The notes under the pieces: generated by a model
What the model was told of the DNA's origin: nothing
The model's input: only the letters and a program-made list of their open reading frames with translations
Databases searched by the model: none
Origin: an uncultured Peptococcaceae bacterium
Lineage (GTDB): Bacteria > Bacillota > Peptococcia > Peptococcales > Peptococcaceae
Length of the DNA: 44,798 nt
Assembly (NCBI GenBank): GCA_949743265.1
Contig: CATJSX010000114.1
Span: 1 to 44,798 of the forward strand
Reading direction: 5' to 3'
In this document: positions 1 through 44,798 of the stretch, piece after piece
Position numbering within the stretch: position 1 is the stretch's first letter
Layout: each line of letters opens with the position of its first letter
Made by a program: the position numbers and the translations under genes

Positions 1-103
1 GTAGGATCGATAAAACAATCCACAGTATCTCCAACAGTATAGCATACAGTCCTTGGAGAGGGACTATAAACACTACTACTTTATAATACGAGGATTGATT
101 ATT

Positions 104-667
104 TTGATAAAAGATTATACTCATGATGATATGCCTATTAAACGCGCCATTATTTTTGCAGCAATCGCTCATCAGCATCAATTTCGCAAAGGAACGAAAA
201 TCCCTTATATTGTTCATCCCTTTGAAGTAGCGCAAATATTAACCGCAGCCGGTGCTAATGATGAGCAAATTTGCGCTGGATTGTTGCACGACGTTGTAGA
301 AGACACCGATTTTTCTATTGAAGATATTGGTGAACATTTCGGGCAAAAAGTTGCCCAATTAGTCAGCGATTGCTCCGAAAATAAAGCATGGAGCTGGGAG
401 CGGCGCAAAGCAGAAACCATCCGTTTTTTAACAGAAGCTGCCGAGGAAGAAGTCTTACTGGTGGCATGTGCTGATAAATTGAGCAATTTGCGCAGCAACA
501 AACAAGCCATAGAAGATATTGGGGATAAGTTATGGGAACGATTTAATCGTGGCTATGATGCACAAAAATGGTATTATACAGGATTAAAAAAAGCCTTTGA
601 ACGTATCGCACAGTATGAAATGGTAACAGAGTTCAATGCATTATATGAATGTGTTTTTAATCAATAA
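104..667 (+). CDS. Small HD-domain hydrolase (MESH1/SpoT-hydrolase-like)
   Basis: Single-domain HD phosphohydrolase of about 187 residues resembling the hydrolase half of RelA/SpoT. The metal-binding pattern is visible: AHQHQFRKG, then VHP, then GLLHDVVEDT, then ACADKLSNLRS. No synthetase, TGS or ACT domain follows, so a stand-alone (p)ppGpp hydrolase or another nucleotide pyrophosphohydrolase is possible; the substrate is inferred only. I chose TTG at 104 because CGAGG lies 10 nt upstream (89-93); the ATG at 131 has no comparable site. A bifunctional Rel is encoded at 21158-23341, so this would be an extra enzyme. No operon partner is visible; the gene ends 456 bp before the next one. Confidence 0.72.
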   Translation: MIKDYTHDDMPIKRAIIFAAIAHQHQFRKGTKIPYIVHPFEVAQILTAAGANDEQICAGLLHDVVEDTDFSIEDIGEHFGQKVAQLVSDCSENKAWSWERRKAETIRFLTEAAEEEVLLVACADKLSNLRSNKQAIEDIGDKLWERFNRGYDAQKWYYTGLKKAFERIAQYEMVTEFNALYECVFNQ

Positions 668-769
668 AGCAACTAAAATAACTTGGCTGCTTTATCAATA
701 ACATACTAATTACATTTTCTCTTTTTGATGCAACGTATTGTCAAGCAAATAAAAAAGAAAAATCTTTTT

Positions 770-790
770 ACATCGGAACTATTCCGATGT
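770..790. repeat. 21-bp perfect palindrome
   Basis: Arms ACATCGGAA and TTCCGATGT are separated by CTA. No T-tract follows on either strand in a position fitting a terminator, so an operator for a dimeric regulator is the simplest reading. The target gene is unknown; the nearest promoter lies about 260 bp downstream. Confidence 0.5.
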
Positions 791-1028
791 GCTTTGCAGT
801 TAGTTAAGTTTATGCTGATGCTATTTTAGTGTCTACAGTATTTAAGAAAACTATGTTATAGACGTTGATGCGGAGCATCTAAAATCATTGACAGTGTTGT
901 AAGTACCTTTATAATGATAACCTTTAGTAATTTTTATTCCTTCATGATAAAAATAGTTAAATGTTTGCAACGCTTTTCTATCTTTTTTGCTGATTGCCTT
1001 ATTTGTTCATTTTTGACATTTTTCAAGC

Positions 1029-1074
1029 AAACGCCCATACTAGTATTGACAATACTAGTATGGGCGTTTATAAT
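1029..1074 (+). promoter_or_regulatory. Consensus sigma-70 promoter inside a 41-bp palindrome (PadR operator candidate)
   Basis: TTGACA at 1046-1051 and TATAAT at 1069-1074 are spaced 17 bp, a perfect consensus promoter. A perfect inverted repeat (arms 1029-1047 and 1051-1069, 3-nt centre) covers the -35 box and whole spacer. Each arm contains the self-palindrome ATACTAGTAT (1037-1046 and 1052-1061), 15 bp apart. The architecture implies tight repression; the PadR-type gene at 1719 is the natural candidate repressor. Confidence 0.8.
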
Positions 1075-1123
1075 ACTATTAAATTAAGTATTTATTAACA
1101 AAAATAAAAAGGGGTGTTTAATT

Positions 1124-1639
1124 ATGAAAAAAATAACGGGCAGAGGATTAAAAGGGTTAAAAGCAGCACATTTTTTAGGTATTTTTGCATGGATGGGCGG
1201 TTGTATTGCTGCCTTAATATTGCTAACCCAAGTAAGCAATATGCCAGATACTGTTGGAATGATTTATTTATTGAAAGCTATGGAGCTTATTGATTGGTAT
1301 GCCATCTGCACAGGAGCCATTTTTACAGTGTTATTGGGTTTATTTTATGGTTTTTTTACAAACTGGAGATTTTTTAAATTTCGTTGGCTAGTAAGCAAAT
1401 GGATTTTATCATTAACTATTATTATTACAGGTTCTTGTTTTTATCTTCAAAATATCGAGAATATGCGAGAAATTCTTTTATTACACGGCATAGCAGCGAT
1501 ACAAAATGAATTATTTCAAATATATTTGCACAATCAATACTGCCTAATTTTGTGTCATCTTTTACTAATGGTTTTAATAACAATCATTTCCGTTTTTAAA
1601 CCTTGGTCACGACCGCCAAAACCATCTTTCAAATCGTAA
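1124..1639 (+). CDS. Four-helix integral membrane protein, function unknown
   Basis: 171 residues with four hydrophobic segments at about 14-36, 57-80, 87-108 and 138-158, and a basic N-terminus and C-terminus. I do not recognise the family with certainty; it resembles small DUF2269-like membrane proteins (a short helix with GIFAWMGG after a basic KGLKAAH stretch). The start ATG follows AAAGGGGTG at good spacing, and the strong palindrome-embedded promoter lies about 50 bp upstream. The PadR-family gene follows 79 bp later, so this protein is probably the main regulated product, as PadR repressors often control adjacent membrane exporters or stress proteins. Transport or stress function is inference. 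Confidence 0.6.
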   Translation: MKKITGRGLKGLKAAHFLGIFAWMGGCIAALILLTQVSNMPDTVGMIYLLKAMELIDWYAICTGAIFTVLLGLFYGFFTNWRFFKFRWLVSKWILSLTIIITGSCFYLQNIENMREILLLHGIAAIQNELFQIYLHNQYCLILCHLLLMVLITIISVFKPWSRPPKPSFKS

Positions 1640-1718
1640 CTATTGTTTGTATAATTACCTTATCAAGATCTACATGGTTATGTAAATCTAACTAAATAGT
1701 ATATTAGGAGATGATAAT

Positions 1719-2267
1719 ATGTCAGATGTAGAATGTATTGTACTTGGTTTGCTACACATGGGGTGTTGTTATGGTCATGAGCTGGATAAATATTACAAAA
1801 AGCAGAAAATGAATCTTTGGACAAAATCAAATCGCGCTTCTATTTATCAGGCTTTGGCGCGTATTGAAAAAAAAGGCTGGGCTAATGTAACTATTGAAAA
1901 AAGTACTAATTTCCCCGATAGAAAAATTTATGCACTGACAGAACAAGGAAAAATAGCGCTACAAAAAATGATTAAACAAGGATTGGCTGCCAATGACTTA
2001 ATGGAATTCAAAATCAGTGCTTATTTTACTTTTTTTGATGTTCTTCCGCTTGCCCAAGTCATTGAACAATTAGAACAGCGAAAAAAAGAACGTTTGCAGC
2101 TTTTAGACGTTATTGTTCCACTTACTGAAGAAGAATTGCAGCAGCACGCTTCAGACCAAAAATACTTTATCAAAAAACACAATGTAAAATTGATACGAGG
2201 ATACTATTTATGGGAGGTTGAATGGCTAGAAGATCTCATCGATGAATTAAAAGATAAAATGAATTGA
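1719..2267 (+). CDS. PadR-family transcriptional regulator
   Basis: 182 residues. The N-terminal winged helix (about 1-85) shows the PadR pattern: VLGLLHMG, YGHELDKYY, then RASIYQALARIEKKGW and a beta wing ending YALTEQGK. The C-terminal half is helical and charged, as in the Vir_act_alpha_C-type dimerisation region. The start ATG has TAGGAG 8 nt upstream. It lies downstream of the membrane protein and probably shares its promoter, giving negative autoregulation through the palindrome at 1029-1069. The inducing ligand cannot be read from sequence. Confidence 0.85.
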   Translation: MSDVECIVLGLLHMGCCYGHELDKYYKKQKMNLWTKSNRASIYQALARIEKKGWANVTIEKSTNFPDRKIYALTEQGKIALQKMIKQGLAANDLMEFKISAYFTFFDVLPLAQVIEQLEQRKKERLQLLDVIVPLTEEELQQHASDQKYFIKKHNVKLIRGYYLWEVEWLEDLIDELKDKMN

Positions 2268-2453
2268 CTGTCTATTTTCTGATTGGAATGACTAGAAAGA
2301 TGTTATGGTTGCGAAATGAAAATTTGCAACCTTTTTCTTATGCAATGAAGTAAATCAAAACAAAATATCAAAATTATTGCCTACTAAACAATCTTTCTGT
2401 TACAAGACATTATTATATGAACACATAAGTTGCAAAAATTTTATCAGCGACCC

Positions 2454-2482
2454 TTGGTATCCAGAAAATTTTGTGGTATATT
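2454..2482 (+). promoter_or_regulatory. Promoter for trkA-trkH
   Basis: TTGGTA (2454-2459) and TATATT (2477-2482) with a 17-bp spacer, about 45 bp before trkA. Confidence 0.55.
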
Positions 2483-2530
2483 AGTGGCTATATTTAATGA
2501 ATATGGCAGTAGAAGTAATGAGGTGATATA

Positions 2531-3868
2531 ATGCGGACAGCGATTATCGGCGCCGGAAAGGTAGGCTATAATATTGCACAAGTCCTTTCCAAAGAAGGCC
2601 ATGATGTCATTGTTATTGAGCATGATGAAGATCGTGGGAAAATTGTTGAAGAAAATCTTGATGTGCAGGTATTAGTTGGCAATGGTGCCAGCGCCAAAAT
2701 TTTTGCTCAAATGGATATTGAGCATATTGATCTATTAGTAGCTGTTACGGAATTTGATGAACTGAACATGCTTTCCTGTATGCTGGCTAAACAGCATGGC
2801 GTCATGCGCACAGTGGCTAGAGTACGGGATCCTGATTATGCTGACGATGTGCAGCTGGCAAAGAACCCTCTGTTAGGAATTGATCTGTTGATCAATCCCG
2901 AAAAAGTAGCGGCTAAGGAGATTATGAAGTTAATCAAAATACCAGAAGCGCTCAACGTTAATTACTTTGCTGGCGGTATGATGCAAATGCTGGAATTGAT
3001 GGTCCAGCCAGATAATAAAATGGTTGGCAAAGCCTTAAAAGACATTCGCGGACGCAGCCGTTTTTTGATAGTGGCAATTATTCGTCGTGAGCAGGTAATT
3101 ATTCCGCGTGGTGATGATAAGTTAAAAACTGGCGATCGTTTATTTGTCATGGCAGAAACAGATAACATGAAAACCATTGAACGTTCTCTGGGTTTTGAGC
3201 GCGAAATGGCACATTCCGTGATGATTTTAGGCGGCAGCCGTATTGGGTTTTATTTGGCAACATTATTAGAAGGCAGCGGTTTGGAAGTTAAGATTGTAGA
3301 AAAGGATTACGCCCATTGCCGCAAACTGGCTGCTTTGTTGGATGAGACCATCATTTTGCACGGCGATGGTTCTGATGTCGATTTATTGCAAGAAGAAGGC
3401 ATTAAAGATACCGATGTTTTGGTAGCATTAACAGAAGATGATAAATTGAATCTGTTGGTATCATTATTAGCTAAACGTCTGGGCGCTGGTAAAACCATTG
3501 CGCAAATACGCCGCTCCGATTATGTGCCGTTAATTGAAACTGTAGGCATTGACGTTGCTGTCAGTCCCCGAAGTCTAACAGCAGAAGCGATTTTACAATT
3601 TGTGCGCAAAGGCAACTTTTTATCTATTGCGATTTTAGAGCAAGGCCATGCAGAAGTTTATGAAGTGGTCATTACGCCGCAGATGAGCAAATTGGTTAAT
3701 AAAGAAATCAAACAGATCAATTTTCCTAAAGGTTCTATTATCGCCGCTATTTTTCGCCAAGGACGAGCGATCATTCCCGGTGGACAGGATATTTTGATGG
3801 CAGGAGATCGCATTACTATTTTTGCAGCGGCTCATGTAGCTAATAAAATAGAAGGATTATTTCATTAA
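2531..3868 (+). CDS. trkA: Trk potassium uptake protein TrkA, NAD-binding peripheral subunit
   Basis: 445 residues with two tandem RCK modules, each an RCK_N Rossmann fold plus an RCK_C lobe. The first Rossmann motif is IIGAGKVGYNIA at the N-terminus with an acidic VIEHD after strand 2; the second starts at about residue 234 (MILGGSRIGFYLA) followed by IVEKD. TrkA binds nucleotides on the cytoplasmic face and gates the TrkH channel. GAGGTG precedes the ATG by 5 nt. trkH follows after 12 bp, so the two are co-transcribed. The length is normal for the double-RCK type. Confidence 0.95.
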   Translation: MRTAIIGAGKVGYNIAQVLSKEGHDVIVIEHDEDRGKIVEENLDVQVLVGNGASAKIFAQMDIEHIDLLVAVTEFDELNMLSCMLAKQHGVMRTVARVRDPDYADDVQLAKNPLLGIDLLINPEKVAAKEIMKLIKIPEALNVNYFAGGMMQMLELMVQPDNKMVGKALKDIRGRSRFLIVAIIRREQVIIPRGDDKLKTGDRLFVMAETDNMKTIERSLGFEREMAHSVMILGGSRIGFYLATLLEGSGLEVKIVEKDYAHCRKLAALLDETIILHGDGSDVDLLQEEGIKDTDVLVALTEDDKLNLLVSLLAKRLGAGKTIAQIRRSDYVPLIETVGIDVAVSPRSLTAEAILQFVRKGNFLSIAILEQGHAEVYEVVITPQMSKLVNKEIKQINFPKGSIIAAIFRQGRAIIPGGQDILMAGDRITIFAAAHVANKIEGLFH

Positions 3869-3880
3869 GGGGATTAGATT

Positions 3881-5350
3881 ATGCAAAAAAAACTGATTTT
3901 ATCCACATTGGGCAAAATCATGATCATTCTTGGTTTGAGCATGCTGATTCCCTTAGCGGTATCGGTAATTTATCGTGAAAGCCTCGCGTTCGTTTTTTTG
4001 GTCGTAGCACCTTTAACTGGCGGCGTTGGTTTTTTACTATATTATTGTTTCAAAACAGAAGATAGAATGCGCCCTAAAGATGGTTTCGCCGTCGTGACAT
4101 ACGGCTGGCTTATCGCCTCCGTTTTTGGCGCGCTGCCTTATCTATTCAGCGGCGCACTGCCTCATTTTGCCGACGCATTTTTTGAAACCATGTCTGGTTT
4201 TACTACTACTGGTTCTTCCGTTATTGACAATATTGAAATACTGCCCAAAGGACTTTTACTGTGGCGCAGCTTAACACAATGGTTAGGCGGCGTGGGTATT
4301 ATCGTTTTGTTTGTGGCGCTTTTATCCACTTTGGGCGTCAGCGGTATGCAAATTTTTAAAGCCGAAATGACGGGACCTATTGCTGAAAAGATTCGTCCGC
4401 GTGCCAGTGATAGCGCCAAAAATATTTGGCTGATCTACATTGCTTTGACATTGATACAAACGATTTTGCTAGCATTATGCGGCATGGATTGGTTTGATGC
4501 GGTTAATCACGCGCTAGCGACTACTTCTACTGGTGGATTTTCAACGAAAAATAGTAGTCTAGGTTATTTTGATAATGCGCTCATCGAATGGATTACTATC
4601 ATATTCATGCTTCTCTGTGGGGTGAATTTCTCTGTCCATTATCAGGTACTCAAGCAAAAATCCTTGGCGATTTTTTTTAAAACAAAAGTCACTCGTATCT
4701 ATTTAATCATTATCGCGGCAGCTACAATTTTTATTGTTGTTGATATGTTGAGCGAAACGACAAACGGCTTAGGTGAAACGATTCGCTGTGCCGCTTTTCA
4801 AGTTGTCTCAGTTATCACTAGTACTGGTTTTATTACGGATGATTACGACCAATGGCCCCATCTGGCCATGGCGACCATTATCTTTTTAATGTTTATTGGC
4901 GGGTGTGCCGGCTCCACCAGCGGTGGTATGAAAGTTGACCGCTGGGTGATCCTTTTCGGTCAGGCTCGTCATGAACTGCAACGAACGCTACATCCGCGCA
5001 TGGTCACGCGACTAAAAGTTAACGATTTACCTATTAGTGATCATGTTATTATCAATGTAGCCATATTTTTCTTTTTGTATATTTTTATTTGTATTATCTC
5101 TACACTGTTTATTGCCAGTTGCGGTATTGACTTTTTCAGCGCTTTTACGGCTGTAGCCGCTTCGCTAGGCAATGTCGGTCCCGCTTTGGGTGCTTTTGGA
5201 CCAACTGAGTCTTTTGCGCAAGCACCGGTTTTAGCCAAATATTTATTTGCCTTTTTAATGCTTCTAGGACGTTTAGAAATTTTTACCGTATTGGTTATCG
5301 TTTTACCACAATTTCATTTTAACCGTCATGAACATCGCCAAAAACATTAG
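3881..5350 (+). CDS. trkH: Trk/Ktr potassium channel subunit TrkH
   Basis: 489-residue polytopic membrane protein that forms the K+ translocating pore and pairs with TrkA. All four pore-loop filter regions are visible in order: TTTGSS, STGGFS, STGFIT and LGNVGPA. The N-terminus carries two hydrophobic segments before the first pore loop, as usual in TrkH. AAGGGG lies upstream of the ATG. No Na+/K+ choice can be made beyond the conserved filter glycines. The following gene starts about 57 bp later, without an obvious terminator between. Confidence 0.95.
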   Translation: MQKKLILSTLGKIMIILGLSMLIPLAVSVIYRESLAFVFLVVAPLTGGVGFLLYYCFKTEDRMRPKDGFAVVTYGWLIASVFGALPYLFSGALPHFADAFFETMSGFTTTGSSVIDNIEILPKGLLLWRSLTQWLGGVGIIVLFVALLSTLGVSGMQIFKAEMTGPIAEKIRPRASDSAKNIWLIYIALTLIQTILLALCGMDWFDAVNHALATTSTGGFSTKNSSLGYFDNALIEWITIIFMLLCGVNFSVHYQVLKQKSLAIFFKTKVTRIYLIIIAAATIFIVVDMLSETTNGLGETIRCAAFQVVSVITSTGFITDDYDQWPHLAMATIIFLMFIGGCAGSTSGGMKVDRWVILFGQARHELQRTLHPRMVTRLKVNDLPISDHVIINVAIFFFLYIFICIISTLFIASCGIDFFSAFTAVAASLGNVGPALGAFGPTESFAQAPVLAKYLFAFLMLLGRLEIFTVLVIVLPQFHFNRHEHRQKH

Positions 5351-5407
5351 TATAAATACGCCCTTATTACATATGCTAAGAAAAACTTGAGCAAAGGTGG
5401 TATTCTG

Positions 5408-5893
5408 TTGGAGCGTTTGTGCAGTAATTTGGCTATTTACAGCTTTTTAGGCTGGCTGGTAGAAGGTATACACCATTTATGGACTTGCGGCAGTTTTAAA
5501 AAGCCTAATTTTAGTTGGGCGCCTTTCAAGCCGATGTACGGCATTGCTGCGATCTTATTGCTGTTCGTGCAAAAAATGGGACGAAAAATTTTTTACTTAT
5601 CCGCTTTTATTTTGCCTTCTATTGTTGAATATATCAGCGGTTATTGGCTGGAAAAATCCTTTCATTTGCGCTACTGGGATTATAGTCAAGAAAAAGGCAA
5701 TATCAGCGGGCTAATTTGTCCTAAATTTTCACTATACTGGGGAATTTTATCATCAATAACAGTACATTTTATCCAGCCTTTTCTGACAAATATTACCACA
5801 AAAAAACATTGGAAAAATTTTCGTCTTGCCATTGTTGCCATTTTTTTCTGCGATATGCTCTGTAATTTATGTCGGCGCTATCACAAAGCTTGA
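5408..5893 (+). CDS. CmpB-like (putative ABC transporter type IV family) membrane protein
   Basis: About 161 residues and four hydrophobic segments. It matches the PF06541-type family: YSFLGWLVEGIHH near the N-terminus, a GPF-like WAPFKPMYGIAA, EYISGYWLEK and the WDYS motif, then LYWGILSS. The cellular role of this family is not established. I chose TTG at 5408 because AAAGGTGG (5393-5400) lies 7 nt upstream; earlier in-frame TTG 5387 lacks a site. It may be read through from trkH. Its 3' end is immediately followed by a promoter for the next gene. Confidence 0.7.
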   Translation: MERLCSNLAIYSFLGWLVEGIHHLWTCGSFKKPNFSWAPFKPMYGIAAILLLFVQKMGRKIFYLSAFILPSIVEYISGYWLEKSFHLRYWDYSQEKGNISGLICPKFSLYWGILSSITVHFIQPFLTNITTKKHWKNFRLAIVAIFFCDMLCNLCRRYHKA

Positions 5894-5918
5894 ATAATCC
5901 TTATCTACAACGTATAAT
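5890..5918 (+). promoter_or_regulatory. Promoter for the YebC-like gene
   Basis: TTGAAT (5890-5895) and TATAAT (5913-5918), 17-bp spacer. Its predicted transcription start near 5925 falls downstream of an earlier possible start codon (5869), which supports the GTG start at 5950. Confidence 0.65.
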
Positions 5919-5949
5919 TAGAAAAAAATTGACAAATGAGGGAAAAGCA

Positions 5950-6528
5950 GTGGATTATACTTACTGGTCAGAACAATATCGAGAATTAAAACGAACGCCC
6001 AGCGACGCAACAACTTTTTATTTTGAAGCACTGGGTCCTAACCGTGTATCTTTAATGATTCGAGCAGCGACTGACGATGAAAATAAGGTAAAAGAACGAT
6101 TGCGCGCTATTTTAACAGCTTTCGGCGGTACTTTTGAGCATCCGGTTAAATGGCTGTTTAAATCATATGGCGAAATTTTTGTCAGCAAATATCAGACGTC
6201 AGTACCAGAAGAAACGATTATGCTAGTTGCATTAAGTTTAGGCGCCCTTGATGTGGAATTCGCCCGTCATGATGTGGTGCGAATCTTAACGCCTGAAAAA
6301 AGATTAACAGAAACAGCAGAAATTTTAGAAACAGAAAATATTGAAGTGATCAGTCGGCAGATTTGCTATCAACCGATTGATTTAGTAGAAATCACCGACC
6401 AGACAGCTGCTGTTCAAATCATGCGATTGATGGAAACATTATTCGACGATGAAGCTGTAATGGATGTCAGCGCAGATTTTTATATCAATGACCTTTTAGG
6501 CAAAAAAATGGGACTAACAAAAGTTTAA
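5950..6528 (+). CDS. N-terminally short YebC/PmpR-like protein
   Basis: 192 residues from GTG 5950, which has GAGGGA 6 nt upstream and a promoter at 5890-5918. The sequence aligns by pattern with domains 2 and 3 of YebC: FYFEALGPNRVSLMIRAATDDENKVKERLR, in the place of the family's YEGYGPGGVA..EALTDN, then KWLFKSYGEIFV. The family's N-terminal SKWANIKHRK-type domain (about 70-80 residues, implicated in rRNA or DNA binding) is absent, and residues 1-20 do not resemble it. It sits just upstream of bofC-like and ruvC genes, the usual yebC position in related genomes. It may be a diverged local replacement; function is unproven. Confidence 0.7.
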   Translation: MDYTYWSEQYRELKRTPSDATTFYFEALGPNRVSLMIRAATDDENKVKERLRAILTAFGGTFEHPVKWLFKSYGEIFVSKYQTSVPEETIMLVALSLGALDVEFARHDVVRILTPEKRLTETAEILETENIEVISRQICYQPIDLVEITDQTAAVQIMRLMETLFDDEAVMDVSADFYINDLLGKKMGLTKV

Positions 6529-6579
6529 ATCATTATTTTTTTGGTCATACTACAGAAAAAGACCAAAGGAATGATGCGC

Positions 6580-7158
6580 ATGAAAAACGCTAAAATTGTT
6601 TTAAGCATGATGGCAGCGGCTATTTTCGCTATGGCTGCTTATGCCGGTTATTATTTGGCTTCAGCAGAACCGCTGGCAAAACCACCAACTACATTAGCTA
6701 ATACGCAAACACCGCTTGTTTCAGCCAAAAATATCATATTTGAAGAAGGAAATCGCATTTGTCTTGAATACGATCTCAATTGTATTAGTCGTCAAAAATC
6801 AACCGACGCAACTCTTGCTAAACTGTCTCTTAATGAATTAGCAGCGCTTTATCCTGCGCCAACATGGCAAATTAGTGAACAAAATGACACTATTTATTTA
6901 ACCCAAGCTACTAACGAAGGGCTTTGTGATATGCATAAAACCATCAGACACTTAGGCGTCAATGAAAGCGGCGAATATTTGGCAGTACTTTATGGTCCGG
7001 CAATCGTTGGGCATGACGGCGGCGTCTATCAAGTAACAGATTTACGGCTAGATGCGTTGGACACACAGTGGCAGCAAGATATTTTAAGCAACCAGATTGA
7101 AATTCATTCTGATGATGAATTAATCGGTTTGTTGGATGGTTTGAGCGAACATCAATAA
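6580..7158 (+). CDS. Exported or membrane-anchored protein with BofC C-terminal-like domain
   Basis: About 192 residues. A single hydrophobic N-terminal segment (IVLSMMAAAIFAMAAYAGYY) acts as signal anchor or signal peptide; the rest is soluble. The C-terminal 90 residues resemble the BofC_C domain (LGVNESGEYLAVLYG, then a late SDDELIGLLDGL helix). BofC in Bacillus inhibits SpoIVB signalling during sporulation; in this organism the role is unknown. I chose ATG 6580 because AAAGGA (6565-6570) lies 9 nt upstream; upstream ATGs at 6571 and 6574 are too close to it. The gene is followed at once by a strong terminator. Confidence 0.6.
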   Translation: MKNAKIVLSMMAAAIFAMAAYAGYYLASAEPLAKPPTTLANTQTPLVSAKNIIFEEGNRICLEYDLNCISRQKSTDATLAKLSLNELAALYPAPTWQISEQNDTIYLTQATNEGLCDMHKTIRHLGVNESGEYLAVLYGPAIVGHDGGVYQVTDLRLDALDTQWQQDILSNQIEIHSDDELIGLLDGLSEHQ

Positions 7159-7166
7159 ATTAAACC

Positions 7167-7205
7167 ATCAAAAAGAGGAGCAAACTTTATGCTCCTCTTT
7201 TTGAT
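7167..7205 (+). terminator. Intrinsic terminator after the BofC-like gene
   Basis: Perfect 16-bp stem (7167-7182 with 7190-7205), 7-nt loop, T-run in the 3' arm. Confidence 0.85.
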
Positions 7206-7313
7206 ATTATCTTATGTTTTTGGTCAAAAATTTCTCATAATACAACGACTTACAAAAAATGTTTAATCTCGATACTATAAGGAAAATTTTTTTCTCAGCA
7301 AAATGATTCACAC

Positions 7314-7485
7314 TTAAATCATCAATCCTGCAGCAAAACCTTCTTGTATAGCTAAATAACCATTTCTAGCTTTTTTAGCGTCACCAATCGTTAATACTTC
7401 AACTACCACTCAAAGCTTCTGCCAAATCTTGATTAGCACGCACACCAATAGCGTTTGATTTATTTTTCGCACGTAAAAATTCGGA
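7314..7485 (-). pseudogene. Remnant of an FAD/FMN enoate-reductase-type oxidoreductase (C-terminus)
   Basis: On the minus strand the end of a 2,4-dienoyl-CoA/enoate reductase-like protein can be read: NAIGVRANQDLAEAL in one frame, a frame change near 7408, then VEVLTIGDAKKARNGYLAIQ and EGFAAGLMI followed by a stop at 7314-7316. IGDAKKAR and AIQEGFAAG match the C-terminal FAD-binding signature of old-yellow-enzyme/NADH-oxidase fusions. Only about 55 of the expected 640-plus residues remain and a frameshift splits them, so this is a decayed gene. No start or Shine-Dalgarno site exists. Confidence 0.7.
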
Positions 7486-7511
7486 AAGCGACGAAAAATA
7501 TAAAAATCATC

Positions 7512-7555
7512 AAAAAAAATCTGCTAAAGATTTTATTTCTTTGCAGATTTTTTTT
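7512..7555. terminator. Bidirectional-looking hairpin before ruvC
   Basis: An A-run followed by TCTGC pairs with GCAGA followed by a T-run (7512-7524 with about 7543-7555), with a further internal TAAAGA/TCTTT extension. It may be the leftover terminator region separating the remnant gene and ruvC. Confidence 0.55.
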
Positions 7556-7611
7556 GCATAATGTGATAGAATAAGTTAAAACTAATGTTCTTGACAATAA
7601 GGAGAGCGGTT

Positions 7612-8118
7612 ATGGTCATTTTAGGCATTGATCCAGGCACAGCAACAACAGGTTTTGGATTGATTCGCGTCGTTGGCAACAAATTTAAAGCGGTACAATA
7701 CGGCGTAATTACCACAGAGGCGCATATGCCAATGGAAAAACGTTTGCTTAAGTTGCATCATGAATTAAGCAATTTGATTGATACGTATAAACCTGATCAT
7801 GTGGCAGTAGAAGAATTATTTTTTAATCGCAATATTACGACAGGGATTACCGTTGGGCAAGCTCGAGGCGTTATTCTTTTGGCTTGCGCCGAAAAAGAAA
7901 TTGCCGTTTATGAGTATACGCCTTTAGAAGTGAAACAGGCTTTAGTTGGTTATGGGCGAGCGGATAAAAATCAAATTCAGCAGATGGTCAAACGATTTCT
8001 GGGACTGACAGCATTACCCAAACCCGATGATGCGGCTGACGGCTTAGCAATCGCTATTTGCCATGCTCATTATCATCAAACCAATACAAGGAGAACACGG
8101 TATGATCAGTTACATTAA
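7612..8118 (+). CDS. ruvC: Holliday junction endonuclease RuvC
   Basis: 168 residues; cleaves four-way DNA junctions with RuvAB. Catalytic acidic residues are visible: D7 in GIDPGTATTGFG, E67 in VAVEELFFNRN, and the C-terminal DDAADGLAIAICH pair. The RNase H-like fold order is normal. The start is ATG 7612, with AAGGAGAG 6-7 nt upstream; an upstream in-frame ATG at 7585 lacks a site and would add residues not seen in the family. It overlaps ruvA by 17 bp, implying translational coupling in the ruvCAB operon. Confidence 0.95.
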   Translation: MVILGIDPGTATTGFGLIRVVGNKFKAVQYGVITTEAHMPMEKRLLKLHHELSNLIDTYKPDHVAVEELFFNRNITTGITVGQARGVILLACAEKEIAVYEYTPLEVKQALVGYGRADKNQIQQMVKRFLGLTALPKPDDAADGLAIAICHAHYHQTNTRRTRYDQLH

Positions 8119-8698
8119 AGGTGCCATTATTCATAAAACAGAACAATCCATCATGATTTCTGGCGGAATGATTGGCTATGAAGTTTTTTTACCTGTCAAC
8201 CGACTGTTAAATTATAGTGTTGGCGAAGAAAGGGAATTTTATATATACTGTCATGTGCGTGAAGATGCGTTAAGTTTATATGGTTTCGATTCGTGGGAAG
8301 AACGAAATTTTTTTCTGCTGCTTTTAAACGTTTCAGGCGTGGGACCGAAAGGCGCCTTGGCCATTATTGGCGAAAGCACATTAAGCGGAATATATCAGGC
8401 TATCGCCGAAGAAAATATTGCTTACTTGACCAAGTTATCGGGTATCGGTAAAAAAACGGCACAGCGTTTGATTTTGGAATTAAAAGATAAATTACCACAA
8501 CAAAGTTTTGCATCGCTCGCACAACCTATTGTCAGCGAAAGCAACGACAACCATGATGATATTTTGGCTGTATTGCTTTCGTTAGGCTATCACGAAAGCG
8601 AAATTCGTCGTATTTATCCCCAACTGCACGACGTGATGGCAGCAGGTGACGAACAGCAAATCATAAAAAAAGCTTTGCAACTTCTGGCAAAAATTTAG
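8102..8698 (+). CDS. ruvA: Holliday junction DNA helicase subunit RuvA
   Basis: 198 residues. Domain I is the OB fold (MISYIKGAIIHKTE at the N-terminus, LYGFDSWEERNFF), domain II the tandem HhH region (LLNVSGVGPKGALAI and LSGIGKKTAQRLILELK), and domain III the C-terminal RuvB-contacting helices after a flexible linker near residue 140. The start is ATG 8102, with AAGGAG upstream, inside the end of ruvC. It binds junctions as a tetramer and loads RuvB. Confidence 0.95.
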   Translation: MISYIKGAIIHKTEQSIMISGGMIGYEVFLPVNRLLNYSVGEEREFYIYCHVREDALSLYGFDSWEERNFFLLLLNVSGVGPKGALAIIGESTLSGIYQAIAEENIAYLTKLSGIGKKTAQRLILELKDKLPQQSFASLAQPIVSESNDNHDDILAVLLSLGYHESEIRRIYPQLHDVMAAGDEQQIIKKALQLLAKI

Positions 8699-8710
8699 GA
8701 GGAATAGCTA

Positions 8711-9709
8711 ATGGAAGAACGATTGGTATCGCCAGAAGTCGTCATGGACGATTGGGAAGACGGCAATACAATTCGCCCCAAAACTTTGGTGGGTTATATT
8801 GGACAAGAAAAAGTAAAAAGCAACCTCAATGTGTATATCGAAGCGGCTAAACTGCGCGGTGAAGCGTTGGATCATGTATTGCTTTATGGACCGCCGGGAT
8901 TAGGCAAAACGACGCTGGCTAATATCATCGCTAATGAAATGAACGTCAATATCAAAGTAACCAGCGGTCCCGCTATTGAAAGACCAGGCGATTTAGCTGC
9001 GATTTTAACCAATTTAGAACCTCAAGACGTTTTATTCATTGATGAAATTCATCGCATTAACCGTAGTGTTGAAGAAGTATTATATCCAGCCATGGAAGAT
9101 TTTGCCTTGGATATCATGATTGGTAAAGGTCCTAGTGCCCGCTCACTGCGTATTGATCTGCCGCCGTTTACACTAATTGGTGCAACGACCAAAGCCGGTA
9201 TGTTGACATCGCCTTTAAGAGACCGCTTCGGCGTCATTGAACGTCTTGAATTTTATCAACCGAATGAATTGATGACTATTATCCGTCGCAGTGCAGAAAT
9301 ATTACAAGTACCGATTGATGAAGACGGCGCTTGGGAAATTGCCCGTCGTTCGCGGGGAACGCCGCGTATTGCCAACCGACTTTTGAAACGGGTACGAGAT
9401 TTTGCACAAATTAAAGGCGATGGTCTAATTACCTCAGAAATTGCGCATTTAGCGCTGGGTCTACTCAATATTGATCAACTAGGACTAGATAAAACCGATC
9501 GTCGAATGTTAGAAACTATCATTTACAAGTTCAATGGCGGACCAGTAGGTTTGGAAACATTGGCAGCAACTATCAATGAAGAAAGCAGTACTATAGAGGA
9601 CGTTTGCGAACCTTATCTGATGCAGCAAGGATTTTTAAGTCGTACCCCTAGAGGACGTATTTGTACACCGTTGGCATATGACCATTTAGGCGTCAAAAAA
9701 GAGGAGTGA
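8711..9709 (+). CDS. ruvB: Holliday junction branch migration ATPase RuvB
   Basis: 332 residues, the usual RuvB length. N-terminal [15 protein letters not shown]-type segment, Walker [10 protein letters not shown], Walker B FIDEIHR, sensor GATTKAGML, arginine-finger region SPLRDRFG, and a C-terminal winged helix ([10 protein letters not shown], then [17 protein letters not shown]). AGGAGG precedes the ATG. It lies 12 bp after ruvA and 4 bp before the small membrane protein gene. Confidence 0.97.
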
Positions 9710-9713
9710 GTCC

Positions 9714-9926
9714 ATGAGCAGTTTAGGAAAATGGTTGATTATAGCAGGCATAGGATTCATTGCAGCAGGCATTGTCGTATGTATCTTGAGCAGATGGACA
9801 GCAATCGGACGCTTGCCCGGCGATATTTTTATCAAAAGCGAGCACGGCGCTTTTTATTTCCCAATTGTTAGCTGTTTGATCATCAGCATCGTTTTATCTA
9901 TATTGCTGAATTTATTTCACCGTTAA
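9714..9926 (+). CDS. DUF2905-family small membrane protein
   Basis: 70 residues and two transmembrane helices joined by the family's signature loop GRLPGDIFIKSEHGAFYFPI. Members commonly sit inside ruvB-queA regions of Firmicutes and have no assigned function. GAGGAG at the ruvB stop provides the ribosome site, so translation is coupled to ruvB. Confidence 0.85.
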   Translation: MSSLGKWLIIAGIGFIAAGIVVCILSRWTAIGRLPGDIFIKSEHGAFYFPIVSCLIISIVLSILLNLFHR

Positions 9927-9950
9927 AAACTATTAAATGAGGAAATGCCT

Positions 9951-10970
9951 ATGAAAACAAAGGATTTTGATTTTGAATTACCAACTGAATTGATCGCCCA
10001 ACATCCCTTGGAAAAAAGAGATAATTCACGGCTTTTAGTATTAAATAAAACAACTGGCGCTATCAGCCACAAACATTTTACCGACATTACCGATTACTTG
10101 CGTGCTGGCGATGTACTGGTGATCAATAATACCAAAGTTATTCCTGCCAGACTTTTTGGCATTAAACAAGGGGGCACAGCTCATATTGAAGTACTTTTAT
10201 TGAAGCAAACAAACGAAAAAGATTGTTGGGAAGTTTTAGTCAAACCCGGCAAACGAGTAAAAACCGGCGCTATAATTGATTTTGGTAGTAAACTGATCGG
10301 AGAAATCATCAGCGAAACATCTTCTGGGCGCATTATTCGTTTTTATTACGAAGGTATTTTCACCGAAATTTTAGATGAGTTAGGTGCTATGCCTTTACCG
10401 CCTTATATCACAGAAAAATTGGAAGATCAAAACCGCTACCAAACAGTATATGCCAAATACGACGGCTCAGCAGCAGCGCCTACAGCAGGATTACATTTTA
10501 CTCCAGAACTATTGGAAAAAATTAAGACAATGGGTGTTGAAGTGGTCGAAGTTCTGTTGCATGTGGGTCTAGGAACTTTTCGTCCGGTTCAAGCCGAGGA
10601 AATTAGTGATCATGAAATGCATAGCGAATATTATGATATATCGCCGCAAGCCGCCCAATGCATCAATAAAGCCAAAGAAGAAGGGCGTCGCGTTATTGCC
10701 GTCGGTACCACTTCCACCAGAACCTTAGAAAGCGTTGCCCAAAATGGACGTCTCAAAAGCGGCGATGGCTGGACGCAGATTTTTATTTATCCCGGCTATC
10801 AATTTCAAATTTTAGATGGTTTAATTACCAATTTTCATTTGCCAAAATCCACATTGGTGATGCTAGTCAGCGCTTTGGCGGGTAAAGAAAATGTTTTGCA
10901 TGCCTATCATGAAGCAATAGCAGAAAAATATCGTTTCTTTTCTTTTGGTGATGCAATGCTGATTATTTAA
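9951..10970 (+). CDS. queA: S-adenosylmethionine:tRNA ribosyltransferase-isomerase QueA
   Basis: 339 residues. Transfers and isomerises the ribosyl moiety of SAM onto preQ1 at tRNA position 34, forming epoxyqueuosine. Family motifs are intact: [14 protein letters not shown] at the N-terminus, [13 protein letters not shown], the [10 protein letters not shown] block, [19 protein letters not shown] and [16 protein letters not shown] chose ATG 9951 (GAGG 8 nt upstream) over ATG 9945, which sits only 2 nt from it. It ends the ruv operon; no tgt gene follows in this window. The preQ1-controlled genes at 17 kb feed the same pathway. Confidence 0.96.
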
Positions 10971-10998
10971 AAGACATTTAAACAAATAGAAATTTAAT

Positions 10999-11036
10999 AA
11001 AAAATGAGCCAACTATTATTAAAAATAGTTGGCTCA
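10999..11036. terminator. Hairpin downstream of queA
   Basis: 13-bp perfect stem (11005-11017 with 11024-11036), 6-nt loop. The T-run exists only in the minus-strand reading (six A at 10999-11004), so it would stop minus-strand transcripts leaving tRNA-Pro; on the plus strand it may only stabilise the queA 3' end. Confidence 0.65.
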
Positions 11037-11119
11037 AATCGTATATATCGTCAATTTCATAATGCATTGCGCGTTACAAAAAATTGCCATTCTTATGCAG
11101 CAAGAAATGCTGAAAAATT

Positions 11120-11149
11120 AAAAAAGAACGCCAACTTTCGCTGACGTTC
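11120..11149 (-). terminator. Terminator of tRNA-Pro
   Basis: Minus-strand hairpin GAACGTCA with TGGCGTTC (one G-U pair), loop of 8, then a six-T run at 11125-11120. It directly follows the tRNA-Pro 3' end. Confidence 0.75.
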
Positions 11150-11155
11150 GACCAA

Positions 11156-11229
11156 TCGGGGTGGCAGGATTCGAACCTGTGGCATCCACGTCCCGAACGT
11201 GGCACTCTACCAAACTGAGCTACACCCCG
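11156..11229 (-). tRNA. tRNA-Pro (anticodon CGG)
   Basis: Cloverleaf on the minus strand: acceptor CGGGGTG with CACCCCG, D-loop AGCTCAGTTTGGTAGAG, anticodon loop TTCGGGA giving CGG, T-loop GGTTCGAATCC, discriminator A. The CCA end is not encoded. TTGACA-17-TAGAAT promoter lies just upstream. Confidence 0.95.
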
Positions 11230-11238
11230 ATGTTAAAT

Positions 11239-11267
11239 ATTCTATTATGAAAAAGTTATCTTGTCAA
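11239..11267 (-). promoter_or_regulatory. Promoter of tRNA-Pro
   Basis: Minus-strand TTGACA (11267-11262) and TAGAAT (11244-11239), spacer 17 bp, ending about 10 bp before the tRNA 5' end. The remaining 11268-11465 holds no supportable gene. Confidence 0.8.
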
Positions 11268-11465
11268 TTACAATTTTGCATTTTAGTCAAAAATTTTACA
11301 GAATCACCATAGAAGCGAAACGAAAAAGTACGCCAAACGGCACATCTCAAGTTTTGCATAAATCCAAAAACGAATATCATGTTATACTATCACGGTATAA
11401 TTATTTCTTAACTTCAATTTTATTACTTTTTTCATGCGTTTTCTGTGAATATTTGATGAAACCTC

Positions 11466-11499
11466 TTGCCAAATCGAAAAAGAAATGATAAAATATAAT
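11466..11499 (+). promoter_or_regulatory. Promoter of the tRNA Thr-Ala-Gly cluster
   Basis: TTGCCA (11466-11471) with TAAAAT (11489-11494), spacer 17 bp; an overlapping TATAAT sits at 11494-11499. The tRNA cluster begins at 11537. Confidence 0.6.
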
Positions 11500-11536
11500 T
11501 CGTGCTAGAGATGATAACTCATTTCAAGCAAGAAGT

Positions 11537-11609
11537 GCCGGTGTAGCTCAATTGGCAGAGCAGCTGATTTGTAATCAGCAGGTTGCGGGTTCAAGTCCCA
11601 TCACCGGCT
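11537..11609 (+). tRNA. tRNA-Thr (anticodon TGT)
   Basis: Acceptor GCCGGTG with CACCGGC, anticodon stem GCTGA/TCAGC enclosing TTTGTAA (TGT), T-loop GGTTCAAGTCC, discriminator T, CCA not encoded. First of three tandem tRNA genes. Confidence 0.95.
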
Positions 11610-11616
11610 TAATAGT

Positions 11617-11689
11617 GGGGGTATAGCTCAGCTGGGAGAGCACCTGCCTTGCAAGCAGGGGGTCAAGAGTTCGAATCTCTTTATCTCCA
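11617..11689 (+). tRNA. tRNA-Ala (anticodon TGC)
   Basis: Acceptor GGGGGTA with TATCTCC (two G-U pairs), anticodon stem CCTGC/GCAGG enclosing CTTGCAA (TGC), T-loop GTTCGAATC, discriminator A. Seven bases after tRNA-Thr. Confidence 0.94.
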
Positions 11690-11697
11690 TTAAATAT

Positions 11698-11769
11698 GCG
11701 GAAGTGGCTCAGTGGTAGAGCATCGCCTTGCCAAGGCGAGGGTCGCGAGTTCGAATCTCGTTTTCCGCT
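11698..11769 (+). tRNA. tRNA-Gly (anticodon GCC)
   Basis: Acceptor GCGGAAG with TTTCCGC, anticodon stem TCGCC/GGCGA enclosing TTGCCAA (GCC), T-loop GTTCGAATC, discriminator T. Last gene of the cluster. Confidence 0.95.
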
Positions 11770-11777
11770 TTATATAA

Positions 11778-11826
11778 TAAAAAGGCTATCGCAGAGGAAT
11801 ATTTTCCAATGTGATAGCTTTTTTGT
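11778..11826 (+). terminator. Terminator of the tRNA cluster
   Basis: Stem AAAGGCTATCGCA with TGTGATAGCTTT, followed by a six-T run near 11819-11824. The stretch 11827-12058 beyond it holds nothing I can support. Confidence 0.8.
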
Positions 11827-12058
11827 TTGACCGTATATTTATATATCCAAAACTACTTATAAACAATTTCTGTAAGATTTAAAAAGTGCGATATTCAAAC
11901 GCTTTTATCATGCTATAACAGAGCATACAAGACAACTATGCTATGAAACACAGTAGCTGAAAAACGAATAAAGTTTTAAAAAATATTGGTCAACATACGT
12001 TCAGCAATAAACACATAATTGACGTTTTTTATACAACATGAAATACAATACACAAAAT

Positions 12059-12084
12059 AAAAAAGGGCTTAACTAAGCCCTTTA
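12059..12084 (-). terminator. Terminator of tRNA-Ala(GGC)
   Basis: Minus-strand AAAGGGCTT and AAGCCCTTT stem with a 4-nt loop, then a T-run at 12064-12059. Confidence 0.8.
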
Positions 12085-12087
12085 CTA

Positions 12088-12160
12088 TGGAGCATAGGGG
12101 ATTCGAACCCCTGACCCCCACACTGCCAGTGTGATGCGCTCCCAGCTGCGCTAATGCCCC
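12088..12160 (-). tRNA. tRNA-Ala (anticodon GGC)
   Basis: Minus strand: acceptor GGGGCAT with ATGCTCC, anticodon stem TCACA/TGTGG enclosing CTGGCAG (GGC), T-loop GGTTCGAATCC, discriminator A, CCA not encoded. It complements the TGC-alanine tRNA 400 bp away on the other strand. Confidence 0.93.
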
Positions 12161-12170
12161 CTTTTTTCAT

Positions 12171-12200
12171 ATTATATCATAGTTTGTAAGAGTTTAGCAA
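12171..12200 (-). promoter_or_regulatory. Promoter of tRNA-Ala(GGC)
   Basis: Minus-strand TTGCTA (12200-12195) and TATAAT (12176-12171), spacer 18 bp. Confidence 0.65.
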
Positions 12201-12314
12201 GTTTTTATTATCATTTTTTGAAACGAAAAAATCTCTTTACTATCTGACTGAATAAATTCTGTGAGTCGAATGTTTTTAGGTATCCATCTGTGTTAGAACG
12301 AAGCATTTATTCTT

Positions 12315-12351
12315 AAAAAAAACGTCGGAAGCCATTATAGTTTCCAACGTT
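12315..12351 (-). terminator. Terminator after the LysR gene
   Basis: Minus-strand AACGTTGGAA pairs with TTCCGACGTT (one G-U), then eight T at 12322-12315, just past the stop codon. Confidence 0.85.
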
Positions 12352-12358
12352 TTGGTAG

Positions 12359-13285
12359 TTACTTATTAAAATAATGTTTAACACAATCGCATAATTCCTG
12401 ATAAATAATACCTTCTGTATGTGCCCATTTGTCCCGCTTGCCTACTAAAGAAGCAATAATAATTTGCCGTTTCAAACGCTCTTCAATTTTTAAGGGAACA
12501 ATACTGCCTGTCTGCACATAAATATCGTCGTTCATTGCCTTTTTAGAAGTAATAATGACGGCATTTTGCTTTTTAATTAACGCCTTTTTCAAATGTTCGC
12601 AATCCTCAAAGAAGTCTCCTTGCCTAAGCCCTTTAGGCACATGACCACTGAAATATTCCCATAACCGACGACGATTAGAACTAATCGGATAGTCTGTTAA
12701 ATCCTCCGATACTACATACGTTGAAGCTGTCAATGGATGGTTTTTGCCCACAAATAAGCACAATTCATCCATTGCAACAAAACCATACATTAAATTAGCT
12801 TCCTCTGCGACTTGTCTGATGCGCTTTTCTTCCATTGCCCAAAAATCCACAATAGCTATATCAGCCTGTGCTTTAGCTAGTCCTTGGATACTTTTCATGA
12901 CATCGCTTTCGATAAGTTTTAAACGAACCTTGGGATATTTTTCCTGAAAATACGTTACTAGATAATATCCTAAATCACTAGAAGACAAAAAAGGCAAAAA
13001 AACAGTCATCTCGCCTTCAATCTCTTGATCCGTTAATTTCTTAATTTCTCTTAGTTCCTCCACCATCTGCAAGATTGCAGCCGCTTTATCCAGCACAACT
13101 TGTCCCATCAATGTTGGCATAACCCCTTGCTTACCGCGAATAAAAATAGGAACGCCAATTTCCTGCTCTAAATTATTTAACGCCACGCTAAGCGATGGTT
13201 GCGATATAAAGAGCTCTCTTGCTGCTTTAGAAATAGATTGTTGACGCTCAATTTCTTTGATATACACTAATTGATCTAATCGCAT
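12359..13285 (-). CDS. LysR-family transcriptional regulator
   Basis: 308 residues. The N-terminal winged helix is typical (MRLDQLVYIKEIERQQSISK, AARELFISQPSLSVALNNLE, then GVPIFIRGKQGVMPT). Residues about 90-300 form the periplasmic-binding-like effector domain. A GGGG-rich site precedes the ATG. It starts 37 bp after the DUF1846 gene and is probably co-transcribed with it. No divergent target gene, the usual LysR arrangement, is present, so the regulon and effector are unknown. Confidence 0.9.
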   Translation of the reverse strand: MRLDQLVYIKEIERQQSISKAARELFISQPSLSVALNNLEQEIGVPIFIRGKQGVMPTLMGQVVLDKAAAILQMVEELREIKKLTDQEIEGEMTVFLPFLSSSDLGYYLVTYFQEKYPKVRLKLIESDVMKSIQGLAKAQADIAIVDFWAMEEKRIRQVAEEANLMYGFVAMDELCLFVGKNHPLTASTYVVSEDLTDYPISSNRRRLWEYFSGHVPKGLRQGDFFEDCEHLKKALIKKQNAVIITSKKAMNDDIYVQTGSIVPLKIEERLKRQIIIASLVGKRDKWAHTEGIIYQELCDCVKHYFNK

Positions 13286-13322
13286 GACCTATTTCCCCTT
13301 CTATACTCTCCAAGCAGCAACA

Positions 13323-14846
13323 TCAATTATAGTACAAATTGTCACTAGGATAAACCGCATCACAAGTAACGTCAATTTCGAGCTTGCTAAAACATTCTTC
13401 GTCAGTGCGACTCAAAATCGTTGTCGAATGAGCCTGACAGCCTGACAATTTCCCTAATTGTTCCAAACAAATCTGCGCAGTTGGATTCGTAGCGGCACAA
13501 ATAGTCAACGCAATAAGCATTTCTTCACTATTTAATCTTGGGTTTTTGCTGCCCAGCATTTCCGATTTCATTTTGCGAATCGGCTCCAAAATCACCGGCG
13601 AAATCAAATGAATTTCATCAGCTACATGCGCTAATTCCTTGATGGCATTAATCATCGCCGCCGAAGTTGCACTCATTAAATCAGAGCTTTTACCAGTAAT
13701 AATCTTGCCGTTTTCCAACTCAATAGCAACAGCCGAACAAATGGGATTTTTCTCATTTCCACCTTGCTGTCGTATGCGTCCTTCCATTTCTGCGGCGGCA
13801 ATCATAGCTGGAATAACCACATTGCGATCATAAGGTGCCAGCCCTAATTCACCCATAATCAATGTCACCCGCTCAAAAGTTTCCTTGTCCACATAGCCTT
13901 TCTTATACTCGCACGCCGTTTTAAAATATCGTCTTACAATTTCTTGACGAGAAGCTTCTTTGACCACTTCATCATCAATAATACCAAAACCGACCCGATT
14001 AACCCCCATATCAGTAGGAGATTTATATACCGCTTCCTCACCAGTAATTTTTTCTATAATGCGTTTAAGCACTGGAAACGCTTCAATATCCCGATTGTAA
14101 TTAACAGCTACTTCACCATAAGCATCAACATGAAACGAATCAATCATATTGACGTCTTTCAAATCAGCCGTCGCCGCTTCATAAGCGATATTTAAGGGGT
14201 GCTTTAAAGGAACGTTCCATACGGGAAACGTTTCAAACTTGGAATACCCTGCCGTATTACCTCTAATCCATTCATGATATAGTTGGCTCAAACAAGTCGC
14301 CAATTTACCAGAGCCGGGACCGGGAGCTGTCACAACAACGATAGGTTTCGTTGTTTCAATATACGGATTTTGACCATAACCTTCTTCACTAACTACTGTA
14401 TTCACATCAAAAGGATACCCTTTTGTCGCGTGGTGCTTGTACACTTTGATACCGCGCCGTTCCAACTTATTGATAAAAATTGTTGTTGCTGGCTGCTCAT
14501 CATAGCGAGTAATCACCACACTATTCAAATCCAATTCCCACGCTCTCAAATCATCAATCAGCCGCAAAACATCCATATCATAAGTAATGCCAAAATCGCC
14601 GCGAATTTTGTTGCGTTCAATATCTCCAGCATAAACACAAATAATAATCTCCACTTTATCTTTCAGGCGATGCAACAATTTAATCTTGGCATTGGCGTCA
14701 AATCCCGGTAAAACCCTTTTGGCATGAAAATCGCCCAAAAGTTTACCGCCAAACTCCAAATAGAGCTTATCATAATCGTTTACCCGCTCCAAAATATACT
14801 TAGACTGTTCCTCTAAATACTTTTTCGGATCAAAACCTATTTTCAT
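13323..14846 (-). CDS. DUF1846-family protein with P-loop-like motif
   Basis: 507 residues, the normal family length, starting [15 protein letters not shown]. Conserved family blocks are seen: [20 protein letters not shown], a glycine-rich nucleotide-loop-like [15 protein letters not shown] near residue 190, and [12 protein letters not shown]. No function is established for the family; the P-loop-like stretch suggests nucleotide binding. I chose ATG 14846 because GGTGA lies 5 nt upstream and the family begins there; an upstream TTG/GTG extension to 14885 is less likely. The 5' leader contains competing hairpins at 14873-14914. Confidence 0.88.
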
Positions 14847-14872
14847 AAAATTCACCGTTCCCTTCGCTGGAT

Positions 14873-14936
14873 TGCCGTTCGACAAGCAAATCGACGGCTT
14901 GCTCGCCGTCGATTATTTATTCTTCTTTATATTATA
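14873..14936 (-). promoter_or_regulatory. Leader of the DUF1846 gene: -10 box and two competing hairpins
   Basis: A minus-strand TATAAT (14936-14931) is followed by a perfect 10-bp stem, 14905-14914 with 14889-14898, loop 6. The inner arm GCCGTCGA (14898-14891) can instead pair with a downstream TCGAACGGC-type arm at 14881-14873 with one bulged base. Only one hairpin can exist at a time. No T-run follows, so termination is not implied. Confidence 0.4.
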
Positions 14937-15001
14937 CCGTGACTACTGAAAAAAAGGAAAGGAAATTTTTTATTTTAACATAAATTTTTCACACAATCAC
15001 A

Positions 15002-15961
15002 CTATCGTGGAAACTGTACCGGCTCCGTTTGAGCATCAATTAGCACGAATTTATAACCGTTCTCCAGCAAATAATCCAAAAGTTTGGGCAAATACTCTAC
15101 TGTTTTCGGCGTATCATGAATTAAAATCACAGGCGTTTCTCCTTTAGTTTTTAAACGCTCAACTTGCGCAATCGTATGCGTGACGTACTCTTCACTGCGA
15201 AATTTCCAATCCAGAGAATCAACATTCCAATCCCACATAGACAATCCCTGATTGACAACGGCTTCTACATATTCATCAATCATATACGGCTTGCTGCCAT
15301 AAGGAACACGAATCAGCGGCGTATATTTACCTGTCGTTTGATGAATAAATTCCTGCCCATAAAGCATTTCCCATAATACGCTATTGCTATCAGCATAAAA
15401 TTTTTCCTTGCGATGCGTTACGCCATGCATTCCCGGCATATGTCCAGCTTGAACTAAACGAATTACTGATTCTTTATATCGTTCCATATTAGGCTCCAGC
15501 ATAAAAAAAGTTGCTTTCACATCATAAGCCTCTAAAACGTCTAAAAGCGCTTCTGTCGAGGCTGAAGGACCATCGTCAATAGTCAAATAGACATGATTAC
15601 TCCCATCATTATAACTTTTTGTATAAACCAAAGGCGCAGGCGACGGTATTTCTTCCGCCATATTTTCAGTAATAGACGTGCCGTCATTTTCTAGCGGTAC
15701 ATCTATAGACTTGTCCAACACTAAATCATCTTCTATTGGCAGACGATGACGTTCGTCGCGTTCTACTTTATCCATCATCGAAACTGAAGAAACCTCTGGT
15801 GATGAATTATTTGCTTCAAATCGTTCATTACCTAACCAATAAGCTGCTCCTAAAACCATAACGATTAAACCGCAACCCATAGAACGAAAAATCAACTTTC
15901 TTGTTCTTCGTTTATGCCGATCTTTGCGCTTTAATCGCGGCTGATGCTCCAATTCTTCCAC
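15002..15961 (-). CDS. Membrane-anchored polysaccharide deacetylase (NodB domain)
   Basis: 319 residues from GTG 15961, with AAAGGAG 7 nt upstream. A strongly basic cytoplasmic N-terminus (about 1-25) precedes one transmembrane helix (GCGLIVMVLGAAYWLG), then a roughly 70-residue acidic linker, then the NodB/CE4 domain. Motif 1 reads YLTIDDGPS (usual TFDDGP), metal ligands HGVTH, motif 3 RVPYGSKP, motif 4 WDWNVDSLDW and motif 5 LIHD. This predicts metal-dependent N- or O-deacetylation of cell-envelope polysaccharide or peptidoglycan outside the membrane. The substrate cannot be read. Isoleucine in place of phenylalanine in motif 1 is conservative. Confidence 0.88.
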   Translation of the reverse strand: MEELEHQPRLKRKDRHKRRTRKLIFRSMGCGLIVMVLGAAYWLGNERFEANNSSPEVSSVSMMDKVERDERHRLPIEDDLVLDKSIDVPLENDGTSITENMAEEIPSPAPLVYTKSYNDGSNHVYLTIDDGPSASTEALLDVLEAYDVKATFFMLEPNMERYKESVIRLVQAGHMPGMHGVTHRKEKFYADSNSVLWEMLYGQEFIHQTTGKYTPLIRVPYGSKPYMIDEYVEAVVNQGLSMWDWNVDSLDWKFRSEEYVTHTIAQVERLKTKGETPVILIHDTPKTVEYLPKLLDYLLENGYKFVLIDAQTEPVQFPR

Positions 15962-16108
15962 TGCTGTTCTCCTTTCGCTCGCTTTAATTATTCATCCAAT
16001 CGTATAACGTCTTCGCTCTCATTCATAATCTCTTAAAAATTCTCTTTCTTCATTTATCATAACGATTTGAACCGATAAATACAACACCCAAAAACTAACA
16101 GCTGTTGC

Positions 16109-16579
16109 TTATTGATTTTGTTTAGTCAATAAATACTCCTTCAAAAAATCGCCCACACAATAAAAACTCCCCTGCCCTTGCGCCAACAAATCGCCTTTTT
16201 GGTTATACACCTTAGCTTCCCCAAAAATAACGTTTTTGCCATTTTTGGTAACCGTTCCTACTGCTTTTAACACATCACCACGTCCAGCGCTCTTTAAAAA
16301 ATTAACGCTCAATCCGGTAGTGGCGCCAACTTTATCTAAACTTTTTATCGCCATTCCCATAGCTGAATCAATTAAATTAGCGATAATTCCACCATGAACT
16401 GTTCCTTGAACATTAAGATGTCTTTTGCTAATAGGAATTTCCAGTTCAACTACCCCTTCGCCAACAGAAACAAAATAAAGATCAATCAAATCATGACAAC
16501 CATTGGTTTCTTCTGATTCTAAAAGATAGCCGAACAAACGACAATCAATTCCTTTATTTTCAACTTCACGAAATAACAT
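16109..16579 (-). CDS. PaaI-type hotdog-fold thioesterase
   Basis: 156 residues. The hotdog core contains NVQGTVHGGIIANLIDSAMG, carrying the conserved histidine and aspartate region of PaaI-like acyl-CoA thioesterases, then TTGLSVNFLKSAGRGD and a last strand LLAQGQGSFY. It would hydrolyse acyl- or aryl-CoA thioesters in the cytoplasm; the substrate is not predictable. AGGAGA-like bases precede the ATG. It is upstream of the deacetylase gene on the same strand with a 147-bp gap, so co-transcription is possible but not clear. Confidence 0.85.
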   Translation of the reverse strand: MLFREVENKGIDCRLFGYLLESEETNGCHDLIDLYFVSVGEGVVELEIPISKRHLNVQGTVHGGIIANLIDSAMGMAIKSLDKVGATTGLSVNFLKSAGRGDVLKAVGTVTKNGKNVIFGEAKVYNQKGDLLAQGQGSFYCVGDFLKEYLLTKQNQ

Positions 16580-16982
16580 ATCCTTCTCTCCTTATATCAT
16601 GATAACAGCTAAATATTCTTGATCAAAAACAAAATCTGTTATATGAACAGTAATATTAAAAGACCTTTTTGCCAAACTATATTTTATTATTAGCAACTGC
16701 TTGATGCGTTATCTTTTTACAGAGCATTCTACAAGCAAAAACTATTCGTCATCAATATTCTTTAAAAAATTCCTAACAATGCGCTTAATAAACTTATCTT
16801 TTTAAACTTATCACCACTCTTTTATTCTGTCAATAGCTCTTCGTCAAACTTTTACAAAACCTGAATATTTTTCAACTCTACTAAATTTTTAATCGTCGCC
16901 ATCAGCAAAAATTTTGATTATAATCAAATAAATTGCATTATTTTTATCAAAAATTATCGACGAACAAAATTTTAAATTTTTC
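16580..16982. other. AT-rich intergenic stretch
   Basis: Very AT-rich, between the divergent thioesterase gene and the riboswitch promoter. I see no gene, repeat or structured element in it. Confidence 0.5.
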
Positions 16983-17011
16983 TTGCCAAAAAAAAGCTCC
17001 GTTGTTATAAT
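16983..17011 (+). promoter_or_regulatory. Promoter of the preQ1-controlled operon
   Basis: TTGCCA (16983-16988) and TATAAT (17006-17011), 17-bp spacer; predicted start about 10 bp before the aptamer. Confidence 0.8.
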
Positions 17012-17026
17012 AGAAGCAATTATATT

Positions 17027-17139
17027 AGACAGTTCGCGACCATCCTGTCTATAAACAAAACTACGGGCTTCGTTTTAAGTGTGATTGTCCTCCGCTTAAG
17101 ACGATTTATGATGGGCGCAAAATGAAGCGCCCATTTTTT
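17027..17139 (+). promoter_or_regulatory. preQ1-I riboswitch with terminator platform
   Basis: Aptamer: stem AGACAG (17027-17032) with CTGTCT (17045-17050), loop TTCGCGACCATC resembling the class-I loop, and the A-rich tail ATAAACAAAACTACGGG (17051-17067) needed for the H-type pseudoknot. Platform: a 12-bp hairpin (17070-17081 with 17093-17104) and a terminator stem (17111-17118 with 17127-17134) plus T-run 17134-17139. GGGCTTC (17065-17071) can pair with GAAGCGCCC (17124-17132, one bulge), forming a candidate antiterminator that overlaps both the aptamer tail and the terminator arm. Ligand binding should favour termination. Genes downstream are a radical SAM protein and a queuosine-precursor transporter, as expected for preQ1 sensing. 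Confidence 0.85.
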
Positions 17140-17162
17140 ATTGCTAGAAAGGGGTATTTTAT

Positions 17163-17897
17163 TTGACACATTCATTTAATCCAATTCGCTACAGTGTCAT
17201 TCATGACAAAAACAAACGAGAAATTGTTATGCTTAGAGGCAGTGGCTGCCAGTGGCGTCGTTGTCGTTTCTGCGATTATCACCTTGATTTTAGTCAGGAT
17301 AAAACTGCTAATTTTGTGCTTAATCAAACAACTTTAACACAAATAACCGGCTGTTACGGCAAGCTAGAGGTTATCAATTCGGGAAGTTTTATTGATTTAG
17401 ATGAGCAAACAATGGCACTGATTGAAGAAATTTGTTTAGCCAAACCAATCAACGAAGTGCATTTTGAATGCCACTGGCAGCATCGCGATGCGATTGCGCC
17501 GCTTAAGGAACGGTTCGGTCGTCACCATATTGCCGTCAAAGTCAAAATTGGCGTTGAAACCTTTGATCCCATTTTTCGCGAAAGTTATTTGGACAAAGGT
17601 ATTGATGGTACGGTAGAAGAAATCGCACAATATTTTGATGAAATCTGTCTTTTGCAAGGATTAGCCGGACAGACTGTCGGTTCAATGCTTAGCGACATTG
17701 CTATCGGATTACAATATTTTGAACGTGTCTGCATCAATATTATGCAACGCAATCAAAAGCCGATTAAACCTGATGCGAAAGTTATTGAACAATTTCAGCA
17801 GCATATTTTACCTATTTATCAAGACGATTGGCGCGTCGATATTTTAATGGAAAACACTGCTTTTGGTGTAGGAGGGGTGGTGACTTGTGATGACTAA
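17163..17897 (+). CDS. Radical SAM protein of queuosine/queuine salvage context (QueL-like candidate)
   Basis: 244 residues from TTG 17163, with AAAGGGG about 8-10 nt upstream. Cysteines C29, C34 and C37 in GCQWRRCRFCDY form a CX4CX2C cluster motif instead of the canonical CX3CX2C; the FCDY end and small size suit a compact radical SAM fold. It follows a preQ1-I riboswitch and overlaps a VUT/YhhQ-type transporter gene by 8-11 bp, so a role with queuosine precursors is strongly implied. The queuine lyase QueL known from clostridial salvage is the leading candidate, but I assign this from context and not from a motif specific to QueL. Confidence 0.7.
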   Translation: MTHSFNPIRYSVIHDKNKREIVMLRGSGCQWRRCRFCDYHLDFSQDKTANFVLNQTTLTQITGCYGKLEVINSGSFIDLDEQTMALIEEICLAKPINEVHFECHWQHRDAIAPLKERFGRHHIAVKVKIGVETFDPIFRESYLDKGIDGTVEEIAQYFDEICLLQGLAGQTVGSMLSDIAIGLQYFERVCINIMQRNQKPIKPDAKVIEQFQQHILPIYQDDWRVDILMENTAFGVGGVVTCDD

Positions 17898-18600
17898 CGA
17901 ATTGCTACTAATCTTGAGTATTATTGTTCTTTTCAGCGCAGTCGTAGCATTTTACTATTTTTTTGATATACAAGGATTGTTTTGTTGGACAGTATTAGCA
18001 ACAATCGCTGCTAATATTGAAGTTTTGATTTTGGTGAATGCTTTTGGTATGGAACAAACATTGGGCAATATTTTATTTGCCTCCACTTTTTTGGTCACTG
18101 ATATTCTAAGCGAAGTTGCTGGACGAAAAGAAGCGAACAAAGCGGTCAATATTGGTATCATGACGTCATTGATGTTTATGGTTATCAGCCAGTCTTGGCT
18201 GTTATATACGCCTAATGCAAATGATTGGGTATTCCCACACATACAAGCTGTCTTTTCTAATACCCCTCGGTTAATGCTGGTAGGATTAGTAGTGTACGCA
18301 CTTGTACAACGTTTTGATGTCTGGTTGTACCATTGGTGCTGGGCGCTATCCACTAAACTCTTTCAAGATGAGCGTCGTTTTTTGTGGCTGCGCAATAATG
18401 GCTCCACCATGATTTCTCAGTTGCTCAACACCCTTTTATTCACATTTGGCGCTTTTTGGGGAATTTATCCATTAAAAGATTTATTTAATATTGCTTTTGC
18501 TAGCTACGTGATTTTCTTTGTAACCAGTTTAGCAGATACGCCCGCCGTCTATTGGGCACGCTATATCAAAGAACATCATAAAACAACACTGCCGTCATAA
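17890..18600 (+). CDS. Queuosine-precursor transporter (VUT/YhhQ family)
   Basis: 236 residues, about six transmembrane helices. The family signature FASTFLVTDILSEVAGRKEANKAV sits after the second helix (read in two pieces: STFLVTDILSE and GRKEANKAV), and SLADTPAVYW near the C-terminus. Members import queuine, preQ1 or preQ0. GGAGGGG at 17870-17876 serves GTG 17887 or ATG 17890; I list the ATG. The start lies inside the end of the radical SAM gene, so the two are translationally coupled under the preQ1-I riboswitch. Substrate choice among Q precursors cannot be read. Confidence 0.9.
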   Translation: MTNELLLILSIIVLFSAVVAFYYFFDIQGLFCWTVLATIAANIEVLILVNAFGMEQTLGNILFASTFLVTDILSEVAGRKEANKAVNIGIMTSLMFMVISQSWLLYTPNANDWVFPHIQAVFSNTPRLMLVGLVVYALVQRFDVWLYHWCWALSTKLFQDERRFLWLRNNGSTMISQLLNTLLFTFGAFWGIYPLKDLFNIAFASYVIFFVTSLADTPAVYWARYIKEHHKTTLPS

Positions 18601-18736
18601 AAAATGCTGTGCTGCCAAATCAGCTATTGGATAAGTTAAGATCAAAAACTGATATAACTGCTTATGCCGAAATTATCTTTGCTATTTCTCATATGACAAA
18701 AAATAAAATCTTTTGACATACGAAAAATTACTATTG

Positions 18737-18748
18737 TGATTTTTATCA
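18737..18748 (+). promoter_or_regulatory. FNR/CRP-family box 1
   Basis: TGATTTTTATCA: a perfect TGAT-N4-ATCA core, 222 bp before the siroheme protein start. Confidence 0.5.
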
Positions 18749-18771
18749 TTTCCTAGTAAAATTTAAAGAAA

Positions 18772-18785
18772 GTGATTTTCGTCAC
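18772..18785 (+). promoter_or_regulatory. FNR/CRP-family box 2
   Basis: GTGATTTTCGTCAC: a perfect GTGA-N6-TCAC palindrome whose centre lies 36 bp from box 1. A TAAAAT hexamer follows at 18796-18801. Confidence 0.5.
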
Positions 18786-18958
18786 GAAAGAAATTTAAAA
18801 TCTGTTTAGGAAATAAAAAACTATCAAATGACATAGTTTTTTTATCGTTAGGCTTAAATTTTCTACTATAGCATTGCATAACGTTGCACGACAAAAAGAC
18901 AAGTCAGTGGTAGTTTAAAAAATTTCGAACAGATTTACAACAGAAAGGATTGTTGATT

Positions 18959-19618
18959 ATGGCAGATTCCGCACGTGAAGGTATTGTACAAAACGACCAA
19001 AAAACACTCGCTATTGTTCCTGAAATCAAATTTGGATTAGTTACCGCTGAACTATTAGAGAAAATTGCGTCCGTTACGCGTAAATACGATATTCCCATCG
19101 TTAAAATTACATCAGCGCAACGCATTGCACTTGTTGGTATCAAACCCGAAGACATTGATCATGTTTGGCAGGATCTTGGTATGGAAGTGGGCTATGCTGT
19201 AGGCGAGGCAATTCACTACATTCAGTCTTGTCCCGGTACGGAAGTTTGTCGTTTAGGACAGAAAGACTCTTTAGGATTAGCTGGCAGAATTGACGAAGCT
19301 ATCAAAGATTTACCTATTCCAGCGAAAACCAAAATCGGTATTTCTGGTTGTCCTTTGAGTTGTGGCGAAGGCATTATTCGCGATATTGGTTTATTCGGCA
19401 AAAAAGCTACCGGCTGGACAATCTCCATTGGCGGCAATTCGGGCATCAACGCTCGTTTCGGCGATACGCTAGCAACAGAACTTGATGACGATGCTGCTGT
19501 TGATGCGGTGGTGCGCTTGTTAAAATATTATAAAGAAAACGCAAAACCTAAAGAACGACTTTATCGTTTCGTACCTCGTATTGGCATTGAAAACATTAAA
19601 GAAGCGTTAGGATTTTGA
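18959..19618 (+). CDS. Minimal siroheme/Fe4S4 nitrite-sulfite reductase-like protein
   Basis: 219 residues. One ferredoxin-like half-domain (about 15-85) is followed by a siroheme-Fe4S4 domain with C91-X5-C97 (SCPGTEVCRLG) and C131-X3-C135 (GCPLSCGE), the complete ligand set. Full-length assimilatory or dissimilatory reductases have duplicated domains and are 400-plus residues, so this is the short Dsr-like/NirB-like type whose substrate is unknown. The C-terminal 60 residues lack an extra ferredoxin module. ATG 18959 has AAAGGA 9 nt upstream. FNR-like boxes upstream suggest anaerobic control. No electron-donor subunit is adjacent. Confidence 0.82.
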   Translation: MADSAREGIVQNDQKTLAIVPEIKFGLVTAELLEKIASVTRKYDIPIVKITSAQRIALVGIKPEDIDHVWQDLGMEVGYAVGEAIHYIQSCPGTEVCRLGQKDSLGLAGRIDEAIKDLPIPAKTKIGISGCPLSCGEGIIRDIGLFGKKATGWTISIGGNSGINARFGDTLATELDDDAAVDAVVRLLKYYKENAKPKERLYRFVPRIGIENIKEALGF

Positions 19619-19640
19619 ACATTTAAACCAACACGCATGA

Positions 19641-19680
19641 TAACAGGCAACTGCTCGCAAAAGCAGTTGCCTGTTATTTT
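19641..19680 (+). terminator. Terminator of the siroheme protein gene
   Basis: Perfect 15-bp stem (19641-19655 with 19662-19676), 6-nt loop, then TTTT. Confidence 0.85.
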
Positions 19681-19740
19681 CTAACGGCTAATCCCTCTCT
19701 AAGTAAAAATTGAAGCATGAACATACGGAAGTAAAGCAAA

Positions 19741-19793
19741 AAATTTATAAAAAATAGATAATCATAAATAGCTATTGATGCATATGATTATCT
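19741..19793 (-). terminator. Probable terminator of the minus-strand recJ-relA-dtd operon
   Basis: 11-bp stem AGATAATCATA with TATGATTATCT (19783-19793 with 19756-19766), followed on the minus strand by ATTTTTTATAAATTT. It lies 277 bp beyond the last stop codon. 19794-20069 otherwise holds nothing I can support. Confidence 0.5.
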
Positions 19794-20069
19794 TATCGTT
19801 CGCTACTCTTGATTTTAGCATAATTTTTCTCAAATCAAGAATGTGTACTATATGAAATTTTATGATAGCCTTTCTAAAGAACTTCCTTCACGTTCTTCAT
19901 CTATATAAACGGTTTTTCCAAAAGATTATAACTGTTTCTTTAAAATAATATTGTTTTAATATGATTCTTCCGCAGCAAATCTCTGCTATACGCTATTCAA
20001 ATCATTATATGAAATACAGTCGTTATTTTTAAAATACTTGCATTTTCTTTTATTTTTCCCTATTACATT

Positions 20070-20687
20070 TTACCGAACATATGGGTTGACTTTGCGCTCA
20101 TAAGCCATTGTCGTTTCTGGTCCATGTCCTGGATAAACAACCGTATCGTCATCAACAATACTTAAGCGCTTACGTACGGATTCCAAAATAGCGCTGTAAT
20201 CCCCACCATATAAATCAGTGCGTCCTACAGTACCTTTAAAAAGCGTATCGCCGGAGAAACAAATTTTTTCGTTTAATTCATAATAACAACAACTGCCTTT
20301 AGTATGACCGGGCGTATAAATAACTTGCAACTGATAAGCGCCAAAATTGATAATATCGCCGTTACGCAACAATACATCGGCTGGTTTTATACTTCGGCTG
20401 CCCATGTTTTTTTTAGTGTCCGTTAACATTTCATGATCGTCAACATGGATCATCACCGACGCTTTAGTAACGGCACGAATATCATCAACGGCGTCAATAT
20501 GGTCATAGTGACCGTGCGTTAACAAAATATATTTGATATCCAAATTTTCATGAGCAATAACTTTTAAAATTAAATCGCTTTCATCGCCGGGATCAATCAC
20601 TATCGTTTCTTTAGTGTTTTCATCATAAACAATATAGCAATTTGCCTGTATAGTGCCTACGCTTAAGGTCTTTACCTTCACAAACAT
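20070..20687 (-). CDS. Metallo-beta-lactamase-fold hydrolase (glyoxalase II-like)
   Basis: 205 residues. The di-metal motif THGHYDHIDA, a second aspartate-bearing block GDTLFKGTVGRTDL, HTKGS and the late PGHGPETT histidine are all present. This is the YcbL-type short hydroxyacylglutathione hydrolase group, lacking the glutathione-binding C-terminal domain; thioester hydrolysis is likely, the substrate unknown. It follows dtd by 6 bp on the minus strand. AGGAGG lies just upstream; both ATG 20687 and GTG 20681 fit, the latter with the better 8-nt spacing. Confidence 0.88.
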   Translation of the reverse strand: MFVKVKTLSVGTIQANCYIVYDENTKETIVIDPGDESDLILKVIAHENLDIKYILLTHGHYDHIDAVDDIRAVTKASVMIHVDDHEMLTDTKKNMGSRSIKPADVLLRNGDIINFGAYQLQVIYTPGHTKGSCCYYELNEKICFSGDTLFKGTVGRTDLYGGDYSAILESVRKRLSIVDDDTVVYPGHGPETTMAYERKVNPYVR

Positions 20688-20693
20688 CTCCTC

Positions 20694-21143
20694 CTAAAAA
20701 TTTTTCTTGCTGTCTAAAAGTATGGTTACTGGTCCATCATTGCTCAAAGTAACGGTCATATGCGTTTGAAAACGACCGCTGGCAACCGCTATGCCTTCTT
20801 GTTTTAAATAAGTATTGAACTGATCGTATAATTGATTTGCTTTTTCTGCTTTTGCCGCTTCGGTAAAACTGGGACGCCGCCCTTTGCGGCAATCGCCATA
20901 CAACGTAAATTGGCTAACGGACAAAATACTGCCGCCAATATCCACTACTGAACGGTTCATTTTACCGTCCTCATCTTCAAAAATGCGAAGATGAGCAATT
21001 TTATCCGCTAAATAGCGGCAATCTTCATGGCTATCATTTTCAGCAACGCCCAATAAAACCAACAATCCGTGAGCAATTTCGCCAACAGTTTCTTCGGCAA
21101 CTGACACTTTGCTCGCCGTTACTCGCTGTACAACTGCCCGCAT
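20694..21143 (-). CDS. dtd: D-aminoacyl-tRNA deacylase Dtd
   Basis: 149 residues, the normal length. Hydrolyses D-amino acids mischarged onto tRNA. Family motifs: [15 protein letters not shown] at the N-terminus, [17 protein letters not shown], and the C-terminal NDGPVTI. AAGGAGGAG lies before the ATG. It sits between relA (14 bp) and the hydrolase gene (6 bp); relA-dtd linkage is common in Firmicutes. Confidence 0.95.
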
Positions 21144-21157
21144 GGATACTCCTCCTT

Positions 21158-23341
21158 TTATTGATGGGAAATAGTTCGTTTAACCTCTAATACATCTTGA
21201 ATACTTTTAATTTTATCCAGCATGATATTAAGCTGATTCAAATCGTTAACTTCAATGTCCATATCCATAAAAGTCTGATCGTTTTTCACTCTTGAAGTAA
21301 TAGCAGTAATATGCACTTTGGCGTCGTTAATCAACGCCATTACTTCCGGCGTAATCTTGGGGCGATCTAATGCCACAACTAAAAGCTGTACAGAAAAAAT
21401 TTGATCGGTATCTAATTGCCACTGCGCTTCTACCAAACGATCTGATTCATAATTTTTCAAATTGGGACATTGGCTATGATGAATTTTGATGCCACGCCCA
21501 CGAGTAATATAACCAGTAATAGGATCCCCCGGCAGCGGTTTGCAGCACTGAGCGATAGTTACCTCAATATCGTCCATACCAGCAATAGAAACGCCGCTGT
21601 TATTTTTATTTTTTTTGAGAGGCTTAGTTACTTTACGAGCGTCCTTATTACTCTTGCCGTTTAAAAGTTCGTTGATATTTTTAGCTGGTTCATCTCTTTG
21701 AAATTCATCTTTAATGCGGTTGATTACTTGCATAGCAGTCAAAGAGTTGTCGCCAATAGCGGCAATAGTATCTTCCCAGTTGTTATAGCCTACTTTACGC
21801 GAAATTTGTTGGATATGACTACGATTGGTATAAAAAGCCATTTCGAGATTTTGCTTTTTGATCTCTTTTTCCAAAATCTCCTGACCTTTCATTAGATTTT
21901 CTTCTCGTTTATCTCTCTTAAACCATTGACGAATGCGATTTTTAGCTTGAGACGTTTTAGCAATGTTAATCCAATCCTGCCCGGGACCATTGGCAACTTT
22001 AGAAGTCAAAATTTCCACAATGTCGCCAGTCTTCAACTGATAATCAAGGGATACTATTTTATTATTGACTTTACTACCAATGCAACGATTGCCGACTTGT
22101 GTATGCACGCGATAAGCAAAATCAATGGGCGTTGAGCCTACTGGTAATTCAAAAACATCGCCGCCGGGTGAAAAAACAAATACCGAATCGGAAAATAAAT
22201 CAATTTTAATAGACTCCATAAACTCCTTATTGTCTTTTGCTTCCTGCTGCATTTCCTTAAGCTGCTCCAACCAACTCAGCTGACTGGAGCTTTTTTTCAT
22301 ATCACTGCCGCCGCTTTCTTTATATACCCAGTGAGCAGCAATACCGTATTCAGCAGTTTTGTGCATTTCATAGGTACGAATTTGAATTTCAAAAGGTTCG
22401 CCGCCGGGACCAATTACCGTTGTATGCAGTGATTGATACATATTAGGTTTAGGCATAGCAATGTAATCTTTAAATCTGCCGGGAATTGGCTTCCATAAAG
22501 TATGTACTATCCCCAATACCGCATAACAATCCTTAACGGTATCGACTAAAATGCGTACTGCAATCAAATCATAAAGTTCGTTCAGATCTTTATTCTGCTT
22601 AATCATTTTATTGTAAATGCTATAGAAATGTTTAGGGCGACCAGCAATTTCTACTGTCAATTCAGCTTTAGTCAATTCTTTTTGCAAAATATCAATAACG
22701 TGATTGATGTATTCCTCACGTTCAATGCGTTTCATGGAAATACGCGCTACTAAATCATAATATTTATCTGGCTCTAAATATCGCAGAGACAAATCTTCCA
22801 ATTCCCATTTCAATTTAGAAATCCCTAAACGATTAGCGATAGGTGCATAAATTTCCAATGTTTCTCTAGCAATTTCTTTTTGTTTTTCTGGCGCTTGATG
22901 CTTCAGCGTGCGCATATTGTGCAAACGGTCTGCCAATTTGATCATAATAACCCGTACATCTTCAGCCATAGCCAAAAACATCTTGCGATAGCTTTCCAAT
23001 TGCCGTTCTTCTTTAGAATTACACTCCAATTTCCCCAGTTTAGTCACACCATCAACCAAAAAAGCAATTTCGTCGCCAAAATTGTTGCGCACACAGTTCA
23101 TTTTGCAATCAGTATCTTCGGCAACATCATGCAAAAGACCAGCAGCAATAGCATTTTCATCTAATCCTAATTCTGCTAGTGTTACCGCAACATACAACGG
23201 ATGAATAATGTACGGTTCCCCTGATTTGCGCACTTGACCTTTATGCAAATCTTCTGCGAAACGATAAACTTCTTCCAAAGTTTCCAAATCAGCTTTAGGA
23301 TTGTTTTCGTAGGTAATATCCAATAGATCCTTAAATTTCAT
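21158..23341 (-). CDS. relA: Bifunctional (p)ppGpp synthetase/hydrolase Rel
   Basis: 727 residues with the full Rel order: HD hydrolase ([39 protein letters not shown]), synthetase ([43 protein letters not shown]), TGS ([19 protein letters not shown]), zinc-finger/conserved-cysteine domain ([22 protein letters not shown]) and a C-terminal ACT domain. Both catalytic sites look intact, as in Gram-positive Rel. ATG 23341 follows GGGGGGAA; an upstream TTG-type extension to 23368 would overlap the preceding gene. It begins 17 bp after the recJ fusion and belongs to the same operon. Confidence 0.96.
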
Positions 23342-23358
23342 GACTATTCCCCCCTGTG

Positions 23359-26300
23359 CTAAAGCCAACTAGCTGGAAAGATTGGTCGATTGACTGCTTC
23401 CAGCAGCTGGTCGTGATCGCAATGAAAGGCAATCTGCAAATATCGTTCAAAATCATCTAACTCTGCAATACCTTCACGAAAACGCAGCGATCGTTCCAAA
23501 TCAACCTTTTGCGGATGGTGTATCATCGCGATACGTCGCTTATTGCCAACACGCTCCCGCTCCAATAACCCTAGTTCCTCAAATATTCCTAACCAATGAC
23601 TAGCAGTATTTTCGCTAAAACCAACGATTTTCTCTTTATCAGCATACTCTGCTAACTGTAAATTAGTCATTTCCAGCGCCTGTTTATTTGCTGATAGCTT
23701 CATAAGCAATTTATAAAACTGCACCAAATTTTCCCGCTTGGGACAGCTTCCTTCCAATAAAACACGATTTAATCCTTCATCGCGCTGATTATATAATAAA
23801 TGAATAATGGCTTCTTCACCGTTTCGCCCCGCTCTCCCCGCTAATTGATTGTATTCTTCCGCTGAAAAACTTAAATGATATAAAACTACATTTTTAATAT
23901 CAGGAATATCAATTCCTTCCCCAAAAGCGCTGGTTGTCACAATTAAACGCAAACTGCCTTCTTTAAAAGCGGTTTCAATAGCTAAGCGATCGCTATTGGA
24001 GAGTCCTCCGTGATAATAACAAATTTGCTGCGCTATAACCGACGGCATCTTTTCGCGCAAACTTTGCGCGATTTTAACTGCTTGTTTGCGGCTATTAACA
24101 TAAACTACGGTTTTTTCGCCTCTTGTGGCCAACTTTTGCAAATAAGCCATTTTATCCGTATTCTGCCGCTGGTCTTCCAAACGCAAATTTTCTCTAACAT
24201 GACTGTCCAACAAAAATTCGTCCAACACTAATCCTTCGGTAATCGCTTTTGCAGCCGCTTCATTAGCCGTTGCCGTTACAGCCAATATTTGTAACTGTCC
24301 AATTTGTCTAAGCGTTTGCGGCAGTTGTCGATAACCTTGCCGCCGACTTGCTAAATGATGAGCTTCATCAACTACGATTAAACCGATTCGTTCACTAATG
24401 GTGCTAAAACGCTGTTGATTATAAACTAAAAACTCCGGCGTTGTTAAAACAATATCGACCTTGCCTTCACGAAGTTGAGCAAAAAATTCCGCTCGTTCAT
24501 CGCTCTCCAAAGCGCCAGTACCCTTGACAATATTCAGTCCCAACGGCGCTAATTTTTTCTTTAAAGATAAAAATTGATCATTCACCAACGCCCGCAACGG
24601 ATAAACGATAATGGTTGCCAGTTGTCGTTTTAAGGCTAAATAAGCGCTGTACGTTTGAAAAATTGCCGACTTTCCTCTTCCAGTTCCCAGTACCGCCAAC
24701 AAACTTTTACCTTCTATCAACATTTGTATGGCTTCTCGTTGCTTCGGACGATAATCGTTCTCGCCAATCAATGATTCTTTAATTACTTTATGCAGATCAT
24801 TATCGCTTAGCGACGACAGTATTTCCCGACGCGCCTGTGTCGCTTTAGCTACATTATGATCGGCAACTTTTTTGATCAAAATATTGACACCATAATTTTT
24901 AGTTCCGCCGCCAGTAACTTGCTCTACTACTCCTTCATAAAGATGACCATTGTCTAAAAGCGGCGCAATATTTTTGGCTAATTCTTTGCGCAGAAAGCCC
25001 AATGTTTGTTCGTTTTTTTGTACCATTACAGCGTTTTCATCATGAGGATTGTCTTTTTGGCGCACCAATTGCAACCGATCGCCTTCCTGAAGTTTGCTGA
25101 TGTAACTCTGTCGTTGGTCAAAAGTTACGCCAACAATTTTTGTATAAAAACTATCCATCTCAGCAATATTTTGATATGGCGCTATTTTGAGGTATTCTTT
25201 ATAGTAATGAAACAAGCGATCGACAAAACTCATATCATCTGGTCTTCGAAACGATTTAATATCTTTGATCAGCAGCTGCAAACTGGTTTTGCCATTAAAC
25301 GTATTTTTATCCAGCGAAAAAGCAATATCCACTGAACCTTCAGAAAGCAAATTTTCTAATTCTGCTTTTTTAAAACCAATACCGACAATTTCTCCCTGAT
25401 TTGTTTTCAGCTTGATGCGTAAATGTTCGCCATTAGTACCAACCGTTCTGACTTCTGTTGTGGTCTGTCCTCGACAGATAAAAACTGGCGACGGATTGCT
25501 CATACCAGTAGGTTGAATTTTATTGATCTCCTCAAAAATTTCATAATTTAGTTCATTAAGATTGATTTCGCCGTCAATAGCAATTTGCGGAATAAAAGAG
25601 TCATTTGTTGTTCGCTCTGCTACAGTTTGAGCAAATTTTACCCGAAAAGCAGCTAAATTTTCTAGTTTTAAACTCAATCCCGCCGCTTGAGCGTGACCGC
25701 CATAACTTTCCAGATATTCTTCACATTCGGACAAAGCCTGCTGCAAATGAAAGCCTTCAATACTACGACCAGAACCTTTATAAATGCCGTTCGTACGCGT
25801 AAGCACAATAGTCGGCGTATAAAACCGCTCAACTAAACGGGAAGCTACAATGCCAATAACACCGGGATGCCAATCTTCACCAACAACCACTAATCCGGCT
25901 TGAATTTCATCATGACTGCCTTCTACAATAGCCAACGCTTCTTCAAAAATCTGCCGTTCAATAGCTTGACGTTTTTTATTTTCTTCATCAAGCGAACGAG
26001 CAATGTCTATTGCTTCCTTCTCATCAGTAGTAGTTAATAACCTCAATCCTAATCGTACATCACCTACGCGACCGCAAGCATTTAAGCGAGGCGCTAAATT
26101 AAATCCTAAAGCTGTAGCGTTTAACGTTGCTTTATCATTGCGACTAACCTCACACAAAGCAGCCATTCCCGCTCGTTCACCAGTTTTAATTTGCTCCAAA
26201 CCAAATTTGACGAGAATGCGATTATCGCCTTTTAATGCTACAATATCAGCTACTGTTGCCAACGCTACCAAATCCAAATAAGGTCGCATACGCTCCATAA

Positions 26301-26958
26301 TATTTTCTCGCCCAAAATTGTGCTCAAATAATCCTTGTACCAATTTGAATGCAACGCCAGCTCCACACAAATTACGCCAAGCAGCAGCCCCTTCCAGATT
26401 TTCACTCATAACTGGATCAACGATTAACGTTTGCGGCAAAGTAGGTGGTAGCTGATGATGATCAGTAACAATGACTTCTAAACCAAAAGTCTTAGCTTCC
26501 TCTACTTCTTGATAAGAAGAAATTCCACAATCCACCGTCACAACCAAATCAGCGCCTTTTTGCCGAATATTTTTCAGCGCCGCTACATTGATGCCATAAC
26601 CTTCTTCCAAACGATCAGGCACATAATAATCCACTTTAGCCCCTAACGCGCTTAACCCCTGATAAAGAATCACACTGGCGCAAATTCCGTCAACATCATA
26701 ATCACCATAAACGACAATACCTTTTTGCTCATGCACAAAAGATAGAATCCGCTCAACAACCGCCCCCATATTTAAAAGTTCAAAAGGCGAAGACAAATTT
26801 TCCAGCTGAGGCGAGAGAAAATCCCGAATTTCTGACGGTTCCCGATAACCGCGATTAAGCAGAAGATTTGCTAATATAGGCGAAATTTCTAACTGATCTA
26901 CTAGCCGCTCAATCTGCTTTTGATCGTTTTCTCGAATGATCCATTTATTTTTATGCAA
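23359..26958 (-). CDS. recJ: RecJ exonuclease fused to HIRAN and RecQ-like helicase domains
   Basis: 1199 residues from TTG 26958 (GGGAGGG 7 nt upstream). Residues about 1-560 are a RecJ-type 5'-3' ssDNA exonuclease: VVYGDYDVDGICAS, VTVDCG, VTDHHQLP, and the DHHA1 motif SYGGHAQAAG. Residues about 615-720 resemble a HIRAN domain (FYTKIVGVTF, DNPHDENAVMV, LGFLRKELA). Residues about 745-1110 are a superfamily-2 helicase: Walker A GTGRGKSA, VVDEAHHLA, AVTATA, VVYVNSRKQA, SAFGEGIDIPDI and QLAGRAGRNG, with a C-terminal winged-helix-like region. Ordinary RecJ is 560-790 residues. The helicase could unwind DNA for the nuclease. It heads the relA-dtd operon. Confidence 0.9.
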   Translation of the reverse strand: MHKNKWIIRENDQKQIERLVDQLEISPILANLLLNRGYREPSEIRDFLSPQLENLSSPFELLNMGAVVERILSFVHEQKGIVVYGDYDVDGICASVILYQGLSALGAKVDYYVPDRLEEGYGINVAALKNIRQKGADLVVTVDCGISSYQEVEEAKTFGLEVIVTDHHQLPPTLPQTLIVDPVMSENLEGAAAWRNLCGAGVAFKLVQGLFEHNFGRENIMERMRPYLDLVALATVADIVALKGDNRILVKFGLEQIKTGERAGMAALCEVSRNDKATLNATALGFNLAPRLNACGRVGDVRLGLRLLTTTDEKEAIDIARSLDEENKKRQAIERQIFEEALAIVEGSHDEIQAGLVVVGEDWHPGVIGIVASRLVERFYTPTIVLTRTNGIYKGSGRSIEGFHLQQALSECEEYLESYGGHAQAAGLSLKLENLAAFRVKFAQTVAERTTNDSFIPQIAIDGEINLNELNYEIFEEINKIQPTGMSNPSPVFICRGQTTTEVRTVGTNGEHLRIKLKTNQGEIVGIGFKKAELENLLSEGSVDIAFSLDKNTFNGKTSLQLLIKDIKSFRRPDDMSFVDRLFHYYKEYLKIAPYQNIAEMDSFYTKIVGVTFDQRQSYISKLQEGDRLQLVRQKDNPHDENAVMVQKNEQTLGFLRKELAKNIAPLLDNGHLYEGVVEQVTGGGTKNYGVNILIKKVADHNVAKATQARREILSSLSDNDLHKVIKESLIGENDYRPKQREAIQMLIEGKSLLAVLGTGRGKSAIFQTYSAYLALKRQLATIIVYPLRALVNDQFLSLKKKLAPLGLNIVKGTGALESDERAEFFAQLREGKVDIVLTTPEFLVYNQQRFSTISERIGLIVVDEAHHLASRRQGYRQLPQTLRQIGQLQILAVTATANEAAAKAITEGLVLDEFLLDSHVRENLRLEDQRQNTDKMAYLQKLATRGEKTVVYVNSRKQAVKIAQSLREKMPSVIAQQICYYHGGLSNSDRLAIETAFKEGSLRLIVTTSAFGEGIDIPDIKNVVLYHLSFSAEEYNQLAGRAGRNGEEAIIHLLYNQRDEGLNRVLLEGSCPKRENLVQFYKLLMKLSANKQALEMTNLQLAEYADKEKIVGFSENTASHWLGIFEELGLLERERVGNKRRIAMIHHPQKVDLERSLRFREGIAELDDFERYLQIAFHCDHDQLLEAVNRPIFPASWL

Positions 26959-27295
26959 AACTCTTCCCTCCCTTGCTGCTATCAATCTGATTTAAAAATA
27001 ACTTTTTTCATTTTCAAGCAGATTTATTGAGCAAAAAATATTCATAATTTATATAATACCACAACAATACACTATTCGACTATACTTATTGCTAATTTTT
27101 CATCAAAATAGCCAAAAAATTATTCAATTTACCTTTTAAAATAGTCTTTTGATGCGCAATTCCTTTTCCTTTACAAAATATTATCTGCATTTGATTATTT
27201 TGTGCTATAATATTAAACATAGTCTGAGCATTTTTAATCTACGCACTTAAACGTACGCTACAATTTTATGATTATCATATGTAGGAGATGATTCT
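26959..27295. other. Divergent intergenic region
   Basis: AT-rich, between the minus-strand recJ operon and the plus-strand zinc-ribbon gene. The only signal I can support is the extended -10 promoter at 27203-27211. Confidence 0.5.
27203..27211 (+). promoter_or_regulatory. Extended -10 promoter
   Basis: TGCTATAAT, an extended -10 element with consensus hexamer; no good -35 box at 17 bp. It lies about 85 bp before the zinc-ribbon gene. Confidence 0.5.
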
Positions 27296-27517
27296 GTGAG
27301 TCGCAATCATTTAAACAATTCTTTGCGTTATCAACGCTATTTAACCAATAACACCAGCTGCCTAACTTGCGCAATTCAACAATCACTGTCTGTCAATCAG
27401 CCGCTTATCAAAACCAGCTATCGTTGTTTAAACTGTCAACAAGTTACTGTTTTCGGAAGTTGTGAAAAAATCATTTGTCCCAACTGCCAAAGTGAACATA
27501 TGGAAAAGTTGTCATAA
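27296..27517 (+). CDS. Small zinc-ribbon protein, function unknown
   Basis: 73 residues from GTG 27296, preceded by AGGAGATG at good spacing. Three cysteine pairs are spaced CLTC, CLNC and CPNC with an extra cysteine in GSCEKIICPNC; the last two pairs make a zinc-ribbon or rubredoxin-like knuckle. No enzymatic domain fits in this length. The next gene, a ferritin-like di-iron protein, starts 53 bp later on the same strand, so a metal or redox partnership is plausible but unproven. Confidence 0.65.
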   Translation: MSRNHLNNSLRYQRYLTNNTSCLTCAIQQSLSVNQPLIKTSYRCLNCQQVTVFGSCEKIICPNCQSEHMEKLS

Positions 27518-27570
27518 AGGTTGATTCAAATTCATATAATCAAAATACCTTAGTTAAAGGAGGAATTTTG

Positions 27571-28101
27571 ATGCGCAAACCTACTGCCGCAAAACCCACC
27601 ACCAATAAACTTTATCAATCGCCAGAAAATTATCCGCCTATTGCCGTCAAAGAATGTAATTTGCAATACGCCGCTCTTCTTTCAAATAACTTTGCTTCAA
27701 CATTCAGTGAAACCACTGCCATTATGCAGTATAATTATCAAAAATGGGCTTTAGCGGCTTCAAATTTAAAACTTTCGCAAACGTTAGGTCATATCGCTAT
27801 GGTGGAAATGAAACATCTTGATTTTTTAGGTCAACTTATCGTACTCTTAGGCGGCTCCCCTCAATATATTGCTGTTAATAAAAACCGTCCAACCTATTGG
27901 AACAGCCGTATGATTTTTGCTGATACTACGCTTCCTAGCGTTTTGCAACGCAATATTCAAAGTGAACAATACGCTATAGATGCTTACCAAAACCAAATTA
28001 GCCTCATTCAAGATGAATTTGTCACAGCAATTTTAGCGCGTATTATCTTAGATGAACAAGTACATCTGGAAATATTTAAAACGTTTCTAGAAAATTGCTA
28101 A
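27571..28101 (+). CDS. Ferritin-like di-iron protein
   Basis: 176 residues from ATG 27571, with AAAGGAGG 7 nt upstream. A four-helix ferritin-like fold with the carboxylate pattern is visible: FSETTAIMQYNYQ, MVEMKHLDFLG (ExxH), QSEQYAIDAYQ and LDEQVHLEIF (ExxH). This ligand set is typical of rubrerythrin/bacterioferritin/Mn-catalase relatives. No rubredoxin domain is attached; the zinc-ribbon gene just upstream could play that role. Function as peroxidase or oxygen-stress protein is inference. Confidence 0.82.
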   Translation: MRKPTAAKPTTNKLYQSPENYPPIAVKECNLQYAALLSNNFASTFSETTAIMQYNYQKWALAASNLKLSQTLGHIAMVEMKHLDFLGQLIVLLGGSPQYIAVNKNRPTYWNSRMIFADTTLPSVLQRNIQSEQYAIDAYQNQISLIQDEFVTAILARIILDEQVHLEIFKTFLENC

Positions 28102-28403
28102 TCATTTTGACCAAACCACAGAAATTCAATTTGATAATATTTAGCAAAAACTATTGTTCACCAACACAAACCATCACTATTTTTTACGCGATCGGATTGA
28201 TTCAAAATTTTTTGCATTGCTTTTTGAATTTCTAATAAAAAGAACGCATTATCGGCTATCAATTTTTTTAACTAACTTCAAAGCCTTGTCGGTTCATTCA
28301 AACTGATCTGATGCCGATCAATTAAATCGCATAAATAACATGAGAAAGTACAAAAAATAAGCATGATTTCGTGAAATATTCTGTACTGGAAACTTCAGAT
28401 TGC
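28102..28403. other. Intergenic stretch
   Basis: AT-rich space between convergent genes; apart from the terminator at 28404-28463 I see nothing in it. Confidence 0.5.
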
Positions 28404-28463
28404 AAAAATAGAGAAAAAAGGAGCTTCGACAAATATGTCGAAGCTCCTTTTTTCTCTATTTTT
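28404..28463. terminator. Very long bidirectional terminator
   Basis: Perfect 28-bp stem (28404-28431 with 28436-28463) with a 4-nt loop AATA. A-run and T-run flanks make it work on both strands, separating the convergent ferritin-like gene and activase genes. Confidence 0.92.
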
Positions 28464-28560
28464 ACTATAAATTATTTTAAAGTAATTTTACCATAAACCT
28501 TTTACCAACTACTAAAAATTCAAAAACAACATTTAGCATCTATCTGACTAAGTAACGCTA

Positions 28561-29835
28561 CTAAATTTTTCCTTCAGCAATTTTGCGTCCAGTAGAAAGC
28601 ATCAATTTTAAACGATTCTCTTGATTAACTTTAGTCGCGCTGGCATCATAGTCAATGGGTACAATATTGGCTTCGGGAAAACATTCTTTAATCTTGCGAA
28701 TCATACCGCGACCGCAAATGTGATTAGGCAGACAACCAAAGGGCTGAGTGCAAACAATATTATTGACACCTTGATCGATCAATTCCAGCATTTCTGCTGT
28801 CAATAACCAGCCTTCGCCCATTTTCGCGCCATAGCCAATAAAACCTTTTGCTAAAGATTTGGTATGACTAAAATTAGAAGGCGGCGTCAGCTGCGGAAAA
28901 TCCTTGATTACAGCAATCATATCTTTTTGAATGTTTTCAAAGTAATTGAGCAGATACTGGCTAACGTATTTTTTTAACCGTGAACCGCCATATAAGCGAT
29001 AATCTTCAATGCCTGTATCAATAGTATATAAAAGGAAATCCAATAATCCGGGAATGACGACTTCCGCATCTTCATTACGCAAAAATTCTTCTAAATTATT
29101 ATTACCTAGTGGAGCAAATTTAACATAAATTTCGCCAACAACGCCTACTTTAATTTTATGACGCTCACTGGACAAAAGCGCTACAAAATCAGCTGTTATC
29201 TGCCGCATTTTTTGACGTAACGCTTTTTTGCCCATACTCTTATTTTGAGCAAAATCATGCAGCAGAATTTGCACATGCTTATCAATTAAGCGGTCAACAC
29301 TGCCTGCTTCTCTCTCATATGGCAACGTTTGATTGCGCAAAAGCATAAATAAATCGCCATAAATGACAGCATGAGCCAATTTTTTGACCATTGACAGCGT
29401 AATTTTGAAGCCGGGATTATCCTCTAAACCGTTAAAATTCAACGATACTACTGGTATTTGAGCCAAACCTGCTTTTGCTAATGCCTTGCGCAACAAACTA
29501 ACATAATTTGAAGCTCGGCAGCCGCCGCCAGTCTGTGTCATCATCAACGCCACTTTATTCAAATCATATTTGCCGCTTTGCAGTGCATCCATTAGCTGCC
29601 CAATGACCAACTGAGCAGGATAACAAATATCATTATGCGTATATTTCAAGCCATTTTCGATAATATTAGCATTTTGCGTATTGATAATTTCCAAATGATA
29701 ACCTTCAGCAGTAAAAATGGGTTTAAATAACTCGAAATGAACCGGCAGCATCATTGGCACCAAAATCGTATAGGTTTCTTTCATTTCTTCAGTAAAAATA
29801 ACGCGACCATTATCATCGTATTGCAGCTGAGTCAT
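28561..29835 (-). CDS. Acyl-CoA dehydratase activase-related protein, C-terminal partner
   Basis: 424 residues resembling the C-terminal third of the roughly 1400-residue activase-related proteins of anaerobes (2-hydroxyacyl-CoA dehydratase-component-like). Motifs: YTILVPMMLPVHFELF, a CYPAQLVIGQ cysteine block, TQTGGGCRASNY, and CTQPFGCLPNHICGRGM, with cysteines suited to Fe-S ligation. ATG 29835 has AAGGCGGTG upstream and lies 23 bp inside the preceding gene. Two overlapping genes therefore encode what is usually one polypeptide. The natural reaction of this family is not known. Confidence 0.8.
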   Translation of the reverse strand: MTQLQYDDNGRVIFTEEMKETYTILVPMMLPVHFELFKPIFTAEGYHLEIINTQNANIIENGLKYTHNDICYPAQLVIGQLMDALQSGKYDLNKVALMMTQTGGGCRASNYVSLLRKALAKAGLAQIPVVSLNFNGLEDNPGFKITLSMVKKLAHAVIYGDLFMLLRNQTLPYEREAGSVDRLIDKHVQILLHDFAQNKSMGKKALRQKMRQITADFVALLSSERHKIKVGVVGEIYVKFAPLGNNNLEEFLRNEDAEVVIPGLLDFLLYTIDTGIEDYRLYGGSRLKKYVSQYLLNYFENIQKDMIAVIKDFPQLTPPSNFSHTKSLAKGFIGYGAKMGEGWLLTAEMLELIDQGVNNIVCTQPFGCLPNHICGRGMIRKIKECFPEANIVPIDYDASATKVNQENRLKLMLSTGRKIAEGKI

Positions 29836-32776
29836 CAGCAGTCACCGCCTTTCTTTGTTGCTCAATAGCAGCAAATAAACTGCGCAGACGAATTTTGACA
29901 GCGCCTAAATTGTTAATTTCATCAATTTTTATTTGCGTATAAATATGATTTTCTCTTTCCAAGATTTCTCGTACTTCGTCAGTCGTCACCGCATCTAAAC
30001 CACAGCCAAAAGACACCAACTGAACCAAATACATATCGTCTTGCTGCGCAATGTATCGAGCAGCATTATACAATCGAGCATGATAAGTCCATTGATTAAG
30101 CACTCGCGTTTTAGGCTTATCTTGCGCTAAAGGCAAACAATCTTCGGAAATAACAACGGCGCCAAAACTGGTAATGAGCTGATCAATGCCATGATTGATT
30201 TCAGGATCAATATGGTACGGGCGTCCAGCCAAGACAATAATCGGCAAATTGTGATTTCTGGCATAAGTGATTGCTTCCATACCATAATCTTTTAACGTTT
30301 TTAAATACGATTCATACGATTCATAAGCCGTGTTGACAGCTTTTTTCATCGTAAAATAATTGATATGGCCAAAAGACAGCAGCGCTTGCTGCATAGCTTT
30401 GAGAAAATGCTTAGGGTTATGAGGCCCTAAATAGTCCATAATGAAATTCTTTTCGTTCAACGTTTTCATATTGGCTTTCAAAACTTCGGGATAATACGCT
30501 ACTACCGGACAGTTATAATGATTATCACTGATTTTTTCGTCGAAATTATAAGCCATACAGGGATAAAATATACCATCCAAATTTTGCTTAAGCAGATATT
30601 CCAAATGACCATGCATCAACTTTGCCGGATAGCAAACCGTATCAGAAGGCACGGTGTGCTGACCTTCCAGATACAACGCACGACTGCCAAAAGGTGAACG
30701 CACTACTTCAAAATCCAGCGCCGTTAATAGTGCATGATAAAAATGGTAATTCTCATACATATTTAACCCCATCGGTAATCCCATGCGACCGCGAGATGCG
30801 TTTTTTTTCGCTATTCGTTTCTGAATCTGCTGGCGCTTAAATTGATAGGCATTGTAAACGACCGTTTCTTTGACAACCGTATGTTGATTGAGAGGTCTTT
30901 CGCAACGGTTGCCAGCAATGAGTCGACCATGAATGAATTGATTGATAGTCAGCTGACAATGATTACCACAAAGCTGGCAAATTTCATTAGTAACTTGATG
31001 AGTAAATGTCTTTAATTGTTCTGCTGTCAAAATTTGCGATTGTGATAGCTTTTGATTTTTGGCATACAGCGCAGCGCCGTAAGCGCCCATAAGACCAGCA
31101 ATCGTTGGTCTTATGACTTCGCTCTGAACTTCCATTTCAAAAGCACGTAAAATAGAGTCGTTTAAAAAAGTGCCGCCTTGCACAACAATATGATGTCCCA
31201 AATCCTCTTTAGAATTAGCGCGAATGACTTTATACAGTGCATTTTTAACAACACTGATAGACAGTCCCGCCGAGATATCCTCCACGCTGGCGCCCTTTTT
31301 CTGCGCTTGTTTCACCGATGAATTCATAAATACAGTACAACGCGAACCTAAGTCCACCGGATTTTTAGCAAAAAGCCCCATTTGCGCAAATTCTTCTACG
31401 CCATACCCTAAAGCAGTGGCAAAAGTAGATATAAAAGAGCCGCAGCCGGAAGAACAAGCTTCGTTAAGAAAAATCGTATCAATAATATGGTTTTTAATTT
31501 TAAAGCATTTGATATCCTGCCCACCAATATCAATAATAAAATCAACTTCCGGCATAAAACGCTGTGCCGCCGTCAAATGCGCCACTGTTTCCACCAAGCC
31601 AAAATCTAAATTAAAAGCTTGGCGAACCAATTCTTCGCCATAGCCAGTAGCCGCCGCTGATGCAATTTGAACTGCCGGATTTTCCTGATAAATTGCTAAT
31701 AACGCCTCGCGAACAATTTGAATGGGATTGCCGTCACTAGTAGCATAATGACCAAATAGCAACTCGCCGTTTTCGCCAACCGCGACAATTTTTGCCGTTG
31801 TCGAACCAGCGTCAATACCTAAATAAACTTTTTTTGAATAAGTAGCCAAATCATCCCTTGCAATGTCATGAGCTTGATGACGAGCAACAAAAGTACGATA
31901 TTCATTTTCATCAGCAAAAAGCGGTGATAAATGACCCTGATAATGATTAGCATCGCTTTGCTGTCTCATGACACCCAATAATTGAGCAATATCAATACCG
32001 TGTTCTTTATCACTGTAAAGAGCAGCGCCGTAAGCCACATAATATTGTGCATTTTCAGGAAAAATCCCCATTTCTGGCGTTAATTTCAACGTATTAACGA
32101 AACTTTTCTGCAAACTTTTAAAAAACGTCAGCGGACCGCCTAAAAACATCATCCGTCCTACTAAATCTCGCCCTTGTGCTAAACCGCCAATAGTTTGATT
32201 GACTACCGCTTGAAAAATGCTAGCGGCAACGTTTTCTTTAGACGCTCCTTGATTTAAAAGCGGCTGAATATCACTTTTAGCAAACACGCCGCAGCGAGAA
32301 GCAATGGGATAAATGCAATCAGCTTGACTTGCCAATTGATCCATTTCTTCCAACTCCACGTTGAGCAAAACTGCCATCTGGTCAATAAAAGCACCTGTCC
32401 CACCAGCACAAGAACCGTTCATACGCACTTCGACACCGTTAGTCAAAAACAAAATTTTGGCGTCTTCGCCGCCTAGTTCAATGACCACATCAATAGGCTC
32501 GGAATAATTTTCAACAGCTTCTTGCGTAGCGATAACTTCTTGGACAAAAGGAATAGAAAATTTTTCTGCTATTCCTAAAGCCGCCGAACCGGTAATAGCC
32601 AATTGAACAGGCTGATGATGAGTAATTTCTTGATCGATATAAGTTAATACTTCTTCTGTTTTCTCTTTAATTTGCGCTCGATGCCGCTGATAGGATTGAT
32701 AGACTAATTTTCCGTTTTCTTCAAGCACGACACATTTAATGGTCGTCGATCCGATATCCAACCCAATTCTATACAT
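29813..32776 (-). CDS. Tandem BadF/HgdC-type ATPase with DUF2229-like region
   Basis: 987 residues. Two ASKHA-type activase domains in series: first RIGLDIGSTTIK, GGEDAKI, NGSCAGGTGAFID, ASRCGVFAKSD; second (from about residue 325) GIDAGSTTAK, GGQDIKCFKI, NEACSSGCGSFIS, GSRCTVFMNSS. The SCAGG and ACSSG cysteines plus the RC motifs match the Fe4S4 cluster site of HgdC-like activators. Residues about 630-960 form a DUF2229-like region with CYPAKLMHGH and YPCMAYN. GGAGG precedes ATG 32776. No HgdA/B dehydratase genes are nearby, so the partner is unknown. It probably reads on into the overlapping downstream gene. Confidence 0.85.
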   Translation of the reverse strand: MYRIGLDIGSTTIKCVVLEENGKLVYQSYQRHRAQIKEKTEEVLTYIDQEITHHQPVQLAITGSAALGIAEKFSIPFVQEVIATQEAVENYSEPIDVVIELGGEDAKILFLTNGVEVRMNGSCAGGTGAFIDQMAVLLNVELEEMDQLASQADCIYPIASRCGVFAKSDIQPLLNQGASKENVAASIFQAVVNQTIGGLAQGRDLVGRMMFLGGPLTFFKSLQKSFVNTLKLTPEMGIFPENAQYYVAYGAALYSDKEHGIDIAQLLGVMRQQSDANHYQGHLSPLFADENEYRTFVARHQAHDIARDDLATYSKKVYLGIDAGSTTAKIVAVGENGELLFGHYATSDGNPIQIVREALLAIYQENPAVQIASAAATGYGEELVRQAFNLDFGLVETVAHLTAAQRFMPEVDFIIDIGGQDIKCFKIKNHIIDTIFLNEACSSGCGSFISTFATALGYGVEEFAQMGLFAKNPVDLGSRCTVFMNSSVKQAQKKGASVEDISAGLSISVVKNALYKVIRANSKEDLGHHIVVQGGTFLNDSILRAFEMEVQSEVIRPTIAGLMGAYGAALYAKNQKLSQSQILTAEQLKTFTHQVTNEICQLCGNHCQLTINQFIHGRLIAGNRCERPLNQHTVVKETVVYNAYQFKRQQIQKRIAKKNASRGRMGLPMGLNMYENYHFYHALLTALDFEVVRSPFGSRALYLEGQHTVPSDTVCYPAKLMHGHLEYLLKQNLDGIFYPCMAYNFDEKISDNHYNCPVVAYYPEVLKANMKTLNEKNFIMDYLGPHNPKHFLKAMQQALLSFGHINYFTMKKAVNTAYESYESYLKTLKDYGMEAITYARNHNLPIIVLAGRPYHIDPEINHGIDQLITSFGAVVISEDCLPLAQDKPKTRVLNQWTYHARLYNAARYIAQQDDMYLVQLVSFGCGLDAVTTDEVREILERENHIYTQIKIDEINNLGAVKIRLRSLFAAIEQQRKAVTADDSAAIR

Positions 32777-33223
32777 ATTGCCTCCTATTTTAGTGATATT
32801 TCTTTATGTACTTGCTAATATTATTCTTTTTATCTTACGCTGTTTATTGATATGTTAAAATAGCGTCTCAATATTTAGAGCATACCTAAAAATCAATAAT
32901 GGCAAACTTTTTATCAATCTATAATTAAATAGACCAATTATTTTGGGTTGAAAAGTGATGGCATTTCATCATTTTCAACTCTTTTTTATATTTTTTTGCC
33001 TGTCTAATCAACTATAGTTTGTCAGATAACAAAAATTGTTCCAAATAAACTGTCTCACAAACAATATCAACACTATCTAACGCTTACCTTATCACTTAAA
33101 TCATAAATGAGCAAGCGACAATATGAATAAAATTATTATACCATTATCTATAAAACAGCGCTTAGCTTTAATTACCCATTAACCGTTTCTTTTTAAACTG
33201 CTGAAAGTTGGAATATCTATACG
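32777..33223. other. Intergenic region with an orphan plus-strand terminator
   Basis: Contains a plus-strand hairpin plus T-run (32947-32988) and a TATAAT at 32920-32925. No gene or long repeat is seen. Confidence 0.5.
32947..32988 (+). terminator. Plus-strand terminator without an obvious gene
   Basis: GTTGAAAAGTGATG pairs with CATCATTTTCAAC (one bulged base), 6-nt loop, then a six-T run. Both flanking genes are on the minus strand, so no annotated transcript needs it. Confidence 0.6.
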
Positions 33224-33257
33224 AAAAGCCCTGCGCCTAAAGGCAACAGGGCTTTTA
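33224..33257 (-). terminator. Terminator of pnp
   Basis: Minus-strand 10-bp stem AAAAGCCCTG with CAGGGCTTTT (33247-33256 with 33224-33233), with an internal GCC/GGC pair, just past the pnp stop. Confidence 0.85.
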
Positions 33258-33260
33258 TGA

Positions 33261-35381
33261 TTATTTGGTTTCGTTTTGCTGTGCTTCCTTGAGCAATTCT
33301 TTACGGGAAAGGTTGACGCGCCCCTGCTTGTCAATCTCAATGACCTTTACCATAATTTCATCACCAATCTTAACTACATCTTCTACTTTTTTCACTCTTT
33401 CTAGTGCCAACTGAGAAATATGCACCAGTCCGTCTTTACCTGGCAGAAGTTCAACGAAAGCGCCAAATTCCATGATACGTACAACTTTGCCTAAATAAAT
33501 CTCACCAACTTCTACTTCTTTCGTCAAGTTGGTAATAATTTTAATAGCTTCTTGTGCAGCTATCGCATCGTTAGACATGATAGAAACCTTGCCATCGTCT
33601 TCAATGTCAATTTTTACGCCCGTATCTTCCACAATCTTTTTGATCACTTTACCGCCCGGTCCAATAACATCTCGAATTTTATCAGGATTAATCATCATCG
33701 TATGCACTCTGGGCGCGTATTCGGATAGACTCTCTCTCGGTTTATTGATGGCTTCCATCATTTTACCCATAATAAACATTCGCCCATCTCTGGCTTGTGC
33801 CAACGCTTGTTTTAAAATCGCTTTGTTAATGCCAGCAATTTTAATATCCATTTGAATAGCCGTAACGCCTACTTCCGTACCAGCCACTTTGAAATCCATA
33901 TCGCCTAATGCATCTTCCAAACCCTGCAAATCAGTCAGTACGGTAAATTCGTCGCCTTCTCTAATCAAACCCATTGCCACGCCGGAAACTGGTCGCTTTA
34001 AAGGTACGCCTGCCGCCATTAGAGACAGCGTACTGCCGCAAACGCTACCCATAGATGTAGAACCGTTCGATTCAATAGCTTCAGAAACGACACGAATCGT
34101 ATAAGGAAATGTTTCATCATCAGGAATCATCGGTTCCAAAGCACGTTCGGCCAAAGCGCCATGCCCAATCTCACGACGACCCGGACCACGCATCGGTTTT
34201 GCTTCGCCAACGCTGTAAGGTGGAAAATTGTAATGATGAAGATAACGTTTGCTGCTTTCCGCTTCTAAGCCATCCAGCATTTGTTCCTCTCTAGCAGCGC
34301 CTAAAGTAACTACAGAAAGAATCTGTGTCTGTCCGCGTGTAAAGAGTGCACTGCCATGGGCTCTCGGCAAAATATCAACTTCACAGGTGATAGGGCGCAC
34401 TTCATCAAGCGCACGACCATCCGGTCTAATTTTATCATCGGTAATCAAATGCCGTACGATAGATTTCATTAAATTATCCAACGCCAAACGAATATTATTT
34501 TCTTCTTCAGGAAAAATGGTTAAGAAATGTTCTACAGCTTCAGCCTTTACAGCTTCCGCAGCGTCATCTCTGGCGTGTTTTTCTTTAATACGAATTGCTT
34601 CTAATAAATGATCGTGAGCATATTCATTAACCGCATTGGTTATTTCATCAGGAATATTGATCAAAACGGGAGTTTCTTTTTCCTTGGCCAAGCCCAATTC
34701 TAACGCTTCACGGCGGAAATCTTCAATCAAGGCAACAATTTTTTGTACTTCTTCATGTCCACGCATGATCGCATCTAAAATAACCATTTCGGGAACTTCT
34801 TTGGCACCTGCTTCTACCATCATGACTGCATCAGCTGTCCCAGCAACCACTAAATGCAATGTACTTTGAGCCGCTTGCTCTACTGTTGGATTGATCACAA
34901 ATTCGCCGTCAACCAAACCTACCGAAACAGCTGCTGTCGGTCCCATAAATGGAATCTGCGAAATATGAAGAGCTGCTGAAGCGCCAACCATCGCCAATAC
35001 ATCTGGAGCATTATCTTGATCCACTGACAAGATAGTCGCTACAATTTGCACATCATTGCGATAGCCTTTAGGAAACAGCGGTCGAATAGGACGGTCAATC
35101 AAACGACTGGAAAGAATAGCTTTTTCACTGGGACGTCCTTCCCGCTTGATAAAACCGCCAGGAATTTTACCTACAGCATAAAGTCTTTCTTCATAATCGA
35201 CAGTTAACGGAAAAAAATCAATGCCTTCCCGCGGCTCTTTAGTACCAGTAGCAGTAGCTAAAACTGCCGTATCACCATAAGTGATAAAGACAGCTCCGCT
35301 GGCTTGCTTCGCCATACGACCAGTTTCTAACGTCATAGTTCTGCCACCGACGTCAATAGATTTTCTTAAAACAGTTGTCAT
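33261..35381 (-). CDS. pnp: Polyribonucleotide nucleotidyltransferase (PNPase)
   Basis: 706 residues; phosphorolytic 3'-5' RNA exonuclease of the degradosome. Two RNase PH domains (first with [16 protein letters not shown] and [20 protein letters not shown]; second with [32 protein letters not shown] and the catalytic [10 protein letters not shown]), then KH ([19 protein letters not shown]) and S1 ([22 protein letters not shown]) domains. GGAGG lies 6 nt before ATG 35381 (3 nt before ATG 35384). rpsO, its usual upstream neighbour, is absent here. The leader contains a long-range stem, 35406-35479. Confidence 0.97.
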
Positions 35382-35405
35382 CATTTACCTCCAAAAAAAA
35401 ATTAT

Positions 35406-35479
35406 TTTCGACCAATAATTAACATCTAACAACAAGCAAAATCGTCTGCTTACTCTTAGCTATTAATTACCGGTCGAAA
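35406..35479 (-). promoter_or_regulatory. Structured 5' leader of pnp
   Basis: Arms 35463-35479 and 35406-35422 pair over 8 + 7 bp with one 2-nt internal mismatch; a smaller hairpin (AAGCA/TGCTT) sits between them. The stem ends about 25 nt before the pnp start. In enterobacteria a pnp leader stem is cut by RNase III and mediates autoregulation; the same role here is inference. Upstream to 35937 I see only a short 8-bp inverted repeat at 35562-35584. Confidence 0.5.
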
Positions 35480-35937
35480 CGATGTTTCAAAAGAAACTTA
35501 TTCTACTAATTTTACCACATTTTCAAACAAATACAAGCCTTTAAAATAGGATTTTTATAGATGTCTTCTGTGAAATAGAAGACAATAAAAGCTATTAAGC
35601 AAACAAAGCCAACTTTTCAATAGTTTAGTTGTTTAGTTAGACAGTTTATTCCTTACACCTGTTTCATAAAAATGTAAAGCAGATAAGAAATTTGCAGAAT
35701 GCCATTTCTCTGTTTATGATTTGATTTTGCATGCGTTTTGGTTTTCAGTTTTTCTGTGTGATGCTGATTAATTTATAAATCAATATTACAAATCTTTTTG
35801 CTTTTCCTTCCAAGAATAAATTAGAAAACGCTTTTATTCCAACACTTGTGTATAGATTGTTGATTGTTTTGGCATAATTTATTTTGTATACTAATCTTAT
35901 AGTTCAATAAACAATTAAAAAGAAAGGAAAGATCATA

Positions 35938-36162
35938 ATGGCAAATTCTAAAATCGTAAAAACCAATGAGAGAATAGCAGAGAAAGTTGTTAATACGTTT
36001 GAAAAAATCGAAGATACTGTTGTTAGTGGTTATACAAAAATTGAGGATACAGTCGTTGACGGCTATACAAAAATCGAAGACGCTTTCGTTGATCGCTATC
36101 TTACAAGGGAAGGCGAATCCATAGCAGACGCTAAAGAACGTTTGAAAAAGAACAAGAATTAA
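35938..36162 (+). CDS. Small protein of four 11-residue amphipathic repeats
   Basis: 74 residues, no family function known to me. Residues 12-55 are four consecutive undecads: RIAEKVVNTFE, KIEDTVVSGYT, KIEDTVVDGYT and KIEDAFVDRYL. The regular I/V/V/Y spacing with K, E and D on the other face predicts one long amphipathic helix of the 11/3 type used to lie on membranes or form LEA-like rods. The tail is highly charged (about 56-74). AAAGGAAAG precedes the ATG. A TTGTTT-17-TATACT promoter is possible 60-70 bp upstream. It is monocistronic. Confidence 0.75.
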   Translation: MANSKIVKTNERIAEKVVNTFEKIEDTVVSGYTKIEDTVVDGYTKIEDAFVDRYLTREGESIADAKERLKKNKN

Positions 36163-36265
36163 ATGATAATTCGATCGGTCGCTGCCGCACTTACTTATAA
36201 CAGTGTTTTTAACTAATGTTTTCCGCTTCGTTCATGCGTAAACTTGAGTTTATGCCACAAAAAAC

Positions 36266-36294
36266 TTGACAATTTTTTTATGGTAAGTTATACT
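36266..36294 (+). promoter_or_regulatory. Promoter of tRNA-Val
   Basis: TTGACA (36266-36271) and TATACT (36289-36294), spacer exactly 17 bp, 13 bp before the tRNA. Confidence 0.85.
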
Positions 36295-36307
36295 ATAAAC
36301 ATTGTTA

Positions 36308-36381
36308 GGGCGGTTAGCTCAGGTGGTTAGAGTACTTGCTTGACATGCAAGGGGTCGTAGGTTCGAGTCCTATACCGCCCA
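36308..36381 (+). tRNA. tRNA-Val (anticodon GAC)
   Basis: Acceptor GGGCGGT with ACCGCCC, anticodon stem CTTGC/GCAAG enclosing TTGACAT (GAC), T-loop GGTTCGAGTCC, discriminator A, CCA not encoded. Confidence 0.95.
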
Positions 36382-36392
36382 TAGCGATTTGA

Positions 36393-36427
36393 AGCGTGTT
36401 TCCGATTCTGTGGAGACACGCTTTTTT
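36393..36427 (+). terminator. Terminator of tRNA-Val
   Basis: 11-bp stem AGCGTGTTTCC with GGAGACACGCT (one G-U pair), then six T. Confidence 0.85.
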
Positions 36428-36490
36428 GTAGTTTTCCTGTTTATATGATTAACTTTTTATATGGCGGCTTTTTTGTGCTGTATAGTCAAT

Positions 36491-36540
36491 GTCTGCTGGG
36501 AGCCACCCTATCTTGGTTGGTAAGACGGCTCCCAGCAGAC
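36491..36540. repeat. GC-rich long hairpin
   Basis: Perfect 14-bp inverted repeat GTCTGCTGGGAGCC / GGCTCCCAGCAGAC with a 22-nt loop. It is much more GC-rich than the surroundings and has no T-run. It lies in the gap between tRNA-Val and an orphan gene. Confidence 0.6.
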
Positions 36541-36566
36541 CTCAGCTATTGCTTGCCAAATTAGAG

Positions 36567-36603
36567 AAAGCCCCGCAATAGAGATTGAATCTCGGCTGGC
36601 TTT
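36567..36603. repeat. Second hairpin in the same gap
   Basis: Outer pair AAAGCC/GGCTTT and inner pair GAGAT/ATCTC enclose a short loop; AGCC/GGCT gives an alternative register. An extended -10 (TGCTATATT, 36605-36613) follows and may drive the next gene. Confidence 0.4.
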
Positions 36604-36661
36604 ATGCTATATTTTAATAAGTACACAACATTAAAACGATAATTTATGAGGATGGGTATAA

Positions 36662-37015
36662 ATGACAACAGAAGAAATTTTTTGTGACCTGTTCGATAAA
36701 TATGGTGAAGATTTTAACTGGTATATGGTACCACTATCACAGTCAAATGGTGCATTTGTTGAGGAATTGAAAAAGGAGATTGGAGAAAAACACTTTTTAT
36801 ATCATAAAAAAGTTTGGGCAGTAGCAAAATGTGAATCTAATGATGATGTTTTATATGTTGCTGACGGAGAATGGGGTGCAGACATTTATTATATTTTTCA
36901 TCTGACTTATTCAAAACAAAATTTAGAGGGCTTTCCTAAGTATGAGAAATTTGCAGACATACATGCAGTAAAAGAATTTATTGAACAAACATTTATTAAA
37001 AACTATATGGGATAA
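36662..37015 (+). CDS. Orphan hypothetical protein (immunity-protein-like)
   Basis: 117 residues, acidic and aromatic-rich, no signal peptide or transmembrane segment. I do not recognise a defined family; the size and the late YVADGEWGADIYYIFHLTYS strand resemble small immunity proteins of contact-dependent or polymorphic toxin systems. No toxin gene is adjacent. GAGGATG lies upstream of the ATG at acceptable spacing and an extended -10 at 36605-36613. It sits downstream of tRNA-Val next to odd hairpins, a setting typical of acquired DNA. The coding call is moderately sure; the role is a guess. Confidence 0.55.
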   Translation: MTTEEIFCDLFDKYGEDFNWYMVPLSQSNGAFVEELKKEIGEKHFLYHKKVWAVAKCESNDDVLYVADGEWGADIYYIFHLTYSKQNLEGFPKYEKFADIHAVKEFIEQTFIKNYMG

Positions 37016-37317
37016 ATTGAATTTCCAGTTTATTGAAAAGCTCAATTTACTAGTAGACCATGAAACAACTTGAAAGATGCCTGTAAAATAAATTTCAGAC
37101 AAGTTTGGGACAAAATGTCCCAAAGCTGGAGCGGTATTTTTCACAGTGCCACCTCTTTTTCCTAATGTGACGCAATCATATAATTACTTGTTATGACACA
37201 TTCGTTTATGCTTGCAAGCGCTTTTATATCTTATTTCAAGTTGACTGTCTTAATTAAGCTCTTTGCTATTTATTTTTCAGAAAGCTTTCTTTAATTGCTC
37301 TTAGCATAAAAACAAAA
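37016..37317. other. Intergenic stretch with a 9-bp palindrome, possible mobile-element scar
   Basis: Holds the inverted repeat TTTGGGACA / TGTCCCAAA (37104-37112 with 37116-37124, 3-nt loop). No transposase, target duplication or paired terminal repeats could be seen, so a mobile origin is only a suspicion. The rest shows nothing. Confidence 0.35.
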
Positions 37318-37351
37318 AAATACCGCAAAAGCTGATTGCTTTGCGGTATTT
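37318..37351 (-). terminator. Terminator of the thioredoxin-like gene
   Basis: Perfect 12-bp stem AAATACCGCAAA / TTTGCGGTATTT (37340-37351 with 37318-37329), then a T-run on the minus strand. Confidence 0.88.
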
Positions 37352-37361
37352 TAAAATTGTC

Positions 37362-37679
37362 TTAGCCAATAATAGAATCAATCTTATCTCTATATTCTTG
37401 TTCGTCTTTTTTACCAGCCATTTTACCCAAAAATTCGCCTTCGTTAAAGAATAACACTTGTGGTACGCCTTTCAAAGAAAATCTCTGAAACAATGCTTTT
37501 TGTTCTTCAACGTCTACATGATAGAAACCAAATTTACCTTCGTAGTCTGGTTCAATAGTGTCTAAAATCGGATGGACTTCCTGACAAACATGGCAAGAAG
37601 TTCTGGAGAAAATAACCAAGCAAGGATCTCCATTGTCATAAATAATTTCTTCAAATGTGTTTGCATCTAAATTTTGCAT
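37362..37679 (-). CDS. Thioredoxin-family protein with CHVC active site
   Basis: 105 residues, full thioredoxin fold length. The active site is C29-H-V-C32 in FSRTSCHVCQEV instead of WCGPC; the cis-proline loop is KGVPQVLFF. No signal peptide, so cytoplasmic. CHVC-type sites suggest a redox potential unlike classical thioredoxin, perhaps closer to a disulfide reductase for a dedicated partner; that is inference. GGAGTGAC bases precede the ATG. It is monocistronic with its own terminator. Confidence 0.85.
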   Translation of the reverse strand: MQNLDANTFEEIIYDNGDPCLVIFSRTSCHVCQEVHPILDTIEPDYEGKFGFYHVDVEEQKALFQRFSLKGVPQVLFFNEGEFLGKMAGKKDEQEYRDKIDSIIG

Positions 37680-37912
37680 TTTGCGTCACTCCTATTTTAC
37701 TTTTGAATTTTTTGCAGATAACTCTGCAATAGTTATTATTGTTAATATACCACAATTGCACATCATTTGCAAACCTTATTTACAAAATTTTTGTCCAAAT
37801 GGCGAAAAAATTTCTGGAAATTAACAAAAGCCTCTTAAATAAATTTCAGATTAAAAATCAAACGAAATGCAGCTATGGAACACAGAAAAAATAGAAACCA
37901 TTTAATCATTCA

Positions 37913-39742
37913 TTATTTTAAAATAGGAAATTGAGCGTTTTCTTCAACCAGTATAGGTTCATACGTATCAGCAAAAACACCATCTTGAATATATTGATAG
38001 CAATAATAACGCAATTTTTGTTCAGCGTAATCACTCTGATAAAGTTCCTGTTTGACTAACGGGTAACTATTGCGTCGCATTTGAAATGTATAGACAGTTA
38101 AGCTGGCATCTTTTACTAAAGCGTCTTGCTGAAACTGCTGATAAAAATTGAGTCCTGTCGTTTGAGCAAGCTCGTTATTTTCGTCGAGATAATAGCAAAC
38201 GCCAATTTTTTCTGCTTGATTAGGCATTATCGGCGGCAGATTGGTTGCTGGTGACCATAAAAGCCAATCCATTTGAGCAGATGTTTCATTTAATTCTGCT
38301 AATAATTGCTGAAAATGTTGTTCATCAATTGTATATTGCGCTAAATCTCCCCATATTTCCCTCGCTTGATGACGGTTTAAACTGCCCCGAACCGAAGTGC
38401 CATCATTAAGCGCTACTTCAAAACAAACTTCATTTAAATTATCTACTAGCGTTAATAAAATCACGCTGTTTTGATACAATTCCCCTGCATAAGTAGTTTG
38501 CTGACTTCCTCGCAAGTCGTACTGTTTGATAATTTGATAGCCTTCATTATTTTCTACAATTGCCATTTTGCCGCCATAAGACGCTAAATTTAATTGTCCT
38601 ATAATATTGCCCACTGCGCTAGCGTTGCCAACGTATGGCGTATGGGCATCCAGCAACTTTTCTTCTGGTGATATATTTGACGACGGTTGTTTTAAATAAT
38701 AGGTTAATGCTTCCCATTGCTGAGCTAATGGCATTTTATTGGTTGTAGAGCCTGTTAAAAGCAATCCGCCAGCAAAGATAAGAATTAGCGTGCCTATTGT
38801 TGCCATAAACAAATGATGTTTTTGCCATTTTGCAGCATGAACAATATGTTTGAGACGAGCGCGCATTTGGCGATAGTCACCGCTTAACGTTAATAACTGC
38901 ATTTGACAACATTCTGCCATTTTAAGCAGTGTTCTGCCATAAGCTTTATACTCTTGTCCTTGCAGGTAACGAAGCGCTCTATGGTCACAAGCAATTTCCA
39001 TATCTTGCCGCATCATGCCATAGCATAGCCACAAAATTGGATTAAACCAATGGATGACCAAAAAGAATAACCATAAACTATTGAACCAAAGATCACCGCT
39101 TTTGACGTGCATGATTTCATGCAGCAAAATATGTTTTTTCTCCTTTGAAGTCATTTCTGCTACATCTGGCGTCAATAAAATCACCGGTTTTAGCCAGCCA
39201 AAAAGTGCTGGCGAAGTGATTATTGACTGAAAACAAAGGGAAAGATTGGGTTTTAATGCTGTTTCTATCCGCAGCTGTGTAAAAATCATCACCGTTTCAT
39301 CATCGACACACCAACTATGTTTTTGAAGCTTTCGGCTAAGCAATAAATGACCACTGCCAAAATAGAATAGACAAGCAACCATACCGATTAACCAAATAAT
39401 CGCTAAGCAATCAGTAAAAGTAACTGCTATTGTTGCTGGTGGAGCAACACTTGGCACAGCCTCAGATGTTTTGGTCACAGTTTCCACAATTTTTGACGGT
39501 ATTTCTGAAGCAATAGATGGTAGAAACTGCTGTTCAAAAGGTATCGTTGCATTGAAAATACTGACGCTGCTTGCCGGTCCAAGTGGAACTAACAGTTTAA
39601 AAAGAACAAGTAACCATAGCAAATAACGCCATTGTGGTGCTAAATAGTTCTTTAATAGTTGTTGCAACAACAAAACAATTATGCCAACAACTGCTCCATA
39701 AAATGAAGCTTTTAAGCACCAAGCAAAAATTAACGCGATCAT
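37913..39742 (-). CDS. M56-family (BlaR1-type) membrane metallopeptidase sensor
   Basis: 609 residues. N-terminal transmembrane helices (about 5-30, 38-58, 110-130), a cytoplasmic-side zinc protease module with HEIMH in KKHILLHEIMHVKSGD and the third ligand region MEIACDHRALRYL, then a transmembrane helix near 310-330 (LFMATIGTLILIFAGG). The extracellular C-terminus (about 335-609) contains a DUF4825-like start (TPYVGNASAVGNIIGQL) and no penicillin-binding SxxK/SxN signature, so the signal is not evidently a beta-lactam. It overlaps the BlaI-like gene by 4 bp (ATGA). By analogy, signal-triggered proteolysis would inactivate that repressor. Confidence 0.87.
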   Translation of the reverse strand: MIALIFAWCLKASFYGAVVGIIVLLLQQLLKNYLAPQWRYLLWLLVLFKLLVPLGPASSVSIFNATIPFEQQFLPSIASEIPSKIVETVTKTSEAVPSVAPPATIAVTFTDCLAIIWLIGMVACLFYFGSGHLLLSRKLQKHSWCVDDETVMIFTQLRIETALKPNLSLCFQSIITSPALFGWLKPVILLTPDVAEMTSKEKKHILLHEIMHVKSGDLWFNSLWLFFLVIHWFNPILWLCYGMMRQDMEIACDHRALRYLQGQEYKAYGRTLLKMAECCQMQLLTLSGDYRQMRARLKHIVHAAKWQKHHLFMATIGTLILIFAGGLLLTGSTTNKMPLAQQWEALTYYLKQPSSNISPEEKLLDAHTPYVGNASAVGNIIGQLNLASYGGKMAIVENNEGYQIIKQYDLRGSQQTTYAGELYQNSVILLTLVDNLNEVCFEVALNDGTSVRGSLNRHQAREIWGDLAQYTIDEQHFQQLLAELNETSAQMDWLLWSPATNLPPIMPNQAEKIGVCYYLDENNELAQTTGLNFYQQFQQDALVKDASLTVYTFQMRRNSYPLVKQELYQSDYAEQKLRYYCYQYIQDGVFADTYEPILVEENAQFPILK

Positions 39743-40128
39743 AATTCTTCCTCCTCTAGGATAGTGCGCAAAGATTTTATTTCTTCTGCTGATAATTTTT
39801 TCGTTTTTACAAAGCCTGCTACCAAGTGATAGAGAGAGCCGTCATATACTTTATCAACAAAATGCGTGCTGGCGGCTAATTTGTACTCGTCTTCTCCAAT
39901 CAAAGGACGATAACAGTAATTTCTGCCCTCGCCTTTTTCAGCGCTGACAGCTCCTTTTTGCACCAAACGATTGAGCATAGTTTGAATCGTTTTGCTTTTC
40001 CATGAACTTTTGGGCAAAAGCGTTTGAACAATAATTCCGCTGCTTGCTTCGCCCAGCTGCCATAAAACTTTCATTACTTCCAGTTCTCCTTGAGAAATTT
40101 GCGGCAAATAATTGTCTTGATTGGTCAT
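39739..40128 (-). CDS. BlaI/MecI/CopY-family repressor
   Basis: 129 residues. Winged helix: SQGELEVMKVLWQLGEASSG, then TLLPKSSWKSKTIQTMLNRL, LVQKGAVSAEKGEGRNYCYRP, followed by a C-terminal dimerisation helix region. This is the partner of the overlapping M56 protease. Two TACAnnTGTA operators overlap its own promoter (40148-40188), which supports autorepression. A BlaI-type repressor is released by cleavage or ligand; here the M56 protein is the likely trigger. No beta-lactamase gene is nearby. Confidence 0.9.
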   Translation of the reverse strand: MTNQDNYLPQISQGELEVMKVLWQLGEASSGIIVQTLLPKSSWKSKTIQTMLNRLVQKGAVSAEKGEGRNYCYRPLIGEDEYKLAASTHFVDKVYDGSLYHLVAGFVKTKKLSAEEIKSLRTILEEEEL

Positions 40129-40147
40129 TGTTAGGACTCCTTTTTGG

Positions 40148-40200
40148 ATTACATTTGTAAGATATAGTTAAAGATTACACTTGTAAGAAATAATTGTCAA
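40148..40200 (-). promoter_or_regulatory. BlaI-type operators and promoter of the sensor operon
   Basis: Two near-identical 16-bp sites (40148-40163 and 40173-40188), each with a TACAnnTGTA core, 25 bp apart. On the minus strand TTGACA (40200-40195) and a TAATCT -10 (40177-40172) are spaced 17 bp; one site covers the spacer and -10, the other the early transcribed region. Confidence 0.75.
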
Positions 40201-40360
40201 GATATTTCTTATAAAACATAAACTATTTCGATGATATTGACAGCGGCTATTTAAGCGCCTTCGTGCAATAAAAGGCTGCGCAGACGACTGCTTTAATGCA
40301 TTGGATAAACGATTGTAATCCTTAATGGCTGAAATCTCGCCATTATCCAGTAAAAAAGGT

Positions 40361-40400
40361 TTGAAAAGTTAGTCCAGTTTGGTATATTATAAATGTAATC
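40361..40400 (+). promoter_or_regulatory. Promoter of the DsrMK-like operon with BlaI-like site
   Basis: TTGAAA (40361-40366) and TATATT (40383-40388), spacer 16 bp. At 40387-40400, on the minus strand, GATTACATTTATAA matches the operator GATTACATTTGTAA at 13 of 14 positions and sits on the predicted transcription start. A leader of roughly 110 nt follows, with GAGGAGG before the first gene. Confidence 0.55.
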
Positions 40401-40505
40401 ACATTTTGCCGATGAAAGGAGCGCGAAAGAAAGTCTTTTGCAAGTAGCACCCTCTTTTTATCAAGCAGGATTTAAAAATTTAACAAAAAATGAGGAGGTA
40501 CAAGT

Positions 40506-41408
40506 ATGTTTTTAACAATTTTTTGCTGGGTCGCTCTGATCTGTTTTTTTGGCGCATCATTTTACAAAGCGTATAAATTCGCCAAAATGCCTATGCATGG
40601 CAGACAAGATCTTTATCCGATCCCATTAGAAACAAACGAAAGAATGCATTATGGCGGTTCTTATTATGAAGATGACAAATGGTATGAAAAACCTAGACAC
40701 CATAATTTAAAAGGTGAAATCATTGATATGTTGGCTGAAATGCTTTTTATCAAAAAGCTTTTCATTCACCAAAACAGTTTATGGTGGATTTCTTATGCGT
40801 TGCATTTGGGTATTTATGCCGCTTTAGGTTGGACGGTGTTATTGTTTATTGGCGCATTTGTCGGTCCTGCTAGCGTATTTGGCAGTATCATTTATTTATT
40901 GACAATTGTTGCCGGAATTATGGCTGGCGTTTTAATGACTGTTGGTGCTATCGGTTTGATTTTAAAACGTTTAATAAAACCTGAATTCAAAAATTATACT
41001 ACGCCACAGGAATATTTCAATTTATTCTTCTTGTTGTGCGTTTCTGCTAGTGGTTTATTGGTATGGCTTGGCGATAAAAGTTTTGAATATGGTCGCAATA
41101 TTACCAGAGCAATGTTAGGCATTAAATCTTTTGCCGAGTCTTATCCTGAAGGAATGCCAATCATTTTAATTGTCCACATTCTTTTATTGGGCGCCGTCAT
41201 GATTTATATTCCATTTACCAAAATGAGTCATTATGTGGGCAAATACTTCACTTTCCACAAAGTTATCTGGGACAACGAACCGAATTTACCCGGCAGCAAA
41301 ATAGAAAGTGAAATCATCAAACAATCTAAAGATCCGAAACCAAGTAATCAATGGTCTGCGCCGCACTATCAACCGCAACCAGCTAGTGAAGAAGCTGTAC
41401 AAAAATAA
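40506..41408 (+). CDS. Membrane cytochrome b subunit (NarI/DsrM-like)
   Basis: 300 residues, about five transmembrane helices (residues 3-22, 95-120, 125-150, 170-190, 215-240). Histidines in helix 2 (YALHLGIYAA), VHILLLGAV and the SHYVGKYFTFHK tail are in positions expected for haem b ligands of the nitrate-reductase gamma/DsrM type, which moves electrons between menaquinone and a cytoplasmic Fe-S partner. Odd feature: the hydrophilic N-terminal loop after helix 1 is long (about 23-90). GAGGAGG precedes the ATG. The Fe-S protein gene follows 24 bp later. No nitrate-reductase catalytic subunit is present. Confidence 0.82.
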   Translation: MFLTIFCWVALICFFGASFYKAYKFAKMPMHGRQDLYPIPLETNERMHYGGSYYEDDKWYEKPRHHNLKGEIIDMLAEMLFIKKLFIHQNSLWWISYALHLGIYAALGWTVLLFIGAFVGPASVFGSIIYLLTIVAGIMAGVLMTVGAIGLILKRLIKPEFKNYTTPQEYFNLFFLLCVSASGLLVWLGDKSFEYGRNITRAMLGIKSFAESYPEGMPIILIVHILLLGAVMIYIPFTKMSHYVGKYFTFHKVIWDNEPNLPGSKIESEIIKQSKDPKPSNQWSAPHYQPQPASEEAVQK

Positions 41409-41432
41409 AATCGAAGATGGGAGGATATTATT

Positions 41433-43073
41433 GTGATAAACGGTAAAGATTTAAAACCTCGTGATATTAGCACGATAGGTGGTCAGCTAACCAAAATCGA
41501 ATTGATGCCACTGCCAGCGCCATTCGATAAACCGGGTATGGCGCCGGAATTAAAAGAAGCTAAACCGGAATGGGCTGAAAAATATTGTGCAGAATTAGAT
41601 GGTATCATTGCTATTGATACTTTTGAAACGCCAAAAACCAAAGAAGAACAAGACGCACTAGTCCAAAAGTTCCTGCGTGGTGTAGAAAAAATGCTCTCTG
41701 AAGAAACTAACAAAGGGATCATTCAAGCGCTCAATTTATCAATGGAATACTGTGCAAAATGTAATACTTGCTCAGAAGCGTGTCATATTTTCCAAGCAAC
41801 TAATCATAATGAATTATATAGACCAACTTATCGGGCAGAAGTTTTGCGCATGATCGTCAAAAAATATTTCGATAAAAACGGCAAATTGATTCCCGGCGGC
41901 AAAAAAGGCGTTATGGTGAAATTTATCGGCGGCGATATCGATTTGAATTGGGAAACAGTCGCTCGTTTAGGCGAATTATCCTACCGCTGCAATTTATGTC
42001 GTCGTTGTGCGCAAGTATGTCCACTAGCTTTGGATAATAGTTATTTTGCCAAAGAAGTGCGCAAAATTTTCAGCCAAGAAATGGGCTTAGCGCCAAAACC
42101 GCTCCATGATAAAGGCTCTCAGCTACAATTAAAAACAGGATCATCTACTGGTGTTACCAAAGCTGCTTTCTTGGATACGATTGAATTCTTAGATGATGAC
42201 TGTGAAGATTTGATGGGTACTCGTTATGTAACACCAATCGATAAAGAAGGCGCGGATATTCTTTTGATTCACAATGCCGGTGAATTTATGGCTTGGCCAG
42301 AAAATCCAACCGCTTTCAATATTCTTTTTAATGAAGCAGGATTGGATTGGACGCTTAGTAGTGATTTAATGGGCTATGATAACGTCAATTACGGTATTTG
42401 GTATGACGATTTGCAGGCCAAAAAAGTAGCGATTGCTCAGAACGAAGCTGCTAAAAAATTAGGCGTTAAACGTATCGTTATCGCTGAGTGTGGTCATGCC
42501 CACAAAGCTGCAGCAGTCGTTGCCGACCGTTTTTATCCGGGCAGCGATCGCGTACCGGTACAAAGTTTCTTGCCTCTATTGCGCGATTTAATTATGGCGG
42601 GTAAATTTGATTTAGATCCCAGTCGTAACGATTTCCCAGTGGTGTTACATGATCCTTGTAATGTTGTTCGTCAAATGGGGATTGTAAAACCACAACGTGA
42701 TATTTTAAAAGCCGTTATGAAGGATAGCAAATATTATGAAATGAAAGATCATGGCGTTAATAACTATTGCTGTGGCGGTGGCTCAGGCTTTGCTATCATG
42801 AGCGCTATGAACTTTGCTTCCTATCGCGATAACGTTGCTTCTCGTATGAAATTGAAACAAATTTTGGAAGCATGGGGCGAAGACGTTGTTTTAAGCGAAG
42901 GACCGAAATATATTTGTGCACCATGTTCTAATTGCAAAGGCGCTATGCGCGAGATTATTCACAATTATGGTTTAAGCCGCTATAACATTCATTACGGCGG
43001 TTTAGTTGAATTAGTTGTCAACGCAATGACCAAATTCGATACGCCATATATGGAATTTTTGAGAGATGAATAA
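41433..43073 (+). CDS. DsrK/HdrD-like iron-sulfur protein
   Basis: 546 residues from GTG 41433 (GGGAGGAT upstream). Two ferredoxin clusters: YCAKCNTCSEACHIF near residue 108 and RCNLCRRCAQVCPLA near 187, then two cysteine-rich CCG-type domains; the first is disguised (CGHAHKAAAVV), the second reads DPCNVVRQMG, NYCCGGGSG and CAPCSNCKGAM. This is the HdrD/DsrK family, which reduces disulfides or passes electrons to a protein disulfide using a noncubane cluster. With the preceding cytochrome b it makes a DsrMK-like menaquinol-linked complex; the partner substrate is unknown. The C-terminal half has no membrane helix. Confidence 0.87.
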   Translation: MINGKDLKPRDISTIGGQLTKIELMPLPAPFDKPGMAPELKEAKPEWAEKYCAELDGIIAIDTFETPKTKEEQDALVQKFLRGVEKMLSEETNKGIIQALNLSMEYCAKCNTCSEACHIFQATNHNELYRPTYRAEVLRMIVKKYFDKNGKLIPGGKKGVMVKFIGGDIDLNWETVARLGELSYRCNLCRRCAQVCPLALDNSYFAKEVRKIFSQEMGLAPKPLHDKGSQLQLKTGSSTGVTKAAFLDTIEFLDDDCEDLMGTRYVTPIDKEGADILLIHNAGEFMAWPENPTAFNILFNEAGLDWTLSSDLMGYDNVNYGIWYDDLQAKKVAIAQNEAAKKLGVKRIVIAECGHAHKAAAVVADRFYPGSDRVPVQSFLPLLRDLIMAGKFDLDPSRNDFPVVLHDPCNVVRQMGIVKPQRDILKAVMKDSKYYEMKDHGVNNYCCGGGSGFAIMSAMNFASYRDNVASRMKLKQILEAWGEDVVLSEGPKYICAPCSNCKGAMREIIHNYGLSRYNIHYGGLVELVVNAMTKFDTPYMEFLRDE

Positions 43074-43094
43074 ATCAAAATAAGTTTGTAATAA

Positions 43095-43137
43095 AAAACA
43101 GCGGCGAGCTATCTTTAATGATGCTCGCCGCTGTTTT
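43095..43137 (+). terminator. Terminator of the DsrMK-like operon
   Basis: 15-bp perfect stem (43095-43109 with 43123-43137), 13-nt loop, A/T flanks giving T-run on the plus strand. Confidence 0.88.
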
Positions 43138-43194
43138 AGTTGCAATCAAAAGCACACCATACAAAATCGAAAGGGATTTCTTAGCAAAACTTAA

Positions 43195-43308
43195 ACAAAA
43201 AATTAAGAAAATCCCCACCTCAAAGACAGTGGTGGAGATTTTCTGCTCTAAGAAACAAAAAAGTAATGAATAATAATAAAAATGAAATTTTGACTGTCAT
43301 TACTTTTT
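43195..43308 (-). terminator. Tandem terminators of the anion transporter gene
   Basis: On the minus strand, stem AAAAAGTAATGA/TCATTACTTTTT (43297-43308 with 43258-43269) comes first after the stop codon at 43332, then AGAAAATCTCCACC/GGTGGGGATTTTCT (43231-43244 with 43206-43219, one G-U) plus T-run. Confidence 0.75.
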
Positions 43309-43331
43309 AACGCTGTTTCAATTTTATCAAC

Positions 43332-44782
43332 TTATAAAAACAGACAAGATAAAGGATAGCCTACAAAGACAATGACCAGTAAAAAAACAATACAAGATAT
43401 AAGGGTATAACCCCAATGTTTCTTGTTATCAATCAGTTCGTGACCAAAAATCATAGCAGAGGTCGGCGAAGCTGACGGTAAAATGAAAGCAATATTGACC
43501 GCAAAACAAAGTAAACATGTTAAGCCCATGATATTGATTGATGTGATAGACAAGCTAAAAGTTGCCGCAATCGGTGTCAAAACAAGAGCTACAACCATAT
43601 TATTACCAATATTGGTCAAAATTGTTGCTACAGTAAGAAAGATCGCTATAAAAGCTATAGGGCTGAGTTCGCCAAAAAGCGGCTCCAAAACTTGCATTAA
43701 AGCTGCTTTAATGCCTGTGGTATCATCTAAAAGAATCGTGGATAAACACATAGCAACAGATAGCAAAAAGACGATACTCCACATTACATTACTGGAAGCC
43801 AATTCTTGAAATCTTAGCAATGGTTTGCCGTCTACTTTAATAACGCACAATATGACGAACATAACGATGACGATCCCAATAGTGCTGATATTCGCATACT
43901 TCTGCGCCAGCCAACTAGTCTTCGGAATAAACCCCGGCAAAGCGAGAAAGAAAATATAGCAGAAGAAAAAACCTAACAAAAATTTCTGCACGTTTGTCAT
44001 TGGTGCCATATCTTTTTTAAAAAATTCAGCGTTAATATTTTTCAAATTGCTGACATCAGCTCGAAAAACAAAACGCATTAACAAAACATAGGCAATAATA
44101 GCCACCAATATAGGAAAAGCAGTGCATAAATAACCAGCAATATCAACACTAGCGCCAGTAACAGCTTTTACCGAACCCAGTAAATATAACGGCAACCCTT
44201 TAAAAGGAATTAAAGCGCCAGCAAAACCAGCGGCAGCACCAGTACCCAATACCATCAAATGTGCCCAAGTATCACCTTTTTGATAGCCTAAACGTCCGCA
44301 TAACGGCACCAGTATTGCCCACATAACTAAAACAGTAACCATAGGATTTCCTGTAAAAATAGTGAATAAAGCAGTAGAAACTAACCACATCGTTGTAAAT
44401 ACCCATGGACGACCATTACAAATCTTTCGAGTCAATAAAAAAGTAATAATGTGATCATTAACGCCAGCGTGGTCAATAACGCCTAAAACAGCCATGGCCA
44501 AGACACAAATCCATACGGTATCATTGCCTAGCGATATAGTCAAAATGGCTGGCAATTTACTATATCCAACAAAAGAAAAAGCAAATAATGCTAGTAAACT
44601 CGGCCAAAGCAAATCAACGGCTGACCATAAAAAATGACACCAATAAAAACGCCTAACACGCGCATACCCAATGGTGTAATCGGTGCTATTGGCGGCAAAA
44701 AACCAAAACCAAACATAATGGCAATGCCTATAAGAGAAAGAATGTAATAGTTTGTATCTTTATTTGTTACTTGTTTTGTCAA
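43332..44782 (-). pseudogene. SLC13-family (DASS) anion transporter with a single frameshift
   Basis: Starts at TTG 44782 (GGAGG, 44795-44791, 8 nt upstream). The N-terminal 60-odd residues end at TAG 44593-44591 in one frame; residues from MLWPSLLALFAF onward continue in another frame to 43332 (426 residues). The break is at a run of six T (44634-44629, minus). Adding one T restores GVIFLWSAVDLLWPSLLALF, which matches the SLC13 helix. The two parts together give about 484 residues with 11-12 transmembrane helices and the family's late NNMVVALVLTP segment. It would import dicarboxylates or sulfate-like anions if full length. Whether this is mutation or sequence error cannot be told. Confidence 0.82.
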
Positions 44783-44798
44783 TTCAGACACCTCCAAA

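Follow-up and report, generated by a model that had tools for sequence, protein, structure and literature searches.

A one-chain RecJ-HIRAN-RecQ-like helicase, likely a 5'-strand resection enzyme and probably ancestral in much of Bacillota

RESULTS

RecJ, HIRAN, and a RecQ-like helicase are encoded in one reading frame

The window, i.e., the whole stretch of 44,798 nucleotides analyzed here from an uncultured Peptococcaceae bacterium, carries on its minus strand a recJ-HIRAN-helicase fusion gene (23359..26958) that forms one uninterrupted open reading frame of 1199 aa. The frame starts with a TTG at 26958, codes down to 23362, and ends in a stop codon at 23361-23359. A GGGAGGG ribosome-binding-like site (26966..26972, minus strand) lies 7 bases upstream of the TTG.

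The N-terminal part of the protein contains a DHH nuclease domain with the motifs GDYDVDG and DHH (aa 81-235; 26254..26718; PF01368, 95.5 bits), a DHHA1 domain with a GGH motif (aa 357-447; 25618..25890; PF02272, 61.7 bits), and a RecJ_OB (OB-fold) domain (aa 461-566; 25261..25578; PF17768, 97.5 bits), all, like the domains that follow, on the minus strand. These are followed by a HIRAN domain (aa 603-683; 24910..25152; PF08797, 52.3 bits against a cut-off of 24.7), a helicase RecA1/DEAD domain (aa 737-902; 24253..24750; PF00270, 90.4 bits) that includes the Walker A motif GTGRGKS (24667-24687, minus strand), and a helicase RecA2 domain (Helicase_C; aa 936-1047; 23818..24153; PF00271, 96 bits) with a motif VI of the form QxxGRxGR. 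Each of these six domains scores above its Pfam gathering cut-off. The chain ends in a winged-helix-like (WH) domain (approximately aa 1062-1199; 23362..23775), which is homologous to the second half of PF10141 (hhalign P 8.7e-16); PF10141 itself matches the protein weakly at 1071-1167, with 15.8 bits, below its cut-off of 26.4. The domain search therefore confirms the initial annotation, which had proposed a single chain of about 1199 residues joining RecJ, HIRAN, and a superfamily-2 (SF2) RecQ-like helicase; its domain list stands for DHH/DHHA1, HIRAN, and the helicase but had missed the RecJ OB domain and the C-terminal winged-helix-like domain.

The RecJ identity is given by the NCBIfam recJ equivalog TIGR00644, which covers the first ~570 aa with 535 bits against a cut-off of 396.9 and is matched over its full length (1-546/546). 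The RecJ catalytic motifs GDxDxDG, DHH, D, and GGH are conserved in the window protein. Across 40 fusions with 38-61% identity to this protein, GD.D.DG, DHH, and GGH are invariant, as are the helicase residues T.RGK (Walker A), DE.HH, TAT, NSR, AFGEG, and Q..GR.GR, so that the proposal of intact key motifs holds for nuclease and helicase alike. An AlphaFold2 model built from an alignment of 40 relatives has a mean pLDDT of 87, with each domain confident; given its pTM of 0.65, the relative placement of the domains is less certain. A Foldseek search with this model retrieves solved RecJs at E of about 1e-44 and the cores of RecQ, WRN, and BLM at E of about 1e-20 to 1e-18.

The helicase module is RecQ-like and under strong constraint

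SF2 motifs I-VI are present in the fused helicase, which scores 193.5 bits with the RecQ family model TIGR00614 (recQ_fam; cut-off 219.8) and 184 bits with TIGR01389 (RecQ; cut-off 640). Because the TIGR00614 score falls under the cut-off, we describe the helicase as RecQ-like rather than as a RecQ. Consistent with this, Pfam searches of the window protein at E<=1 detected neither the RecQ zinc-binding/RQC domain nor an HRDC domain. The family profile of the HIRAN domain matches HLTF HIRAN structures at E of about 1e-9, in an alignment that includes the N..D..A core.

As motif conservation among the fusions indicates, the helicase module is strongly constrained: all helicase motifs are retained in 77 of the 79 full-length forms, and the N..D..A core of HIRAN is likewise retained in 77/79. 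Two full-size RecJ-HIRAN-helicase proteins (L131 and L181) have lost helicase motifs and are pseudo-helicases.

The relA neighborhood is conserved irrespective of the fusion

Downstream of the fusion gene and on the same strand, relA (21158..23341) begins 17 bases past the recJ stop, followed by dtd, encoding a D-aminoacyl-tRNA deacylase (20694..21143), and by a gene for an MBL-fold hydrolase of the gloB/yqgX type (20070..20687); the last two are named by sequence and synteny, and all three are conserved neighbors. The initial annotation had found the link to the stringent-response gene relA curious. Counting only loci with enough flank (n=108), we find relA downstream of recJ on the same strand in 104 of them, for fused, decayed, and unfused RecJ alike. 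Since the neighbor is the same whatever the form of RecJ, the link has no special meaning for the fusion, and we rejected stringent-response coupling in favor of ordinary synteny. Besides the long relA, the window contains a small HD-domain ORF (53-667) that resembles a stand-alone (p)ppGpp hydrolase.

The fusion is the sole RecJ of its genome, which also encodes a separate complete RecQ (719 bits against a cut-off of 640), RecG, and AddA. Of the second recQ and recJ that, according to the initial annotation, might leave the fusion redundant and inactive, only recQ is present: because there is no second RecJ and the fused helicase is strongly constrained, redundancy with no activity is not supported. 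Across fused genomes, a separate RecQ is present in that of the window and in G003, G022, G080, G151, G186, G209, and G232 and absent from G005, G021, G023, G055, and G067. No clear pattern emerges, and we discarded the idea that genomes with the fusion have lost their stand-alone RecQ.

The fusion is old, widespread, and largely co-inherited

Of 398 sampled genomes of the phylum, 31 encode a protein strongly related to the HIRAN-helicase half, mostly in a single frame of ~1200 aa. A single-sequence query of genome contigs gave no match; a query with an alignment did find relatives. Named genomes that carry the fusion belong to Peptococcaceae, Thermincola, Orenia, Coriobacteriia (Olsenella, Parafannyhessea, and Atopobiaceae), and Ca. 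Oleimmundimicrobium. The fusion is old, and it is widespread, with members in Bacillota, Coriobacteriia, and Ca. Oleimmundimicrobium. The lineage initially assumed, Negativicutes, is not the one indicated by the closest named records, which are metagenome-assembled genomes of Peptococcaceae and Clostridia. A description of a RecJ-HIRAN or RecJ-RecQ fusion was not found in the open-access literature searched.

Trees of the RecJ half and of the helicase half have 45 of 72 splits in common (shuffled-label mean, 0.19), and therefore the two halves have largely travelled together; two splits of the RecJ tree conflict with the helicase-half tree at 0.99 support. These results also bear on the concern that two genes were wrongly joined by an assembly or frame error, which the draft state of the genome (208 contigs) might raise. 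The same one-frame architecture recurs in dozens of independent genomes from two phyla and the trees of the two halves are congruent, which makes an artefact extremely improbable, and we rejected it.

Two further observations concern HIRAN-helicases outside the standard arrangement. Five Eremiobacterota loci (L215, L232, L248, L260, and L262) encode HIRAN-helicase proteins of ~680-830 aa, with RecJ not found in the retrieved flanks; such proteins are a possible source of the fused module. Genome G178 encodes a 1091-aa RecJ with a helicase-like tail (L132), a 794-aa RecJ (L133), and a 657-aa HIRAN-helicase ORF (L134), which are either paralogues or a split.

RecJ tails form a graded series consistent with repeated loss of the helicase

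The tails that follow the OB domain in Bacillota RecJ proteins have near-continuous lengths, from about 675 to 5 residues. With one profile per fused domain, derived from 34 intact fusions, we read these tails as a graded series: intact HIRAN-RecA1-RecA2-WH; HIRAN lost; RecA1 decayed; RecA2+WH; WH; and none. Specifically, HIRAN is missing and helicase similarity is retained in L037 and L132; forms of ~1000 aa keep RecA1 remnants (L130, 6e-10; L129, 9e-9; and L166); RecA2+WH only is found in L059, L060, L061, L122, L124-L126, and L142; Bacilli-type tails are mostly WH; WH stands alone in the 98-residue tail of L149; and L136, L145, L146, and L148 have no fused-domain remnant. Fragments from G027 (L062, L081) and G029 (L063, L082) were attributed to apparent contig breaks and left out of the series. 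In addition, five RecJ tails of 200-294 residues (L150, L160, L171, L154, and L133) match none of the fused-domain profiles.

RecJ motifs are retained in every row of every class and helicase motifs are gone in the shortened forms, as read from a motif table that rests on added-in alignments and is rough for decayed tails. Within the window's own order, motif V changes from AFGEG to AFSLG in L060 and is lost further in L059 and L061, and the arginines of motif VI are lost in the reduced forms; motifs V/VI are dead in the RecA2-only forms. Pfam independently assigns the remnants of L060 and L124 to Helicase_C and those of L169 and, below cut-off, L061 to PF10141. On the unrooted RecJ tree, the distinction between full and not-full forms requires 13 changes, at least 6 of which are forced by well-supported branches, and the reduced L059 and L060 are surrounded by full forms within the order to which the window belongs. 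Altogether, these results suggest that the helicase has probably been lost repeatedly by decay, with HIRAN, then RecA1, and then motifs V/VI going, leaving RecA2+WH.

Because counts on unrooted trees cannot give the direction of change, this direction rests on the remnants and the dead motifs. The trees are equally compatible with the reverse, in which RecJ started out with a small RecA2-like C-terminal domain and became a fusion when HIRAN and RecA1 were inserted into it. We regard this as very improbable given the dead motifs V/VI of RecA2-only forms, the RecA1 remnants in L130 and L129, and the full-length L131 and L181 with their dead helicases; moreover, it is implausible that a lone decayed RecA2 would repeatedly regain a full helicase.

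The C-terminal tail of ordinary Bacilli RecJ is probably an eroded helicase

A profile built from the C-terminal tails of ordinary RecJ, when compared with the fusion tails, aligns only to RecA2+WH (hhalign P 1.1e-19), and the match persists at P 3.5e-14 when the tails are restricted to members above the PF10141 cut-off. Aligned separately, the two PF10141-type halves match RecA2 at P 1.9e-9 and WH at the P value given above; controls (reversed profiles, RecA1, and HIRAN) give P 0.03 or worse. For Bacilli-type tails alone, a set of five sequences, the match to WH is direct (8.5e-8), and that to RecA2 has a direct P of 0.007 and reaches 1.8e-9 via the RecA2-only tails, which themselves match RecQ structures at 1.3e-13. 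These profile alignments suggest that the PF10141 domain of ordinary Bacilli RecJ is probably an eroded, non-catalytic remnant of the fusion's RecA2+WH.

A structure predicted for one Bacilli-type tail (pLDDT 84) matches S. aureus RecJ at E 4.6e-13; compared directly with helicase folds, it gives weak matches. D. radiodurans RecJ (5f54) ranks third in the Foldseek search with this model (prob 0.98, TMq 0.42). In a search of the PDB with the Bacilli-type tail profile, S. aureus RecJ was the only significant match, and the Deinococcus link is therefore one of fold: the C-terminal domain of D. radiodurans RecJ may be the same helicase remnant.

These tails raise the question of whether the helicase module is mainly a docking or regulatory platform for RecJ that recruits SSB or a helicase and has marginal ATPase activity. 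Were that so, ready decay to a non-catalytic domain would follow, and many lineages do keep a decayed RecA2+WH only; in D. radiodurans, the C-terminal domain of RecJ interacts with SSB and HerA and increases nuclease activity (PMC4846377; PMC4663267). However, the retention of every ATPase and helicase motif in 77/79 full-length forms points to selection on catalysis wherever the module is whole, and we hold the platform explanation to be improbable.

DISCUSSION

Break or gap resection as the most likely function

We consider it fairly likely that the fusion is a single-chain 5'-strand resection helicase-nuclease that was probably ancestral in much of Bacillota, was kept here, and was eroded elsewhere. 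The "self-contained end-resection machine" of the initial annotation is, judged from sequence, its most likely function. In such a machine, the RecQ-like SF2 motor and its winged helix would load onto a DNA end, a gap, or a stalled fork and open the duplex, probably with 3'-to-5' polarity; HIRAN would keep hold of the 3' end or junction, if it binds 3' ends as we presume; and the RecJ nuclease, being part of this chain, would degrade the 5'-ended strand as it is displaced, which would leave a 3' overhang for RecA/RecFOR. We infer both the coupling of the two engines and the cellular role. Since the motor (3'-5') and the nuclease (5'-3') would both move inward from an end, joining them would be sensible as a resection unit. 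The separate proteins are known to work in this way: RecJ, RecQ, and SSB resect together, with RecJ alone digesting 5'-tailed ends, blunt or 3'-overhang ends requiring RecQ, a 3'-5' helicase, and SSB acting as a stimulator (PMC4846377). Because the genome also encodes RecQ and AddA, the fused helicase is not the sole route to resection, and its frequent loss elsewhere indicates that it is dispensable in many backgrounds.

Resection of breaks and gaps is thus ranked most likely, with fork processing as its main rival. By analogy with eukaryotic HLTF, HIRAN could grip the 3' end of a nascent strand at a stalled fork, which the motor would unwind or regress; RecJ would then shorten the newly made lagging strand, and break resection would be left to AddAB. 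The presence of AddA, the profile match to the HIRAN of HLTF, which uses this domain for fork remodelling (PMC4666394), and the processing of blocked forks by E. coli RecJ and RecQ (according to work cited in PMC4846377) would be in keeping with such a role. However, the present evidence fits forks as well as breaks, and the loss of HIRAN from L037, with a helicase that looks intact, indicates that HIRAN is not strictly needed. We regard fork remodelling as unlikely, albeit the least so of the alternatives, and retain end resection as the preferred reading.

The fusion is real and interesting, and its linkage to relA ordinary. As a natural one-chain RecJ-helicase, it would provide a clean system for studying the coupling between unwinding and degradation of the 5' strand.

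Comparison with known systems

The N-terminal 570 aa of the fusion resemble RecJ (TIGR00644), an ssDNA-specific 5'-3' exonuclease, in their DHH, DHHA1, and OB domains and motifs, and RecJ loci have the gene order recJ-relA-dtd-gloB in common with the fusion locus; the fusion differs in adding HIRAN, a RecQ-like helicase, and a winged helix to the chain. The RecQ family (TIGR01389, TIGR00614) is nearest to the helicase core by both sequence and fold. Unlike RecQ, the fusion scores below the curated cut-offs, has no Zn/RQC or HRDC match, places its winged helix directly after RecA2, and carries a nuclease on the same chain. WRN also combines a nuclease with a RecQ-type helicase in one protein but lacks HIRAN and is an unrelated fusion. 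The nuclease of WRN is a 3'-5' exonuclease of another family. HLTF, whose HIRAN the fusion's HIRAN matches by profile, joins this domain to a SWI/SNF translocase and a RING domain, not to a nuclease (PMC4666394).

A further comparison is with RecJ tails themselves. PF10141 (ssDNA-exonuc_C), found in Bacilli RecJ including that of S. aureus (8y30), is homologous to the RecA2 and winged helix of the fusion but lacks the helicase motifs, RecA1, and HIRAN. The C-terminal domain of D. radiodurans RecJ (5f54-5f56), reported to have no HHpred homologues (PMC4663267), is a possible further relative by fold, with no sequence-level support found. It is more likely than not that RecJ was ancestrally such a one-chain enzyme in much of Bacillota and in Coriobacteriia, that the Bacilli C-terminal domain and possibly domain IV of Deinococcus-Thermus RecJ are a decayed RecQ-like helicase, and that two-protein resection by RecJ and RecQ in those lineages followed the loss of the motor. 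The decay series would then give a likely origin for PF10141, a Pfam domain named by position only, and would suggest that the tails of Bacilli RecJ are a surface inherited from a former motor.
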